From Niabella agricola (GTDB lineage Bacteria; Bacteroidota; Bacteroidia; Chitinophagales; Chitinophagaceae), in assembly GCF_021538615.1 (NCBI RefSeq), contig NZ_JAJHIZ010000002.1:992001-1056000 (forward strand): DNA of 64,000 nucleotides, read 5' to 3'. The number at the start of each line of letters is the position of its first letter. Within the stretch, counting starts at the first letter, position 1. The notes under the pieces were generated by a model that did not search any database, was not told the origin of the DNA, and saw only the letters and a list, made by a program, of their open reading frames with translations. Below, in pieces: positions 1-64,000 of the stretch. Made by a program: the position numbers and the translations under genes.

Positions 1-489
1 TACACAAAAACCAGCCGGGGTGGCATGTCCGATTGGTACGGTTGTAACACAGCCAACGGCTTTACCCGCCGCTTTAAACTTTTGAAGAATGGGTTGGTAA
101 TGCTCACCATTCGTACCCACATTCAATTTGCCATTGGGTACCCGCACACCGCCGCCCCAGGATGAGCTGCCGGCGGCTGAATCGGTTACCAGGGAGCTGG
201 CAGAAGCGGTATCCATCAGGGCCCGCACCGCCCGCTGTTCGTCGTACAGGCGCAGCCAACTGCTTCTCCGGCCGTACTTGCGCTGCATCAGGAGGTCTGC
301 CATATTCAGCGTACCGGTGCTCATACCATCACTTACCATAAAAATGATGTTCCTCGTACGCCCTGCCGCGCGCCTGGTTAAGGCGGTTGTTCTTTGGCCA
401 AACAGGTTGCCCGATAATACCGTTCCGGCCAATGCCAGTGAACTGTTCCTGAAAAAATGCTTGCGATTCATCAATTGAAAAGGTTTCAT
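1..489 (-). CDS. Alkaline phosphatase family protein, 3' end cut by window edge
   Basis: Only the first 163 codons are inside the window; the gene continues beyond position 1. The product belongs to the PhoA-type alkaline phosphatase superfamily, metal-dependent enzymes that hydrolyse phosphate monoesters outside the cytoplasm. The first metal-binding motif MVSDGM is at residues 51-56 (Asp54) and the nucleophile motif VTDSAA at 101-106 (Ser104). The N-terminus (NRKHFFRNSSLALAG) has a basic patch followed by a hydrophobic stretch and resembles a Tat or Sec export signal. A start at Met7 (position 471) is equally plausible and would put NRKHFF at the extreme N-terminus. It is transcribed away from the glycosidase to its right. 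The family call is secure; the substrate is unknown. Confidence 0.85.
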   Translation of the reverse strand, partial: MKPFQLMNRKHFFRNSSLALAGTVLSGNLFGQRTTALTRRAAGRTRNIIFMVSDGMSTGTLNMADLLMQRKYGRRSSWLRLYDEQRAVRALMDTASASSLVTDSAAGSSSWGGGVRVPNGKLNVGTNGEHYQPILQKFKAAGKAVGCVTTVPIGHATPAGFCV

Positions 490-734
490 AGTTGATTTCT
501 TGCGCGTCCGGATGCGCCGCAAAATACCGGTTCTGCTGCAGGCGCATTGCTTCATGCAGGAAAACTTATCCTCGTTTCCTGTTATCAAATTGTATCCATT
601 ATTTCAAAGCAGCCCAATCATAACCAGCCGGAAACGATCGCTTTACTGTTTTATTCAATTATGTACAGCAAGTATCCCATTCTATGGCAGGGCAGGATCA
701 AAACCGTAACTTGTGGCCCTCATATCTATTAACG

Positions 735-2948
735 ATGCGAATGATCAAAGCTATTATTGCAAAAGGAGTGATTTATTCAGCGCTCTTCTTAATGCCGGTA
801 GCCCAACCGGTCCGGGGCCAATCCCTGCCCGTTTGGGCAGAAGGTGAAAATACTTTTTCTGGCAAAGACTGGCTGGTAACACCTGCCGCTGCAAAGGCCG
901 GGGTTTATAAAACAGCGGACGAAAAAGAACTGATACTTGATAACGGGCTGGTACAACGCCGGTTCCGGCTTCAGCCCAACCTGGTCTGTGTAGATTATAA
1001 AAACAAGATCAACAATCAACAGCTGCTGCGCTCGGTAAAACCGGAAGCACGGCTCATCCTTAACGGCCGGTCTTATCATGTAGGCGGGCTTTATGGACAA
1101 AAAGAAAATGCCTACCTGCTTCCCGGATGGATCGATCAGCTGAAAAAAGGATCGGCTGATTTTGAATTTGTATCTTATGATGTAACCGATCTCCCTCCCT
1201 ACCTGAACGCAGGGTCGGCCTTCTGGGCAACCAATCAACGTGCCGCTACGGGAAAGCGGGTACGCTTCCTGTTCCGGTCTCCTCTTGCTGAACTCAACAA
1301 CATCCAGGTGGAAATCAACTATGAACTTTATGATGGGTTGCCCCTGATCGTGAAATGGCTGCGTATTATAAACCGGTCGCAACAGGCGCTGCACCTGAAC
1401 CGGGTAGTTCATGAGATCCTGGGCATGGTGGAAGAAGAGAGCGCCGTGGTAGGCAGCCCCTCCCAGATGAAGAAGCCGGCGGGACTATATATTGAATCCA
1501 ATTATGCGTTTAACAATGCCATGCGTTATGATCTGAGCGATCAGACCACGCATTGGAAAACGGACAGCATCTATACGTCACAGGTGAATTATAATTACGA
1601 AACGCCCTGTTTGCTGGAAGTATACCCGGAATACGGACCGGGGATCGACCTGGCGCCCCTGGATAGCTTCACTTCCATCCGCACCTACGAACTGGCCATG
1701 GATAGTTATGACCGGCAGCGCCGTGGTATGGCCATTCAAAAGATGTACCGTACGGTAGCACCCTGGACCACCGCAAACCCCATCTTCATGCACCTGGTCA
1801 GCAAAAACGATGAAGAAGTAAAGAATGCGGTTGATCAGTGTGCGCGGACTGGTTACGAGGCCCTGATCCTGAGCTTTGGTAGCCACATTAATATGGAAGA
1901 TAACAGGGAGGCCAACCTGGCCCGTTGCAAGGCCCTGGCGGCTTACGCGCATCAAAAGGGAATCAAGATCGGCGTTTACTCCCTCTTCAGTTCGCGGAAG
2001 ATCAGCGAAACGGATGATGTGATCAATCCGCTCACGGGTAAAACGGGTGGGGCCTTTTTTGGCAATGCGCCTTGCTTCGGCAGCAGGTGGGGGCTGAATT
2101 ATCGCGATAAGATCCAGCAGTTTTTTACCGTTACGGGGTTTGATATCTGGGAGAATGACGGCCCCTATCCGGGCGACCGCTGTGCATCGACCACGCATCC
2201 CGGGCACAAAGGACTGGAGGATAGCCAATGGCGGCAGATGGAGCTCCAGAAAGGGTTATATCACTGGCTCAATAGCCGGGGTATTTATATCAATGCCCCC
2301 GATTGGTATTTCCTGGACGGCACCAATAAGATCGCCCTTGGGTACCGGGAGGTAAACTTTTCGTTACCCCGTGAACAACAGAAGATCTTAAACCGCCAGA
2401 ATATTTTTGACGGCACCTGGGAGAAGACGCCCTCAATGGGCTGGGGTTTTGTGCCCCTGACCCGTTACCAGGGAGGCGGGCCGGAGGCTGTGCTGGAGCC
2501 GCTTTCCCAGCATCTGAAAGACTATGAGCAGCTGATGATGCAGTATTATGGCGCCGGCGTTCAGGCCTGTTACCGGGGGCCCAGGTTGTATGATACAGAT
2601 GCCACCCGGGAAACCGTTACAAACGTGGTGCGCTGGTACAAAAAGTACCGGGAGATCCTGAATGCCGACCTGATCCATTTGCGTCGTGCCGATGGCCGCG
2701 ACTGGGATGGATGGCTGCATGTAAATGCAGCGTTAAAACAAAGAGGGTTGCTGATGGTATTTAATCCGACCGACCAGCCCATAAAACGGCAGATCACCGT
2801 TCCGCTTTATTATACCGGTTTAACCCAAACAGCCCGGATCCGGGAAAAAGAAGGTGCCGCCAAAAACTATCTGCTGAACCGTCATTACGAAGTAGTGCTG
2901 ACGGTTGCCCTTCCACCAGACTCTTATTCCTGGTGGGTGATTGAATAG
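735..2948 (+). CDS. Secreted glycoside hydrolase, alpha-galactosidase-like (clan GH-D style)
   Basis: About 737 residues. I chose the ATG at 735 over an in-frame upstream ATG at 684 because it places a classic signal peptide at the start (MRMIKAIIAKG...PVRGQ, cleavage near residue 29). Residues ~30-350 form a beta-rich domain like the N-terminal sandwich of GH36/GH97 enzymes (ENTFSGKDW, LDNGLVQRRF, YELYDGLPLIVKW). A (beta/alpha)8-like region follows, with candidate acidic catalytic segments FDIWENDGPYPGDR and YINAPDWYFLDGTNK. A short C-terminal beta domain ends the protein (LLMVFNPTDQPIKRQI). The arrangement fits an exported exo-glycosidase acting on terminal sugars. I recognise the overall architecture but cannot assign a GH family number with certainty. 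It stands alone, not in a PUL. Confidence 0.6.
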   Translation: MRMIKAIIAKGVIYSALFLMPVAQPVRGQSLPVWAEGENTFSGKDWLVTPAAAKAGVYKTADEKELILDNGLVQRRFRLQPNLVCVDYKNKINNQQLLRSVKPEARLILNGRSYHVGGLYGQKENAYLLPGWIDQLKKGSADFEFVSYDVTDLPPYLNAGSAFWATNQRAATGKRVRFLFRSPLAELNNIQVEINYELYDGLPLIVKWLRIINRSQQALHLNRVVHEILGMVEEESAVVGSPSQMKKPAGLYIESNYAFNNAMRYDLSDQTTHWKTDSIYTSQVNYNYETPCLLEVYPEYGPGIDLAPLDSFTSIRTYELAMDSYDRQRRGMAIQKMYRTVAPWTTANPIFMHLVSKNDEEVKNAVDQCARTGYEALILSFGSHINMEDNREANLARCKALAAYAHQKGIKIGVYSLFSSRKISETDDVINPLTGKTGGAFFGNAPCFGSRWGLNYRDKIQQFFTVTGFDIWENDGPYPGDRCASTTHPGHKGLEDSQWRQMELQKGLYHWLNSRGIYINAPDWYFLDGTNKIALGYREVNFSLPREQQKILNRQNIFDGTWEKTPSMGWGFVPLTRYQGGGPEAVLEPLSQHLKDYEQLMMQYYGAGVQACYRGPRLYDTDATRETVTNVVRWYKKYREILNADLIHLRRADGRDWDGWLHVNAALKQRGLLMVFNPTDQPIKRQITVPLYYTGLTQTARIREKEGAAKNYLLNRHYEVVLTVALPPDSYSWWVIE

Positions 2949-2996
2949 CCCCTTCGGCGAATGTAAAATAACCAATGACAAATATTAAATGTAGAA

Positions 2997-3050
2997 ATGC
3001 ATATGGGAATTTGGAAATTTGAGAATGTGGAAGTGTGAAAATGAAGATGC
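2997..3050. repeat. GAAAATTTGAGAATGTG-type microrepeat after a stop codon
   Basis: Downstream of the glycosidase stop, short words such as GGAATTTGG, GAAATTTGAG and GAATGTGG repeat with roughly 8-9 nt spacing. The same style of sequence recurs after selU (10973-11065) and before ribF (29930-29955). It is non-coding. Its function is unknown. Confidence 0.5.
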
Positions 3051-3074
3051 CGTTATTGCTCAATAGTCTATAGT

Positions 3075-3160
3075 GCAGCCCTGTAAGGGCTTCTATTGGT
3101 AAACACAGAACAGACGCGGAATAAAGCCCCGTAGTGGGCGACCTGTTTACCCGCGACCCG
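3075..3160. repeat. Dispersed intergenic repeat with GCCCTGTAAGGGC hairpin
   Basis: Contains the inverted repeat GCCCTGTAAGGGC and, about 50 bases on, GCCCCGTAGTGGGCGACC followed by TGTTTACC. A related inverted piece (GGGTAAACAGGTG plus a GGCCCT/AGGGCC hairpin) lies at 18191-18225. This looks like a dispersed, REP-like intergenic element. The rest of 2949-3302 holds no gene. Confidence 0.5.
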
Positions 3161-3302
3161 CAAATAATAGAGAATGCTATGCTTATAGGAAACCGCGTGT
3201 GAGGCAGCTTACTCCGGGTTTGATGATTGGAACCTGTTTTTTGTATTTTTGGCATCTCTATATGCATCATTTATTATTTTTCATTTTACATTTTCTCGGG
3301 GA

Positions 3303-6300
3303 TTATTCAATGGCCACTTTTTTAATGGTTTCTCTTCCGTAAAAGACCGGGAAGTACATCAGCTCCGCTTTGGCCGGGTTCAGCACATAGTTTCCCGTGT
3401 AGCGGGGCATCAGCATAATATCAAACGTATAGCTTCCCTGCGGCATTTTTGTACAGAAGATAGCGGTTTTATTTTTAAGGTACGCGCGATGGGTTTCTAC
3501 GCCCCAAAATTGCTGCAGCTTATTTTCATAACTGCAACCCGCGGGTATGGGCACTTCAATCATTACATAGTCCGCATCGGCCCTTGCCGTTACTTCCACC
3601 CGCAGCAAGGCCGTTTTGCCGGCTTTTAACGCTGTTACGGCTCTCCCATCCTGTATCAGATGCGAGGCTACTGTAAAATCTTTTGACACAGCCAGGGGTT
3701 CCCGGTTCTGAAACTGCTGGTAGGCGGTAAAATAAACCGGCATATCTCCCTCCTTGCGGATCTGCAGCTGCGTTCCCGGGTTGTATTGCTTTTCAAACGG
3801 AAATACATCAAACCGGGTATGGTTAATCTCCACCGCCGCGGGCCGGGGTTTTTTATTGCTATCGAATAATTCCGGTAAAATGGCTTCAAGAATCAATGAC
3901 GATTCGTAGGTGTTGCGCCACTGGCCGTTCTTCCGTTGCTCGAGGAAGTACTGCCGGATCTGACTGAGCTCCCGGTTACGGCCACCCGCACGCCGGAGTA
4001 TCCGGTACATCATCAGGGTATTCTGGATGCTGTTGTTCCAGAACCGCCAGCCTTCTTCACCCCAATAGATGCCGCCAAACATGGTTTGTTGATGCAGTTT
4101 TACGAGGGAGTCTATAGGTATGGTTAAACCCACCTGTTGTTTTAACTCCAGTATCTCCAGCTGCTCGTACAAGGACTTTTTTTGTTTCCGGTAAAGCGTA
4201 TCCGCTTCCTTTAACTGTATCCAGTCGCGGACAACCTGGTTCCCATTGAGCCGCGCCAGCAGGCGCACCAGTTTAGGATGAGCCCCTGCACCCTGATCGG
4301 CCACCTTTGCCTGCAGGTACCGGTAAAGCAGGTCTGGATTCAGTTTTGTGGTGTATCCCTGGCGCTGCGCTTCCAGCAGGGCTTCCGCTACATGTAAACT
4401 AATCCAGGGTTCAACTGCTGTTCCCTGCCACCAGCCCCAAAGACCGTCTACTGATTTGTTTTCATCCAGCTTCTTCAGCACTGCAAGGATATGCTTTTCA
4501 TAGGGAAACGGTTCTTGCAGGTATCCCCGTAATTTCTTTTCGAGGAGCAGGGATTTTAGCTTGGAGGCCAGCTGCTCATTACACAGGTACTCGTAATCCC
4601 TCAGGCGCTTCATCTCATCCAGCAATACGGGAAAGACCGAGGTCTCTGCCCGCACCGTGCCGATACCCTTGTCTTTATCGAACCGGTATTGGGTAGCCGT
4701 ATCGCCGGACAATACAGCAAACCAACCCAGGGTTTCCTTTACTCCGGCTGGATACAGGGGAATGCTTCTCCGCTCTCCGTCAAAATAACCATTGGTCTGT
4801 TTTAATGCATATTCAAAGTGCAGGCTATCGGCTCCTCGTGCAACGATCATTACTGTATCCAGGTGCGCATGCCTGACGGTCAGCTCGCTGTTTCGTAACG
4901 TGGTATCCATAAATTTAAAACTCCGGACGAGCAGCTCCGGTATGGGTGTATAATTCATCAGTTTGCCGATCACATTTATACGGTCGCCTTCCACGGCAAA
5001 TTGCGGCGAAACAAAATTGGCACTGAGGGTTTTAAAAGAACGGATGGTACGCTCCATATAGCCGGTTTGTCGCTGTCCGGTAACGGCGATCAGGCGGGTT
5101 TTCCAACTGGTGATATCATCCGGGAAGGTTACGGTAAATGTGGTTTCCCCGTTTTCATCCGTTACCAGGTTGGGCTGCCAGAAGCCTTCATCGGAAAAAC
5201 GCGAACGAAGCGTTTGTGCGCCTTCCGGCGGGCCCGGCTCATTGATCACGGTATTTCCCTTCTTGGTTTTAATAATGATCACTCCACCAGCGCCTCCGGA
5301 GCCGTAAATGGCCGTAGCGTCTGCATCCTTCAGCACGGTCATTTGCTCGATCTCACCTGGGTTTAGTATGCTGATATCCCCGTTAAAGGGTAGACCATCC
5401 ACCAGGATCAACGGTTTTTTACCCGCTGGGATGCCGGCACCTCTTATCTGGATTTTTTCCCCCGCACCCACTGAAAGTCCGGCCACCTGTCCGCTTAAGG
5501 AAGCGGACAGACGGTTGTCTGAAATCGTTGTCATCGCACCTACAACGGATTTTGTCAGCCGGGTTCCATATCCCACTACCACCACCTCTTCCAGCTGTCC
5601 TTTGGCTTCCTCTAATACAATCGTATCCGAACGGGTGCCGGGCGCATCCAGCCGTTTGGTGATAAAACCTGCCGCCGAAACGATGCATATACTTCTTGCG
5701 GGTATTTTTATCCGGAAGCAGCCCTGCCCATCCGTAATCACGCGCAGCTGCCGGTCCATGCCCTGTATTTCCACGGTGGCGCCTCCAATGGGCTTGCCCT
5801 CCGGTGACACGACCACTCCCTTTGTTTCGAGCTCGAGCGCCGCGGGATTAAAATACCACTTATTAAACAGCCGGATAATGGCATCCGGTACCGGTCGATA
5901 ATACCCGTATTGCACGTTTTTTGATTCCTTAATATACCGATCCAGCTGCAGTGTGAAACCGTCTGCAACATGTATCTTAAACCACGACCAGGCACGGTAG
6001 TTGAGTCCGCCGGATGTAACCGGTATCTGATCCGCTTTAAAATACCGGTTGTCCTTTAACAGGAACAGAAGGTTATAATGCCCCGGTGACAAGGGCGCGA
6101 ACTGAGTGGTGGTTCCGCTGTATACCAGCAGGAAATGTGGCCGCGAGGGATCGGTAAGAATAATGTTCTTTATGTAAGGCAGCTGGTTGGTAAAAGCTGT
6201 ATCGATATAAAAGCGGAATTTTCCGGTGGCCGTATCGTCGGCAGAACGCGTGGAAAACAGCTGGGTGGTACGGCTGCGCAGATCGAAGAAATCATCCCAC

Positions 6301-9083
6301 ATCGTATCGATATCCACATCGCGCAACACCTGTTGCCGGTAATTTTTACTTAAGGTATTGTTACCCTGCAACACCGTGTCAAAGATATACATACCGGGAT
6401 ACGATTTTTGTTTGATCAATCCCGGGGAAAAGGTATATACAAAGCCGGGCTCTTTGGTAAACAGCTGGTCGATCAACTCCGATTGAAAGAACAACCGGTC
6501 GGTTCGTATGGGCCCCACCAGCAGGTCTTGCTGCCAGCGAAGGGGTGTCGCAGGTGGATTGAGCAGTAAACGGATGGAATCATGCCGGATGAATGTTTGT
6601 TCCCCGCTGAAATTATTTTGTACACGCAGGAAATACGGGTGCAGCCGCTGTCGTTCTACCAGCGTTAAACGGTTCTTCAAACAGGTTACCTGGGCCTGCG
6701 TGTTCAGGGTATCGGCCTGTACACTGAGTACAGTGCGCATTCCCTTCTTAAAATAAAAGTTACGGATCCACACTTCATGCTCCGGCGTTCGCAGGCGGAT
6801 GCTGTGTATACCGGGTGTAACATGAAACGCATAGTGCTGCAGCTGTTGTGCCTGTTCAAAGTATATAGGCACTTCATCTACATAAACGATGCTGACCGGT
6901 TCTATGGCGCCGTTTTTCATTACAAACGGAGCAAACTGTGTAAGGCTGTCAAGAGCCAGCTCTGAATACAGGTAGAGGTCGCGGGGATTCGTAAATCGAT
7001 AATACTCTATAGTGTCCAGGCCCAGCTGGCGTCCCCATTTCTGCCAGTTCATCAGCATGTTTCCGTGGGCGCGCGCCGCTTCGCTTTCCAGTTCAAACCG
7101 CCGGGTATTCCGTTTATAAAAACTACGGCCAAAATTGGGTACAAAGGGTGCCTCGGTATTAAATTTTGAAGTATGGGCATAAGCCGTCAGATCTGCATCG
7201 GGCACGCGTTCGTTCCGGGCATCCGTTACGGCTACTTTCATCTGTACTTTTTGTCCCGGATAAATCACTTCCGGGGCCAGCCATTTAATAGTCAGCGCCT
7301 GTGCATTGTAAAAGCTGCTTACTTCTTTTTGTTGTTCCTCACCGTTCCAGAAATAGCTGATATGAAAATGTGCTGCCCGCTTGTTCGTATGTTTAATTAC
7401 GGTGTCCAGCGCTGTAGCGTAGCCCTTCAGCAACACATCGTTTCCGGAAAAGACCGTATACCAGAAGGGAATCTTATGTTCGTTGGCTACTGCCAGGTGC
7501 AATTGCTTTTCTGAATGCACTGCGGCCATTTCAATGTCGTCATCAAATTGATAGGGCGACTTTCTGGCTTTCACGCCATTGTCCAGCACCAGCTCATACC
7601 AGGCGGCCTGGTAGTTCATTTGGAGCGCCAGCGGCAATAGCACCCGCTGCGAATCCACAACCTGCTCACTGGTGCGGGTATACAACCAGCCGGATTGGGG
7701 CTGCCGCATACTGTCTTTTTGGTACTCCAGGTAGAGACTGTCTTTCACAAAACGCGCTGCAATGGTTCCGCTGTCTTTTTGCTGTTGTGCATCATAGTTC
7801 AGGGACAGGGTTGCGGTTCGGGTTTCGTTATTGCTGTTCAGCATTCTGAAGTAAAGGTTGTATGAAAGCCGCGCTGCCGGGAAAACGCTATCAGGTATGA
7901 GTAACCGGGTCTCGCCTACCGGATCGAGGTTCACGGTGGATTGCCAAAGCGTATCTGGTACAAAGACCGACGCTTTGTAGAAATTGGTAACCGCCTGCGT
8001 ACGCGCCACGATCTCCACGCGCGCATCGGGAACTGCCAGTTCATTTTCATCGGTAGCCTTCATAAAAACCGCTACCGGGGCACCAGGATATTGCAGGTCC
8101 TTATCTGAGCGTACGTTAAACCGCAAGGCATTCAGCCCATACTCTTCATAATAAAAATCTCCGGATGCCCAGGTAACCGGCCAGCCTGCTACTGAGTCCA
8201 TCAGCAGGATCCTGTATTGCCGGTCCAGCAATAACTTCAGTGAATCGGCAAGTACAAACTGGTATTCATAGCCCCCATCCCGGTAGGGTTTGAGCAGGGC
8301 CAGTTGCTTTTGTCCGTACGGGCCGTTGAGCAGCACCTGTAACGGACGGCCCTTACCGGGTTTATCGTTATCGAAGAAGATATAAGCTTTGAATTTTACC
8401 GTATCATAAGGTTTATACTTGGGCTTGCTGAATACAAAAAAGCTGCTGCGGTTCGTTGAAACCGGCTTCCGGTGCAGCTTTTTTATAAAAAACGACCGTA
8501 CTTGTTTTACCGGGAACATTGTACGCATCCGTTTCCAGAAAGGTGGTCGCGGAGGTGCTGCTTCCTGGTCTGATTCGTAGGTGAAATAACTGGTTACGCC
8601 TTTGTATACCACTTTCAGATAACCTTCTTCTCCGGGGTATCGGCTGGTATATAAATGCGCAGCAGGGTCATAATACAACCGCTTGCCCCGGGAACTAAAT
8701 ACCTGTGCATCTGCTACCGGCTTTCCTGCCAGGTCGGTAACCATGAACTGGAATTCTTTTTTATTGTTAATAAATGAAAGCCGGGTATTACCGTTCATGA
8801 TCAGGGTATAGTGCAACTGGTTCTCCCGTGCCTGCACGCTGAGATAATTTCCATAGCGTAAGGGCCGGGATCTTCCGTTTTTTGTGGGATACCGGTCTGC
8901 CAATGTGTGTAAGAACGCATCCGTTATGGTTCCGGGATGAGGGATCAGCTGCTCCGTTTCTTTATCTGAAATTTGGTATACTTCCGTAAGCGGGCCGCCG
9001 GTATTACTGACCGACAAACGGTTTTGAGCCTTTGAAGCGCAAAGGGAAACCAGCAGTGCAAGTAGTAGTATCGTTTTTCTCAT
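3303..9083 (-). CDS. Giant alpha-2-macroglobulin-like protein with internal carboxypeptidase-regulatory and TonB-plug-like domains
   Basis: 1926 residues beginning with a signal peptide (MRKTILLLALLVSLCASKAQ). Residues ~200-900 are macroglobulin-type beta domains, with an MG2-like segment near 215-260 (KYKPYDTVKFKAYIFF). A carboxypeptidase-regulatory-like domain follows at ~1085-1160 (GVVVSPEGKPIGGATVEI). Next is a TonB-plug-like segment at ~1165-1275 (GYG at 1171-1173, then LILVDGLPF, ILKDADATAIYG-like text and GGVIIIKTKKG). The A2M domain starts near 1291 (SDEGFWQPNLVTDENG) and carries an intact thioester motif CNEQ, Cys1501 to Gln1504, before an alpha-helical thioester domain. Bacterial A2Ms are thought to trap proteases through this thioester. 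No penicillin-binding partner gene is adjacent. No beta-barrel follows the plug segment, so it is not a transporter. Transcribed divergently from the AraC gene at 9296. Confidence 0.85.
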   Translation of the reverse strand: MRKTILLLALLVSLCASKAQNRLSVSNTGGPLTEVYQISDKETEQLIPHPGTITDAFLHTLADRYPTKNGRSRPLRYGNYLSVQARENQLHYTLIMNGNTRLSFINNKKEFQFMVTDLAGKPVADAQVFSSRGKRLYYDPAAHLYTSRYPGEEGYLKVVYKGVTSYFTYESDQEAAPPRPPFWKRMRTMFPVKQVRSFFIKKLHRKPVSTNRSSFFVFSKPKYKPYDTVKFKAYIFFDNDKPGKGRPLQVLLNGPYGQKQLALLKPYRDGGYEYQFVLADSLKLLLDRQYRILLMDSVAGWPVTWASGDFYYEEYGLNALRFNVRSDKDLQYPGAPVAVFMKATDENELAVPDARVEIVARTQAVTNFYKASVFVPDTLWQSTVNLDPVGETRLLIPDSVFPAARLSYNLYFRMLNSNNETRTATLSLNYDAQQQKDSGTIAARFVKDSLYLEYQKDSMRQPQSGWLYTRTSEQVVDSQRVLLPLALQMNYQAAWYELVLDNGVKARKSPYQFDDDIEMAAVHSEKQLHLAVANEHKIPFWYTVFSGNDVLLKGYATALDTVIKHTNKRAAHFHISYFWNGEEQQKEVSSFYNAQALTIKWLAPEVIYPGQKVQMKVAVTDARNERVPDADLTAYAHTSKFNTEAPFVPNFGRSFYKRNTRRFELESEAARAHGNMLMNWQKWGRQLGLDTIEYYRFTNPRDLYLYSELALDSLTQFAPFVMKNGAIEPVSIVYVDEVPIYFEQAQQLQHYAFHVTPGIHSIRLRTPEHEVWIRNFYFKKGMRTVLSVQADTLNTQAQVTCLKNRLTLVERQRLHPYFLRVQNNFSGEQTFIRHDSIRLLLNPPATPLRWQQDLLVGPIRTDRLFFQSELIDQLFTKEPGFVYTFSPGLIKQKSYPGMYIFDTVLQGNNTLSKNYRQQVLRDVDIDTMWDDFFDLRSRTTQLFSTRSADDTATGKFRFYIDTAFTNQLPYIKNIILTDPSRPHFLLVYSGTTTQFAPLSPGHYNLLFLLKDNRYFKADQIPVTSGGLNYRAWSWFKIHVADGFTLQLDRYIKESKNVQYGYYRPVPDAIIRLFNKWYFNPAALELETKGVVVSPEGKPIGGATVEIQGMDRQLRVITDGQGCFRIKIPARSICIVSAAGFITKRLDAPGTRSDTIVLEEAKGQLEEVVVVGYGTRLTKSVVGAMTTISDNRLSASLSGQVAGLSVGAGEKIQIRGAGIPAGKKPLILVDGLPFNGDISILNPGEIEQMTVLKDADATAIYGSGGAGGVIIIKTKKGNTVINEPGPPEGAQTLRSRFSDEGFWQPNLVTDENGETTFTVTFPDDITSWKTRLIAVTGQRQTGYMERTIRSFKTLSANFVSPQFAVEGDRINVIGKLMNYTPIPELLVRSFKFMDTTLRNSELTVRHAHLDTVMIVARGADSLHFEYALKQTNGYFDGERRSIPLYPAGVKETLGWFAVLSGDTATQYRFDKDKGIGTVRAETSVFPVLLDEMKRLRDYEYLCNEQLASKLKSLLLEKKLRGYLQEPFPYEKHILAVLKKLDENKSVDGLWGWWQGTAVEPWISLHVAEALLEAQRQGYTTKLNPDLLYRYLQAKVADQGAGAHPKLVRLLARLNGNQVVRDWIQLKEADTLYRKQKKSLYEQLEILELKQQVGLTIPIDSLVKLHQQTMFGGIYWGEEGWRFWNNSIQNTLMMYRILRRAGGRNRELSQIRQYFLEQRKNGQWRNTYESSLILEAILPELFDSNKKPRPAAVEINHTRFDVFPFEKQYNPGTQLQIRKEGDMPVYFTAYQQFQNREPLAVSKDFTVASHLIQDGRAVTALKAGKTALLRVEVTARADADYVMIEVPIPAGCSYENKLQQFWGVETHRAYLKNKTAIFCTKMPQGSYTFDIMLMPRYTGNYVLNPAKAELMYFPVFYGRETIKKVAIE

Positions 9084-9295
9084 AATATAGATGTGCTATC
9101 CACAGGATGCAGCCCGGAGCCGGATTACACAAGGATGCAAATATTTTTTTACGGGCCGCTGATGGTAGATTGAGGTTTCCTTGTTTATTACAGTCAAATC
9201 ACCCTTGCATCCGCTGTGCGTTGCAAATCCTCTGTTATTTGCTTAATTTTACCGGTCCCGGAAAAGCTTTTTACCGGTCATTAAAAAGGAACACA

Positions 9296-9856
9296 ATGAA
9301 ACTCTACATAAAAAACATGGTATGCAATCGCTGTAAGATGGCGGTAAAAACGGAACTGGAAAAACTGCACCTGAATCCGATTTCCGTGGAGTTGGGTGAA
9401 GTGGAGCTGGACCGGGACATCACCCCCGGTGAAAAGCAAAAACTGGAGGCCGGATTGAATGACCTTGGTTTTGAGCTGATCGATGATAAAAAAAGCCGGC
9501 TGATCGAAACCATCAAAAAACACATCATACAGCTGGTGCACCAACAGGATGGCGAATTAAAAGTCAACCTCTCCGATTACCTCAGCAGCCAGCTGCACCA
9601 CGATTATAATTATATGTCGAACCTCTTTTCCGAAGTAGAGGGAACCACTATTGAAAAATACTTTATTCATCAAAAAATCGAACGGGTAAAGGAACTGCTG
9701 GTATACGACGAGCTATCCCTCAGCGAGATCGCCTTCCAGCTCAACTATTCCAGTGTGGCGCACTTAAGCAACCAGTTTAAAAAAGTAACGGGGTTTACGC
9801 CCAGTCATTTTAAAAACATCCGGGCCGAAAAACGGAAGCCGCTGGATATGGTGTAG
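9296..9856 (+). CDS. AraC-family regulator with N-terminal HMA-like (CxxC) domain
   Basis: 186 residues. I chose the ATG at 9296 because it gives the compact start MKLYIKNMVCNRCK and is preceded by an AAAAAGGA purine run at 9283-9290; the open frame upstream is not needed. Residues 1-65 resemble a heavy-metal-associated fold with Cys10 and Cys13 in a CxxC arrangement. Residues ~95-180 are an AraC/XylS helix-turn-helix pair (LSLSEIAFQLNYSSVAHLSN, then FKKVTGFTPSHFK). Such small regulators are common in Bacteroidota and often sit beside copper or thiol genes. Here the neighbours are selU-selD, so metal or thiol sensing is possible but not shown. It is divergent from the A2M gene. Confidence 0.8.
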   Translation: MKLYIKNMVCNRCKMAVKTELEKLHLNPISVELGEVELDRDITPGEKQKLEAGLNDLGFELIDDKKSRLIETIKKHIIQLVHQQDGELKVNLSDYLSSQLHHDYNYMSNLFSEVEGTTIEKYFIHQKIERVKELLVYDELSLSEIAFQLNYSSVAHLSNQFKKVTGFTPSHFKNIRAEKRKPLDMV

Positions 9857-9926
9857 CCGCATTTATTTTGACTGCTTTGCTCAATGCCTGTTTTCGCCCT
9901 TTGGGAACCGCACTCTAAAAATCCAT

Positions 9927-9934
9927 TACCTTTG
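9927..9934 (+). promoter_or_regulatory. Bacteroidota -7 promoter element TACCTTTG upstream of selU
   Basis: Exact match to TAnnTTTG, ending 12 nt before the selU ATG. A TTTG at 9900-9903 is a candidate -33 element, though the 23-nt spacing is long. If it is used, the mRNA leader would be only a few bases. Confidence 0.5.
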
Positions 9935-9946
9935 CGCGCGGTAAGC

Positions 9947-10972
9947 ATGACGCAAAGTATCACGATAACGCATTGGATCGAACAGGCAGCAGCGCTACCC
10001 CTGGTGGATGTGCGCACGCCTGCGGAATTTGAGCAGGGACATATTCCCGGTGCTGTCAATGTGCCATTATTTAGCAACGAAGAACGCGTGCAGGTGGGTA
10101 CCACCTATAAGCAGGTGAGCCGTGAAGACGCCATCCTCCTGGGTTTTGAGCTTACCGGACCCAAATGGGCCGGCTTTATCCGGCAGTGTTTGCACATAGC
10201 ACCCGGTAAACGGATCGCCGTGCATTGCTGGCGGGGCGGCATGCGCAGTGGCGCCATGGCCTGGGCCCTGGGTATGTACGGTTTTGAAGTATACACAATC
10301 ACCGGTGGATATAAATCTTACCGGCGCTGGACGCACCGGCAGTTTGAACGAAGCTATAATATCCGGGTATTGGGGGGTATGACCGGCTCTGGTAAAACAC
10401 GGTTACTGCAATACATGCAGCAACAGGGACAACAGGTCATCGACCTGGAAGCACTGGCACAGCACCAGGGCTCTTCTTATGGCACCATGAATAAAATGGT
10501 ACAGCCCACACAGGAACAGTTTGAAAACGACCTGGCCTGGCAGCTAAAGGATATGCAACCGGAGCCCCTGCTGTGGCTGGAGGATGAATGCCAGAAGATC
10601 GGCAAACGGGGCATTCCCCTGCCCCTGTGGCAACAAATGCGGACGGCCTTACTGGTAGACCTGCAGGTGCCGCTGAAACAACGGGTGGCCACGCTGCTAC
10701 TGGATTATGGCCACCTCGATCCGGAGTTTTTGATCGAAAGCACCGAGCGCATTCATAAACGGCTGGGGCCCTTGCAGACCAAGCAGGCGGTTGCGGCCAT
10801 CCGTGAAGGACGTATGGCGGATTTTATCCGCATTGCGTTGGTGTATTACGACAAGGCCTACCGCAAAGGATTGGCCATGCGTCCGGCCGATAAAGTGTTT
10901 GGCCTGCAAGCATCCGGGAACAACCCGGCAGCCGATAGCGAACTGCTGACTGCTTTTGCAGCAACATTTTGA
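9947..10972 (+). CDS. selU: tRNA 2-selenouridine synthase
   Basis: 341 residues; the enzyme is also called MnmH or YbbB. It replaces the sulfur of 2-thiouridine at the tRNA wobble position with selenium from selenophosphate, through a geranylated intermediate. Residues 1-130 are a rhodanese domain with the catalytic loop HCWRGGMRSG (Cys94). Residues ~140-330 hold a P-loop domain with Walker A GGMTGSGKT at 143-151. The start at 9947 fits the family N-terminus and lies just after a -7 element; an in-frame ATG at 9884 would add a non-conserved tail. The gene is followed 119 bp later by selD, which makes its selenium donor. The pairing is functionally complete without any selenocysteine-insertion genes. 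Confidence 0.93.
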   Translation: MTQSITITHWIEQAAALPLVDVRTPAEFEQGHIPGAVNVPLFSNEERVQVGTTYKQVSREDAILLGFELTGPKWAGFIRQCLHIAPGKRIAVHCWRGGMRSGAMAWALGMYGFEVYTITGGYKSYRRWTHRQFERSYNIRVLGGMTGSGKTRLLQYMQQQGQQVIDLEALAQHQGSSYGTMNKMVQPTQEQFENDLAWQLKDMQPEPLLWLEDECQKIGKRGIPLPLWQQMRTALLVDLQVPLKQRVATLLLDYGHLDPEFLIESTERIHKRLGPLQTKQAVAAIREGRMADFIRIALVYYDKAYRKGLAMRPADKVFGLQASGNNPAADSELLTAFAATF

Positions 10973-11065
10973 GAATTTAATAATGTGGAAATATGAAAAT
11001 ATGAGAACGCGGGAATGTGGAAATTGCAGACTTCTGATATCTGAAATCTGATAGCTGGAATCTGA
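10973..11065. repeat. Microrepeat tract between selU and selD
   Basis: Starts at the selU stop and consists of GAATGTGGAAAT and GAAAATATGAGAA-like words followed by repeated TCTGAT units (TCTGATATCTGAAATCTGAT). It belongs to the same style as 2997-3050. Non-coding, function unknown. Confidence 0.5.
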
Positions 11066-11091
11066 TTAACCCCAAACGAGAAACGGAAACA

Positions 11092-12135
11092 ATGGAAGCA
11101 ACAACATTCAAACTCACCCAATATTCGCATGGCGCCGGCTGTGGCTGTAAGATCAGTCCGGCCCTGCTGGATAAAATATTACATACAACCCTTCCAACGG
11201 CGATAGCCGATCCGCGGCTGCTGGTGGGCAATGATAAACGCGATGATGCGGCGGTACTGGACCTGGGCAATGGCACGGCTCTCATCTCCACCACTGATTT
11301 TTTTATGCCCATTGTGGATGATGCCTTCGATTTTGGCCGCATTGCCGCCACCAATGCCATCAGTGATGTTTATGCCATGGGAGGCAAACCGGTACTGGCC
11401 ATTGCCATCCTCGGCTGGCCTATTGAAAAGCTTCCTCCGGAGATTGCCGGGCGGGTACTGGATGGTGCCCGGGCGGTTTGTGCGGATGCCGGCATTACCC
11501 TGGCAGGAGGCCATAGCATCGATTGCCCCGAACCCGTATTCGGACTTGCTGTTAATGGCCTGGTGGAGCTGCCACACTTAAAGCAGAATGCCACTGCGAT
11601 ACCCGGATGCCGGTTGTACCTCACCAAGGCATTGGGTGTAGGTGTATTATCCACCGCTCAGAAACGCGGCTTGTTAAAACCCGAAGATGCAGCGATCGCC
11701 TTAAAAAGTATGACCACACTCAATAAGCCCGGGCAGGTGCTGGGTACACTGGATGCGGTGAAAGCCATGACCGATGTAACCGGGTTTGGATTGTTGGGTC
11801 ATTTAGCGGAAATGTGCGCCGGCAGCGGATTGTCGGCCGTGGTGGAGTTTGAAAAAGTACCCGTGATCCCGGGTATAGATGTATACCTTGATCAGGGTTG
11901 CATCCCCGGAGGCACCCGGCGCAACTGGGCCAGCTATGGAAACAAGATCGGTCCGCTAACCGAACGCCAGCAACAGATCCTGGCCGATCCGCAAACCAGC
12001 GGCGGGTTACTGGTGGCCGTGTCGGCAGCGGGTACGCAACGTTTTGAAGCACTGATGCGACAACAGGGTTATGACCTGGAATCCTTTGGCTGGCTGCAGC
12101 CGCAGGATGACAGCCCGCTGATCAGCGTGGCTTAA
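11092..12135 (+). CDS. selD: Selenide, water dikinase (selenophosphate synthetase)
   Basis: 347 residues. It makes selenophosphate from selenide and ATP in the cytoplasm. The glycine-rich N-terminus [11 protein letters not shown] carries Cys17 at the Cys/Sec position, then Cys19 and Lys20, the same spacing as in E. coli SelD. The ATP-grasp-like AIR-synthase fold follows ([39 protein letters not shown]). It sits 119 bp downstream of selU, and no selA, selB or tRNA-Sec is in the window, so the visible use of selenium is tRNA modification. The enzyme has cysteine rather than selenocysteine, so no UGA recoding is needed. Confidence 0.95.
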
Positions 12136-12175
12136 GATGCGGTCAAACCCGCTTCTTTCCATAAATACCATCTGC

Positions 12176-12564
12176 TTATATTTTTCGCTGTAGCTGCCAG
12201 TAATGCCCAAAAGGATCTTTGATTGTAGCCTGCCGGTAGCCATAATCATAATCCTGCGCCGGGCTTATTTCCTCCGCCCCGGCACGGATGGCGTGCTTCA
12301 TCACCGCATCTACATCCGGCACAAAAAGCCCGATACAAACGGTGGTGCCCTTGTGTGTATCCGGGAAAAAGAATGCGCAGCCGCCATAACCTCATGCAGG
12401 TGAAACAATGCGCCACCGATACTTAATTCGGATACATGAATACTTCCGTCGGCATTGGAAAAGCGCCGTAGCTCCACGGCTCCGAATGCTTTTTTATAAA
12501 AGGAAAGATCGTGCACCCCGTTGGGGATAAAGAGTTCGGGGGCAAAGAAAACACGACTGTTCAT
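12176..12564 (-). pseudogene. VOC/PhnB-like protein gene with one frameshift
   Basis: The first part starts MNSRVFFAPELFIPNG and is a glyoxalase/VOC half-domain, with SIGGALFHLHEV near residue 60. Around position 12370 the frame is lost in a T-rich run. A second frame continues the family without a gap (TTVCIGLFVPDVDAVMKHA, then TIKDPFGHYWQLQRKI) and stops at 12176. Joined, it would be a normal ~130-residue VOC protein. A single missing or extra base explains the break. This is either a recent pseudogene or a sequence error. A second, intact VOC gene lies just upstream on the same strand. Confidence 0.75.
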
Positions 12565-12599
12565 GCGTATAAATTTAGCGAAAAAGTACAATTACAGCA

Positions 12600-12638
12600 A
12601 TAAAGGGATCCGCGCCTTTCAGGAACGGACCCCTTTAT
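12600..12638 (-). terminator. Terminator-like hairpin after the VOC gene
   Basis: Thirteen-base arms (ATAAAGGGATCCG and CGGACCCCTTTAT, one mismatch) flank a 13-nt loop, 30 nt past the stop of the VOC gene at 12669. No strong U-tract follows, so termination is only probable. Confidence 0.45.
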
Positions 12639-12668
12639 CAATATGGTATAAACTGGCTTTGCCCTCGC

Positions 12669-13073
12669 TTATTCTGCAGGAAACTTACTCATATCCATAA
12701 AAAGCAGTTCCCAGGTGTGGCCATCGTAATCCTCAATATTTCTTGTTTGCATAAAGCCGTAATCCCGTGCCGGTACGGGTTCTGTTCCTCCCGCCTTCAA
12801 TCCCTTTTCTGCCATTTCATTGACCTGGTCCGCACTGTCGAGGCTTAGTGCAAATAACCCGGCAACATTCGTTTGGGTGTCTGCAATCGGCTTGTTGACA
12901 AACGTGCTGAACTTTTCATGGCTGAGGATCATCAGGAAAATATGCTCACTCCACACCATACATTTTCCGGATTCATCAGAAAACTGTGGATTATTTGTAA
13001 ATCCAAGCTTTGTGTAGAATTCCATCGATCGGTTCACATCCTTTACGGGCAAATTGATAAATACCTGTTTCAT
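12669..13073 (-). CDS. VOC family (glyoxalase/bleomycin-resistance-like) protein
   Basis: 134 residues forming two beta-alpha-beta-beta-beta modules. It opens with MKQVFINLPVKDVNRSMEFYTKLGF, written here only as the hallmark segments INLPVKDVNRS and FYTKLGF, and ends with DYDGHTWELLFMDMS, where a metal-binding Glu usually sits. This subgroup is typical of Bacteroidota lactoylglutathione-lyase-like proteins of unknown substrate. It is probably co-transcribed with, or duplicated from, the broken VOC gene downstream. Confidence 0.8.
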   Translation of the reverse strand: MKQVFINLPVKDVNRSMEFYTKLGFTNNPQFSDESGKCMVWSEHIFLMILSHEKFSTFVNKPIADTQTNVAGLFALSLDSADQVNEMAEKGLKAGGTEPVPARDYGFMQTRNIEDYDGHTWELLFMDMSKFPAE

Positions 13074-13257
13074 TTGTTTATTTTTTGTTTTATGCTAAAT
13101 TAATAAATACGCTGCGCGAAACAGGTTGCGAATCCGACAATATACCGGGTTAATTGCGGTCCGATAAGGAGCCGGTTGCGTGATCCTTTCCAGTTACACG
13201 ATGCTTCGTCAGCGCCATTTACGAAGTATTCTTCTATCATTTTTTATCCTCCTCCTA

Positions 13258-16200
13258 TCACTGGTACGCGATAAACTTTTGCTCGGCTTTTACAATCTTT
13301 TCAAAAAAAGCCCGCAGTCCTTCATAGTCTTCCGCCGCGTAATATTGCTGCCGGTTATTGGAGAATTTACGGGTAACCTGCAATTTGGTAGGCGAAACCG
13401 GTTGAAACTGCAGACTGTACGCCAGGTCTTTGAACCGGAACGAAACCGAAGCCGGGGGTGCTGAAAATTTCATACCCGCCGGTGCAAAAACCGTCACCCT
13501 TGTTTCGTAAGCATCCGTATTCTCGTAGTTCCAGTATTCAACGGGTTGTGTTCTTTGCTCCGCCGGGAACTTGTCCATGGTTGCCACCACATCATGATAA
13601 TTGATCTTAAAGGCACTCATGGCCCCTACCTCCGAAACCTGATCATTTACCACATAGGAGAACTGGTAGCTTACGGAATCCGTCAGGTTGTCCAGTCCGG
13701 AGAACTTCAGTTCTTTCAGCTTCAGCCCGGTGGAATAGTTCCCGGCCAATGATTCTTCCATATCCTTCAAGCTTTTCTCCGGATCGCTGTGCCGGAAATC
13801 GCCGCGTACGGCTGATGCCAGGTGTCCTGTTTTAATTACTTTATTGGAATAGGCCAGGTCGGACCCATTGGGGCGAATCTCTATATATCGAAGAACGTTG
13901 TCCCTGGACCGGTTTGGGGTATGCAGGTAACCAACGCCGGCGGTGGCCGAGGCCGGGTTCCGGGGAATATCCAGCATCAGGGCACCGATAAGACTATTGG
14001 GCAATGCGGCAAAGGGGAGGTTATTATCAGTCAGTTCAATAAAGTACTCCTTATTACCCAGTGTGGCTTTAGCAATACAATGATTGAAATCCATGGCGGG
14101 CAGCAGCATGTCCTTTGCGCCGTTGTTCCGTGTATCAATGAGCACCATATTGGCCGTGATTCCAGCTTTATGGCAGAGCGCCACAAAGAGCCGCGACAAA
14201 TCCTTACAATCGCCCAGCTGTGTATTGAGGGTAACGGAAGGTTTTTGCGGCACATATCCGCTTTGCCGGAAGGCCACGGAACTGTAGTGAATGTTATTCT
14301 CAATATAATTATAAATACGCCGCGCTTTTTCAAACTGGCTTTCCGGTTTTGTGCTGGCAGGAAACAGTATCTGATAGGTATCAGTCACCTCCTGCTCTAT
14401 TTCATTATAATTAACCACGTCGGCGTACCAGGACACGATCTTGTTCCAATCTGAAATGGTGGAAACATGCAATACATTGGCCACGTCTACCAGCCCAGGC
14501 ATCAGGGGTTCGTCTTTTTCGGGAGTTGAATGCAATACCTCCCAGGAATACCTGGTAAAGTTTTCTACCGGGCTGATCTGCGGGCGGATGCTATCCCTGC
14601 TAAACCGGAATCCGATAGAGGCATGCTGCGGAGCCAGCAAGGTATACCGCGAGGCGTAGCAATAAACCCCTGCGGTGAAAAAATACTGGTCGGTAAAATC
14701 CTTTGCAAAATGTCCGCTTGCAAATTGGCGTAGCCGGTAGCGGATAAATACCACATCCCCCGCCTCCAGGTTGGTAAACACAATATCGCCTTCCTTTTTA
14801 TCGCCCTGTACCCGTTTGTCTTTTTTGATCACCTCTGCTTTTTCAATAAGCAGGGACTGGTTATTGTCATAACTCAGTGATACCTCTTTATACCGTTCAA
14901 TGCCTTTTTCATTTACAATTCTGATCATGGAGGTAATATATTGTTCGTTGCCTCCATCCGGGTACAGGATCACGTCCCGCTGATCCAGTAAAAAATAGTA
15001 CCCGTCTTTTTGCTTGTCTGCGCCCTTATAATCATCGCTGCTGATGATCTTCATCTCGTCAACGGCAGATAACAGTTTATATGCCTCGCTCTTACCTTCC
15101 AGTTTCCGAACGGTGCTGATCAGTTCATATTGGTTGGCATTGTAGGCTAACGACGTATGATAAGCCTCCAGTGCACCAGCTGTTTCATTTTTTTGTTTCC
15201 GGATATCGCCCAGCAATTTCCAGTAAACGTCAAAATAAGGGCAGATAGCCAGGGCCCCCAATGTATATTTTTCAGCTTTGTCATATTGTTTTTCCTTCAG
15301 GAAAAATTCAGACAGGGTAATATAATACTGAGGCACATGCGGAAAAATTTTTATTTGTGTTTCCAGCAGTGTTTGATATTCCTTTTTTTTGCCGTTATCC
15401 AGCAGCGCAGCCAGGTATTCATAAAATACATTATAGTTGTAATTCTTCTTTAGAAAACGTTCGTATATAATCATCGCGCTATCGGAACTCTTTCCAATCG
15501 ATTTTCTAAATTTATACATGCTCACCTGAATTTCCGGGTCATCCGGATAACGCTGATACATTTTCTCGGCAAGATCAATGAGTTCCTCCATCTTTTCCTC
15601 CCTCGATCTTAGCTGCGCATAATATGCATCCGTAATTTCATTCTCGCCGTATCGTTCGACATATTGCTTCCGTTTATATTCCAGTTCGGTATATTGCTGA
15701 TTCTTGCTCAACTGCTGCATGGACAGGTGCATGGCGTATTCGCTGTTACTGTCCAGCCGCATCACGCGCTCATTCTCGGTTTCAATCCATGCATTATTGC
15801 CTTCATCGGAAAGCACACTGATGTAGACCGACCTTAAAAGTGAATTGTCGGGCGCTTTTGCCAGCGCCTGCTCTACCACCTGTTTGGCACCTTCCGTTTT
15901 TTTACTACGTAAATAGCATTTTGCAAGCAGTAGGTAGTTGAGCAGGTCCGTGGAATCCTTGGCCAGCCGGTTTTCAAAATACTGTTCGGCAAAATGCGGT
16001 AACAACGCCGGCGGTGGTGCGGTAGCATCCTCTTTGGGATACGCTTTATATACCGGGGAGCCCTTCAGGTCTACCGGCTTTTCATCCGCATCCAGGAACC
16101 GGAGCGCAAAATTGGGATAATAGTTATTGGTATATCCCAGTTGTACCAGTATCCGGTTGGTTCCTTTTTTAAGTACTGCTTTTGCCCGGTAAGCATCAAA

Positions 16201-17010
16201 ATCTGTAAACCGTTCCCGGGGTTCCGAGATCACCAGTTGATCATTCAGCCAGAGTTTCAGATTGCCCGAAAAGCCTAAGGCCAATGTAACGGCTTTTTCT
16301 TCGGGCGCCTCCACAAAGGTTTGAGTATATACGATGGCGGTAGGAACCGGTATTACAAAAGTGGTAGGGATCCAGCCATCCTTATTTTCAAATGCGGGCG
16401 TAAACCATTTGATGGCGTTACCAGAGGCGTCCTTAAAAACAGCTTCAGGCCCGGGATGCTTTAGCGGATCATATTCGTTATAAAAACCACTGCCGGACAG
16501 GTTTTCAAAAGGTCCGGCGTATTGCCAGTTACCAATGGTGCCAAAAGGCAGGGTTTGTGCTTTGTTTGCAGGAAACCTGCCACTTAGTGTTTCATTGGAC
16601 GACCGAAGATAACTGGCAGCAGTCTGCAATAAAACGGGAGCCCTGGTATCCCCGGCAAGTTTTTGCAGCAATGCCAACTGATGCGGTTTTCTTTTTACAC
16701 TATGCGGACCGGCAACCGCGTTGTTAAACCACAGGGCATAGATATAGGGATAGGGATCTTCCATTTGGGTATAAACTGAATCTGCAAAGCGGGTCATCCC
16801 CTCCTCGTTGCGGTTAAAGGTTTGCAGGAGCAGGCTGGTAATAAAGGCCTGTCCGCGGCTACCGGCTTCCTTTTGCGCCTCTTTTAAAAAACCGGCAGCT
16901 GCGACCCGGTCGTTGCGGTTCAGTGCCGTCCAGGCTTTTTGATAATTGTTCTGGGAAAAAGTAGTGATACCAGTAATCACGCACACAATAAGCAGTAGCT
17001 GTTTTCTCAT
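13258..17010 (-). CDS. TPR, DUF3857 and transglutaminase-domain secreted protein
   Basis: 1250 residues from the ATG at 17010, chosen because it opens directly with a signal peptide (MRKQLLLIVCVITGITTFSQ). An in-frame ATG at 17022 is the alternative. Residues ~20-330 carry beta-sandwich-like modules, and ~370-640 are tetratricopeptide-like helices (YYITLSEFFLKEKQYDKAEKY style). A DUF3857 domain follows, then a transglutaminase-like core with the catalytic triad Cys935 (LGDCKDLS), His977 (DFNHCIA) and an Asp about 16 residues later (ELTD). Such proteins are exported in Bacteroidota and the core resembles cysteine proteases. The substrate is unknown. The intact 3.75-kb frame contrasts with the broken genes nearby. 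Confidence 0.85.
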   Translation of the reverse strand: MRKQLLLIVCVITGITTFSQNNYQKAWTALNRNDRVAAAGFLKEAQKEAGSRGQAFITSLLLQTFNRNEEGMTRFADSVYTQMEDPYPYIYALWFNNAVAGPHSVKRKPHQLALLQKLAGDTRAPVLLQTAASYLRSSNETLSGRFPANKAQTLPFGTIGNWQYAGPFENLSGSGFYNEYDPLKHPGPEAVFKDASGNAIKWFTPAFENKDGWIPTTFVIPVPTAIVYTQTFVEAPEEKAVTLALGFSGNLKLWLNDQLVISEPRERFTDFDAYRAKAVLKKGTNRILVQLGYTNNYYPNFALRFLDADEKPVDLKGSPVYKAYPKEDATAPPPALLPHFAEQYFENRLAKDSTDLLNYLLLAKCYLRSKKTEGAKQVVEQALAKAPDNSLLRSVYISVLSDEGNNAWIETENERVMRLDSNSEYAMHLSMQQLSKNQQYTELEYKRKQYVERYGENEITDAYYAQLRSREEKMEELIDLAEKMYQRYPDDPEIQVSMYKFRKSIGKSSDSAMIIYERFLKKNYNYNVFYEYLAALLDNGKKKEYQTLLETQIKIFPHVPQYYITLSEFFLKEKQYDKAEKYTLGALAICPYFDVYWKLLGDIRKQKNETAGALEAYHTSLAYNANQYELISTVRKLEGKSEAYKLLSAVDEMKIISSDDYKGADKQKDGYYFLLDQRDVILYPDGGNEQYITSMIRIVNEKGIERYKEVSLSYDNNQSLLIEKAEVIKKDKRVQGDKKEGDIVFTNLEAGDVVFIRYRLRQFASGHFAKDFTDQYFFTAGVYCYASRYTLLAPQHASIGFRFSRDSIRPQISPVENFTRYSWEVLHSTPEKDEPLMPGLVDVANVLHVSTISDWNKIVSWYADVVNYNEIEQEVTDTYQILFPASTKPESQFEKARRIYNYIENNIHYSSVAFRQSGYVPQKPSVTLNTQLGDCKDLSRLFVALCHKAGITANMVLIDTRNNGAKDMLLPAMDFNHCIAKATLGNKEYFIELTDNNLPFAALPNSLIGALMLDIPRNPASATAGVGYLHTPNRSRDNVLRYIEIRPNGSDLAYSNKVIKTGHLASAVRGDFRHSDPEKSLKDMEESLAGNYSTGLKLKELKFSGLDNLTDSVSYQFSYVVNDQVSEVGAMSAFKINYHDVVATMDKFPAEQRTQPVEYWNYENTDAYETRVTVFAPAGMKFSAPPASVSFRFKDLAYSLQFQPVSPTKLQVTRKFSNNRQQYYAAEDYEGLRAFFEKIVKAEQKFIAYQ

Positions 17011-17076
17011 TATTTTAGTCATTTTCAACAAAAGGCAGGATTGTGTTTTACAGGTCATCCTTAAAAACCGCAACAA

Positions 17077-17644
17077 TATAGGAAATTATTTAATCGCTTT
17101 CCGCAAAAGATGCAGCGTTGTACTTCCTCGGATTGCTGTAAAAGCAACAGGAAAATCCTAAAAATGCGTCAGGGAAAAATATTGCATAAATAACCAATTC
17201 TTGTTCAATTCGTTATATAAAGAAATCAGGAGCCTGACCCAGCTGCCGCCTGTTTTGCACTTCGCCGGGGACAGGATCGAGGCTCAGGCACCGGCGATGG
17301 GCTACCTCATGCACGATCTGCCGCCGTTCCACTTGCCCCGAACCTTCGCATGTACGTTAAGCTAAGCCCAGCATCGAAGCCGGAAGCGGCAGCGCAAGTT
17401 GTGTTTATGAGCAATGAACACATGAATGAAAGGAAGTGCAGGCACCGTAATATAAGCCGTTCCCGCGCGCGGCCAGGCAACGTGGAAAGAAAAAACGTAT
17501 ATGATTCTATTCCCTGGCAGACAACTGCCTCAGGAATCCATGGCAACCAGGGTGACTATTTCGAGTATCTTTACGTACCCTGCCGGTCGGTAAAAAAAAA
17601 ACGGGCCTACGGGCATCCGGTTGTTTAACTACATTATAATCTAT
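17077..17644. other. Non-coding stretch, nothing recognised
   Basis: About 570 bases between the transglutaminase-protein gene and the serine hydrolase. Short open frames on both strands around 17307-17628 have no recognisable domain and arginine- or cysteine-rich, non-protein-like composition. No repeat or tRNA is seen. Confidence 0.5.
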
Positions 17645-18169
17645 ATGAATCAACAGGTTGTTTTTATACAGGGTGGCGGCAATGGCGGCTACAAGACCGA
17701 TGCACCGCTGGTGGCTTCGTTGCAGGCAGCGCTGGGCGGTGGTTACCAGGTGCATTATCCTCAAATGAAGGCCGATGAAACAGCACCTGATTTCGCTCCG
17801 CAATGGCTTCGCCAGATCGGCGAACAGATTGCTTCGGCCAAGGACGGGCTGATACTGGCGGGGCATTCCCTCGGTGCATCCCTGCTGGTAAAATACCTTT
17901 CGGAACATACCGTTCAAACAAGCATCGCCGGCACATTCCTGGTAGCCCCGCCTTATTGGAACGGCGATCAGGACTGGGTACAGCCCTTAAAGCTAAAAGA
18001 GGATTTTGCAGCGCGGTTGCCCAAAAACATCCCCTTTTTCTTTTACCAATGCAGGGATGATGAAGTAGTGCCTTTTGATCATTTCACACGCTACCGGCAG
18101 CAATTGTCCCGGGCCGTGTTCCGGGAGCTGAAAAAAGGCGGGCATCAACTGATAATGACCTGTCGGTAG
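17645..18169 (+). CDS. Small alpha/beta serine hydrolase (RBBP9/YdeN-like)
   Basis: 174 residues from the ATG at 17645 (MNQQVVFIQGGGNGG). It has the compact alpha/beta-hydrolase fold with the nucleophile elbow GHSLGAS, an acid in CRDDEVVPF and a His in KKGGHQL, so the full Ser-Asp-His triad is visible. Relatives are cytoplasmic hydrolases of unclear physiological substrate. It stands upstream of the sugar-acid dehydratase locus without obvious coupling. Confidence 0.8.
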   Translation: MNQQVVFIQGGGNGGYKTDAPLVASLQAALGGGYQVHYPQMKADETAPDFAPQWLRQIGEQIASAKDGLILAGHSLGASLLVKYLSEHTVQTSIAGTFLVAPPYWNGDQDWVQPLKLKEDFAARLPKNIPFFFYQCRDDEVVPFDHFTRYRQQLSRAVFRELKKGGHQLIMTCR

Positions 18170-18190
18170 TAGCAACGGATATAAAAAACC

Positions 18191-18225
18191 TGGGGTAAAC
18201 AGGTGATCCGGCCCTTGCTAGGGCC
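18191..18225. repeat. Partial copy of the GTAAACAGGT repeat with GGCCCT/AGGGCC hairpin
   Basis: GGGTAAACAGGTG resembles the inverse of the 3075-3160 element and is followed by a perfect six-base stem (GGCCCT, loop TGCT, AGGGCC at 18210-18225). It may also act as a weak terminator for the hydrolase gene. The rest of 18226-18500 shows no gene. Confidence 0.4.
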
Positions 18226-18500
18226 ATACATTTTCTGATAGTACCATCCCAATCCATTGCAGCTTTTTTGAAAAGGGTTGCAACTGTAATTTCATGACGA
18301 ACCCGTATCCGTTTTATTGTTTTCCAGGTCGGTGCAAACAATGACCGCGACAGCAGCAATGATTTTGTTGGAGTACAAACCAACAGGAACTGCAGATATT
18401 GAGTATAATTGTTAGCAGTTCACTATCAATGGTGTTTTGATGGGTAGCATCCCTTACTTCGAAAATTAATAGTAGATTGCGGCATAACGATATTGTCACT

Positions 18501-20170
18501 ATGAAAGAGGAACAGCTCAGAAGCAGCAACTGGTTTGGCCGTACCGGCAAGGATGGTTTTATTTACCGTTCGTGGATGAAAAACAGCGGCATTCCGGACC
18601 ATGAATTTAAGAAACCCGTCATCGGGATCTGCAATACCTGGAGTGAACTTACGCCCTGTAATGCCCATTTCCGGGAGCTGGCGGCTTCTGTAAAACGCGG
18701 GGTGCTGGAAGCCGGCGGCCTCCCATTGGAGTTCCCGGTGATGAGCCTGGGCGAAACCCTGATGAAGCCCACCACCATGCTGTTTCGCAACTTAGCCAGC
18801 ATGGATGTAGAAGAAAGCATCAGAGCCAACCCGCTGGATGGCGTTGTGCTGCTTTGCGGTTGCGATAAAACCACCCCTTCCCTGCTGATGGGAGCCTGCA
18901 GTGTGAACCTGCCCACCCTCATTGTTTCGGGCGGCCCCATGCTTACCGGGAAGTACCAGGGGCAAAGCATCGGTACCAGCGATGTATGGCGACTGGCTGC
19001 CGGACTGGAAACCGGAGCAGTGCAGGAGGCAGAGCTCAACGATATGGAAGCCGCCCTCTGCCGCAGCCAGGGGCATTGCGCCGTAATGGGCACGGCCTCC
19101 ACCATGGCCTGTATGGTGGAAGCCCTGGGCCTCTCCCTGCCTGGTAATGCTGCCATCCCTGCAGTGGATGCCCGCCGTAAAGTGATGGCCCAACATTCCG
19201 GCAGCCGCATTGTGGAAATGGTGCGGGAGCAATTGCGGTTATCCGATATCCTTACCCGGCAGGCTTTTGAAAATGCCATCATCACCAATGCTGCCATGGC
19301 GGTTCCACCAATTTTGTCATCCACCTGCTGGCCATCGCCGGCCGCATCGGCGTACCGCTTCACCTGCAGGACTTTGACACGCTCTCCAAAAACATTCCGC
19401 TGCTGGTAAACCTGCAGCCCTCCGGTGCCTTTTTTATGGAAGACCTTTATTATGCCGGCGGGTTGCCGGCGGTGCTCAAAGAGCTGGAAGGCCTGCTGCA
19501 TGCGGATGCACTTACGGTAAACGGCCAAACCATCGGGGAAAACAACCACAATGCCAGCTGCCACAACCGGGAGGTGATCGCCACGGCGGCTGCGCCCGTC
19601 AATGCCGCTACCGGTCTGGCTGTATTAAAAGGAAATATTTGCCCGGACGGTGCGGTCATCAAGCCTTCAGCCGCCAGTGCGCACCTGATGCGGCATACGG
19701 GTCCGGCCCTGGTGTTTGAATCGATCGACGATTACAAAGCCCGGATCAATGACGACGACCTGGAGGTGGATGCCAATACCGTTCTTGTATTAAAGAACGT
19801 AGGACCAAAAGGCTATCCCGGTATGCCGGAGGTGGGCAATATGACCCTGCCCAAAAAATTATTGCAGCAGGGCATTAGCGATATGGTGCGCATCTCCGAC
19901 GGCCGTATGAGCGGCACCGGCTTTGGCACCGTTATCCTGCATGTATCGCCGGAAGCCGCCCTGGGCGGCAATTTCAGCGTACTGCAAACCGGGGATATGA
20001 TCAGCCTGGATGTGGAGCGACGCACCCTTGATGTGCAGCTTACCGATGAGGAACTGGCCCGGCGCAGGAAGGCCTGGCAGCCACCGTCCCCACAGGTTTC
20101 CAGGGGCTATGTACAGCTGTATACCCAGCGGGTACTGCAGGCGCACCTGGGTGCCGATCTTGATTTTTAA
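18501..20170 (+). pseudogene. IlvD/Edd-family sugar-acid dehydratase, one frameshift
   Basis: Full length would be ~557 residues. The frame from 18501 (MKEEQLRSSNWFGR) holds the Fe-S cysteine motifs ICNTWSELTPC, LLCGCDKTTPS and GHCAVMGTASTM. At 19296-19300 the conserved ATNAAMGGSTNF-type segment reads ATGGCGGTTCC where GGGCGG is expected, so one G is missing. The next frame then continues the family (HLLAIAGR, FMEDLYYAGGLPAV, SDGRMSGTGFGTV) to 20170. The intact relative at 47224-48939 matches across the break. The family dehydrates aldonic acids to 2-keto-3-deoxy acids. An SDR gene follows 57 bp later. The lesion may be a mutation or a base-call error. Confidence 0.85.
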
Positions 20171-20227
20171 CGGGCAGCAGCGGTGCGGAGGTAAGCAAAG
20201 ATTCTCATTAAACCTTATATACTACGA

Positions 20228-20989
20228 ATGGAGTTCGCTAACAAAACAGCCATAGTAACCGGTGCCGCGCAGGGCATTGGCTTTGAATTGTGCCGGCAAC
20301 TGGCCGCCGGCGGTGCGGGGGTCATCCTGAACGACCTGGACCCGGCCCTGGCACAAAATGCAGCAGCCACGATCAATATGCAGTTTCCCGGAAAGGTTTA
20401 TGCCGTTGGAGGCGATTGCAGCAACCCGGAAGTGATCCGGCAACTGGTGCAGGCCGCCGTTGACCAGTACGGCAGCCTGGATATGGCCATCGCCAATGCG
20501 GGGGTCACCTTGTTTGGCGATTTCCTGGATTATAGTCCGGAAGCTTTTTACAAGGTATTGCAGGTAAACCTGGGCGGCTCTTTCTTTCTGGCGCAGGCTG
20601 CTGCACAACGAATGAAAACCCAGGGCAGCGGGGGCTCCATCCTGTTTATGTCTTCCGTAACCGGGCACCTGGCACATAAAGGACTGGTGGCCTATGGCAT
20701 GACCAAGGCAGCGCTGGAAATGCTGGCCCGCAACCTGGTGATTGAGCTTTCCGCCTACGGCATCAACATCAACGCCATTGCACCCGGCGCCACACTTACG
20801 GAGCGCACCCAGGCAGACCCGGAATATGCGGCCAAATGGGAAAAGATCACACCCGGAGGCCGGCCCGCAACGGCAGACGACATTGCCCGCACGGCCTTAT
20901 TCCTGGTGCACGAAAAATCCCGCCATATAAACGGGCAGCATATCGTTATTGACGGCGGGTGGAGTTGCGTGGGTGTGCAGCCGGATTGA
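20228..20989 (+). CDS. SDR family NAD(P)-dependent oxidoreductase
   Basis: 253 residues of the classical short-chain dehydrogenase fold. It has the cofactor motif TGAAQGIG at ~11-18, the structural motif NAG near residue 93, the catalytic Ser-Tyr-Lys set (MSSVTGH, then YGMTK) and a C-terminal VIDGGW. It follows the frameshifted dehydratase by 57 bp on the same strand and is probably its operon partner. A role as sugar or 2-keto-3-deoxy-acid dehydrogenase is inferred from that pairing. It is intact. Confidence 0.85.
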   Translation: MEFANKTAIVTGAAQGIGFELCRQLAAGGAGVILNDLDPALAQNAAATINMQFPGKVYAVGGDCSNPEVIRQLVQAAVDQYGSLDMAIANAGVTLFGDFLDYSPEAFYKVLQVNLGGSFFLAQAAAQRMKTQGSGGSILFMSSVTGHLAHKGLVAYGMTKAALEMLARNLVIELSAYGININAIAPGATLTERTQADPEYAAKWEKITPGGRPATADDIARTALFLVHEKSRHINGQHIVIDGGWSCVGVQPD

Positions 20990-21004
20990 TGGAATAAATA
21001 ATGT

Positions 21005-21600
21005 TGTCAATGCGAAATGCCGCTCTGTTCGCCAGATCTTTTAATCCCCCTTTACGACAATGCCCCCTAGAGATTCCTCCGCTGCGGCCGGAACGACGGG
21101 AGTAAAATTATCGTCACGTTGACCAGACAGCACTTCGTCACGTCGACCAGAGCGGAGACGTCCCTGCGAAATCCTCCTCTGTTAGCCAAATCTTTTAATC
21201 CCCCTTTACGACAATGCCCCCTAGAGATTCCTCCGCTGCGGCCGGAACGACGGAAAAAAAACTCCGTCACGTCGACCGGAGTGGAGACGTCTCTACGCAA
21301 TACCGCTCGGCTAGCTAGATCTTTTAATCCCCGTTTTACGACGATGCCTCTTTAAAGATTCCTCCGCTGCGGTCGGAATGACGGGAGTAAAATTGTCGTC
21401 ACGTTGACTAGACAGCACATCGTCACGTCGACCACAGCGGAGACGTCTCTACGAAACCCTCCTCTGTTAGCCAAATCTTTAATCCCCTTTACGACAATGC
21501 CTCCCTAGAGATTCCTCCGCTGCGGTCGGAATGACGGGAGTAAAACTTCGTCACGTCGACCAGAGCGGAGACGTCTTTAACGAAACCCACTCTAATAATC
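21005..21600. repeat. Palindromic repeat cluster A1 (four units)
   Basis: Four imperfect units whose GATTCCTCCGCTGCGG arms start near 21073, 21227, 21357 and 21509, giving spacings of about 130-155 bases. Each unit also carries the opposite arm GCGGAGACGTCTCTACG preceded by CGTCACGTCGACC, so a unit can fold as a long imperfect hairpin. The spacer words TTTTAATCCCC and TTTACGACAATGCC recur. Two further clusters are at 23330-23785 and 28205-28590. Confidence 0.85.
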
Positions 21601-21697
21601 AAATCTTCCTAACCTTCGGCACCTCAACTGGAGTTGGCACGGGACAGCCCGGGGTTCTATGAAGATTATATAAATTTCATAAACAACTTTTTTTTGC

Positions 21698-21705
21698 TAA
21701 TTTTG
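21698..21705 (+). promoter_or_regulatory. -7 promoter element TAATTTTG upstream of DUF763 gene
   Basis: Exact TAnnTTTG match ending 10 nt before the ATG at 21716. No clear -33 TTG at standard spacing. It suggests a nearly leaderless transcript. Confidence 0.45.
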
Positions 21706-21715
21706 TTAGCAATTC

Positions 21716-22942
21716 ATGAAACGATCCGGCAGTGCAGATTTACCCTTACATTACGGCCAGGTACCGCCCTGGCTGGCAACGCGCATGGCTACATTAGGCA
21801 AAGCCATTGTAGAAGAAATTATCGCCGGTCAGGGTAAAAATGCCTTGCTATCCAAATTAAGTGATCCCTTCTGGTTCCAGAGCCTGGGCGCCGTAATGGG
21901 TATGGACTGGCATTCTTCCGGCATCACCACTTCGGTAATGGGTGCATTAAGAAGAAGCATCAACCCGCTGGCCAAAGAGTTTGGCATCTTCATCTGTGGT
22001 GGCAAGGGCAACCAATCCAGGAATACCCCCAATGAGATCCTGAGGTTTGCCGAAACCACCGGGCTGCCGGCGGAGGACCTGGTGCGGAGCAGTAAGCTGA
22101 GCGCAAAGGTGGATAATACAGCCGTTCAGGATGGGTTTCAATTGTACCAGCACCATTTTATTGTAAGTGATGCAGGTGAGTGGGCCGTTATCCAGCAAGG
22201 GATGCGCGACAGCAGCGCCACCGCCCGCCGTTACCACTGGCACTCTCCCACTGTAAAATCGTTTACCGAAACGCCGCATACCAGTATCTACGGGGTAAAC
22301 CAGGGGTCGATCCTCAACCTGACCGATAAAAGTGCGCAGCCTTTAAAAACAGCCATGCTGGAGGTAGCCGCAGAAAATCCCGATCAGATGTTACCCGAGA
22401 TCTCAAGGATCAGCAGGCACCTGGTAATGCCCGGGCATCATGACGTAAAAGCAAAAGATGTGGACCTGAAGCGCCTGGGCGCGGTGTTATGGCTGGCACA
22501 GGAAAAGAACGTAAGTAATTTTGAAGAGCTGTTGTTACTGGAAGGCCTGGGCCCCAGAACGTTGCAGTCCCTGGCCCTGGTGAGTGAGGTCATTTACGGG
22601 CAGCCGGCACAGTTTAAAGACCCGGCCCGTTTTTCTTTTGCCCATGGCGGCAAGGATGGCCATCCCTTCCCCGTGCCCACCAACGTTTATGATGAAACGA
22701 TTGACACCTTACAACAGGCCATACAAAGATCAAAGCTGGGCCGGCAGGATAAAATACAGGCCATCCAATCGCTTTCAAAAGTAGCGGACCGGCTGGCGGA
22801 AGATTTTGTACCGGATGGAAGTATTGACGAGTACATTGCTCATGAACGGGCCAACTCCTGGAAATACGGCGGCAGGACTGTTTTTGGTAAAGCCCGGCCT
22901 CCTCAAAACCGACAGTTGGATCTGTTTGGTGATCTGTCGTAA
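21716..22942 (+). CDS. DUF763 domain-containing protein
   Basis: 408 residues. The N-terminus MKRSGSADLPLHYGQVPPWL is the signature of DUF763 (COG1415), cytoplasmic proteins of unknown biochemical function found in archaea and bacteria. A helix-hairpin-helix-like segment (LLLEGLGPRTLQSLALV, about residues 270-286) suggests nucleic-acid binding, and PARFSFAHGGKDGHPFPVP follows. Family members are often described as possibly linked to DNA metabolism, but no activity is established. The start is fixed by family similarity and by a -7 element 10 nt upstream. It is isolated between two repeat clusters. Confidence 0.85.
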   Translation: MKRSGSADLPLHYGQVPPWLATRMATLGKAIVEEIIAGQGKNALLSKLSDPFWFQSLGAVMGMDWHSSGITTSVMGALRRSINPLAKEFGIFICGGKGNQSRNTPNEILRFAETTGLPAEDLVRSSKLSAKVDNTAVQDGFQLYQHHFIVSDAGEWAVIQQGMRDSSATARRYHWHSPTVKSFTETPHTSIYGVNQGSILNLTDKSAQPLKTAMLEVAAENPDQMLPEISRISRHLVMPGHHDVKAKDVDLKRLGAVLWLAQEKNVSNFEELLLLEGLGPRTLQSLALVSEVIYGQPAQFKDPARFSFAHGGKDGHPFPVPTNVYDETIDTLQQAIQRSKLGRQDKIQAIQSLSKVADRLAEDFVPDGSIDEYIAHERANSWKYGGRTVFGKARPPQNRQLDLFGDLS

Positions 22943-23149
22943 TACCGCTGCAGTAACCGGTATTATTCCTGCGCATTAACACATTGAAATACGAAACCAT
23001 ACGCTATATGTCTTCAGTATGCCCATTGTCACTGGCGTTACTAAATTGATTCCTTCCACGCGCACCTGTATACATCGCCAGTGAGGCAGGCAACACCCCT
23101 TTCCCAATCCCCTTGCCTTGTTGTCCACTTTTTCCAGGACGATTCAGTT

Positions 23150-23212
23150 TGTGAACAAAAAATCTGTGAACAAAAATAATGTTCACAAAATGCGTGTTCA
23201 CAAATTGTGAAC
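23150..23212. repeat. Cluster of five TGTGAAC/GTTCACA sites with a perfect 17-bp palindrome
   Basis: TGTGAAC occurs at 23150-23156, 23165-23171 and 23206-23212; its reverse GTTCACA is at 23181-23187 and 23196-23202. The sites step by 15-16 bases. GTTCACAAATTGTGAAC (23196-23212) is a perfect 17-bp palindrome. It could be a regulator binding array or a decayed microsatellite. No gene starts within 300 bases on either strand. Confidence 0.7.
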
Positions 23213-23329
23213 AGCCAAACCGTAAATACAAAAATCATTCACATCAATGCTGTTTACAAGTAACGGCTATACGCCCTTACACAGAGAAGATTTTCAAGCT
23301 CATCACCGCCGTGACAACACATCGCCGCA

Positions 23330-23785
23330 CCGACCAAACAGTACATTGTCATGGCGACCGTAGTGGAGACTTCTCCACGCAATGCCGCTTTGGTAGTCAG
23401 CTCTTTTGATCTCTCTTTTACAACAATGCTTCCTTAAAGGTTCCTCCGCTGCGGTCGGAACGAAAGGAAAAAAAACTCCGTCACGCCGACCGAACAGTAC
23501 ATCGTCACGTCGACCGCAGCGGAGACGTCTCTACGCAATGCCGCTTTATTAGTCAGCTCTTTTAATCTCTCTTTTACGACAATGCCTCCTTAAAGGTTCC
23601 TCCGCTGTGGTCGGAACGACGGAAAAAAAAACTCCGTCACGTCGACCAGACAATTCATCGTCACGTCGACCGCAGCGGAGACGTCTCTACGCAATGCCGC
23701 TTTATTAGTCAGCTCTTTTGATCCCTCTTTTACAACAATGCTTCCTTAAAGGTTCCTCCGCTGCGGTCGGAACGACGGAGATATA
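23330..23785. repeat. Palindromic repeat cluster A2 (three units)
   Basis: Three units of the same family as 21005-21600, with GGTTCCTCCGCTGCGG (one GCTGTGG variant) and GCGGAGACGTCTCTACG arms and a subtype-specific spacer containing GCAATGCCGCTTTATTAG. Within-cluster similarity exceeds that to the other clusters, suggesting local amplification. The remainder of 22943-24066 holds no intact gene. Confidence 0.85.
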
Positions 23786-23925
23786 TGACCGGAACGGCAA
23801 ATAAGGCAGCCCGCCATTCCCGGAATTCAGCGTCAACCTTATTTCTACAGGATTGTTCGCTTTTCCCGCTGCCATGTTGCAATAAGGGAGTCCTGTCAGT
23901 AGCGCAGCAATTGAATAACCCCTAG

Positions 23926-24039
23926 CTGGAAAAAGAGCCCCGGCCTTTCTATAAAAAACTTAAATTTGAATCGATGCGCAATATGGGTGCCGGGCTGAAG
24001 CAAAAAGAAACCATCACGGTGCCTGCATCGTTGGAATAA
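23926..24039 (+). pseudogene. Short protein-coding remnant, possibly a GNAT C-terminus
   Basis: A 37-codon open stretch preceded by a stop reads EPRPFYKKLKFESMRN and ends PASLE. The FYKKLKF segment resembles the last strand of GNAT acetyltransferases (FYxKLGF). No upstream part is found. The assignment is tentative. Confidence 0.25.
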
Positions 24040-24066
24040 AAATAACCGCTTAAAAAAATATCCATT

Positions 24067-24465
24067 ATGGCAGTCATCAATCCGCACATTAACTTCAACG
24101 GAAATGCTGAAGAAGCGTTTAACTTTTACAAATCCGTATTTGGTGGTGCATTTGCAAAAGTGATCCGTTTTAAAGACCTATCAAGCGCCGAATTTCCTGT
24201 GGCGGAACATGAGGCGGATAAGATCATGCATATTGCTTTGCCCATTGGCCCAAATATGTTGATGGCGAATGATGTGCCCGAAATTTTAGGACGAACCAAC
24301 GAAAATGAAAACAGGAGTAAAATTTCAATCAGTGCAGCAAGCAAGGAAGAAGCCGACCGGTTATTTAACGGACTTTCAGCCGGCGGACAAGTTGAAATGC
24401 CTATTGCCGATAGCCCCTGGGGGTCCTACTTTGGCATGTTCAGGAGCTGGCGGGGCAACTGGTAA
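24067..24465 (+). CDS. PhnB/YjdN-like VOC protein, C-terminus lost at a fusion point
   Basis: 132 residues. The first ~120 are a typical PhnB-like protein (INPHINFNGNAEEAFNFYKS, DKIMHIALPIG, ADSPWGSYFGMFR). The family normally continues with a D-x-(F/Y)-G-I-x-W segment, but after GMFR the frame reads SWRGNW and stops. From about 24440 the DNA matches an HNH endonuclease in another frame. The protein therefore lost only its last ~10-15 residues at a recombination junction and may or may not fold. Function in this subfamily is unknown. Confidence 0.75.
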   Translation: MAVINPHINFNGNAEEAFNFYKSVFGGAFAKVIRFKDLSSAEFPVAEHEADKIMHIALPIGPNMLMANDVPEILGRTNENENRSKISISAASKEEADRLFNGLSAGGQVEMPIADSPWGSYFGMFRSWRGNW

Positions 24466-24887
24466 ACGACCCACACCCTGCACAGCAAACCACCCCGCCC
24501 AACGAAACGGAGCGCCGGGGGCTGGTAACCTCCCGTATTGGCCAGGGTGCCTACCGCAAAAGCGTGCTGCACCGCTGGCGGTTTGCCTGTGCCGTTACCG
24601 GTTATACAAAACACGAAATATTGATAGCCTCCCATATTGTACCCTGGCGCCATGCCAGCAACCTGGAGCGGCTGGATGTGCATAACGGCATACTGCTATC
24701 CCCGGTGTATGATGCCCTGTTTGACCAACACCTGATTAGTTTTGAAAATAATGGAAAAATTATCCTTTCCGCCGCGCTGCGCGCCAGCGCCTATGATAAA
24801 ATAGGCGTTACCGGCCGGGAAACGATTAAAAACCTGTCCGTGGAAAATCATGCGTATTTGGAGCGGCATCGGCAGGGGGTGGTATAG
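24441..24887 (+). pseudogene. HNH endonuclease, 5' part missing
   Basis: An open frame of about 148 codons beginning inside the PhnB gene (QELAGQLVNDPHPAQQ). It carries a complete HNH_2-like nuclease core: IGQGAYRKSVLHRW, then CAVTGYTKHEILIASHI, ERLDVHNGILLSPVYDALFD and HLISFENNGKI. Such cores form the C-terminus of longer restriction-type or standalone endonucleases. The N-terminal part is absent and no proper start precedes it; an ATG is not available, though a CTG/GTG at 24564-24570 could start a short product. It overlaps the truncated PhnB gene by about 25 bases. It is best read as a deletion-fusion remnant. Confidence 0.7.
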
Positions 24888-24967
24888 GCAAGGTACCCTA
24901 CGGTACGGCAATTGAGGGATCCTTCGGCTCCTCCCGACTTTCGCCGGGATGCGCTGCCAATGACGTA

Positions 24968-26290
24968 TTATTTAAGCGATTGTATTTCAACGAACTTCAT
25001 TCCATATTTTAAAGCCATTTTTTGTAAATATTTCTGTTCTCTTTCTTTGAGTTGTTGTTCATACTTATGAATGCCTTGCTCTATATATTGAGCTCCTTTT
25101 GTTAATAAATTATAGAATGCAGTAGCTATTTTTCTTGCCCCGGCTTTTATTGCTATGCGCGCCTCTTTTCTACTCTTTAGTTTCCTGATAAAGGCTCCAA
25201 TAGCTATATACTTACTATTAAGCAAGGCCTGAGCTACTTCGCGGAAGGTTTGGCCTGCATTGGAGTGATTCTTCATTTTCGACTTCCTGCTTTTAGAACC
25301 GCTCTGGTTATGACCGGGACAAAGACCGCACCAGCTCACAAAATGCTTTACCGTTGGAAACCGGCTCATATCTGCCCCCACTTCTCCCAGTAGCTTTAGT
25401 AGTGTATAATCAGTGATGCCAGGAATGCAATTGGCATCTACGCCATAAATATTTAGTAATTTCTGGTGCAAATCGGTTATCATGGGTTTATGATGCCGTA
25501 CCGGTTTGGCTTTATACTCACTTGCTACAAACTGTCTACCCTGCTCCAAATCACCTAGCAATGCTTCAATACGCTTATCAATACGCAGGAGTTGTTTTTG
25601 GTGCACCTTCCAAAGAATTAAATTTTGTTCCAGCAGGAATAACCAACTTTCATTGTAATGCCCTTCAAGTGCGTTTAAAACCGCATCTGCCTTCTTTTCC
25701 CGGATGCTTACATGGCAAAGTGCCAGTAATTTTTCTTTATTACGCTCTCCATTGATGATCGCCTCTATCATCCGTATACCGCTGGCACCATTAATTTGAC
25801 AGATTACTTCTGTGAGTTTAATATTCATTAACTCCAATGCCTTTTGCATCTTATTCACATAGGTACTTCCCATACCAATAATATCTTCCCGCTCCCGAAT
25901 CATCATTCGTAACTCTTTTAACTTGCCGGCAGGAATATAACTCTGGCGCACCAGACCGGCACTAAACATTTTTTGTATCCAACAGGCATCTTTTACATCT
26001 GTCTTTCTACCCTTTACCTGCTTTACTTCTTTGGGATTAACCAGGCATACTTCCATGCCCGCTTCTTCCAGCATCTGGTGCAGGGCTATCCAGTAGATGC
26101 CTGTGGCCTCCATACACACCCGCTGTACACCGTTAGCCCTAAGCTCATCGATACATTGCTTATAGCTGCCCGTAAAAGTCTCATAACTTTTTACGGTAAT
26201 CCCATCCCAGCAAACAAAGATCTTTTTTGAGCCAATATCTATGGCGGCTGCATTTGCATTTTGTTGCTCAAACTCAATTACCTTTGACAT
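24968..26290 (-). CDS. IS110-family DEDD transposase
   Basis: 440 residues. The N-terminal RuvC-like DEDD domain shows Asp18 (AAAIDIGSKK), Glu61 (VCMEATGIYW) and Asp98/Asp101 (GRKTDVKDACW). The C-terminal Transposase_20 domain contains GVDANCIPGITDYTLLKLL and WCGLCPGHNQSGSKSRKSK, where the catalytic serine of this family lies. IS110 enzymes are RNA-guided recombinases that use a bridge RNA from the element's own non-coding end. The frame is intact, so the element may be active. Confidence 0.95.
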   Translation of the reverse strand: MSKVIEFEQQNANAAAIDIGSKKIFVCWDGITVKSYETFTGSYKQCIDELRANGVQRVCMEATGIYWIALHQMLEEAGMEVCLVNPKEVKQVKGRKTDVKDACWIQKMFSAGLVRQSYIPAGKLKELRMMIREREDIIGMGSTYVNKMQKALELMNIKLTEVICQINGASGIRMIEAIINGERNKEKLLALCHVSIREKKADAVLNALEGHYNESWLFLLEQNLILWKVHQKQLLRIDKRIEALLGDLEQGRQFVASEYKAKPVRHHKPMITDLHQKLLNIYGVDANCIPGITDYTLLKLLGEVGADMSRFPTVKHFVSWCGLCPGHNQSGSKSRKSKMKNHSNAGQTFREVAQALLNSKYIAIGAFIRKLKSRKEARIAIKAGARKIATAFYNLLTKGAQYIEQGIHKYEQQLKEREQKYLQKMALKYGMKFVEIQSLK

Positions 26291-26317
26291 AACTATTATC
26301 TTTAAAAGTTAGAAAAT

Positions 26318-26480
26318 AGCAGGCTACAGCTCAAAGAGGTTCTGAAAAAAGGCAAGCTGCCAAACGGGAATACTGCCTCAACAGTATCACCAAACAATAA
26401 TGGACCGTTCTTTGAAGCAAAACTCAGGGACAGGTACTTAGACACTAACCGATGTTACTGCTACACTGCTGTAGCCTGCT
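26318..26480 (-). ncRNA. Candidate IS110 bridge RNA
   Basis: In transposase sense the region is enclosed by a perfect 13-bp stem: AGCAGGCTACAGC (from 26480 down to 26468) pairs with GCTGTAGCCTGCT (26330 to 26318). Inside are two small hairpins, ATACTG/CAGTAT and GGCA/TGCC. At ~163 nt and directly upstream of the transposase it matches the position and size of bridge RNAs. The octamer AACTCAGG occurs both here (26421-26428) and across the element's right junction (26536-26543), as a guide segment would. Expression and loop assignment are not shown. Confidence 0.6.
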
Positions 26481-26593
26481 TTAATCAAAGATAATCCACG
26501 TCATAGACCCCAATAATTTTGATCCGCTAATGGTTAACTCAGGATGACGGAAGCGGGATGGGTTATGGCTGCATGGCAGCGACAGATCACTCT

Positions 26594-26830
26594 CACCGTC
26601 ATGTTGAGCGAAGTGCAACGGAGTCGAAACATCTCTGTAATACCAAACAGTCCGACAATGGAGGGATCCTTCAGCTTCTCCCGACTTTCGCCGGGATGCG
26701 CTCAGGATAACGGAACTATAATTATCCTTTAGCGTCATGTTGAGCGGAGCAACGCGGAGTCGAAACATCCCTGTAATACCAAGCGGTTCGATAATTGAGG
26801 GATCCCTCAGCTCCACTACGTCGCGCTAGA
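26594..26830. repeat. Dispersed repeat family B (two units)
   Basis: Two units begin GTCATGTTGAGCG near 26596 and 26736. They share GGAGTCGAAACATC, CTGTAATACCAA and GAGGGATCC. A partial unit at 24910-24955 and its continuation at 26540 were split by the IS110 insertion. GTCATGTTGAGCG..GTCGAAACATC is a common type of dispersed intergenic element in Bacteroidota. Confidence 0.8.
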
Positions 26831-27137
26831 TGATGGGGTATATTATTACGTTGTGCACATTCGTAAAGATTTCTCCGCTCCCCCGCTTATGGCGGGGTCG
26901 GTCGAAATGACGGTGCGGAGGTATAGAAAGGGCGGCCACCACAGCGGCCGGTGCGCAGCAAGCGGGGGCACGCCCCAAAAAACAAACCACTACCCTGTTG
27001 GTCAACGATCTTTGGCTCCCGTAACAGGTATTAATGGAAAATAATTGCCCTTCTGTTACTAAAACCGCATCTTATGAAAAATAAACGCCATACAGCGGAA
27101 GAGAGTGGCCGGGCTACGCTTATGCTCCGTTCTGCAA
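26831..27137. other. Non-coding, repeat-like remnants
   Basis: Holds one more arm pair of a related element (GATTTCTCCGCTCCCCC and GGTCGAAATGACGG at ~26869-26914). Otherwise nothing is recognised. Confidence 0.45.
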
Positions 27138-28074
27138 TTAATCCAGCTTTGTAAAGCTCAGGTACTGTACAAACCGTGGCCTGTTGGAACGATTTACGCT
27201 AGCGGCATGAGGTAAGGTTTGCAGCCACACTACGATATCGCCCTGCCGGCCGGGCACGGGTATGGCGCCGGCTTCGTGCTCAATGGCCTGCTGCGCGACT
27301 ACCGGGTCGTTGAACTGTTGATGGTAGGCCTGGTATCGGTGATGAAAACCGGGAATGAGGCGTAGCGGCCCGCGATCCTCGGGCGTATCATCGAGGTAAA
27401 TAAGGCCCTGTATATAATATTCCGGTGGCGGCGGTGATCAATATCCCAATGCAGGCGGTGGTGCCGGAACTGCCAATGCTCCGTTTCGGGCGGGTTGTAA
27501 CTACCTTGTCGGTATTGGCCGCTATCTGTTGGGTTGATACAGCTCAGCAAACAACTGCTTTACGGCGGGTTCCCTTCTGATGGCTTCCATATCGGGCTGC
27601 TGGTATACCTGCAACATAAGACCATGCCAGTGCTCATGGGTGGGATACCAGGTGGCGGGGTCATTTAAGTCAATGCCCTGGTATGCGCAAATGAATTGTT
27701 TAACGCGCGCACAATACACAAGAGGCACCAGGCCGCCAATCTTCAGGTAGCCCTGCTCCTGCCAGTGCTGCCATTGCTCCGGGGTAAGGATGGGTAACAA
27801 CCCGGGGCTGTTTCGTCAGTTACCGCTCCGTCAAACAGTTTACCAGCAGCGGCTGCTGTTTCAGCGCCCCGGGTATCGTGCAGCCATTGTATAAAATCTG
27901 CTTCTGATCGGCATTCGCTGTACAGGTAGCTAAAGGTTCGTGCTTTCCCAATCCGTGCAGGGCCAGCCAGCGGTTTTCCATCTTATCATACCCGGGTATT
28001 TGCGGACGTGGCTTTCCTGTTTTCAACGCAAGATGGGTACTCACAAAATGATGGATGAATTCGTTGCTGGTCAT
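27138..28074 (-). pseudogene. Phytanoyl-CoA dioxygenase (PhyH)-like gene with four frameshifts
   Basis: Starts MTSNEFIHHFVSTHLALKTG at 28074. The continuous protein has to be read through frame changes near 27955 (GLG to KARTFSYLYSE), 27795 (DETAPG to LPILTPEQW), 27540 (ELYQP to DSGQYRQGSY) and 27435 (HWDID to PPPEYYIQGLIYLDD). It ends SFTKLD at 27138. The joined product has the Fe(II)/2-oxoglutarate signature of the PhyH family: HWD (HxD), and a distal PHAASVNRSNRPR with the His and 2OG-binding Arg. Such enzymes hydroxylate small molecules or lipids. Four independent single-base changes make decay likely unless the local sequence is poor. Confidence 0.8.
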
Positions 28075-28204
28075 GGTAACACGAATATAATTATTTACCG
28101 GCTATTGTGCTGCAGGTGGTGTTCGACAAAAATTCCCATTTATAAAAGGAACATCGGATTCAGGCGCGGTGGTTATGGCTCTGTGTGGCGCTCAAATTTC
28201 TCCG

Positions 28205-28590
28205 GGTCTGTTTGATAATGCCCCCGTAGAGATTCCTCCGCTGCGGTCGGAATGACGGGAGAAAAATTATCGTCACCTCGACCAGACAGCACATCGTCAC
28301 GTCGACCGTAGTGGAGACGTCCCTGCGAAATCCTCCTCTGTTCGTCAAATCTTTTTAATCCCGCTTTACGACAATACCCCTATAGAGATTCCTCCGCTGC
28401 GGTCGGAATGACGGGAGTAAAATTATCGTCACGTTGACCAGACAGCACTTCGTCACGTCGACCAGAGCGGAGACGTCCCTACGAAATCCTCCTCTGTTTG
28501 TCAAATCTTTTTAATCCCGCTTTCACGACAATGCCCCGTAGAGATTCCTCCGCTGCGGCCGGAATGACGGGAATTATGACCTGGGTGCCT
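28205..28590. repeat. Palindromic repeat cluster A3 (three units)
   Basis: Units with GATTCCTCCGCTGCGG arms near 28231, 28387 and 28542 alternate with GCGGAGACGTCCCTACG-like arms. The spacer AAATCCTCCTCTGTT matches cluster A1 more closely than A2. The cluster lies between the PhyH pseudogene and purM. Confidence 0.85.
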
Positions 28591-28642
28591 ACCGGTCCTG
28601 CACCAGTGGGGTCGGAACGAAGGGAGTACGGAACGGCGGTAT

Positions 28643-28675
28643 TAAAAAAAAAGCACCTGCAACATGTACAGGTGA
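28643..28675 (-). terminator. Intrinsic terminator of purM
   Basis: On the minus strand, CACCTG (28674-28669) and CAGGTG (28659-28654) form a stem with a 9-nt loop, followed by a run of nine U. It lies ~35 bases past the purM stop. Confidence 0.8.
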
Positions 28676-28709
28676 CCTTTCTATTGTAAAATGTTTTCTA
28701 TAGCTTTTA

Positions 28710-29879
28710 TTAAAACCGGATGGTTTCGCTGCCGGTATGAATTTCAAGGGTCTGTTTTTCGCTGGCTTCTACCCTGCCGATTACCTGTGCCTCCACACCC
28801 AATGCAGTTGCCACACCTATAATGGCATCCGCATCTTTTTCGTTGGTGTAAATCTCCAGCCGCGTACCCATATTAAATACCTGGTACATTTCACGGGCAT
28901 CGGCACCACTGGCTTTTTGAATGATGTCAAATATTACCGGCGGGGTAAACAGGTTGTCTTTTACGATGGTTACCTGCTCCGGTACATATTTCATACACTT
29001 GGTTTGTCCGCCCCCGCTGCAATGGATGAGCCCGTTGATAGCCTCAAAATGCTCTTCCAGCAATACCTTCATTACCGGGGCAAAAGTGCGGGTGGGGCTC
29101 AGCAATAATTTCCCGATGGTGGTCGGGCTACCGTCTACCTCGATCGTATCCGTCATGCCATGGGGGCCGATGTATACCACCTCATCCGGCAGACCGGGCT
29201 CAAAGGTTTCGGGGTATTTTTTAGCGTATTCTTTTTTCAGTACATCGTGGCGGGCGCTGGTGAGGCCGTTGCTGGCTAGTCCGCTATTATATGCACTTTC
29301 GTAATTCGTTTTTCCAAAAGATGCCAGTCCTACAATTACATTCCCCGGCCGGATCTTTTCATTGGTGATGAGCTTTTTCCGGGGCCAGCGGGCCGTCATG
29401 GTACCATTCACCGCAATGGTACGCACCACATCGCCTACATCCGCCGTTTCTCCGCCCATATACGTAATGTCGATGCCAAACTTCCGCATGGTATCAAAAA
29501 ACTCCTGGCTGCCGTTGATCACTTCCGAAAGTACTTCCGCCGGAATCACCGTTTTATTGCGGTCGATGGTGGAGGAAAAGGCCAGCTGATCATAGATACC
29601 CACGCATAAGAGATCGTCCAGGTTCATCACGATGGCATCCTGCGCGATGCCCCGCCATACGCTGGCATCGCCCGTTTCTTTCCAGTACAGGTAGGCCAGG
29701 ATACTCTTGGTACCGGCCCCGTCTGCGTGCATCACATTTGCCCAATCGGCATCGCCTACCAGCACATCCGGGTAAATTTTGCAAAAAGCCTTTTCATAAA
29801 GCCCTTTGTCCAGTTTTTCTGTTGCAGCATGTACTTCTTCCTTTTGTGCAGAAACCCCTCTTTTGGAATACAACGACAT
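28710..29879 (-). CDS. purM: Phosphoribosylformylglycinamidine cyclo-ligase (AIR synthase)
   Basis: 389 residues. It catalyses the fifth step of purine synthesis, closing FGAM to AIR with ATP. The N-terminal part has HADGAGTKSILAYLYW and AQDAIVMNLDDLLCVG, where the phosphate and metal-binding Asp residues lie. MGGETADVGDVVRT and GLIHCSGGGQTKC follow. It is about 45 residues longer than the E. coli enzyme, as is usual for Bacteroidota PurM. The start MSLYSKRGVS is well placed. It is monocistronic, with a terminator behind it, and divergent from ribF. Confidence 0.93.
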   Translation of the reverse strand: MSLYSKRGVSAQKEEVHAATEKLDKGLYEKAFCKIYPDVLVGDADWANVMHADGAGTKSILAYLYWKETGDASVWRGIAQDAIVMNLDDLLCVGIYDQLAFSSTIDRNKTVIPAEVLSEVINGSQEFFDTMRKFGIDITYMGGETADVGDVVRTIAVNGTMTARWPRKKLITNEKIRPGNVIVGLASFGKTNYESAYNSGLASNGLTSARHDVLKKEYAKKYPETFEPGLPDEVVYIGPHGMTDTIEVDGSPTTIGKLLLSPTRTFAPVMKVLLEEHFEAINGLIHCSGGGQTKCMKYVPEQVTIVKDNLFTPPVIFDIIQKASGADAREMYQVFNMGTRLEIYTNEKDADAIIGVATALGVEAQVIGRVEASEKQTLEIHTGSETIRF

Positions 29880-29958
29880 CGATTGATCTTATTTTGTTAA
29901 GGCCGCTAAGATAAGACAGGTTTTGCTATTTGAGGTTTGAAGTTTGAAGTTTCGCCGC

Positions 29959-29966
29959 TAATTTTG
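29959..29966 (+). promoter_or_regulatory. -7 promoter element TAATTTTG upstream of ribF
   Basis: Exact TAnnTTTG match ending 6 nt before the ATG at 29973; transcription would begin at or next to the start codon. Confidence 0.5.
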
Positions 29967-29972
29967 CGCCTG

Positions 29973-30902
29973 ATGCACATTCACAGGAATATTGAGGCGC
30001 TGCCTGCATTTAAAAATGCCGTTATCACCATCGGCACCTTCGACGGGGTGCACGAAGGCCATCGCAAAGTGATCCGTCAGCTTACCACCCAGGCCCGGGC
30101 TGTAAACGGCGAATCGGTCATCATTACCTTTCATCCCCACCCCCGCAAAGTGGTGAACTCCTCCATCCTGGGGCTGCGCCTGATCAATACGCTGGCAGAA
30201 CGGATCGAATTGCTGGAATCCCTGGAAATCGATCACCTGGTGATCATCCCCTTTACGGAGGTGTTTGCTAACCAGCTCCCGGAGGACTATCTCTGCAATT
30301 TCCTGATCGAAAAGTTCCGGCCACATACCATTATCATCGGGTATGACCACCGTTTTGGGCGCGATCGTATGGGCGACTATAAGCTGCTGGAGCAACTTCA
30401 GGAAAAATACCATTACGCACTGCAGGAGATTCCCAAACATATCCTGGATAATATTTCTATCAGCTCTACCAAAATCCGCGAGGCCATCCTGAAGGGCGAT
30501 ACCACGACCACCAATCATTTACTGGGCTATGATTTCTTTTTTGAGGGGGAGGTGGTTCACGGTGACAAGCTGGGGCGCGAGCTGGGCTATCCTACCGCCA
30601 ACCTGAAGATCACGGACGAAGAAAAGATCATCCCGGGCAATGGCATTTATGCGGTTTATGTTACCCTGGCCGGAAATCCCCGCCGCCTTAAAGGCATGAT
30701 GAGCATTGGCCTGCGGCCTACGGTAAATGGAACCAAACGCACTGTGGAGGTGAATATTTTTGACTTTGATGCCTCCATTTACGGACAAACCCTGCGGGTA
30801 TATGTAAAACAGTTCCTGCGGGAAGAAGTGCGTTTCGATTCGCTGGAAGCCCTGGTGAAGCAGATCGACCAGGATAAGGTGGATAGTCTGGCGGTGTTGT
30901 AA
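29973..30902 (+). CDS. ribF: Bifunctional riboflavin kinase / FAD synthetase
   Basis: 309 residues. The N-terminal adenylyltransferase domain (1-180) carries ITIGTFDGVHEGHRKV, with the HxGH-type nucleotide motif, and ISISSTKIREAI. The C-terminal flavokinase domain (185-309) carries GRELGYPTANL and IPGNGIYAVYV. It phosphorylates riboflavin to FMN and adenylates FMN to FAD. The ATG at 29973 (MHIHRNIEAL) is preferred over an upstream in-frame ATG at 29937, because it matches the family start and directly follows a -7 element. Confidence 0.93.
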   Translation: MHIHRNIEALPAFKNAVITIGTFDGVHEGHRKVIRQLTTQARAVNGESVIITFHPHPRKVVNSSILGLRLINTLAERIELLESLEIDHLVIIPFTEVFANQLPEDYLCNFLIEKFRPHTIIIGYDHRFGRDRMGDYKLLEQLQEKYHYALQEIPKHILDNISISSTKIREAILKGDTTTTNHLLGYDFFFEGEVVHGDKLGRELGYPTANLKITDEEKIIPGNGIYAVYVTLAGNPRRLKGMMSIGLRPTVNGTKRTVEVNIFDFDASIYGQTLRVYVKQFLREEVRFDSLEALVKQIDQDKVDSLAVL

Positions 30903-31425
30903 ACCGGGGTCCGATCCTCGCTGAAGAGTTATAATTTCCTTATCGCAGCCGGTATGTAAACAATCAACAAGTGAACCAGGATTTCCTTTTGAGGTTGCGC
31001 CTCTTCTACCGGTCAATTCTATTAAGAACGATCATTTTCGCATAAATACTCCATCACCCGGCAATTGCTCTTATATGGGATCGATAAAAAAGAGTCGAGG
31101 CGCGGGACGGCGATATTCCTTAGATTGAAGCATCAAACGAAATTTGCAGTTGCAGCACAGTGATCATTCCATATCCTACAGCTGCATAAATCCCATGCCG
31201 ATACCGGTGTACAGCACCGCATTCCTCCTCCGTTCATTTACCGATCAGATCAACGCTGCCCTCTAGCTCCGAGGACAAAAAACGGACAGGCGCGCGGTTG
31301 AGCAGGAATAAAAAATGGTGCCAATCCTGAAAGTTTTAGCACAGGGCCAAACATTTGCCCGCCTTAGAGGGAAAGATGATCAGTCGGCGCCCTACATCCA
31401 CCTGCAAAAAATAGACAGACGACTG
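30903..31425. other. Non-coding stretch, nothing recognised
   Basis: About 520 bases between ribF and the AraC gene. No open frame with a recognisable domain and no repeat from the A or B families was found. Confidence 0.5.
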
Positions 31426-31455
31426 ATAGGGTATCCACCGGCAGCGATACCCTAT
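31426..31455. promoter_or_regulatory. Perfect inverted repeat upstream of AraC gene, candidate operator
   Basis: ATAGGGTATC (31426-31435) and GATACCCTAT (31446-31455) are perfect inverse copies around a 10-nt spacer. They end 43 bases before the AraC start codon. Autoregulation is possible; a hairpin in the leader is the alternative. Confidence 0.5.
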
Positions 31456-31498
31456 TTAACATTTTTGGCGTAATATTGATCACCGAAGAAATCCTGAT

Positions 31499-32409
31499 AT
31501 GTATTTTACCCGTTTGCCTGACCATGCTGCGCCCGGTTTTGATGAAGCCCTGCATTTCAGCCAGTTCAAAAAACACAATATCATTTTTAACGCCGTCAGC
31601 GGTAATAGTTTTTGTGATGATCATGTGGGCTGCCTCTCTCTTAAAACCGTACTCAGCGGCGAAGAATGCTATGGCATTGAGGGCCGGCAATTAACGGTTA
31701 AACCGGGGCAGGTCCTGATCTTAAACAACGACCAGCCCTATTCCTGCCGGATCAGCAGCCTTGAAAAGGTACACTGTGTTTCTGTTTTTTTTAAAAAAGA
31801 ATTTGCCGCAGCCGTTATGTTCGACGCGCTGAATCCGGAAGAACGGTTACTGGAACACCCTTTTCCGGGCAAGGATGTCATTCCCGAATTTTTTCAGGCC
31901 TTAAACGCGATGACACCGGAACTGCAGGACCGGCTTTCTGCGCTCCTGGGAACGCTTGAGCGTGTGGGCTATGATGCAGCGATGACCGACGAGCATCTTA
32001 TTTATTTACTACACTACCTGCTACGGTTACACCAACGGGAAACCCGCGAGCTGCAGCTGGTCAGCGCCCTCAAAAGCAGTACCAAAAAAGAAATTTACAG
32101 GCGCTTATGCATTGCCCGTGATCTCCTGCATGCTTCCTTTACCGAAGCGCTGGACCTGGACAGCATCGGCCGCCAGGCGTGCCTTTCTGTTCCTCAACTC
32201 GTGCGACAATTCCGGTCCGCTTTTCACTGCACCCTTATCAATACCTGATTCGGCTCCGCCTTGAGCATGCAGCGCAGCTGTTGCAGCAAACAACAGTGCC
32301 GGTACAGGAAATTACCTGGATCTGCGGCTTTGAAAATACCAGCGCGTTCAGCCGCGCATTCAGGAGCGTCTATGGCATCCAGCCATCAGTTTATCGCAGG
32401 CCGAAATAA
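31499..32409 (+). pseudogene. AraC-family regulator, one frameshift in the HTH domain
   Basis: The first frame encodes an AraC sensing domain (LTVKPGQVLILNNDQPYSCR) and the first helix-turn-helix (DLDSIGRQACLSVPQLVRQF), then ends at INT. Near 32230 the frame changes and continues LHPYQYLIRLRLEHAAQLLQ, ITWICGFENTSAFSRAF and YGIQPSVYRRPK, the normal second half. Joined length is ~303 residues. It is followed by an esterase gene that is also frameshifted. The break is a mutation or a base-call error. Confidence 0.8.
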
Positions 32410-32501
32410 ATTGAGCATTTCTGCACAGTTGCGGCGCTTACGGCCGCTTACTTTCGCATCCGGCAAAGATTTTTATCGGCTTCGCATAGTTACTAAAAAA
32501 C

Positions 32502-33394
32502 ATGAAACGAATCTTATTCTTTCTGCTCTTCCTTTCATCATTGCACCCGGCGGCTCAGGAAACCGCCATTCCCCTGTATGAAAACAAGGTGCCCAATTCA
32601 AGAACGGCACCGGCGGATTATATAGAACAAACTGATAGTTCCGGACGCGTTACTTGTGTAACCCAACCGCCCTCATCCCCTTTTTTCCAAAAAAAGGAAC
32701 CGCCAATGGTACTGCAGTGCTCATTTTCCCCGGGGGCGGATACTTTCTTTTGTCATTACCTGCCTGCGAAGAAATAGCCCGGGGGCTTAATAGGGCGGGC
32801 ATCACTGCCTTTATCGTAAAATACCGCCTGCCTCATGACGCTATTATGGTGGATAAATCGACCGGCCCCTTACAGGATGCTCAGGCGGCCCTTCAGCTGG
32901 TGCGCAAACGAGCAGTAGAATGGGAACTGAACCCGGGAAAGATCGGTTTAATGGGGCTTTCAGCTGGCGGGCACCTGGCGTCTATGGCGGCTACGCAACT
33001 AAACCGGGTCCTGATCAGCAACAACGCTCAAATCAATCTCCGGCCCGATTTTTTGGCCCTGCTCTACCCGGTTATCGTGTATGACCCGGCGATTCCCCGA
33101 ACCCGCGAAAACCTCATCGGCAAACATCCATCCCCGGAACTGCTAAAGCTGTACAGTACCGACCAGCATGTTTCTGCGAAAACGCCTCCCACGTTTTTGG
33201 TGCATGCGGCGGATGATGACGTAATTCCAGTAAAGAATACGCTGGCATTTTTCAATGCCTTATTGCGGCAGGGCGTAAAGACCGAAATGCATATCCTGCA
33301 ATCCGGCGGTCATGGCTTTGCATTAACCGATCTTAACAGCGGGGATCAATGGTTTCGCCAGTTCAAAAGCTGGCTAACCGAAAACGGTTTTTAA
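32502..33394 (+). pseudogene. Secreted alpha/beta-hydrolase (BD-FAE/acetyl-xylan-esterase-like), one frameshift
   Basis: It begins with a signal peptide (MKRILFFLLFLSSLHPAAQ). The frame changes near 32670, between CVTQP and TALIPFFPKKG. The second frame carries the oxyanion segment LIFPGGGY, the nucleophile GLSAGGH, Asp in HAADDDVIPV and His in SGGHGFAL, a complete catalytic set. Joined it is about 297 residues, normal for carbohydrate esterases that remove acetyl or feruloyl groups. The upstream AraC gene could be its regulator. Confidence 0.8.
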
Positions 33395-33513
33395 TGCCGG
33401 GGCTTTGCTTGGCGCGCGTGTTGCATAGTACTACGGTCGCAAAAGGCTTTGCAAAAATATGTCCTGAATATATTACCCATGTAGCATTGATGCCGGGCGG
33501 ATCTGAAGGTCTT

Positions 33514-35464
33514 TTATCCTTCCAGCTCCATCAATTTCGTAAAAATGGCTTCATAATCTTTTTCCAGCCGCTGGTTCTCCTTGGTGGCAGCGGCATAATC
33601 CTGCTCGGCCTTTAAGAAGCGGTTGCGATCAGAATAGATCTGCGGATCGCCCAGGTCTTTTTCCAGCTGCGCCATCAGCGCTTTATTTTTACTCAGCGCC
33701 TCCTCCGTTTGCTGAAATAATTTTTGCTGGCGCTGGATCTCCTTTTTCAGTCCTTATTGATGGGGGCATTGCTTACCGGCGCGGTGTTGGAGGCGGTGCT
33801 GGTGTGGTTGCTGCTACAGCAGCGGGTTTCGATTTCTGTGCATTGGCTTCCCGCTTTTTCAGCGTCAGCTGTTTCCGCATCCGCTCGTTCCAGGCTACCA
33901 TTCATCATAAGGGCCCTTAAATTCTTTGATCTTCCGTCTACGATTTCCCAGATCTTGTGGCGCTTTTGAAATAAAGTGCCGGTCGTGGCTTACCAGGAAT
34001 CATCGTGCCTTCGTATCGGTTAAGAGCATTGATGAGCAGGTCCACACTGTGCATATCCAGGTGGTTTGTAGGCTCATCCAGCATCAGGAAATTGGCCTTG
34101 CTTACGATAGTCTTCGCCAGGGCCACGCGGGCTTTTCGCCCCCGCTGAGGATCCGGATCTTTTATCGGCATCATCGCCGCTGAATAAAAACAACCCAGCA
34201 GCGCCCGCAATTCCAGGTCCGTCATCTGGCTGCCGCAGCCCCGCATTTCATCCAGGATGGTATTTTCCAGGGTGAGGGCTTCCAGCTGGTGCTGGGCATA
34301 AAAGCTTTCTTCCACGTTTATGTCCCCATTTGCGGTTGCCGTTATAGGATTCCGCATCGGCATAATCCGCAGTAGGGTCGATTTTCCTTTACCGTTGGCC
34401 CCGATCAGTGCGATCTTATCGCCCCGCTCGATCTCCGCCTTGGCATCTTTCAGGATCACGTTGTCGCCAAATGCCTTCGACAATGGTCGAGTTCCACCGT
34501 ACCCCCGCCCGGTACTTTATCACCCTAAAGTTAATGCGAAGATCGGGTCGCTCAATCGCCACATCCTCAATGCGTTCCAGCTTGTCGAGTTTTTTTCATA
34601 ATGCTCTGTGCATGGCGGCCTTGCTGGCCTTGGCGCGGAAACGCTCCACCAGGCGCTCGTTCTGGCGGATATAGTCCTGCTGGTTCTCATAAGCTTTTTG
34701 CTGCATCTCGATGCGCACGGCTTTTTTCCTTTTCATAAAATTCGTAATTGCCGTTATAGAAATGCAGTTCGCGCTGGTAGAGCTCCACGATCTTGGTCAC
34801 CATCCCGGTTGAGAAAAATTTATCGTGACTCACAATCACCACGGCACCCTGGTATGCTGCAGGTATTTTTCCAGCCATTCAATGGAAGGCAAATCGAGGT
34901 GGTTGGTGGGCTCATCCAGCAGCAGCAGGTCGGGCTTGGCCAGGATCATCTTGGCCAGCAGTACCCGCATCCGCCATCCCCCGCTGAATTCTTTATACGG
35001 ACGGTTCAGGTCGGCATTGGAAAACCCCAGCCCCTGCAGCACTTCCTCGGTTTTATGCTGAATGTTATAGCCGCCCAGCAACTCCATTTCGTGGAGCTTG
35101 TCGGTGTATTCGAGCAGGGTCTTTTCGTCGCCGGTCTTTTCCAGCTCGGCACCCAGGGCTTCTATTTCTTTTCCAGCTGCAGCACTTTTTCAAAAGCGCT
35201 CATCGCCACCTGTAAAATGGAATCATTGGTATCAAAACTCAGGAGGTCCTGGTGCAGGTAGCCAATGGTGGTTTCCTTGCTGCGCTCCACGGTTCCTGCT
35301 GAAGGAGTGTATTGGTTCACAAATAATTTCAGCAGGGTGGATTTACCCGTGCCGTTATAACCGATCAGCCCGATGCGTTCATTGGGCTGTATATGCCAGG
35401 TAGCATCTTCTACAATGATCCTTGCACCAAATTCAAACGTAACATTCTGTAAGCCGATTAACAT
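33514..35464 (-). pseudogene. ABC-F family ATPase (Uup/EttA-like), multiple frameshifts
   Basis: The intact gene would encode ~650 residues from MLIGLQNVTFEFGARI at 35464 to QLEKDLG...ELEG at 33514. Both ATPase cassettes are visible: Walker A GYNGTGKST and GANGKGKST, signatures FSGGWRMR and a damaged second one, and Walker B LLLDEPTNHLDL and LMLDEPTNHLDM. A C-terminal coiled-coil tail is also visible (LFQQTEEALSKNKAL). Frames change at least near 35165, 34850, 34750, 34600-34480, 34180 and 34000, plus 33750. ABC-F proteins act on ribosomes, either resolving stalls or conferring antibiotic resistance. Either a dead gene or a poorly sequenced stretch. Confidence 0.8.
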
Positions 35465-35512
35465 ATCTCCCCTGATTTTTACCCTCTGTTAAAATAATTG
35501 ATTGTTTATCAG

Positions 35513-35520
35513 TATTTTTG
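35513..35520 (+). promoter_or_regulatory. -7 promoter element TATTTTTG upstream of DUF3347 gene
   Basis: Exact TAnnTTTG match, 58 bases before the ATG at 35579. It lies in the divergent gap with the ABC-F gene. Confidence 0.35.
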
Positions 35521-35578
35521 TTTTTCTGAAACCTGCAAATTTAATCAATACACACGAGTAAATCATACTATAAGTGAT

Positions 35579-36205
35579 ATGAAAAAGCTTTTAATGGTCC
35601 TTGCAGTGCTCATCGCTGCTTTCCTGGTTTATAAGATCTTTATAAAAAAAGACAAGCCTCCGAGGGAAAAACCGGTTCCCATTGCCGTAAGCAAACACAG
35701 TGATGTATTCAACCATTCCATGGAAGCCCTGCTGGCGGCTTATTACGTAATGACCGACGGGTTTGTAAACTGGGACAGTGCAGCCGTTGGAAAAGGGGCA
35801 CAATCCCTCCAAACCGCCCTGGCGGATTTTAAAGTAGAGGAATTAAAAAAAGACAGTGCCATTTACCAGACGGCCCAATTCCCCCTGGAAACGGCAAAAA
35901 CAAGCACGGCAGCCATTCTTGGTTCCCCGGACTGGACGGCTAAAAGGCATGCCCTGAATGACCTGTCTGATGCGCTGCGGATGTTGCTGCTGACGGTTAA
36001 ATACGACCAGGCCCCGGCCTACTGGCAGGAATGTCCCATGGCTTTTGGCGAGGGGCAGCCGGGTAACTGGCTCAGCGGTAAGAATGAAGTGGTGAACCCA
36101 TACCTGGGCAACAAGGATCCCAGGCATGGAAACACCATGCTCCATTGCGGTGAAAATAAAATGGTCATCGATTTTACCAAGTCCGATTCTACGCAAACAA
36201 AATAA
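35579..36205 (+). CDS. DUF3347 domain-containing protein, membrane-anchored
   Basis: 208 residues from the ATG at 35579 (MKKLLMVLAVLIAAFLVYKIF), an N-terminal membrane anchor or signal. The DUF3347 domain spans ~40-200. Its C-terminus has the likely metal-binding pattern ECPMAFG, NPYLGNKDPRHGNTMLHCGE, with Cys, Met and His suited to copper. DUF3347 is found attached to CusB-type copper efflux subunits and in standalone periplasmic proteins. Copper handling is an inference from the family and motif. It precedes tRNA-Lys by 47 bp. Confidence 0.8.
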   Translation: MKKLLMVLAVLIAAFLVYKIFIKKDKPPREKPVPIAVSKHSDVFNHSMEALLAAYYVMTDGFVNWDSAAVGKGAQSLQTALADFKVEELKKDSAIYQTAQFPLETAKTSTAAILGSPDWTAKRHALNDLSDALRMLLLTVKYDQAPAYWQECPMAFGEGQPGNWLSGKNEVVNPYLGNKDPRHGNTMLHCGENKMVIDFTKSDSTQTK

Positions 36206-36211
36206 ATCGCT

Positions 36212-36219
36212 TATATTTG
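36212..36219 (+). promoter_or_regulatory. -7 promoter element TATATTTG for tRNA-Lys
   Basis: Exact TAnnTTTG match 33 bases before the mature tRNA 5' end, a normal distance for a pre-tRNA leader. Confidence 0.6.
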
Positions 36220-36252
36220 CACCCCCGAATAAAAACGGGCGCTCAAATAAAT

Positions 36253-36325
36253 GACTCCTTAGCTCAGTTGGTAGAGCTACTGACTCTTAATCAGTAGGCC
36301 CAGGGTTCGAGTCCCTGAGGGGTCA
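36253..36325 (+). tRNA. tRNA-Lys (anticodon CUU)
   Basis: 73 nt cloverleaf. The acceptor pairs GACTCCT with AGGGGTC, discriminator A. The D arm GCTC AGTTGGTA GAGC is standard. The anticodon stem ACTGA/TCAGT encloses loop CTCTTAA, so the anticodon is CTT, decoding AAG. The T arm is CAGGG TTCGAGT CCCTG. CCA is not encoded. Confidence 0.95.
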
Positions 36326-36336
36326 CGTTTCTTTTC

Positions 36337-36367
36337 AAGGGATTATGTATCACATAGTCCCTTTTTT
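36337..36367 (+). terminator. Intrinsic terminator after tRNA-Lys
   Basis: AAGGGATTATG and CATAGTCCCTT form an 11-bp stem with one G-U pair and a short loop, followed by TTTTTT. Confidence 0.8.
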
Positions 36368-36975
36368 ATGCCCTTTTAGTGTGCCAATACTTCAAATCTC
36401 AAAATTTGCACAATAATATTTGCAGTTGACTGAATAATATTCAGTTGCATGGCTCTAAATTTTTCACAAACACAATTTCGGTAAATATCGAGCATACACT
36501 TAAAGGAAAATTTAAAGATGTAGTTAATCTGGTGCTACTGGAAGTTTTAATAATACGATGATTAGCACAACATTAGTGTTTGCTTTTGAGTTAATAAATT
36601 TTACAGAAACAAAACTATGAACCCCTCTTTCGATCACTGATGGTTGTCAGGCCAGCTTCTCCAAAAAGCTAATAGTTATCTAAACTCGATAGTTCGTACC
36701 GGGGTCAATCCTAAACTTAGCCCCAAAGCGGAAAAAATTTCGCTCCTCTTTCGGCAATTCACCCTCAAAGAAAAATACTTTTTATTTATAATTTCAAACA
36801 AATGTTCGTAATATTACAGCGAGAAATGTATTCGCGGCAGTAACCTGAACTACCACAAAGACAAGAGCGCGTATAAACCAAATGTGAGTGAAAACATAAC
36901 ACAACTGCCTAATGACGGAATATCCGACACAGCGTCTAAACCGGAGGCAGGAACCTAACAACAAAAATCAACACT
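36368..36975. other. AT-rich non-coding stretch with a palindrome
   Basis: About 610 bases, clearly richer in A+T than the flanks. It contains the perfect 17-bp palindrome ACTGAATAATATTCAGT at 36429-36445. No convincing gene is seen; a short frame around 36470-36560 (ISVNIEHTLKGKFKDVVN) may be a remnant. Confidence 0.4.
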
Positions 36976-37856
36976 ATGAGATTATTTACATCGACATTTG
37001 CTATCCTTAAAAAATTGTCAAAAGGAATGCTGGTTATTATGGTTTTAAATTTTGCGGTTGTCACATATCTTTTAATGCTGAATTCCTGCAAAAAAAATCA
37101 GTATGAAAAAAGTTCTTCAGGAATTGCCGCCAACAAATTCCGATCGGCACTAAAGGAAAACAAACAAAAAATTTCAGCCCTATCATTTGGAAAAACCAGT
37201 TCAAATGGAACTACACCCGCCAGGCAGCACCTCCGCCTGAAACACCCACAGAGCCGATATACATAGAATATGGAAGTACATCTCCTAGTGGGTATGAGAT
37301 TTATACTGTTACTTCAATTCAAGACCTTTCAGACTTGGTTTATAACACGGATGCCATAATTCAATATGAGCCTACGAGTACCAACTATGAGAATCAGATA
37401 AACATTCCTGTTACGACTCTGTTGGCAGCCCTTGCCCCCCTTATTCTTGAGGCCAGGCAATATCTTTATGCAAAAGGCTTTACTGAACAAGACATTCAGG
37501 ACATGTTAATTGAGGCTAATGGAAGGGAAGAAGATTTAGTTCCTTTTGTAATGACATTGACGGACATTGAACAAAAACAACAAGAATCCAGTAATGTTGT
37601 AAAGAGCTATTTGAACTTTTTTACAAATACAGCGTCAGCTAAAGAACTTCAAGGATCTGATTACGTAAAATGCGCAATGACAGCAATTGGTGCAGATTTT
37701 CTTTGGGCTTTAGGCCAATCAACAGCTTTTGCATGGACGGTAGCGACGATGAAAACAGCCTTTAAGAAAGTTGCATCCAAGTTTTTAGGGCCGATAGGTG
37801 TTGCAATAGCTGTTGTAAGCTTTGGAGTATGTATAGCAAATGAAATTTATAATTAA
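36976..37856 (+). pseudogene. Lipoprotein of unknown family with hydrophobic C-terminus, one frameshift
   Basis: The first frame encodes a hydrophobic leader ending at a lipobox-like LMLNSCKK near residue 38, then a charged linker. Near 37188 (TCATTTGGAAAAACC) one T appears missing. The other frame continues FKWNYTRQAAPPPETPTEP, a helical middle (ILEARQYLYAKGFTEQDIQ) and a C-terminal segment GADFLWALGQSTAFAW...FLGPIGVAIAVVSFGVC. Joined length is ~293 residues. I do not recognise the family. The glycine/alanine-rich hydrophobic tail resembles pore-forming or bacteriocin-like proteins only in composition. It is AT-rich relative to neighbours and lies just past a tRNA gene. Confidence 0.55.
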
Positions 37857-37866
37857 AACCGGACCG

Positions 37867-38046
37867 ATGAATTTGATGTACCTAATATTGTATCCTTTAT
37901 CTGCTTTTTCAATTTATAAGAAAGTAAATGACATCAGACAAGCTTTAAAGGAAAAAAATAATTCCAAAGCAACGGCAAATTTTTTTCTATTAATAATCAT
38001 GCTTTGTGTCCTTGGCGGAATAATCTGGCTTATCGAATCCAAATAG
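37867..38046 (+). CDS. Small two-TM membrane protein, unknown function
   Basis: 59 residues from the ATG at 37867 (MNLMYLILYPLSAFSIYKK), 10 bases after the upstream stop. An earlier in-frame ATG at 37840 overlaps the lipoprotein gene. It has two hydrophobic segments (MYLILYPLSAFSIY and FFLLIIMLCVLGGIIWLI) around a basic, Lys/Asn-rich loop. No family is recognised. Its tight coupling to the lipoprotein gene suggests a functional pair, for which an immunity-like role is one unproven option. A bidirectional terminator follows. Confidence 0.55.
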   Translation: MNLMYLILYPLSAFSIYKKVNDIRQALKEKNNSKATANFFLLIIMLCVLGGIIWLIESK

Positions 38047-38071
38047 ACGTTAGCAACTATTAGAAATTAAA

Positions 38072-38096
38072 AGATCGCTCTTAGGGGCGATCTTTT
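38072..38096 (+). terminator. Bidirectional intrinsic terminator between convergent genes
   Basis: AGATCGC (38072-38078) and GCGATCT (38087-38093) form a 7-bp stem followed by TTTTT. An AATTAAA run on the other side gives U residues for the minus strand. It separates the small membrane protein from the convergent SDR gene. Confidence 0.75.
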
Positions 38097-38142
38097 TGAT
38101 GTTATGCATATCAAATGATTCAAAAAAAACTTTGCGGATCTC

Positions 38143-38880
38143 TTACCAGGGTATTGCTCCTGTTTCAGGATTATTTTCCTCGCTAAAAAATTTTCCTGTT
38201 GGACCATCATCACCAATAAGCGCATATTTTACGATCCGTTTCCCCGCATCTTCAACCGTTCCCGGTCCCCGATGCCCATTGAAATCGGTTTTTGTATACC
38301 CCGGGCAAACGGCATTTATTTTAAAGGGCGTGTTCTTAAACTCGTACGCTAACACCACGGTATACATATTTAAGGCCGCTTTGGAAGAAAGATATACCGC
38401 AGCTTTATAGTCGTAGTATTTATAGGTTGGATCGCTGTGGAGGGTAATGGAGCCCTGACTGGAACTGACGTTTACAATACGGGGCGCCGGCGCATTTTTC
38501 AATAAATCAATAAACGCCTGCGTAACGCGTACGGCGCCGTATACATTTGCATCATACACCGCCTTAAACTGGTCAACCGTCGAATTAAGAGCCGTTTGCG
38601 AATAACCACCATAAATCCCCGCATTATTAATAAGGATGTCTAACCCGTTTGTTTTATTACCTATTTTCTCACGGGCTTTACGTACCGATGCATCATCGGT
38701 AATGTCAAGTTGAATCGCTTCTACATTGCTGAATCCCTTCGCTTTTAATGTATCAGCGGCTTCAACACCATTTTCTAAATTCCGGCTGCCGAGGTAAACA
38801 AAGATTCCTTCCCGGGCCAGTTGCTGTGCCACTTCAAAACCAATGCTTTTGTTGGCTCCTGTTACTAATGCAAATTTCAT
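38143..38880 (-). CDS. SDR family oxidoreductase, carbonyl-reductase-like
   Basis: 245 residues. It shows the cofactor motif TGANKSIG at ~7-14, NNAGIYGG, a catalytic VSSSQGS serine, and a YKAAVYLSSKAAL region with Tyr and Lys. A PGYTKTDFNGH loop follows, typical of plant-like menthone/carbonyl reductases and their bacterial relatives, which reduce aldehydes or ketones with NADPH. A -7 element sits 20 nt upstream of its start. An AraC gene lies downstream in the reverse direction, probably its regulator or a neighbour of convergent origin. Confidence 0.85.
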   Translation of the reverse strand: MKFALVTGANKSIGFEVAQQLAREGIFVYLGSRNLENGVEAADTLKAKGFSNVEAIQLDITDDASVRKAREKIGNKTNGLDILINNAGIYGGYSQTALNSTVDQFKAVYDANVYGAVRVTQAFIDLLKNAPAPRIVNVSSSQGSITLHSDPTYKYYDYKAAVYLSSKAALNMYTVVLAYEFKNTPFKINAVCPGYTKTDFNGHRGPGTVEDAGKRIVKYALIGDDGPTGKFFSEENNPETGAIPW

Positions 38881-38900
38881 GTTGTGTGAATTTTATAACG

Positions 38901-38908
38901 CAAAACTA
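38901..38908 (-). promoter_or_regulatory. -7 promoter element TAGTTTTG upstream of SDR
   Basis: Exact TAnnTTTG match on the minus strand, 20 nt before the ATG at 38880. Confidence 0.45.
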
Positions 38909-38943
38909 GCAGGGCCTCCGGCAGCGGGAATGGACAAATCTGC

Positions 38944-39822
38944 TTATTCTCCCGACAAATCCTGCCTGGACAAAAATTCACTGGCGCTTTTCCCGGTGCT
39001 TTTTTTAAAAAGCCTTGAAAAATAATCGGGGTCATTAAACCCCAGCTCATAGGCCAGTTCTTTGACCGAAGTATTTGTATAGCGCAGTTTACGCTGAGCT
39101 TCCGCCATCAGGCGGTTGATAAAATAGTCTTTGGGGGATGTGCCGGCGTATTCTTTTACAATCCGGTACAAACTATTGGTGGATAAAGCTAGTTTTTCCG
39201 CAATGGCGTTGATGGAAGGCTGTTCTGTAAGAGCGGTTTCTACCTCCAATTTAAACTCGATAAACTTTGAAAGGTTCGGGTTTAAGATATGGACGGGTTC
39301 TTTGTTTTTAAAATAGGCACTGTTTAATTCCGACAGCAATGTGCCCAGGTACGCCAACAGGATCTCCGTGTCGGTGGCATGTTTGTTTATGTAAAGCAGC
39401 TGATTTAAAATTCCAAAAACCGTTGTTACCCGTTCTTTTGCGGCGCCGTCCAAAACGATGGTTGGTGTATGAAAAGGGTTTACGAGGAACGGGAATTGCT
39501 GTGGCAGCAAGGCCAATGTATTTTCATCAAACAGCAGCTTGAAATATTTAAGATCCGCTGTTTTAACCGGTGGCGTAAACAGCTGGTTGGGCATCGCAAA
39601 AAGCAGGTGCCCTTCCGTAAGCGTAAAGTCCCGGGCGTCTAGATGATAGGTAATGGAACCGCTTTCAATCAATACAATAAAATAGGAAGACAATCGGCGC
39701 GGTTCCAGCAGCTTCTTTTGCATATCAGCAGCAAGATATGGGTTGTCGTTTGAGCGGATCTTTATTCCCAGCCCCTCGTGCTGTAAACCCTCATTTTTCT
39801 CTTTTTGCTCTTGCATGTTCAT
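38944..39822 (-). CDS. AraC-family transcriptional regulator
   Basis: 292 residues. The N-terminal cupin-like sensing half carries ITYHLDARDFTLTEGHLLFA and PNQLFTPPV. The C-terminal HTH pair carries INAIAEKLALSTNSLYRIVK, then LAYELGFNDPDYFSRLFKK and STGKSASEF. It reads in the same direction as the SDR gene at 38143, which starts ~60 bases beyond its stop. The two form a regulator-enzyme pair often seen in Bacteroidota. Confidence 0.88.
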   Translation of the reverse strand: MNMQEQKEKNEGLQHEGLGIKIRSNDNPYLAADMQKKLLEPRRLSSYFIVLIESGSITYHLDARDFTLTEGHLLFAMPNQLFTPPVKTADLKYFKLLFDENTLALLPQQFPFLVNPFHTPTIVLDGAAKERVTTVFGILNQLLYINKHATDTEILLAYLGTLLSELNSAYFKNKEPVHILNPNLSKFIEFKLEVETALTEQPSINAIAEKLALSTNSLYRIVKEYAGTSPKDYFINRLMAEAQRKLRYTNTSVKELAYELGFNDPDYFSRLFKKSTGKSASEFLSRQDLSGE

Positions 39823-40053
39823 TATTCAAAAATTTGACAGGTTGCGCCTTTGATAACCGCTAACCGGTGATCGAAGTACAAAACTCGCATTCTTTTGATA
39901 CTTTATTATAACTTTTTTACTTTGAAGCCCGAGAGTTTATTGGTTGCTGAAGCATTCATTTCACAACTCCATCTCCTCCGGTAAGGAAGGCCTGCTACCC
40001 TGCGCTTTTTATGAAATACGCCCGCCCAACCGTTCTTTTTCCTGGAAAACCAG

Positions 40054-40061
40054 TAAATTTG
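40054..40061 (+). promoter_or_regulatory. -7 promoter element TAAATTTG next to the start codon
   Basis: Exact TAnnTTTG match ending 5 nt before the ATG at 40067, which implies a leaderless mRNA if used. Confidence 0.45.
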
Positions 40062-40066
40062 GTTCA

Positions 40067-40744
40067 ATGATCTGCTTTGCCAAAATACCGCTTATACCTC
40101 CTGCCTCCATTGCTGCAGAGCTGGCCGGCTACCCGTATCACTGGCAGTCACATTTTAATACCCTGCATTACCAGGGAGCATGGACCGTATTGCCCCTGCG
40201 TACACCGGGAGGAAAGGACAGCATTGTACCCGACCTGATGGGTGAACAAACCTATGCCGATACTACGCATATGCAGCATTTCCCTTCTGTTGAGTTGCTG
40301 CTGCGCTCCCTGAATTGTCCCGTACAGTCGGTACGTTTCCTGAATTTAAAAGCGGGCGCCGAGATCAAACCACACCGCGACCATGAACTGGCTTTTGAAA
40401 TGGGGGAAGCGCGGCTCCATTTCCCCATTGTAACCAATCCGGACGTTGCATTCTTCGTAGAGGAAACCCGCCTGAATATGCAGCCGGGCGACTGTTGGTA
40501 TATCAACGCCAATCTCACACACCAGGTCAGTAACAAAGGTAACACGGACCGGGTGCACCTGGTGATCGATTGCCTGGTCAACGATTGGCTGCGTGGGCTC
40601 TTCAGCCAGTCGGATCAGCACAGGAAAGAAGATCCGGTTGATACAGTAAAGCAACAGCAGGTTATTACGGCACTGCGCTTGCAAAACACCCCAACCGCAA
40701 CACAACTTGCCAATCAAATGGAGCAGGAATTACGGATGCGTTGA
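40067..40744 (+). CDS. Aspartyl/asparaginyl beta-hydroxylase-like dioxygenase
   Basis: 225 residues from the ATG at 40067 (MICFAKIPLIPPASI). The double-stranded beta-helix shows an HxD pair in IKPHRDHELAFE and a distal His in INANLTHQVSN followed by DRVHLVIDC with the 2-oxoglutarate-binding Arg. The fold matches the Asp_Arg_Hydrox family, Fe(II)/2OG enzymes that hydroxylate amino acids or peptides. Its substrate is unknown. An upstream in-frame ATG at 39944 would add 41 non-conserved residues. The gene is monocistronic. Confidence 0.8.
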   Translation: MICFAKIPLIPPASIAAELAGYPYHWQSHFNTLHYQGAWTVLPLRTPGGKDSIVPDLMGEQTYADTTHMQHFPSVELLLRSLNCPVQSVRFLNLKAGAEIKPHRDHELAFEMGEARLHFPIVTNPDVAFFVEETRLNMQPGDCWYINANLTHQVSNKGNTDRVHLVIDCLVNDWLRGLFSQSDQHRKEDPVDTVKQQQVITALRLQNTPTATQLANQMEQELRMR

Positions 40745-40907
40745 GGTACATCATTGATTTCCGGGTTGAACCGTCCGCCATGCGGCTTTTTGAAATAATT
40801 GCAACAGACGGTCTTAAAATAGCCGGCACGCTCCTTTTCTTTTATGAAAAGACTGCTGACATACTATTGTCAGTCTCCTACCTTCCCTTTGCATTAAAAC
40901 ATACATT

Positions 40908-41318
40908 ATGAATCTAGCATCTATCCGGATCATTACCACGGAAGTCAGGCCATTGGTTGAATTTTATGAAGCTGTTACCGGCGGGCAGTTTACCTTTTAT
41001 ACAGAAGATTTTGCGGAACTGAGCACCGCTTCCGGCACCCTGGCAATTGGAAGTACCCGCACGCTGGAGCTATTTGGCGGGCAGGCAGTGGCGGCAGCTG
41101 CCAGCAACCAGTCGGTTATTATTGAGTTTTATGTGGATGATGTAGATGAGCGATACCAGCTGTTGAGCGATCGGTCGTATAGCGGAATTGTGCAGGCGCC
41201 CACCACCATGCCCTGGGGTAACCGGTCCTTATTGTTCAGGGATCCGGATGGCAACCTGGTTAATTTTTTTACACCGGTGTCGGATGCGGCCAGGAAGCGG
41301 TTTGGTAAAGAAGTCTGA
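40908..41318 (+). CDS. VOC family protein
   Basis: 136 residues with two VOC modules (ASIRIITTEVRPLVEFYEAV and FYVDDVDERYQLL) and a C-terminal FRDPDGNLVNFFTP, where the metal-ligand Glu/Asn normally lies. Family members include glyoxalases, dioxygenases and resistance proteins. The substrate is unknown. It ends convergent with the AraC gene at 41359. Confidence 0.85.
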   Translation: MNLASIRIITTEVRPLVEFYEAVTGGQFTFYTEDFAELSTASGTLAIGSTRTLELFGGQAVAAAASNQSVIIEFYVDDVDERYQLLSDRSYSGIVQAPTTMPWGNRSLLFRDPDGNLVNFFTPVSDAARKRFGKEV

Positions 41319-41358
41319 AGATGTGCTTAAACGGATATCCGCTCTGGACGCTCTAAAT

Positions 41359-42222
41359 TCAGCCGGCTTCCGTATGCGGGACTACCGTTTTTGCTGCATA
41401 TTCTTTCCGGAACCGGGTCAATGCCACCCCCTTCTGCTTTTTAAAATACTTGTTGAGATGACTTTCATCGGTAAAACCAAATTCCGTTGCAATTTCATTC
41501 ACCCGCATATCACTAAATTTCAGCCGGTGCTCAATCAGGCGCAGCTTATATTGCGTAATAAAATGCTGCAGCGTTTCTCCCGAGCGCCGCTGAAAGTACT
41601 GGCCGATATACCCGGCGGAAACACCAAAGGCCTTCCCGATAGCTGCAGCCTTTAACTGCACCGGGTCAAAGATGTGGCCTTCAATATAATGAATGATATC
41701 CAGCAGTTTTTTATCTACATTTTCCGATGCGGCCGGCGGTCCCGCTTTCTCAATATTGCGCGCCGCGATCACGATCAGAGCGTTGACAAAATGTTTCACC
41801 ACATCTTCCTGGTAAAGATCCGGATGCTCCAGGGTATGCAGCAGCGATGTGGCAATGGAGGTAACCAGCACATTATCGGCGGGCGTTCGCATAATGCAGC
41901 CTGTAAGATAACGGGCATAATAAAGGATGCACTCCATCTGGTTCATCTTTTTCCACTCAAAAGACCGGATGTAACTGCTGCTGAAACGTACCATAAGGAA
42001 TTCTGTGGGCTGCTCCAGTTCAAAATGATGGACATCATCCGGCGTTAACAGGATCACGCTTCCCGGTCGGAATGCCGTGCGGTGTGCCCCCATCCCCAGA
42101 CAGCCCTGCCCGCTCACTACGATACAGATCTGGAAAAAATGATTCTGAAAATCCACCGTAGATACGGCTTCCATGCGCTGGCGAACCACTTCAAGCGGTG
42201 TATGCATCATGAATCTTACCAT
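41359..42222 (-). CDS. AraC-family regulator, divergent from an MFS exporter
   Basis: 287 residues. The N-terminal cupin sensing half carries CIVVSGQGCLGMG and LLTPDDVHHFELE. The C-terminal HTH pair carries AAAIGKAFGVSAGYIGQYFQ and IATEFGFTDESHLNKYFKK. The start could also be Met5 (42210). It is divergent from the MFS gene, with a perfect inverted repeat between them, so it probably controls that transporter and itself. Confidence 0.88.
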   Translation of the reverse strand: MVRFMMHTPLEVVRQRMEAVSTVDFQNHFFQICIVVSGQGCLGMGAHRTAFRPGSVILLTPDDVHHFELEQPTEFLMVRFSSSYIRSFEWKKMNQMECILYYARYLTGCIMRTPADNVLVTSIATSLLHTLEHPDLYQEDVVKHFVNALIVIAARNIEKAGPPAASENVDKKLLDIIHYIEGHIFDPVQLKAAAIGKAFGVSAGYIGQYFQRRSGETLQHFITQYKLRLIEHRLKFSDMRVNEIATEFGFTDESHLNKYFKKQKGVALTRFRKEYAAKTVVPHTEAG

Positions 42223-42247
42223 CTGCTAAAAGTACTACTTTTTATAA

Positions 42248-42285
42248 AAAGTATACCGGTTTTTTATAAAATACCGGTATACTTT
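42248..42285. promoter_or_regulatory. Perfect 13-bp inverted repeat, candidate AraC operator
   Basis: AAAGTATACCGGT (42248-42260) and ACCGGTATACTTT (42273-42285) are exact inverse copies around a 12-nt AT spacer, centred between the divergent AraC and MFS genes. Each arm contains the small palindromes GTATAC and ACCGGT. The arm centres are 25 bp apart. Confidence 0.7.
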
Positions 42286-42310
42286 AGCAACCTCATTAAA
42301 AAAACCATTC

Positions 42311-43870
42311 ATGAATCACCAAAAAGAAAAAAAGACTGACCGCCGGGCACTGGTAGCCATCTGCCTGGCGGCCCTGATGTTCGGACTGGAAATTACCAGC
42401 GTGCCCGTCATCCTTCCCACCCTTGAAAAAGCCCTGGGTAGCCATTTCAGCCAGTTGCAGTGGATCATGAACGCCTATACCATTGCCTGTACCATGGTGC
42501 TGATGGCTACGGGTACACTGGCCGACCGTTTCGGGCGTAAAAAAGTATTTATGATCAACGTGGCCGGGTTTGGCATCACCTCCCTGGCCTGTGGCAGCGC
42601 CGGAACCACGGAACTGCTGATCACTGCCCGTTTTTTCCAAGGTATGACCGGTGGTGCGATGTTTATTTGTACCATCGCCCTGCTTTCGCACCGGTTTCCG
42701 GACGGGTCGCAGCGCAGTAAAGCATTTGCCGCCTGGGGCATCATTGCGGGTATCGGGCTGGGATTTGGCCCCATCATCGGCAGCATGATCAGCACCGCCC
42801 TTAACTGGAGATGGGTATTCCTGATCCATGGCGGACTGGCACTGGGCACCCTGTGGCTGGTTCAACCATCCATCGCCGAGTCAAAAGATCCCCATGCCGG
42901 CCGGCTGGACCTGGCAGGAATACTGGTACTATCAGCGGCCGTATTTGCGCTCACCTATTATATTACGCAAGGGCCGGAAGCCGGCTTCACCAGTGCGGCT
43001 TCCCTGCTGGTGTTGCTTGCCGCCGTGCTGCTGATTATTGTATTTATAATGGTAGAGCACCGGCAGTCCTATCCCATGATCGACTTCCGCGTATTCAGGT
43101 CGTCCCGGTTTACGGGCGCCATTATGGGATGCATCGGTATGAATTTTTCCTTCTGGCCCCTGATGGTTTTTCTTCCCCTGTACTTCCAGGCGGTGTTGCA
43201 TTATGATCCCTTGACCACGGGTATGTACCTGCTCGCCTATACATTGCCCACCCTTGTGTTTCCGCCCCTGGGCGAACGCCTGTCGCTGCGGTATGGCGCG
43301 GGGCGCATCATTCCCTTCGGACTGTTATTGATCGGAGCCGGTTTTTTATTATTGTATGCAAGCGGCCGTACAGCCCATTCGGGGTGGCCGTCCTTTCTGC
43401 CAGGTTGCATCCTGGCCGGCAGCGGCCTGGGAATAGTTAATACACCTGTAACGAATACCGCCACGGCCGCCATTCCGGTCAACCGCGCGGGCATGGCCTC
43501 GGGAATCGATGTGAGCAGCCGGCTCATCACACTGGCCATCAATATTGCCTTAATGGGCTTTCTGTTGCTGCAGGGTACGTTTTCCCATCTGAAAGAAACC
43601 TTCCCTGTTGCCCGTACCACCGAATTGTTTGAATTGTCGAAACAGCTGGTGGCTGCAAGCCTGACGGCAGAGCAAATCGCGCACCGGGAAACGGCCATGG
43701 GCCTGTTGCAACCCGGTGCATTCGGAAAGGCGCTGGAACAGGGTTTCAGCCGGATCTTTTTATATGGAGGAGTCGGTGTTTTGGTACTGGCGCTGATCAG
43801 TTTATTGATCTTTAAAAAAGCACGTGGCAAGTTGACCCATAGTGATCAGCTGCAGGAAGGCGTTCTATAA
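42311..43870 (+). CDS. MFS transporter, DHA2 (EmrB/QacA) drug exporter family
   Basis: 519 residues with about 14 hydrophobic segments. Motif A lies in GTLADRFGRKKVFM and the DHA2/14-TM antiporter motif C in GIIAGIGLGFGPIIGSMI. It is an inner-membrane proton-driven exporter of lipophilic compounds; the substrate is unknown. The AraC regulator is divergent and an inverted repeat sits between the two, consistent with inducible expression. Confidence 0.9.
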   Translation: MNHQKEKKTDRRALVAICLAALMFGLEITSVPVILPTLEKALGSHFSQLQWIMNAYTIACTMVLMATGTLADRFGRKKVFMINVAGFGITSLACGSAGTTELLITARFFQGMTGGAMFICTIALLSHRFPDGSQRSKAFAAWGIIAGIGLGFGPIIGSMISTALNWRWVFLIHGGLALGTLWLVQPSIAESKDPHAGRLDLAGILVLSAAVFALTYYITQGPEAGFTSAASLLVLLAAVLLIIVFIMVEHRQSYPMIDFRVFRSSRFTGAIMGCIGMNFSFWPLMVFLPLYFQAVLHYDPLTTGMYLLAYTLPTLVFPPLGERLSLRYGAGRIIPFGLLLIGAGFLLLYASGRTAHSGWPSFLPGCILAGSGLGIVNTPVTNTATAAIPVNRAGMASGIDVSSRLITLAINIALMGFLLLQGTFSHLKETFPVARTTELFELSKQLVAASLTAEQIAHRETAMGLLQPGAFGKALEQGFSRIFLYGGVGVLVLALISLLIFKKARGKLTHSDQLQEGVL

Positions 43871-44040
43871 AAAACGCCTGCGAAAGGTTTGGCATAAGTT
43901 CCGGCTCCAGCAAGAGAATAAGACACTTCCGCCGTATGCCGCCGAAAATTAAGAAAGAAAAAACATGCCCCTAATTTTTTTGTATCGGAATTAACTTATA
44001 TTCGTTTGTAATTAAATTTCTTCACTAAAACCCGAATCAA

Positions 44041-44520
44041 ATGAAAAAAGTTCTGGCCATGATTGCCATTGCTGCGTTTGCTTTTGCGCTGCCATCCTGC
44101 AAGGGGAAAAGCGATGCAGACATCAAAACGGAAGTAGATGCGAAATTAGCAACCAACCCTGATTTTGCACAGCTCAGTTCCGATGTAAAAGATGGTGCTG
44201 TTACCATTTCCGGTACTGTAAAAGACGATGCCACCAAAACCGCTGTAGACCCAGCTGTTAAGGAAGTAAAAGGCGTAAAATCTGTTGTAAACAATGCCAC
44301 CGTACCACCACCTCCTCCTCCGCCCACCATCAATCCGGATGACATGCTGAACACTGCCGTTGCGGATGCGATCAAAGATCACCCGGGTGTGAAAGCCGAA
44401 GTAAAAGACGGCGTGGTAACATTAACCGGTGAGATTAAAAAAGCGGATCTTGCTACTTTAATGCAGAAAGTAAACTCTATTCATCCTAGGAAAGTGGAGC
44501 AAAAATTAACCGTAAAATAA
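44041..44520 (+). CDS. Lipoprotein with two BON domains and a polyproline linker
   Basis: 159 residues. The lipobox FALPSC (Cys20) ends the signal peptide. BON domain 1 spans ~25-85 (DIKTEVDAKL, VKDGAVTISGTV) and BON domain 2 ~100-158 (LNTAVADAIKDHPGVKAEV, DGVVTLTGEI). A linker with seven consecutive prolines separates them. BON domains bind phospholipid surfaces and occur in OsmY- and DolP-like envelope stress proteins. It is followed 15 bp later by an SH3-domain gene, and a shared terminator ends the pair. Confidence 0.9.
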   Translation: MKKVLAMIAIAAFAFALPSCKGKSDADIKTEVDAKLATNPDFAQLSSDVKDGAVTISGTVKDDATKTAVDPAVKEVKGVKSVVNNATVPPPPPPPTINPDDMLNTAVADAIKDHPGVKAEVKDGVVTLTGEIKKADLATLMQKVNSIHPRKVEQKLTVK

Positions 44521-44535
44521 AAGGAGGACCCAACT

Positions 44536-44955
44536 ATGGCACTGGAAGAAAAATACAAAGCGCTTATTGACGCCGCCAACACTGCGGGCGTAGCCAACCT
44601 TGCAGTAAGAGAACAGGACGGTGTTTTATATATTGATGGTGATGCACCCAGCGGAGCGGTTAAAGACCAGCTCTGGAGCATTTACGACCAGATCGACCCC
44701 AACTATACCAGCGGCGATCTGATCCTGAATGTGAACGCCAAGGCGGAAGCCGGTTCAAAAGTGCGCGTAGCCACACAGGAAACGGCACTTAATATCCGCA
44801 AAGGCCCAGGCACGGATCAGCCAATCGTTGGCAAGGCACAAAAAGATGAGATCATTACCCTGATCAGCCAGGCAAACGACCAGTGGTCATCCGTACGTAC
44901 GGATGATGGTACCGAGGGTTATGCCTATTCCCAATACCTGGAGCCTGTAGCATAA
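44536..44955 (+). CDS. SH3b-domain protein, partner of the BON lipoprotein
   Basis: 139 residues with no signal peptide. The N-terminal half (MALEEKYKALIDAANTAG, VREQDGVLYIDGDAPSG) is LysM/BON-accessory-like, and the C-terminal half is a bacterial SH3 domain (TALNIRKGPGTDQPIVGKA, TEGYAYSQYLEPV). Unusually for this window, it has a strong Shine-Dalgarno AAGGAGG at 44521-44527, 8 nt before the ATG and directly after the upstream stop. Such pairs are seen in Bacteroidota as stress-response proteins. SH3b domains usually bind peptidoglycan, although the protein seems cytoplasmic. Confidence 0.85.
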   Translation: MALEEKYKALIDAANTAGVANLAVREQDGVLYIDGDAPSGAVKDQLWSIYDQIDPNYTSGDLILNVNAKAEAGSKVRVATQETALNIRKGPGTDQPIVGKAQKDEIITLISQANDQWSSVRTDDGTEGYAYSQYLEPVA

Positions 44956-44979
44956 GCAGGGCTTCCTGAATCTTTTTTA

Positions 44980-45007
44980 AACCGTTCCCTAACCGGAACG
45001 GTTTTTT
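44980..45007 (+). terminator. Intrinsic terminator of the BON/SH3 operon
   Basis: AACCGTTCC (44980-44988) and GGAACGGTT (44995-45003) form a perfect 9-bp stem with a 6-nt loop, followed by TTTTT. Confidence 0.9.
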
Positions 45008-45074
45008 ATTTGAAAAAATATCTCCTGCAGATTTCACTGATACAAAATAGAAAAACCGGTGAAGACCCGCGGGA

Positions 45075-45302
45075 AAAATCTGCGTCAATCAGCGGGAAAT
45101 ACCCCCGCAGATCCACGCAGATGTAATACAAAAATCCAGGAAAGAAATCTCTGCCATCTGTGAGCAAAAAGAAAGCAGGTATTGAACACGACATAATTAC
45201 ATCCAACAACACATCGGCGAAGATCAGCGCAACCAATCCGCGTCAATCAGCGGGAGATATTCCTGCAGATCCACGCAGATATAATACAAAAATCCACGGA
45301 AA
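45075..45302. repeat. Two copies of a CTGCGT...ACGCAG palindromic repeat
   Basis: ATCTGCGTCAATCAGCGGG with its inverse arm CCCGCAGATCCACGCAGAT forms a ~45-nt imperfect hairpin at ~45081-45125. A second copy (CCGCGTCAATCAGCGGG, CAGATCCACGCAGAT) is at ~45237-45281. Both are followed by TAATACAAAAATCCA, at a period of about 156 bases. This is a dispersed intergenic element, not a gene. Confidence 0.8.
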
Positions 45303-45316
45303 AACAAGCCCATAGA

Positions 45317-46615
45317 TTATGAAAAATGTCCCCTGACCTCTCCCACCAAAAAAATACTACCACAAACAAGGACCAGATCGTCTGCATGCGCCTGTGCCTT
45401 AGCAGCATCCAGCGCTACATTCACATCGGGCCAAACGGCCCCCTTCAATTGGAATATGGCTGCTTTTTCCGCCAGTTCACCTGCCGGCAACGCCCTTGGC
45501 AGATGGGCCTGCGTAAAATAATACAGCGCAGTAGCCGGCAACAGCGACAATACCTTGTCTACATCTTTATCCTTTACAATGCCCAGCACCAGGTGCAGTT
45601 TACGATAGGGAGTAAGTTCCAGCTGGTTCAGTACCTGCCGCATGCCATCCTCGTTATGCGCCACATCCAAAATGATCCTCGGATGCTTCTGAATCGTTTC
45701 CCAACGACCGTGCAAACCACTTAATCTCTTCGTGTGTGCGATGCCTTTTACAATGGCCGCTTCATCCAGCGCAATATCCAGTTGCCGCAACTGCCGGCAC
45801 GCCTCCAAAACCGTCAGCAGGTTCTTTACCTGGTAAGCGCCCGAAAGTTCCATCGAATACCGGAGATGATCCACCGTGTCCTGCTTTGAAACCTCCGCAA
45901 CCAGTCTTTCCTCCTGGTAATACCAGTTTTCCGCATGATATACCTGGTCGGCAAAATGAATGGGCGCCTTTAGCTGCTTCGCTTTTTCGATGAATACCGG
46001 CGCTGTTTCCGGCTGTGTTTCCCCGATCACCACGGGTACGGCCTCCTTAATAATGCCCGCTTTTTCACCGGCAATCTTCGGCAATGTATCCCCCAGCAAC
46101 TGTACATGATCCAGCCCGATATTGGTGATCACGGAAAGCAGGGGCCGGATGATATTGGTACTGTCCAGCCGCCCGCCCAGCCCGGTTTCGATCACCGCAA
46201 AATCCACCGCCTCCCTTGCAAAATGATCAAAGGCCATCGCTACAGTGATCTCAAAAAAACTGGGATTCAGCCGTTCAATTTCCGGTTGTATCCGTTCTAT
46301 AAAATCTACCACCTCCTGTTCACGGATCATTTTCCCGTCGATTTTAACCCGCTCGCGGAAATCGGTCAGATGGGGGGATGTATACAACCCGGTTTTATAG
46401 CCCTGACTTTGTAAGATGGAAGCCAGCATATGGCTTACGGACCCCTTGCCGTTGGTACCGGCAACATGAATGCACCGTATTTTGGTTTGCGGCGCTCCTA
46501 AAAATGAACAGAGCGCGTTTATATTATCAAACCCGTTTTTAATCGCGGCAGCGCCCACGCGGCTGAACATGGGCAACTGGGCGTAAATATAGTCCAGCGT
46601 TTGCTGATATGTCAT
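45317..46615 (-). CDS. folC: Bifunctional folylpolyglutamate synthase / dihydrofolate synthase
   Basis: 432 residues from the ATG at 46615 (MTYQQTLDYIYAQLPMF), preferred because a -7 element lies 11 nt upstream. It has the Mur-ligase P-loop VAGTNGKGSVSHM, SPHLTDFRERVKIDG, the FFEITVAMAF and IETGLGGRLDSTN segments, and NIGLDHVQLLGDT. The enzyme joins glutamate to dihydropteroate and to folates in the cytoplasm. It is monocistronic. Confidence 0.93.
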   Translation of the reverse strand: MTYQQTLDYIYAQLPMFSRVGAAAIKNGFDNINALCSFLGAPQTKIRCIHVAGTNGKGSVSHMLASILQSQGYKTGLYTSPHLTDFRERVKIDGKMIREQEVVDFIERIQPEIERLNPSFFEITVAMAFDHFAREAVDFAVIETGLGGRLDSTNIIRPLLSVITNIGLDHVQLLGDTLPKIAGEKAGIIKEAVPVVIGETQPETAPVFIEKAKQLKAPIHFADQVYHAENWYYQEERLVAEVSKQDTVDHLRYSMELSGAYQVKNLLTVLEACRQLRQLDIALDEAAIVKGIAHTKRLSGLHGRWETIQKHPRIILDVAHNEDGMRQVLNQLELTPYRKLHLVLGIVKDKDVDKVLSLLPATALYYFTQAHLPRALPAGELAEKAAIFQLKGAVWPDVNVALDAAKAQAHADDLVLVCGSIFLVGEVRGHFS

Positions 46616-46626
46616 AATTAAAAACA

Positions 46627-46634
46627 CAAAGATA
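46627..46634 (-). promoter_or_regulatory. -7 promoter element TATCTTTG upstream of folC
   Basis: Exact TAnnTTTG match on the minus strand, 11 nt before the folC ATG. Confidence 0.5.
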
Positions 46635-46818
46635 AGCAGCACAATTACTTAAACCCTGCCGTTTACATTTTTAGATGCTTTAAAAAATACCCGTGGATAT
46701 TTATCCAATAAATGAAGTCTTTTACCTATTTTCGCAATCCTTAAACGGCTAAGGCCAGTCATAAGAGAAGTTCTTTACGATAAAACAGGAATGCATTTTA
46801 TATGTTTTCTTGCATTTT

Positions 46819-46904
46819 GCCCGGGTGGCGAAATTGGTAGACGCACCACCTTGAGGTGGTGGCGCTGGTAACTCGGCGTGCTGGTTCGAATCCAGTCTCG
46901 GGCA
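46819..46904 (+). tRNA. tRNA-Leu (anticodon GAG)
   Basis: 86 nt, with the long variable arm of class II tRNAs. The acceptor GCCCGGG pairs with CTCGGGC (one G-U), discriminator A. The anticodon stem CCACC/GGTGG encloses loop TTGAGGT, giving GAG, which decodes CUC/CUU. The T arm is CTGG TTCGAAT CCAG. CCA is not encoded. Confidence 0.95.
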
Positions 46905-46909
46905 CTATT

Positions 46910-46943
46910 AAGCTTTACAGTCAAAGACTTGTAAAGCTTTTTT
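46910..46943 (+). terminator. Intrinsic terminator after tRNA-Leu
   Basis: AAGCTTTACA (46910-46919) and TGTAAAGCTT (46930-46939) form a perfect 10-bp stem followed by TTTT. Confidence 0.85.
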
Positions 46944-47223
46944 CATTTTAGGCCGGTCAAGTTTTCTCATTCTTTACGCTTTCTACCGCATTTTCTAACA
47001 GAAAAATAACAGGACAGACTTTTTTCCCCTTACCAATGCATTGTCTTCATCACAGGTTTATTTACTGTTGCCTTCCATATAGTTTTGTAAAGAAACAGAC
47101 AAATACACCCCGCAGTAGTACGGATTTATACCTTCGTAGTAACTATCAATTTTTTACAATCAAAGGCCTCCCCTTGCGCAGATGAGTCCGCCATATCTAT
47201 GTCGACAACCGACTCTTAACGCA

Positions 47224-48939
47224 TCAATGAGAATCGCGGTTAATTTTACTGCCCGACATCCCTCTTAAAAAGTCAAAATCAGCTCCTAAATGTGCCTGCT
47301 CCACGTGCTTCTGATACAAATGAACATATCCCCGTTCCTCAACCCGATTGGTCTGCTGTTTCGCCGCCAAACGCAATTCTATTTCCTGGCCAGGTATCTC
47401 TACATTTAGCGACCTGTTGGCTACATCAAGCGATATAATATCGCCGTCTTCTATGATACTAAGCACGCCGCCAACTGCTGCCTCCGGAGACACATGTAAC
47501 ACGACTGTTCCAAAACTGGTGCCGCTCATTCTTCCGTCAGAAATTCTTACCAAATCTGTCACGCCCTTTTCTAACAATTTTTTAGGTATAGCCATATTAC
47601 CTACTTCAGGCATCCCAGGATACCCCTTGGGGCCAACATTTTTTAATACAAGTACACTTGTTTCATCCACATCAAGATCGGGATCGTCGATCCGGGCCTT
47701 ATAATCCTCTATGTTTTCAAAAACAACCGCTTTACCGGTATGCTTCAGAAGCGCATTAGTAGCTGCCGAGGGCTTGATAACAGCCCCATCCTTACAGATA
47801 TTGCCCTTTAATACAATAATCCCCGACACCGGATTAAACGGCCTTTCGACGCAAGTAATTACATCTCTATTATAACATTCTGCCTGTTTAATATTCTCCC
47901 CAACCGATTTTCCGCTAACCGTCATACAATCACGATGCAGCATGGACTTCAATTCTTTCATAACTGCAGGGATACCACCCGCATAATATAAATCCTCCAT
48001 AAAATACCTTCCTGAGGGCTGAAGATTTGCGATCAACGGGATTTTTGAGCTAACGACTTCGAAGTCTTCCAAAGAAATCCCCACCTCTACTCTTCCTGCA
48101 ATTGCCAGTAGATGAATAACAAAATTTGTAGACCCCCCAATAGCAGCATTCGTGATCATTGAATTCTCAAACGCTTCCCGCGTCAGGATATCAGAAAGTT
48201 TCAGATTTTCTCTAACCATTTCCACAATACGCATACCTGACAAATGAGCAAGCACTTTTCTTCTGGAATCTGCGGCCGGAATTGCCGCGTTGTCAGGCAA
48301 GGAAAGGCCTAAGGACTCAACCATGCTGGCCATTGTGGAAGCCGTTCCCATAACAGCACAATGCCCCCTGCTTCTACACATACAGGCTTCCGCTACTGAA
48401 AGTTCCTCCTGTGTCATTTTCCCGGCCCTGTGGGCTTCGCTGAATCTCCAAACATCAGAAGTGCCAATATCCGTTCCCTTATACTTCCCGGTTAACATAG
48501 CCCCCCCGGAAACAACGATAGTGGGTAAGTTTACACTGCAAGCCCCCATCACCAATGCCGGAGTGGTCTTATCACAGCCACATAACAACACCACACCATC
48601 AACCGGGTTAGCCCGTATCGATTCCTCTACGTCCATACTTACCAGATTACGATATAGCATGGCTGTAGGCTTCATCAACGTTTCCCCCAACGACATAACC
48701 GGAAACTCCACCGGAAAACCACCGGCCTCATATATACCGTGTTTCACTGATTCTGCCAATTCCCTGAAATGTGCGTTACAGGGAGTAAGCTCCGACCATG
48801 TATTACAAATACCAATTACCGGCTTCGCCTCAAATTCATGCGCGGGGATTCCTTGATTTTTCATCCACGCTCGGTAAATAAAGCCATCCTTACCTTTTCT
48901 TCCAAACCAATCTTCGCTTCTTAGTTTTAAATTTTTCAT
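47224..48939 (-). CDS. IlvD/Edd-family sugar-acid dehydratase (intact)
   Basis: 571 residues from the ATG at 48939 (MKNLKLRSEDWFGRKGKDG). The [2Fe-2S] cysteines are Cys45 (GICNTWSE), Cys122 (LLCGCDKTTP) and Cys194 (GHCAVMGTASTM). SDGRMSGTSFGTVVLHVSPE and LVLKNVGPKGYPGMPEVGN are strongly conserved. The N-terminus SEDWFGRKGKDGFIYRAWM marks the pentonate/hexonate subgroup rather than biosynthetic dihydroxy-acid dehydratase. It dehydrates an aldonic acid to a 2-keto-3-deoxy acid. It lies 13 bp after the symporter gene in one operon and is the intact relative of the frameshifted copy at 18501-20170. Confidence 0.9.
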   Translation of the reverse strand: MKNLKLRSEDWFGRKGKDGFIYRAWMKNQGIPAHEFEAKPVIGICNTWSELTPCNAHFRELAESVKHGIYEAGGFPVEFPVMSLGETLMKPTAMLYRNLVSMDVEESIRANPVDGVVLLCGCDKTTPALVMGACSVNLPTIVVSGGAMLTGKYKGTDIGTSDVWRFSEAHRAGKMTQEELSVAEACMCRSRGHCAVMGTASTMASMVESLGLSLPDNAAIPAADSRRKVLAHLSGMRIVEMVRENLKLSDILTREAFENSMITNAAIGGSTNFVIHLLAIAGRVEVGISLEDFEVVSSKIPLIANLQPSGRYFMEDLYYAGGIPAVMKELKSMLHRDCMTVSGKSVGENIKQAECYNRDVITCVERPFNPVSGIIVLKGNICKDGAVIKPSAATNALLKHTGKAVVFENIEDYKARIDDPDLDVDETSVLVLKNVGPKGYPGMPEVGNMAIPKKLLEKGVTDLVRISDGRMSGTSFGTVVLHVSPEAAVGGVLSIIEDGDIISLDVANRSLNVEIPGQEIELRLAAKQQTNRVEERGYVHLYQKHVEQAHLGADFDFLRGMSGSKINRDSH

Positions 48940-48952
48940 ATTTATTTTTTTA

Positions 48953-50623
48953 TTACCAGAATAAAACAAACAGCGCAGCTAGAAGACCGATCACCAATAT
49001 AGAACCAATAGCAAACCCCTGGGTAACTCTAAACATTCCGATATTGAAACGCCATTCCCTCTCAACGTCCTCCTCTTCCCGGCCTCCCAGGCTTATAATA
49101 ACCATACTAATAAGACAAATGACAAAAACAATAAACATACGATCCAAAAAAGGAATTTCGTAAATACCTTCAGTATTAGCTACTGACCATCCCCATTTGT
49201 GGAGAAAAAACAAATCCATCACCAATGGCAAAGCCTTTAGCAATATAGCAAGCATAAAACCACCTACGATGGCAAACATGGCAGCACCAGCTGTCGCGCG
49301 TTTCCAGAAAAAGCCCAAAACAAACGTGGCCAATATTCCGGGCGAGACAAAGCCTGTGTATTCCTGGATATATTGAAACCCTCCCTTTTTGTCGATGCCA
49401 AGATGAGGCGCTATAAATACAGCAATCAGCATTGCTGCCACCAGCGTTATTTTTCCGGTTAATACCAGCGTTTTATCATCGGCCTGCCTGTTAAAAACTT
49501 TATGATAGACATCCAGGGTGAAAATGGTAGCTATACTATTGACTTTACCGGCAAGAGAAGCCACGACCGCCGCTGTGAGCGCTGCAAATGAAAGCCCCTT
49601 AAGCCCTTGGGGCAATAGATTTAACAAAACGGGATATGCCTGATCAGGGTTCGCATCTCCCCCATTTATCATAGAGCTATGTAACAGGTTTTGTTTAAAC
49701 AAAACAAAAGCCGCGATCCCGGGCAACACCACAATTAAAGGCATTAACAATTTTAAAAAAGAAGCAAATAAAATGCCATTACGGGCGGTTTTTAAATCGG
49801 CGCCAAGCGCCCGTTGGGTAATATACTGATTACATCCCCAATAATTCATATTTGCGATCCATAATCCCCCAATAAGCACCGAGAGTCCCGGCAAGTCCAT
49901 GTAATTTGGATTTGTCTGGTCAAAAATCATATGAAAATGATCAGGGGCTTGCTGTTTGAGAATAGATAACCCATTCCATATTCCGGAGCTTCCGTTATGA
50001 GAAGCAACAAGATTCAGGGCGATACCTGTAGTTACGAGCCCTCCGAAAATCAGGAAAAATACCTGTATTACATCCGTATAGCCGATAACCTGCATGCCGC
50101 CGAGCGCAATACCAATGGCAAATATGGCCAGGCCCACCATGCATATATTTATGTTAATCCCTGAGATGCTGTTTATAGCCAGCGCTCCCAAATAAAGGAT
50201 TGACGTTAGATTAACCACTACATACAACAATAACCAAAACACAGCCATAACCATTGCAACAGTATTATTATAGCGCCTGCTTAAAAACTGTGGCATTGTA
50301 TAGATCTTATTTTTTAAATATACTGGTATAAAAAAAATAGCCACTACGATAAGTGTCAAAGCGGACATCCACTCGTAAGAAGCGATCGCAAGGCCCATCT
50401 TAAAACCTGCCCCGCTCATACCTATAAATTGCTCGGCTGAAATATTGGAAGCTATTAATGAGGCGCCGATGGCCCACCAGGTAAGAGACCCTTCCGCGAG
50501 AAAATAGTCCCGGACGCCATACCTTGTCATTTGTTTCTTACGGTAAACTCCAATACCATAAAGCGCTACAAGTAAAAAATATACTAAAAAAATAATATAA
50601 TCTACAACAGATAGTACGCCCAT
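48953..50623 (-). CDS. Sodium:solute symporter (SSS family, sugar type)
   Basis: 556 residues with ~14 hydrophobic segments. It has SGLT-type signatures RDYFLAEGSLTWWAIGASL, SNISAEQFIGMSGAG, YWGCNQYITQRALGA and LTAAVVASLAGKVNSIATIF. Such proteins import monosaccharides or sugar acids with sodium across the inner membrane. It is the first gene of the symporter-dehydratase operon and is divergent from the AraC regulator, so it probably brings in the sugar freed by the PUL enzymes. Confidence 0.9.
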   Translation of the reverse strand: MGVLSVVDYIIFLVYFLLVALYGIGVYRKKQMTRYGVRDYFLAEGSLTWWAIGASLIASNISAEQFIGMSGAGFKMGLAIASYEWMSALTLIVVAIFFIPVYLKNKIYTMPQFLSRRYNNTVAMVMAVFWLLLYVVVNLTSILYLGALAINSISGININICMVGLAIFAIGIALGGMQVIGYTDVIQVFFLIFGGLVTTGIALNLVASHNGSSGIWNGLSILKQQAPDHFHMIFDQTNPNYMDLPGLSVLIGGLWIANMNYWGCNQYITQRALGADLKTARNGILFASFLKLLMPLIVVLPGIAAFVLFKQNLLHSSMINGGDANPDQAYPVLLNLLPQGLKGLSFAALTAAVVASLAGKVNSIATIFTLDVYHKVFNRQADDKTLVLTGKITLVAAMLIAVFIAPHLGIDKKGGFQYIQEYTGFVSPGILATFVLGFFWKRATAGAAMFAIVGGFMLAILLKALPLVMDLFFLHKWGWSVANTEGIYEIPFLDRMFIVFVICLISMVIISLGGREEEDVEREWRFNIGMFRVTQGFAIGSILVIGLLAALFVLFW

Positions 50624-50857
50624 AACCTATTAATTAATTAATTAAATCCATTGCCTTTTTATGTGTCTTCATAAACCTGTATCATCATTTTTTTTATACC
50701 ATCCTTCCTTGATGGTCCAAACCCAGGAGCGCACCGCGTCAAATATTTGTTTCTCTCCATGCGGTGCATTTCATTTTTTACTATTTTAGTTCAATCGAAA
50801 ACATTCACCATCAAGCCATGCTTTTTTTTTAATCATACAACCAACAGCTTTCAATTA
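50624..50857. promoter_or_regulatory. Divergent regulatory gap between symporter operon and AraC gene
   Basis: Contains a TTAATTAATTAATTAA tract next to the symporter start. Two inverted pairs are present: CTTGATGGT (50708-50716) with ACCATCAAG (50807-50815), and GCACCGC (50731-50737) with GCGGTGC (50761-50767). These are candidate AraC binding sites. Confidence 0.45.
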
Positions 50858-51724
50858 ATGAGACCGCAACTTCATAAATTACCCACAGACCCTGATTCCA
50901 GCTTTATCTTCAGAGAATTGAAGCTAAATCACTTCCCGCATCCATGGCATTTTCATAAGGAGTTTGAACTCGTACTAATCGATAAAAGCTCCGGTACCCG
51001 CTTTATTGGTGATAATGTTGGTCGTTTCAACGATGGAGACTTATGCCTGATCGGCCCTTACATACCCCATTTATACCGGAACGATGAAATTTTTTATCAT
51101 TCCAAAAAGAAGTTAACAGCTCAATCCATTTTTATTCATTTTACGGAAGATTCCTTAAGCAAGGACTTCTTTGAATTGCCGGAAATGAAAGTGGTGCAAA
51201 CACTGCTGGCCAAATCATCACAAGTTGTTGAAATTCATGGACAAACAAAAATCAAGGCAACCAAGCTCCTCTACGAAATGCGAAATGATCCTCCGGTTAA
51301 ACGCCTGCTAAAATTTATCGAATTACTGATCACACTAGGTGAAAGCAATGAATCCACAACTTTGCTGACGTTTAATTTTTCAACTCTTCCCAAAAGCGGC
51401 AGCGAAAGGATCAACACCGCGCTTCAGTTTATTTTAAAGAATTTCAGGAGTGAAGTATCCATTGCCGGTATTGCAGGGCAGCTCAACATGAGCGTACCCG
51501 CCTTCTCCCGGTATTTCAAAAATCACACACGTAAAACCTTTACCGATTACGTTACAGAAGTACGAATCGGCTACGCTTGTAAACTGCTAATCGAAAACAG
51601 TCTAAGCATATCGGAAATTGGTTACAAAAGCGGCTTCGAAAATCTTTCAAATTTCTACCGGCACTTCAAAAAGGTGAAAAATATGGTCCCGAAAGACTAT
51701 CGCAAACAGTTTTTGTCCAACTAG
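50858..51724 (+). CDS. AraC-family regulator of the PUL/sugar-acid locus
   Basis: 288 residues from the ATG at 50858 (MRPQLHKLPTDPDSSFIF); a longer in-frame start at 50747 adds non-conserved residues. The cupin sensing half shows FPHPWHFHKEFELVLI and GDLCLIGPYIPHLYRN, as in sugar-responsive AraC proteins. The HTH pair is VSIAGIAGQLNMSVPAFSRY and ISEIGYKSGFENLSNFYRHF. It is divergent from the symporter operon and ends 12 bp from the convergent SDR gene, so it is the only visible local regulator of the locus; no hybrid two-component sensor or ECF sigma factor is in view. Confidence 0.9.
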   Translation: MRPQLHKLPTDPDSSFIFRELKLNHFPHPWHFHKEFELVLIDKSSGTRFIGDNVGRFNDGDLCLIGPYIPHLYRNDEIFYHSKKKLTAQSIFIHFTEDSLSKDFFELPEMKVVQTLLAKSSQVVEIHGQTKIKATKLLYEMRNDPPVKRLLKFIELLITLGESNESTTLLTFNFSTLPKSGSERINTALQFILKNFRSEVSIAGIAGQLNMSVPAFSRYFKNHTRKTFTDYVTEVRIGYACKLLIENSLSISEIGYKSGFENLSNFYRHFKKVKNMVPKDYRKQFLSN

Positions 51725-51736
51725 AAATCACTCCGT

Positions 51737-52489
<753 letters not shown>

Positions 52490-52502
52490 TTTGTTTCAAT
52501 TA

Positions 52503-53258
52503 TTAAAAAGTAGCCCTCCCGCCCGAAATATCAAAAATAAACCCTGTATTAAAACTCGACTCTTTTGATACAATCCAAGCGGAAATGGCGGCAACCTCTT
52601 CTACCGTTCCCAACCTTTTCATGGGAATTTTACTTGTCATATAGGACAATTGCTCTGGTGAAGTATGCTCATTCATCCCCGTTTTAATTACTGCAGGAGC
52701 CAGTCCATTCACAGTAATTCCTGTTGTAGCAAACTCTTTACCAACCCCTTTAACCAAGCCCATCACTGCCGATTTGGAAGAGGCATAACCGCACATTCCC
52801 GGATTACCTTCCTTACCGCCAATAGAGGAAAGCAATAGAATTCTACCATAATTATTTCGCTCCATCAACTTAATGGCATACTTCGTCAGTAAAAATGCCC
52901 CCCTCAAATTCACCCGACACACCTTATCAAAATCTTCTGTGCAATAGTCTGTCACGCTTGTGCTTGTTGGGCCTACAATTCCTGCGCAATTTATCATAAT
53001 ATCCAATTTTCCAAACTCTTTCCAAACTCCTTCCATTGCTTTCGCCACCGGCTCCTCCTCACCAACATCCACCACATAGCCTCTCACACAGACTCCCTGC
53101 CTTTGGAGTTCTTCAACGGTCCTGCACAATAATTGTTCATTAAGATCAAAGAGTATAACACGGCAACCTTCTTTTCCTAGTCTTAAGCCTATCGCTTTTC
53201 CGATACCCTCAGCACCGCCAGTTACTACAGCAACCTGGCTATCAAATCTGTTTTTCAT
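52503..53258 (-). CDS. SDR oxidoreductase, candidate sugar or 2-keto-3-deoxy-acid dehydrogenase
   Basis: 251 residues from the ATG at 53258 (MKNRFDSQVAVVTGGAEGIG). It has the cofactor motif TGGAEGIG, an Asp (LFDLNEQ) ending the second strand that favours NAD, the NCAG motif, Ser in LLSSIGG, and YASSKSAVMG with Tyr and Lys. It starts 10 bp after the FAH gene and is followed 13 bp later by the amber-containing SDR. In pathways with SMP-30 and FAH partners, such SDRs oxidise the sugar at C1 or the 2-keto-3-deoxy acid at C4. Which of the two applies is not decided by sequence. Confidence 0.85.
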   Translation of the reverse strand: MKNRFDSQVAVVTGGAEGIGKAIGLRLGKEGCRVILFDLNEQLLCRTVEELQRQGVCVRGYVVDVGEEEPVAKAMEGVWKEFGKLDIMINCAGIVGPTSTSVTDYCTEDFDKVCRVNLRGAFLLTKYAIKLMERNNYGRILLLSSIGGKEGNPGMCGYASSKSAVMGLVKGVGKEFATTGITVNGLAPAVIKTGMNEHTSPEQLSYMTSKIPMKRLGTVEEVAAISAWIVSKESSFNTGFIFDISGGRATF

Positions 53259-53268
53259 TTCTTTAAAT

Positions 53269-54117
53269 TTACGCTTTCTGACATACTTGTTTTTGCATAC
53301 CCAAACCATCAATGGATAATTCCACAACATCGCCTGGTATTAAATATCGGGCAGGAGTCATTCCTAATCCAACACCGGGAGGCGTTCCGGTCAAAATGAG
53401 ATCGCCCGCTTCCAGCGTCATAAACTGAGTAAGATAATGAATAATAAAGTTTACATTAAATATCATTTTACCAGTATTGCCCTTTTGTAATTCCTTTCCG
53501 TTTACCCGCAGGGACATTGATAAATCATCAAGATCACTGATTGCATCCCTGGTAAGTAAAAATGGCCCGGTCGGGCTGAAATTGTCACAGGATTTCCCTT
53601 TAGTCCATTGTCCGCCCCTTTCAAGCTGAAAAGCTCTTTCTGAAACATCATTTACGATACAGTAACCGGCAATGTGCGCCTCAACACTGCATATGTCATC
53701 CAAATACCGGGCATTTTTTCCGATTACAACACCGAGTTCAATTTCCCAATCGGTTTTCTCGCTATTTCTGGGAATAAGAATCGGATCATACGGCCCCACC
53801 ACTGTATTAGCGGCCTTTTGAAACACTATAGGTTCCTGCGGAATTGACATGCCCGATTCCTCAGCATGATCAGAATAATTAAGACCAATACACAAAACCT
53901 TTCCCGGTCTTGCAATACAGGAAGCCCATCTCGCATTTTGGGGCACGACCGGAAATCGGGAATAATCCGCGACACCCAGAAGCGTTTCAAAACCTCCGTC
54001 TTGAAAAAATGAATAATTCCAATCTTTGTAAACAGAAGAGAGATCTCTTCTTACATTTTCTCCATCAAGTATTCCAGGCATCTCGCTGCCCGGTTCGCCA
54101 AATCTGATCAGCTTCAT
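53269..54117 (-). CDS. Fumarylacetoacetate hydrolase-family protein, candidate 2,4-diketo-3-deoxy-acid hydrolase
   Basis: 282 residues from the ATG at 54117 (MKLIRFGEPGSEMPGIL). It shows the catalytic His84 region GLNYSDHAEESG, metal ligands in DWEIELGVVIG (Glu125, Glu127) and NDVSERAFQ, and GTPPGVGLG. This subgroup includes enzymes that split 2,4-diketo-3-deoxy-L-fuconate, or the pentose equivalents, into pyruvate and a hydroxyacid. It lies between SMP-30 and the SDRs with 10-bp spacings, a single operon. The exact substrate is inference from context. Confidence 0.85.
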   Translation of the reverse strand: MKLIRFGEPGSEMPGILDGENVRRDLSSVYKDWNYSFFQDGGFETLLGVADYSRFPVVPQNARWASCIARPGKVLCIGLNYSDHAEESGMSIPQEPIVFQKAANTVVGPYDPILIPRNSEKTDWEIELGVVIGKNARYLDDICSVEAHIAGYCIVNDVSERAFQLERGGQWTKGKSCDNFSPTGPFLLTRDAISDLDDLSMSLRVNGKELQKGNTGKMIFNVNFIIHYLTQFMTLEAGDLILTGTPPGVGLGMTPARYLIPGDVVELSIDGLGMQKQVCQKA

Positions 54118-54127
54118 ATTATAAATT

Positions 54128-55000
54128 TTATCTTTTAAACCGGTATCCATTTAGGCCCTTAGCTCCGCAATCCTGCACAACAAATAACGATCCTGCAAGA
54201 GGCTGCTTCTTTAGTTCTTCTTCGGTCAACCCCGCTTTGGCAGTTGTAATATATAAATCCGTAAGCGCAGCTCCTCCAAATGTGCAGGAGGTTACCCTGG
54301 CAACCGGAAGTGAGATAGAACAGACCATCTTGCCCGTACCAGGATCGTATCTTGCAACCTTCCACCCATCCCATAAGGCGATCCACAACATTCCCTCCGT
54401 ATCAATGGCCATACCATCCGGGTAACCATCTGTTGGACAAATGCTAAATGCGATTCTTGGATCCGTTATTTGTCCGGAAACAATATCATAGTAATAGGAC
54501 ATGATATTTAATGTAGGCGTGTCAATAAAATAGAATCTATGTAACCTGATATCCCATGCCATTCCATTGGGGATCGTAAGTCCATGCATTATTTCCTTGA
54601 ACACAAACCGATCGTTCATTGTATATAAACAACCCACACCAGGCTGTTCATCATCACTCATGCCACCTATCCAAAAATGTCCCAAAGGATCACATTTGCC
54701 GTCATTAAACCGAAACTTCAAAATCTCGTGTTCCGGCAGTTGTCCTTTTTGCGGTTTACCGGTAATTTCATTCAGCAAAACCACTCCGTCATCTTTTGCA
54801 ACAAGTAACTGATCGTCTTCACACAGCGCAACGGCTCCCACCCGACCACCAAAATTAGTTGACTTAAACTGCGACATCCGGGCATTCCACTGATGAACCG
54901 CCCCATTCCTGATATCTACCCAATATAATATCTGTCGGCGCTCGTCCCATAGTGGCCCCTCCCCTAATACAGATTGATGTTTACAGACAACTTTGACCAT
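54128..55000 (-). CDS. SMP-30/gluconolactonase-family lactonase
   Basis: 290 residues, a six-bladed propeller. Metal ligands are Glu14 (SVLGEGPLWDERR), Asn in FNDGKCDPLGHFWIG, Asn in IPNGMAWD and Asp in YPDGMAIDTEG. These enzymes open sugar lactones made by sugar dehydrogenases. It stands between GH20 and FAH in the operon, 10 bp before FAH, and supplies the lactone-opening step of the proposed pathway. It has no signal peptide, so acts in the cytoplasm. Confidence 0.9.
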   Translation of the reverse strand: MVKVVCKHQSVLGEGPLWDERRQILYWVDIRNGAVHQWNARMSQFKSTNFGGRVGAVALCEDDQLLVAKDDGVVLLNEITGKPQKGQLPEHEILKFRFNDGKCDPLGHFWIGGMSDDEQPGVGCLYTMNDRFVFKEIMHGLTIPNGMAWDIRLHRFYFIDTPTLNIMSYYYDIVSGQITDPRIAFSICPTDGYPDGMAIDTEGMLWIALWDGWKVARYDPGTGKMVCSISLPVARVTSCTFGGAALTDLYITTAKAGLTEEELKKQPLAGSLFVVQDCGAKGLNGYRFKR

Positions 55001-55082
55001 CGATAAAAGCCTTTACGTTCCTGAATATATTATTAAAACCATTAGCCTGCTACGCCGACATTGCACGGGATCTGCATACTCT

Positions 55083-56702
55083 TTACATATCGGCGAAATA
55101 AATCCCCTTGCGGGCCCACCTTGTTTTGGCAATTTGTAATCTTTGCCGAAACCCCTCGTAGTTTTTTTGAGCAATCCTCGTCCAACCGACTTCCGCATAA
55201 GCTGCAATTCTGGGAAAAATCATATACTGCATTTGTCCAACAGCAGGAATCCATTCACCCCACATCTGGCATCCCAACCCCAATATTTTTTTTTCCAGCC
55301 GCTCATCAAAACCCTTTGGAACGGGATCAAATGCATATGCCCTTGACAAGGGAATTTGCTCATAGTCGTAATCCAGATAGGTATCATTGCTGTACGCATT
55401 CACAATATCATACCCTTTAGCAGCAGCATCTCTTAGCAAAGCTGTATCTCCTGTCCAAAAATGCACAATCGGATTACCGGAAAGCGACAATGTGGATTTC
55501 GCGTCTGAGGCCGCGACATAATCATGTACTCTATGCCCCAATAACTCATTCCAACCCATCGCCCGAACGCCTCTTTGCTTCAAATACACAATAATACGGT
55601 TCATAAAAAACATTTGCAGCTCGCCTGTTGTGTTTAGCTGGTTTTCCTGCATATAGGCACGCACAGCAGCAGATTCCTTCCAGAAATTTTGCAATGCCTC
55701 GTCTCCTCCGATATGAATAATTTTTGAAGGGAACAAGTTCGTCACTTCATCCAAAACATCCGTTAAGAATTCAAAAACGCGCGGATCGCTCACGTCATAA
55801 ATGTCCATTTTTTGAAAAAAGGTTGTGGGCATTTCAAATTTCTTTTTTGTAGTGCCCAAAAAAGGATAAGAAACAATGGCTGCCGAGCCATGTCCAGGCA
55901 TCTCGATTTCCGGAATAACGGTAATATGCCGCTCCTGGGCATATCGTATAATTTCGCGGATATCGTCCTGCGTATAAAACCCCTGATGGACTTCACCGGA
56001 TTGAATCGGGCTTTTCCACTTTAACGGCCCGATCTGAGAGGATCTTCTTACGGCCCCCACCTGCGTCAACCGGGGGTACTTCTTAATTTCAATTCTCCAC
56101 CCTTCGTCATTAACCAGATGCCAATGAAAGACGTTCATTTTCAGCAATGCCATTTCATCCAGCAGCACTTTCACCCGCTCCTTGCCTTTAAAATACCGGG
56201 CTTCATCCAGCATAAAGGCCCTCCAGCCAAACCGGGGTTTATCATTTATTTCAATACCCTGGACCCATACAGCAGCCCCTTGCCCGCCTATTGGTAACTG
56301 TTCAGGAAGTATTTGATATAAACTTTGCAGGCCGTAAAACCATCCGGCATCGCCAGACGCGACGATCCGAATGCCACTGGCATCGATTTTGAGCCGATAC
56401 TGTTCCTTCAAAAAGTCCGGGTCCTGTTCAAACCAAATTGCTTTTCTTATACCTTTACTTCCAACAACCTTTTTAAGATCAATGCCGTATCGCTTCTTTA
56501 TAAACGTTTTTAATCGCTCCACGGATGTATCGGACCGGCCACCGGCGCCCGCGATGACCGGCACATTTTTATCAATTAAAAAGCCCTCCGGGCTGCTGAT
56601 ACATTCATTGGGTAACGGAATAATGGTAATATCCCGGGCGCCGGTATTAAAAACAATAAAAAGTAAACTACATAAAATCACAATACCTTTTCTTATCAAC
56701 AT
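55083..56702 (-). CDS. GH20 beta-N-acetylhexosaminidase, secreted
   Basis: 539 residues with a signal peptide (MLIRKGIVILCSLLFIVFNTG). The GH20b alpha/beta domain comes first (~25-150), then the TIM barrel from WRAFMLDEARYFKGKE, with FHWHLVNDEGWRIEI, EIEMPGHGSAAI and the catalytic pair Asp334-Glu335 in IIHIGGDEAL. WGEWIP follows late in the barrel. It removes terminal beta-linked GlcNAc or GalNAc. It lies at the glycan-degrading end of the operon, 82 bp before SMP-30, so the target probably carries amino sugars in addition to the sugar oxidised downstream. Confidence 0.93.
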   Translation of the reverse strand: MLIRKGIVILCSLLFIVFNTGARDITIIPLPNECISSPEGFLIDKNVPVIAGAGGRSDTSVERLKTFIKKRYGIDLKKVVGSKGIRKAIWFEQDPDFLKEQYRLKIDASGIRIVASGDAGWFYGLQSLYQILPEQLPIGGQGAAVWVQGIEINDKPRFGWRAFMLDEARYFKGKERVKVLLDEMALLKMNVFHWHLVNDEGWRIEIKKYPRLTQVGAVRRSSQIGPLKWKSPIQSGEVHQGFYTQDDIREIIRYAQERHITVIPEIEMPGHGSAAIVSYPFLGTTKKKFEMPTTFFQKMDIYDVSDPRVFEFLTDVLDEVTNLFPSKIIHIGGDEALQNFWKESAAVRAYMQENQLNTTGELQMFFMNRIIVYLKQRGVRAMGWNELLGHRVHDYVAASDAKSTLSLSGNPIVHFWTGDTALLRDAAAKGYDIVNAYSNDTYLDYDYEQIPLSRAYAFDPVPKGFDERLEKKILGLGCQMWGEWIPAVGQMQYMIFPRIAAYAEVGWTRIAQKNYEGFRQRLQIAKTRWARKGIYFADM

Positions 56703-56740
56703 GGTTTCTTATTTTATACTTTCATTTTTCTCATAGGCCC

Positions 56741-58129
56741 CTAAAGCGATAGGTTTAAATGGAGCCTGCCCACACTGTTACCTGAAGCCGAGCCTATAAC
56801 GTAAAAGTCATCCAGGTCAATGTTTTCATTATCATCTCCGGTCTTATTCATAAAAATAGGATACCGCAATTGCAGTGCGTCCCAACCACCGGCAACATCC
56901 TGGATCAACATTTTCTGGGTGCTCCAGTTTACCAGGTCTGTCGAAAGATACAATCCTACCCTGGCTGATGGACTTGTCGGATTTACACTATAATCCATGT
57001 ATAATTTAGCACCTAAAAAATAGTTTGTGCCATTTATCTTAGCCACAGAAAAGCGAATAGGGTCCATCTGCCATTCATAGATCAGTGATTTTGATTCCGG
57101 CCCTTTGGTTTTTAAGTAGCTCAACATAGTTTCTTTCGTAAAACCAGCAGGAAGGGAGGGCACCCATCCGGAAACCGTATAAACGTACCATTTCGAAGGA
57201 TCAATCGCATCGTTCAAATGAGCTTTAGCAACCTTAATGCCTCCGCCCGGAATACCTGCGGCAATCGTATCTATAGAGCTGTCAACGAAATAAACATAAA
57301 TTGAATCTCCGGACACTACAGAGGACGGGTGCCTTAATCCATAGGAAGACTTTGTTCCGTCTGAACGATAATACCCGCCATAGGGCCAGACAAATGGTCC
57401 CTGATCATAGTAATAGTTATTGCCCCAGTTTGTGGCCGAGGTATTGGGCAACCATGCCAAATTCACGGTGGCGTGATAGGCCTGCCAACACTCAGCATAT
57501 ACACTACTTCCCGGCGCATATCCCGAATACGATGCCGGATTGGATAAAACTGGTGGATAAGTTGCATCAAAGGTATTGGCATACAATTGACCGGCACCAT
57601 ATTGATCTATCTGCCTTTCGTTTTTATTCTCACCATGGTTAAATGTTATATTAATGCTTCCTTGTGTCGGGTGTGTGTAATGATGTGCCGAGAAAATCCC
57701 GTTATACTGTCTGCGCCAGTCATAGCCGGATGGGACCGACGAAACAGGTATAAAATCATTCCACCAATCAAGTGCACATAACAAATTAAATGGCCCGTCT
57801 GCGTTTACGCCAAAATCGATATTTGAGGTTGGTTCAGCAAGAGAAACAGGCGAAGCCCACCCTTTCGTCCAGGCGGTAGTAAAAAAATACTGCTTCCAGC
57901 CTCCGCTAATTATCCATGGCGGGGTTTCGCAGTATGCTCCCTGAGTATTGCTGAAGGTGACGATGGCGAAAGTCGAGCTATTTAAAGAAAGACCTGGAAA
58001 TCCATCTGAACTAATCGTCCTTTTCTGAGAAGAAAAAACCGGTACTGGAGCGTCGTCTTTAATATGCTTTTTACAGCTAATGCTGAACGTCGCCTCAAAA
58101 AGTATACACAATAGAAATATTTTTTTCAT
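56741..58129 (-). CDS. PUL surface lipoprotein, propeller-like, function unknown
   Basis: 462 residues. The lipobox ATFSISC (Cys19) ends the leader. The rest is beta-rich with Trp/Tyr-rich blades, including WGNNYYYDQGPFVWPYGG, SVVSGDSIYVYFVDSS and VGLYLSTDLVNWS, the last typical of sucrolytic five-bladed propellers (GH43/GH117 style) and DUF4185 proteins. No catalytic residues can be assigned. It sits between DUF4832 and GH20 in the PUL, so a glycan-binding or -cleaving role at the cell surface is likely. Confidence 0.55.
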   Translation of the reverse strand: MKKIFLLCILFEATFSISCKKHIKDDAPVPVFSSQKRTISSDGFPGLSLNSSTFAIVTFSNTQGAYCETPPWIISGGWKQYFFTTAWTKGWASPVSLAEPTSNIDFGVNADGPFNLLCALDWWNDFIPVSSVPSGYDWRRQYNGIFSAHHYTHPTQGSINITFNHGENKNERQIDQYGAGQLYANTFDATYPPVLSNPASYSGYAPGSSVYAECWQAYHATVNLAWLPNTSATNWGNNYYYDQGPFVWPYGGYYRSDGTKSSYGLRHPSSVVSGDSIYVYFVDSSIDTIAAGIPGGGIKVAKAHLNDAIDPSKWYVYTVSGWVPSLPAGFTKETMLSYLKTKGPESKSLIYEWQMDPIRFSVAKINGTNYFLGAKLYMDYSVNPTSPSARVGLYLSTDLVNWSTQKMLIQDVAGGWDALQLRYPIFMNKTGDDNENIDLDDFYVIGSASGNSVGRLHLNLSL

Positions 58130-58221
58130 TGCTTATTGCTTTTAAATATTACTTTCGTTAAATCGCTGGCTGGATGCCTTATATCTATTCCAAAAGCTTT
58201 AAAATCACGCCGATTAAACGG

Positions 58222-59748
58222 CTATTTTACTACTACATCAGAAACAACTGTCCAATTATCAATTTTGCGTTCTTTATCAATTGCAAGCCGGATTCCCGGC
58301 TGATCGCCCGCTGAGACATCCACAACAGCCAGGGCCAGTCGATAGTTTCCGGCAGGGGCCGATATTTTGGCCTCCAGTATATATTTTCCGTCAGTGCCTC
58401 TAATCCAGGCGGATGGATCTGATTTCTGATCTTTTACAATTGCAACGACTTTATTGCTTTTATCAATCAGAGCGAACGCCACTTTATATTTATAATTCCA
58501 CCGGCGGTTATTGTTAGGGCAAACACCTACTCCTGTGTTAACCCAATTATGTCCGATCTGAAAGGTCTCGCCGGAATGAATAACAGAAGGTATTGATAGT
58601 TGGGTCGGTGTAAACCGGTAACCTCCGAAACGCACAAAATTGCGCACCAGTTCCGGTGCAATCTTGGTCCAACCTTGAGTCTCCACCTCTTCTCTCAGGT
58701 CCAGCGTATTGGCATGAGATGAAATCGCATCGGTATAGACCTGAGTATACACATCTTTCCATCCCGTCCATTTCTTTCCATACACGGCATCTGCGGCCCA
58801 GGGACGGCAATCTTCTGCATGACAGCCCCAGTAACAGGATTCCGCGAAAAAGGGAATTTTCGGAAATTTGCTTTTTACATAGTCCCTTTCGGTTTGTGAG
58901 AACCAACTGCTGGCCAATCCATCCCTGCGGATAGCATACCCATTTGCATTAAGCGCCACTTTTTCTTCCAGTGGAATCCCAATCTCACTCCCAAATGTAA
59001 TACTCAGTAAAACCCTTTTAAAGCTGCTGGCATATAGATTAATAATCCAGTCGAATACAGCTTCCTTATTTGCAGTATCCTTAAATACCAGGTGATGGCC
59101 TTCGCCCCACCATCCCAGATTATAGCCGTCTACGTAATCCACAACGGCAGGATCGTCAAATGCCTCCGAAAAGGCGCGCACAAAATTTCCAAACTTTTGC
59201 TGAAAAACAGGGTCATCCAGATAAGGGGTCCAGTTTTTTCCACCGCCCAGCTTGTCCACCAGGTATCCCTGCGCCCCCGCTTTCTTTACATAATCCGGTG
59301 TGCCAGGTTGAATATTGTCCTGGCCATCAATATAGATACTAAAGGCCAGCTTTAACCCCCGATCCCGCGCTCCCTTCACCAGGGCTTTGAAATTATCATC
59401 ATACAACCACGCATATTTGCCTTCCTCCGGTTCCATGTTGCTCCATCTCCAACGTATATAAAAGATAGAGGCATATTTATTTGCAGCGTCATCTTGAGCG
59501 GCCCAATAAGTGGCCGCCTTTGCCACTGAATCATTGGCGTCATCATACAATGTCCAACCCATTGCCGGATTCCTAATTAGTGAAGTAGTGTCTACAGCAA
59601 AACGGATGGTTTGATTACCTTCAATGCTAAATACGTCGGCGGTGCTGTCACCGGGTGCATTCTGCTTGGTATTTTGAGCATTTCTGTTGCAACCGGCGGC
59701 GGCCAGAAAGCCTGTCGCCAGCATTAAAAAATACATCAGTCTTTTCAT
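58222..59748 (-). CDS. DUF4832 lipoprotein, TIM-barrel glycosidase-like
   Basis: 508 residues. The lipobox FLAAAGC (Cys20) anchors it to the outer membrane. Residues ~50-380 look like a GH-type barrel (RNPAMGWTLYDD, FYIRWRWSNMEPEEGKYAW, DGYNLGWWGEGHH, candidate acid in NLGWWGEG). Residues ~385-508 are a beta domain, the DUF4832 region (IPSVIHSGETFQIGHNWVN, GNYRLALAVVD). DUF4832 proteins are common in Bacteroidota PULs and lack an assigned activity. It directly follows SusD in the operon. Confidence 0.8.
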   Translation of the reverse strand: MKRLMYFLMLATGFLAAAGCNRNAQNTKQNAPGDSTADVFSIEGNQTIRFAVDTTSLIRNPAMGWTLYDDANDSVAKAATYWAAQDDAANKYASIFYIRWRWSNMEPEEGKYAWLYDDNFKALVKGARDRGLKLAFSIYIDGQDNIQPGTPDYVKKAGAQGYLVDKLGGGKNWTPYLDDPVFQQKFGNFVRAFSEAFDDPAVVDYVDGYNLGWWGEGHHLVFKDTANKEAVFDWIINLYASSFKRVLLSITFGSEIGIPLEEKVALNANGYAIRRDGLASSWFSQTERDYVKSKFPKIPFFAESCYWGCHAEDCRPWAADAVYGKKWTGWKDVYTQVYTDAISSHANTLDLREEVETQGWTKIAPELVRNFVRFGGYRFTPTQLSIPSVIHSGETFQIGHNWVNTGVGVCPNNNRRWNYKYKVAFALIDKSNKVVAIVKDQKSDPSAWIRGTDGKYILEAKISAPAGNYRLALAVVDVSAGDQPGIRLAIDKERKIDNWTVVSDVVVK

Positions 59749-60004
59749 TTTCTAAGTGCATTTAATCGTTATTCAATTCTGTTTTGTAACCACTGCAATA
59801 CCGCCCTCTGGCCCTATTTATTTCGTCATCCACGCAACCGAGTACTATTGGCGTTAAAACCTGTTTAACGGCGTCTATTCACGCTAATTTTGAACGCCGT
59901 AATTCTGTGTGTAGAAAGCGGCTTCAGGGCGCATAGCCTGAACTATGACGAGCAATAACCAGAAACGATAGACTCGCCGTGTTAGAGCAATTGCCCTTTC
60001 TATT

Positions 60005-61477
60005 TTAATAGCCGGCATTCTGTTTAAGGTTTGGATTCTCATTAATCGCCGATTGAGGAATCGGGTAGAGCGTATCCTTGTCTGTAGCAAAACGTTTGCC
60101 CCTGGCCAGTGCATCGCTGATTAATTTTCCATGTCTTATCAGATCCTGACGGCGCGAGCCCTCGGTACACAATTCCCATTGCCGTTCCTGCAAAATCCTG
60201 TCACGGAAGGAGCTTTGATTAAAATCTGATAAACGGATCGGATTTACTCCTGCACGACTTCGTAACAGGTTAACTAGATCAATTGCTTCCTGTGTGGGAC
60301 CGCCACTGATTTCATTTAATGCTTCTGCTCTACATAGCAGCACGTCGGCATACCGGTAAATCACATATTCACTGGCGTCCCAGGTGCCATCCGTATTGGG
60401 GTTTTCCTGATACTTCATCGGCAATGCCCCCAATTTAAGGTGTGTATTTGCCGCTCTCCCGTCAATCATCTGCGCGCCATTCCAATACCAGCGCACCAGT
60501 CGCTCCCTTCTTTTATCATTTTGTTCAAACCGGTCCCAAACAGCCCATGGAACACGATATCCACTCCATCGGGTAAGAGGAACATTTGTATGAGATACAT
60601 AATCCGGCGGCAGCGTTTCGGCCAGAAAATTATTTCCGTACCCACCCGTGGCCATACTCGGGATTGTAAAAATCAGTTCATTGTTATGCTGATTACTGTA
60701 ACTCCAGATAGATGCATAATCGGCTTGCAACGCATAAAATTTCAGATCCATGATCTGCTGAGCAGTATGCGCAGCTTTGTCCCATTGCCGTTCGCGCATA
60801 TACAGTTTAAGCAGTACCATCATGGCAGTACCCTTTGTCATTCGCCCATAATCCGCGCTGTTTTCATACGAAACCGGTAATACCCGCTGAACTTCGGAGA
60901 GCTCGGTTTCCAAAAAACCAACATACCACCCCTTTTCCGGTCGGCTGGGCTTATAGGACTGTGCCCGGGCCGGATTAAGGGCATACTCGGGATCCACAAT
61001 AATAGGGAGCGGGCCGTATTGATCGTACAGGTCAAAAGCAATCAGGGCCCTGATCGTTCTCAATTCCGCTGTATATCTTTCCCTAAGCACCGGATCCACG
61101 GGAGCCGACTCCAGTTGTTTGATTAATCCGGTGGCCTTGGTTATAGCAGGCAACATCGCTGTATAAAATAGACTCAGAAAATTTGATTCAGGTCTCCAAA
61201 GGAATTCTGTCTGTTCATCTGTAGCCCAATTTGTAGTCCACTCATCGGTACACCCGATCCCCTGGGTAAGCCAGCCGCCCCAACTTGCGGTATACCGTTC
61301 CCAGCCTCCGCCTCTCAATTCGTAATAGATACCGGTAACAGCCGTTTTAACATCGCCCTCTGTTTTTAAAAAGTTTTCTGGGGAAATCGAGTTAAAAACC
61401 TCTGGTTCGAGGCCCTTCTCACACGCGCTAATCGTCAAAAATAGGATAAGCAAAAGGTATATATTGATCCGTTTCAT
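60005..61477 (-). CDS. SusD-like surface glycan-binding lipoprotein (RagB/SusD)
   Basis: 490 residues. The lipobox LFLTISAC (Cys19) is followed by the SusD core: GIYYELRGGGW, TAELRTIRALIAFDLYDQYGPL (the typical RFYDLLRAWG-like TPR helix), and the C-terminal VIYRYADVLLCRAEALNE and ILQERQWELCTEGSRRQDLIRHG. It forms the lid of the SusC channel and binds glycan at the cell surface. It starts 58 bp after SusC in the same operon. Confidence 0.95.
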   Translation of the reverse strand: MKRINIYLLLILFLTISACEKGLEPEVFNSISPENFLKTEGDVKTAVTGIYYELRGGGWERYTASWGGWLTQGIGCTDEWTTNWATDEQTEFLWRPESNFLSLFYTAMLPAITKATGLIKQLESAPVDPVLRERYTAELRTIRALIAFDLYDQYGPLPIIVDPEYALNPARAQSYKPSRPEKGWYVGFLETELSEVQRVLPVSYENSADYGRMTKGTAMMVLLKLYMRERQWDKAAHTAQQIMDLKFYALQADYASIWSYSNQHNNELIFTIPSMATGGYGNNFLAETLPPDYVSHTNVPLTRWSGYRVPWAVWDRFEQNDKRRERLVRWYWNGAQMIDGRAANTHLKLGALPMKYQENPNTDGTWDASEYVIYRYADVLLCRAEALNEISGGPTQEAIDLVNLLRSRAGVNPIRLSDFNQSSFRDRILQERQWELCTEGSRRQDLIRHGKLISDALARGKRFATDKDTLYPIPQSAINENPNLKQNAGY

Positions 61478-61535
61478 ATTGATTCCATTTTATGTTAAGT
61501 TTTTATTTGACCGAAAATCTGATACAGTTTCGGAA

Positions 61536-64000
61536 TTAAAAGCTCAGGTCCAGGCCAAAAGAATAAGTACGTTGATTGGGGTAGCCTGCTTTCGAATCTG
61601 TTTCGGGATCCAAGCCTTTATAACGTGTAAAGACAAAAGGATTCCCAAGCTCTGCATAAATCCTGATCTTACTGAATACTTGTTTTGCAACGTTGCCCGG
61701 AAGCGTATAACCAAGCGTAATATTCTTACAGCGCAGAAAACCTCCATTCTGCCATAACCAAAACGCCGAAGTTGGATAAGCAGAAGGCATACCAGATGGC
61801 AAAACCGCATTCACATTATCATGAGCCCATCTGTCTTTTACAGATGTAAGTAGATTATATCCTGTAGGCAGGCGCATTGCATTAAACACCCCCCAACTAT
61901 CTGCGTTCATATCATAACGCATATAGTTGAACATGCCATATAAAAAAACATTCAGGTCAATATTTTTGTAAACAAACGTATTACCAAATCCAATGGTAAA
62001 CCCAGGATCAGAGGTTCCTTGCAACTGCATATCTTTCTGATCCAGTTTGCCATCATCATTCAAATCTTTGATTTTTTCCTGTCCAGGCAGGAGCGCTGGC
62101 ATATAGGCAGGAGCCCGTTCTCCGGGCTGCAACAGCCCATCAGACACGTAGCGATAGATCGGGCGCAGGGGAGCATCCGTTTTTTCGTATACAGACAGTA
62201 TTACATCCGGGTTTCTTTCTTTCCACCGATCAACATAACGGGCAAAAGTCAAATCTGTATTCCATGTGAACGAACCGTCCAAATTGAGGCTATGCAGCCC
62301 AATTTCCAGTCCCCGGCTCTGGGTTTTACCAATATTATCAGCAATTGCAGAAACCTGCATAAAAGAAGGTAATTTTCTAAAAGCAAGCAGGTCTTTAACA
62401 ATCTTATGATAATAATCAATGCTTCCTGTAATCCGGTTGTTCAACAATCCAAAATCAAGCCCGATATTGGTACTGGTGGTGGTTTCCCATTTCAGATCTG
62501 GGTTGGCAATCTGTGATAAATAAGCACCCGTGCTCACCTGGTTATTTCCGAATACATACCCGTGCCAATCGGCCTGATAAAACGATAACGCATTTTGCCC
62601 GATATTCTGATTGCCGGTGCTTCCGTAACTCAACCGAAGCTTCATATCAGAAACGAACGTCAAAGATTTCATGAATGACTCGTCTACAATCCTCCATGAA
62701 AAAGCCGCAGAAGGGAAAAAAGCATATTTATTATTGACGCCAAACTTTGTTGATCCATCTACCCTACCTGTCAGGGTCAGGTAATATTTGCCTGCAAAAT
62801 TGTAGTTCACCCTGCCGAAATAAGAAGCCAGCTTATTTTTATTCTTGTACGACCCAATTGTGCTGGGACCGGCCACTTCCCCGGCACCCAGAGAATTATA
62901 CAAAAATGCATCGGTAAAAAAGCCGGAGCTACCCGCAGAAAATCCATCCTGCAAAAACTCCTGGTATTCATAACCCAGCAAGGCATCCAGGTTATGGTTA
63001 TTCGCTATTGATTTTTTATAATTTAGGGTGGCATTGAATAACTTATCAAATTCATTATTTTCACTAATATTTGCCTGCCCGTTTACCTGTTGACCATATA
63101 AGGTGGTTTTAGGCAAATAAGTATTACGTTTGCCAGTCTGGTTATCAACGCCCACATTAATCCGCGCCTGCAGACCCTGTATAATATCAGCCGTGAGAAA
63201 AACGTTTCCCAGCACCCGTTTAGTAATCGTTTCATCATTGATGGTTAAAAGAGAAACAGGATTGGGCATACTTGCCAGGCCAGGGTTAATCGTGTAATTT
63301 CCATTACTATCCGTAACCGGTATCGCTGGATTATAGGAAATCGCAGTAGTCAGAATCCCGGCATTTTCCCAATCCTGGGTACCTAGAGGAACATTTTTAT
63401 TATTGACCTGGTTCAACATTAAATTCAAGCCCATTGTAAATCGCTTGCTTAATTTTTGCTCCAGGTTGGTGCGTACAGCGTACCTTGCAAAATCCGAGTT
63501 TTTTACGACTCCGTCCTGACCGAAATAGTTCCCTGAAACCATGTATTTGGTTCCCTGCGTACCGCCGGAGACACTTAGATTATGCTGCCTGATATTTCCC
63601 TGACGGGTAACAAGTCCATACCAATCGGTGCCCGAACCCGCCGACGCAATTTGCGCATCGGTATACCATGGAGTATACGGAGGTGCAAGGGCCGCATCGC
63701 CTGTGCCATACGGAGCGATTTTATTATCGATCATCCATTTTTCATACACATAACGGTTGGTCTCGGTCATAAAATCACTTGCATTCAGCATGCTTAACCG
63801 TTTTGAAATCTGTTGAACCGCATAATTTCCGTTATAACTTACTACCGGACGCCCCGCTTTTCCCTTTTTAGTCGTAATAAGGATTACACCATTAGCTGCA
63901 CGGGCTCCATAAATCGCCGTTGCAGACGCATCTTTAAGAATGTCGATAGAAGCAATGTCGTTGGGGTTAATAGAACTAAGCACATCACGACTACCATATT
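61536..64000 (-). CDS. SusC-like TonB-dependent outer-membrane transporter, 5' end beyond window
   Basis: About 820 codons are visible; the gene begins to the right of position 64000. The visible part opens in the plug ([48 protein letters not shown]) and continues through the 22-strand barrel to the C-terminal [11 protein letters not shown] with the terminal Phe recognised by the BAM machinery. It imports oligosaccharides using TonB energy, with the SusD partner next to it. It is the visible first gene of the nine-gene leftward operon. Confidence 0.95.

What the first reader, a model, noticed from the sequence alone, without database searches (positions are those of the whole stretch)
26318..26480. 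Candidate bridge RNA in the IS110 non-coding end
A 163-nt segment upstream of the transposase is closed by a perfect 13-bp stem and holds two inner hairpins. The octamer AACTCAGG appears both inside it (26421-26428) and across the element-target junction (26536-26543), as expected of a guide. Known: IS110 elements such as IS621 encode a ~177-nt bridge RNA here. Inference: this is the bridge RNA and its loops select the family B target.
Basis: partly seen in the sequence, partly recalled or inferred. Interest (0 to 1): 0.7.

Follow-up and report, generated by a model that had tools for sequence, protein, structure and literature searches.

The report
Bridge RNA of a Bacteroidota insertion sequence
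A short RNA gene beside a jumping-gene enzyme carries two seven-letter guides that match the places where such elements join the genome, so it very probably is the RNA that tells this mobile DNA where to insert, in an arrangement that differs from the best-studied example.

Summary
The fold was matched in 72 of 100 sources, ahead of a long open frame in 70, and covaries strongly (95.4% of cells paired, 70.9% shuffled). Its loops hold 7-nt left guides: a family's own guide occurs exactly at the right-end donor site in 31 of 49 families (4 of 1121 swapped) and at the left target in 29 of 50 (18 of 2185 swapped); hold-out families repeat this. The window copy itself matches its target at 6 of 7. 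Handshake bases after the target guide covary with the element end. The core reads AG with the transposase; its A is nearly invariant. Left guides lie 3' of each apical hairpin, opposite to IS621, and subterminal inverted repeats are long (7 bp here). So an IS110-like upstream RNA gene is combined with IS1111-like guide order and repeats, as if IS621's cassette were inverted relative to its sites. Right guides are weak (target) or not found (donor); transcription and activity are untested. New variant of a known kind.

The parts
24954..26539 (-). IS110-family element with both core dinucleotides (AG read with the transposase; CT on + at 24954-24955 and 26538-26539)
   Evidence: flank comparison of four genomic copies
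24968..26290 (-). IS110 recombinase, 440 aa; DEDD residues and serine align with IS621
   Evidence: Pfam PF01548 + PF02371, NCBIfam NF033542; residues aligned; top fold match IS621 8wt9
26318..26480 (-). bridge RNA gene, bounded by closing stem P1 (26468-26480 with 26318-26330)
   Evidence: model match 26329-26464, 140.4 bits, the window row being one of the sequences the model was built from; P1 own-pair helix score 9.77 vs 6.23 swapped, n=51, p=0.0005
26448..26457 (-). 5' side of the target-binding loop, probable place of a short right target guide (register unresolved)
   Evidence: longest match to reverse complement of right target 2.86 vs 2.37, p=0.0005, n=43; hold-out p=0.019, n=12
26431..26447 (-). 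apical hairpin of the target-binding loop (TAGTG..ACCTG)
   Evidence: helix 2 of A4, 98.6% of cells paired
26423..26429 (-). left target guide CCCTGAG (5 nt + core AG)
   Evidence: own exact in 29 of 50 families vs 18 of 2185 swapped; the window family is not among the exact ones
26421..26422 (-). target-loop handshake guide TT, equal to the first two bases of the element's left end
   Evidence: z 4.3 and 5.0; hold-out p=0.007 and 0.0005, n=16
26331..26415 (-). donor-binding domain enclosed by P2 (26409-26415 with 26331-26337)
   Evidence: helix 3 of A4: all 7 pairs show two-sided changes
26365..26394 (-). apical hairpin of the donor-binding loop (TTTGGTGATACTG..CAGTATTCCCG)
   Evidence: helix 4 of A4, 9 of 10 pairs with two-sided changes
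26357..26363 (-). left donor guide TTGGCAG; the next base (26356) is the donor-loop handshake position
   Evidence: same 7 letters at the right end, 24954-24960; own exact in 31 of 49 families vs 4 of 1121 swapped; handshake z 3.7, not significant in hold-out
26498..26504 (-). left-end arm of the subterminal inverted repeat (ATGACGT)
   Evidence: families: own mean 7.32 bp vs 5.03 swapped, p=0.0005, n=34
24960..24966 (-). right-end arm of the subterminal inverted repeat (ACGTCAT)
26486..26493 (-). TATCTTTG, resembles the Bacteroidota -7 promoter box TAnnTTTG (motif recalled), just before the RNA's 5' stem
   Evidence: exact motif in only 6 of 26 rows, mostly Bacteroidota, so suggestive only
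26538..26549 (-). left half of the target, CGTCATCCTGAG, part of a dispersed genomic repeat
   Evidence: 18 exact CGTCANNCTGAGCG sites in the genome vs 0 for the reversed pattern

Best explanation
The segment is the bridge RNA (seekRNA) gene of an IS110-family element. The RNA is read from the minus strand ahead of the recombinase gene and folds into a target-binding and a donor-binding domain inside closing stem P1. [quoted passage not shown] in the donor loop TTGGCAG (26357-26363) pairs with the element's own right end in the circular form. The recombinase brings both sites together and exchanges strands at the shared AG core, so each junction keeps one core and no other duplication. Two bases after the target guide match the incoming element end and would stabilise the exchanged strand (handshake). 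Shown by sequence: fold, left guides, target-loop handshake, core agreement between loops, subterminal repeats. Supported more weakly: a short right target guide on the 5' side of the target loop; a donor-loop handshake. Not found: a right donor guide. Inferred from IS621: transcription, RNP, circle, chemistry. Because guide order, handshake side and core (CT on the other strand) are all reversed together, the simplest reading is IS621-type recognition with the recombinase-RNA cassette inverted relative to the recombination sites.
For: Model R1 from 8 relatives matches 72 of 100 sources at E up to 1; an open frame of over 900 nt follows on the same strand in 70 of the 72, L044 being cut by its contig end and L110 having the RNA downstream. 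Covariation 95.4% vs 70.9% shuffled and at most 48.5% slid; 94.5% vs 73.0% in A5; both alignments were fitted to models carrying this structure, but an alignment made without it gave the same helices (22 sequences). Own vs swapped guides: donor 31/49 vs 4/1121, target 29/50 vs 18/2185; hold-out 10/15 vs 0/181 and 10/23 vs 9/419. Core: A in 75/75 target guides and 74/75 donor guides, second letter agrees between loops in 67/74, p=0.0001. Natural reprogramming within the genus: in family G2 the core is AC instead of AG in both guides, at all 5 targets and at the donor end. Target handshake z 4.3/5.0, hold-out p 0.007/0.0005. Four copies with 1-3 differences in a 1592-base alignment. Recombinase fold matches IS621 8wt9, E 3e-11.
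Against: No transcript data. The targets of the window copy, L003 and L004 match the guide at 6 of 7 (L001 at 7 of 7), and the eight G1 and G2 copies of the sister genome at 5-6 of 7 (letters). 18 of 49 donor and 21 of 50 target tests were not exact at 7 nt. No right donor guide was found. The donor-loop handshake was not significant in the hold-out set (p=0.14, n=12), and its z (3.7) hardly exceeds the next signal (3.5). Families share ancestry, so p-values are rough.
Confidence: 0.93

Rival explanations
1. The conserved structure is a cis-acting DNA or mRNA-leader element (terminator, regulator or transposase-binding stem) and the guide matches come from common ancestry.
For: P1 is followed by a T-rich stretch; the window element lies in repeats that share TGAG.
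Against: Guides change family by family together with the flanking target DNA: 29/50 own vs 18/2185 swapped, repeated in a hold-out set; G2 changes the core in both guides, at all 5 targets and at the donor end; one relative carries the same RNA family downstream of the gene with both guides still matching.
Confidence: 0.04
2. It is a plain IS110-group (IS621-type) bridge RNA with the left guide on the 5' side, and the reversed order is an artefact of the fold or of orientation.
For: The RNA gene is upstream of the transposase and the right end is short, as in the IS110 group.
Against: Helix 2 lies 5' of the target guide and helix 4 lies 5' of the donor guide, both with two-sided changes; handshake bases follow the left guides, whereas in IS621 they follow the right guides; neither model hits IS621.
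Confidence: 0.08
3. It belongs to the IS1111 group and its RNA gene has moved upstream (a question of classification, compatible with the best explanation).
For: IS1111-like guide order and long subterminal repeats; L110 has the RNA downstream; Siddiquee et al. mention a few with an upstream NCR (passage).
Against: The 440-aa transposase falls in a supported clade apart from IS4321 as well as IS621, though those two are long branches whose place is unsure; neither model hits IS4321.
Confidence: 0.3

Closest known systems
IS621 bridge RNA (IS110 group; Durrant 2024 PMC11208160: passages and section 12; Hiraizumi 2024 PMC11208158: passages)
   Same: RNA gene upstream of a DEDD/serine recombinase, two guide loops, core included in the guides, handshake guides, insertion into a genomic repeat, recombinase fold
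   Different: left guides 3' (not 5') of the apical hairpins; core AG with the transposase (CT on the other strand); 7-nt left guides; 7-bp subterminal repeat instead of 2-3 bp; recombinase 440 vs 326 aa; IS621 RNA not recognised by the models
IS1111-group seekRNA (Siddiquee 2024 PMC11187229: abstract, passages, section 12)
   Same: order of top- and bottom-strand matches; long subterminal inverted repeats
   Different: IS1111 RNA region is usually downstream of tnp; IS4321 region not recognised by the models; IS4321 recombinase 334 aa on a long branch
ISCro4 bridge recombinase (PDB 9t56)
   Same: fold and weak sequence match
   Different: about 20% identity over the structural alignment; guides not compared here
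TIGR-Tas (PDB 9mty; NF052498)
   Same: distant fold match and a sub-threshold family match
   Different: RNA-guided endonuclease by its name; not tested further

Membership tests
IS110 family (DEDD recombinase) | PF01548 + PF02371 domains, DEDD residues, serine in the second domain | tested here: met
   catalytic numbering of IS621 partly recalled
IS110 family (DEDD recombinase) | insertion without duplication beyond a short core | tested here: met
   junctions of 4 copies share only AG; uninterrupted repeats read ..CTGAGCG..
bridge RNA / seekRNA | conserved structured RNA in the long non-coding end | tested here: met
   (structure only; transcription not tested)
bridge RNA / seekRNA | left guides match own target and own donor | tested here: met
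bridge RNA / seekRNA | right target and right donor guides | tested here: inconclusive
   right target guide weakly supported, right donor guide not found
bridge RNA / seekRNA | RNA is transcribed, bound by the recombinase and needed for insertion | not testable with these tools
   needs RNA sequencing and an assay
IS110 group (IS621 type) | RNA gene in a long left end, short right end | tested here: met
IS110 group (IS621 type) | bottom-strand guide 5' of top-strand guide | tested here: not met
   bottom-strand (left) guide lies 3' of the hairpin; 5' top-strand guide weakly supported
IS110 group (IS621 type) | only 2-3 bp subterminal repeat | tested here: not met
   26 of 34 families have 7 bp or more; window 7 bp
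IS1111 group | RNA region downstream of tnp | tested here: not met
   upstream in the window; one relative, L110, downstream
IS1111 group | subterminal inverted repeats of 7-17 bp and reversed guide order | tested here: met
   window repeat 7 bp, at the low end; order rests on the left guide's place and the weaker right target guide
IS1111 group | transposase related to IS1111 transposases over its full length | tested here: inconclusive
   only IS4321 compared; long branches

The most novel reading that the evidence does not exclude
[quoted passage not shown] Within this one RNA family the gene can sit at either end of the element (one case, L110), so it would be a link between the IS110 and IS1111 arrangements.
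Probability: 0.5. Interest if true: 0.6.

Novelty: new variant of a known kind. Interest (0 to 1): 0.5.

Why it matters
IS621 and ISCro4 are the bridge-RNA systems with solved structures found here. A distinct RNA family with compact 7-nt left guides, its own fold, long subterminal repeats and a mirrored arrangement gives a natural test of which features the mechanism needs, and a route to tracing how the RNA gene moved between element ends. Rfam 15 gave no match to it in the window at gathering thresholds.

Tried and rejected
A single-protein scan of viral contigs confirmed no relative; distant blastn of the element against plasmids gave none. Default MAFFT of 22 RNAs (A2) misaligned the P2 3' strand, so the model was built from 8 close relatives (A3). 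An 8-nt guide was rejected: own exact only 4/49 and 3/50 against 31/49 and 29/50 at 7 nt; a first scoring on 8 nt gave a weaker contrast (own mean 6.67 vs 5.53 and 6.60 vs 5.51 matches of 8). Right donor guide: none of the donor-loop tests was significant. Right target guide register: families suggest different offsets, and the four HT-58-2 copies disagree among themselves. The z-values for left target and left donor are partly circular because junctions were placed with the guides (6 of 7 or better: 44 right and 41 left flanks of 51 families); one search is the clean test. The core counts rest on alignment columns; the donor guides of L049 and L061 look misaligned there. Promoter box TAnnTTTG: exact in 6 of 26 rows, too weak to claim. 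Tree: IS621 and IS4321 are long branches that meet, so group membership is left open. Emticicia L132 falls inside the clade in the tree, yet neither model finds the RNA beside it.

Full report
What is there. The gene at 24968-26290 (minus) encodes 440 aa with the DEDD_Tnp_IS110 and Transposase_20 domains and passes NCBIfam's cut-off for IS110 RNA-guided transposases (204 bits against 140). Its DEDD residues and serine align with IS621 D11, E60, D102, D105 and S241 (the numbering is partly recalled), and its predicted fold (pLDDT 80.7) is closest to IS621 and ISCro4 chains. The own genome has four copies with identical protein and a fifth, broken fragment; the four differ from each other at 1-3 places in a 1592-base alignment that includes a few flank bases. 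Their flanks fix the ends: read with the transposase, CGTCA(C/T)C(C/T)TGAG|TTAACC on the left and ACGTCATTGGCAG|(C/G) on the right, sharing only AG.

The observation. The stem is rare in shuffles (1 of 1000). The octamer also occurs at 35236, so by itself it proves little.

The fold. A model from 8 relatives searched over 100 sources gave 72 matches at E up to 1, the weakest being L075, L082 and L080 at 0.18-0.92. In 70 of 72 an open frame of over 900 nt follows on the same strand; L044 is cut by its contig end and L110 has the RNA downstream. Pair counts on 59 distinct rows: 95.4% of cells paired against 70.9% in shuffles, 452 two-sided changes against 128, at most 48.5% paired when slid. A4 was fitted to a model with this structure, which leans the counts towards it; an alignment of 22 sequences made without it gave the same helices with compensatory changes. 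Closing stem P1, outside the model, is also kept: own-pair score 9.77 against 6.23 for swapped partners, n=51, p=0.0005. In that of 40 sources matched; not matched were IS621 (L129), R751 with IS4321 (L127), L132, L133, L136, L083, L086, L060 and L124. The second model matched 32 of 395 genomes drawn from the phylum, the own genome included.

The guides. I reduced the 72 rows to 51 distinct guide pairs that have a long open frame. The 7-nt donor guide occurs exactly within the tested right-end stretch in 31 of 49 families, against 4 of 1121 guides swapped in from other families that differ at 2 or more letters; the 7-nt target guide occurs exactly on the left in 29 of 50, against 18 of 2185. 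Two families fell out of the donor test and one of the target test because too little DNA was held. At 8 nt the match is lost, so the guide is 5 nt plus the core. The window family is among those without an exact target match: the window copy and L003 have TCCTGAG and L004 has CCTTGAG (each 6 of 7), L001 has CCCTGAG (7 of 7). A hold-out set of 23 guide pairs not in the first alignment gave 10 of 15 against 0 of 181 (donor; 8 pairs had no open frame) and 10 of 23 against 9 of 419 (target); some hold-out target guides are A-rich, which raises chance matches. Within the same genus, genome G581 holds two related families: G1 with core AG and G2 in which the core is AC in the target guide, the donor guide, at all five targets and at the donor end; their targets match the guides at 5-6 of 7.

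Core and handshake. Over 75 guide pairs the first core letter is A in 75 target guides and 74 donor guides, and the second letter agrees between the two loops in 67 of 74 (p=0.0001). In a scan of RNA columns against the element's left end the two strongest same-sense signals were the two bases right after the target guide (z 5.0 and 4.3; next 4.0), and the strongest same-sense signal against the right target was the base right after the donor guide (z 3.7; next 3.5). In the hold-out set the first repeated (81% vs 48%, p=0.007; 81% vs 25%, p=0.0005; n=16), the second was not significant (58% vs 43%, p=0.14, n=12). These are the positions of the handshake guides of IS621, where, however, they follow the right guides (Hiraizumi 2024, passages).

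Right guides. The 5' side of the target loop matches the reverse complement of the right target better than swapped ones (2.86 vs 2.37, p=0.0005, n=43; hold-out 2.58 vs 2.10, p=0.019, n=12). Of the ten region-by-flank comparisons, each at two lengths, only the two that set this region against the right target were significant. The register is unclear. No right donor guide was found.

Arrangement. IS621's left guides lie 5' of the apical hairpins and its handshake bases after the right guides; its core is CT with an almost invariant T. Here left guides and handshake bases lie on the 3' side and the core is A plus a variable letter. Read on the opposite strand the core becomes a variable letter plus T, the 3'-side guide becomes the right guide, and the handshake falls where IS621 has it. 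So everything is reversed together, as if the recombinase-RNA cassette were inverted relative to the sites. This is an inference; no cut site was mapped. Siddiquee 2024 reports that the order of the two target matches is reversed between IS1111 elements and the IS110 element ISEc21, in which the top-strand match lies 3' (abstract and section 12); the window has the IS1111 order with the RNA upstream as in IS110. Subterminal inverted repeats average 7.32 bp against 5.03 swapped, 26 of 34 families having 7 or more (range 4-10); Durrant 2024 gives 2-3 bp for the IS110 group and 7-17 bp for IS1111 (section 12). In L110 the same RNA family lies downstream of the gene, its target guide matching the left junction at 809-816 with the next two bases CT equal to the element end, and its donor guide matching the right junction at 2665-2671. 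I saw no description of this combination in the passages and sections read of the three papers or in the listings; their figures and supplements were not seen, so it may be shown there.

Target. CGTCANNCTGAGCG occurs 18 times exactly in the genome against 0 for the reversed pattern, several in inverted pairs. This parallels IS621, which inserts in REP sequences (title of Choi et al. in a reference list).

Verdict. Bridge RNA: 0.93. New variant of a known kind, because guide order, core and subterminal repeats differ from the IS110-group description while the gene position differs from IS1111.

Noticed in passing
L110:2468-2608: In a Chlamydiae MAG the same RNA family lies downstream of the transposase, with both left guides matching the element junctions.
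   Followed up: partly
window 26597-26676 and 26733-26812: 80-nt direct repeat, 84% alike, starting with CGTCATGTTGAG, next to the element: looks like part of the dispersed repeat family that the element targets.
   Followed up: partly
L066:2269-2402 and 2765-2898: Two copies of the RNA in opposite orientation about 360 bases apart in a cyanobacterium; L113, L149, L097 and L027 also hold two RNA copies.
   Followed up: no
L028, right flank: After this G1 copy CGTCACCTTGAGCGAATG appears about 30 nt beyond the right junction, whose own flank does not look like the repeat; possibly a double insertion or a later rearrangement.
   Followed up: no
L065-L067, left flank: Three of four copies in HT-58-2, and the related families L069, L072 and L077, share TGCAAGAT running into the guide match; the fourth copy (L068) shares little beyond the 7-nt match.
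   Followed up: partly
L124 and L125 (G000 C2 693718-694435), L005: Degenerate IS110 fragments elsewhere in the window's genome.
   Followed up: no
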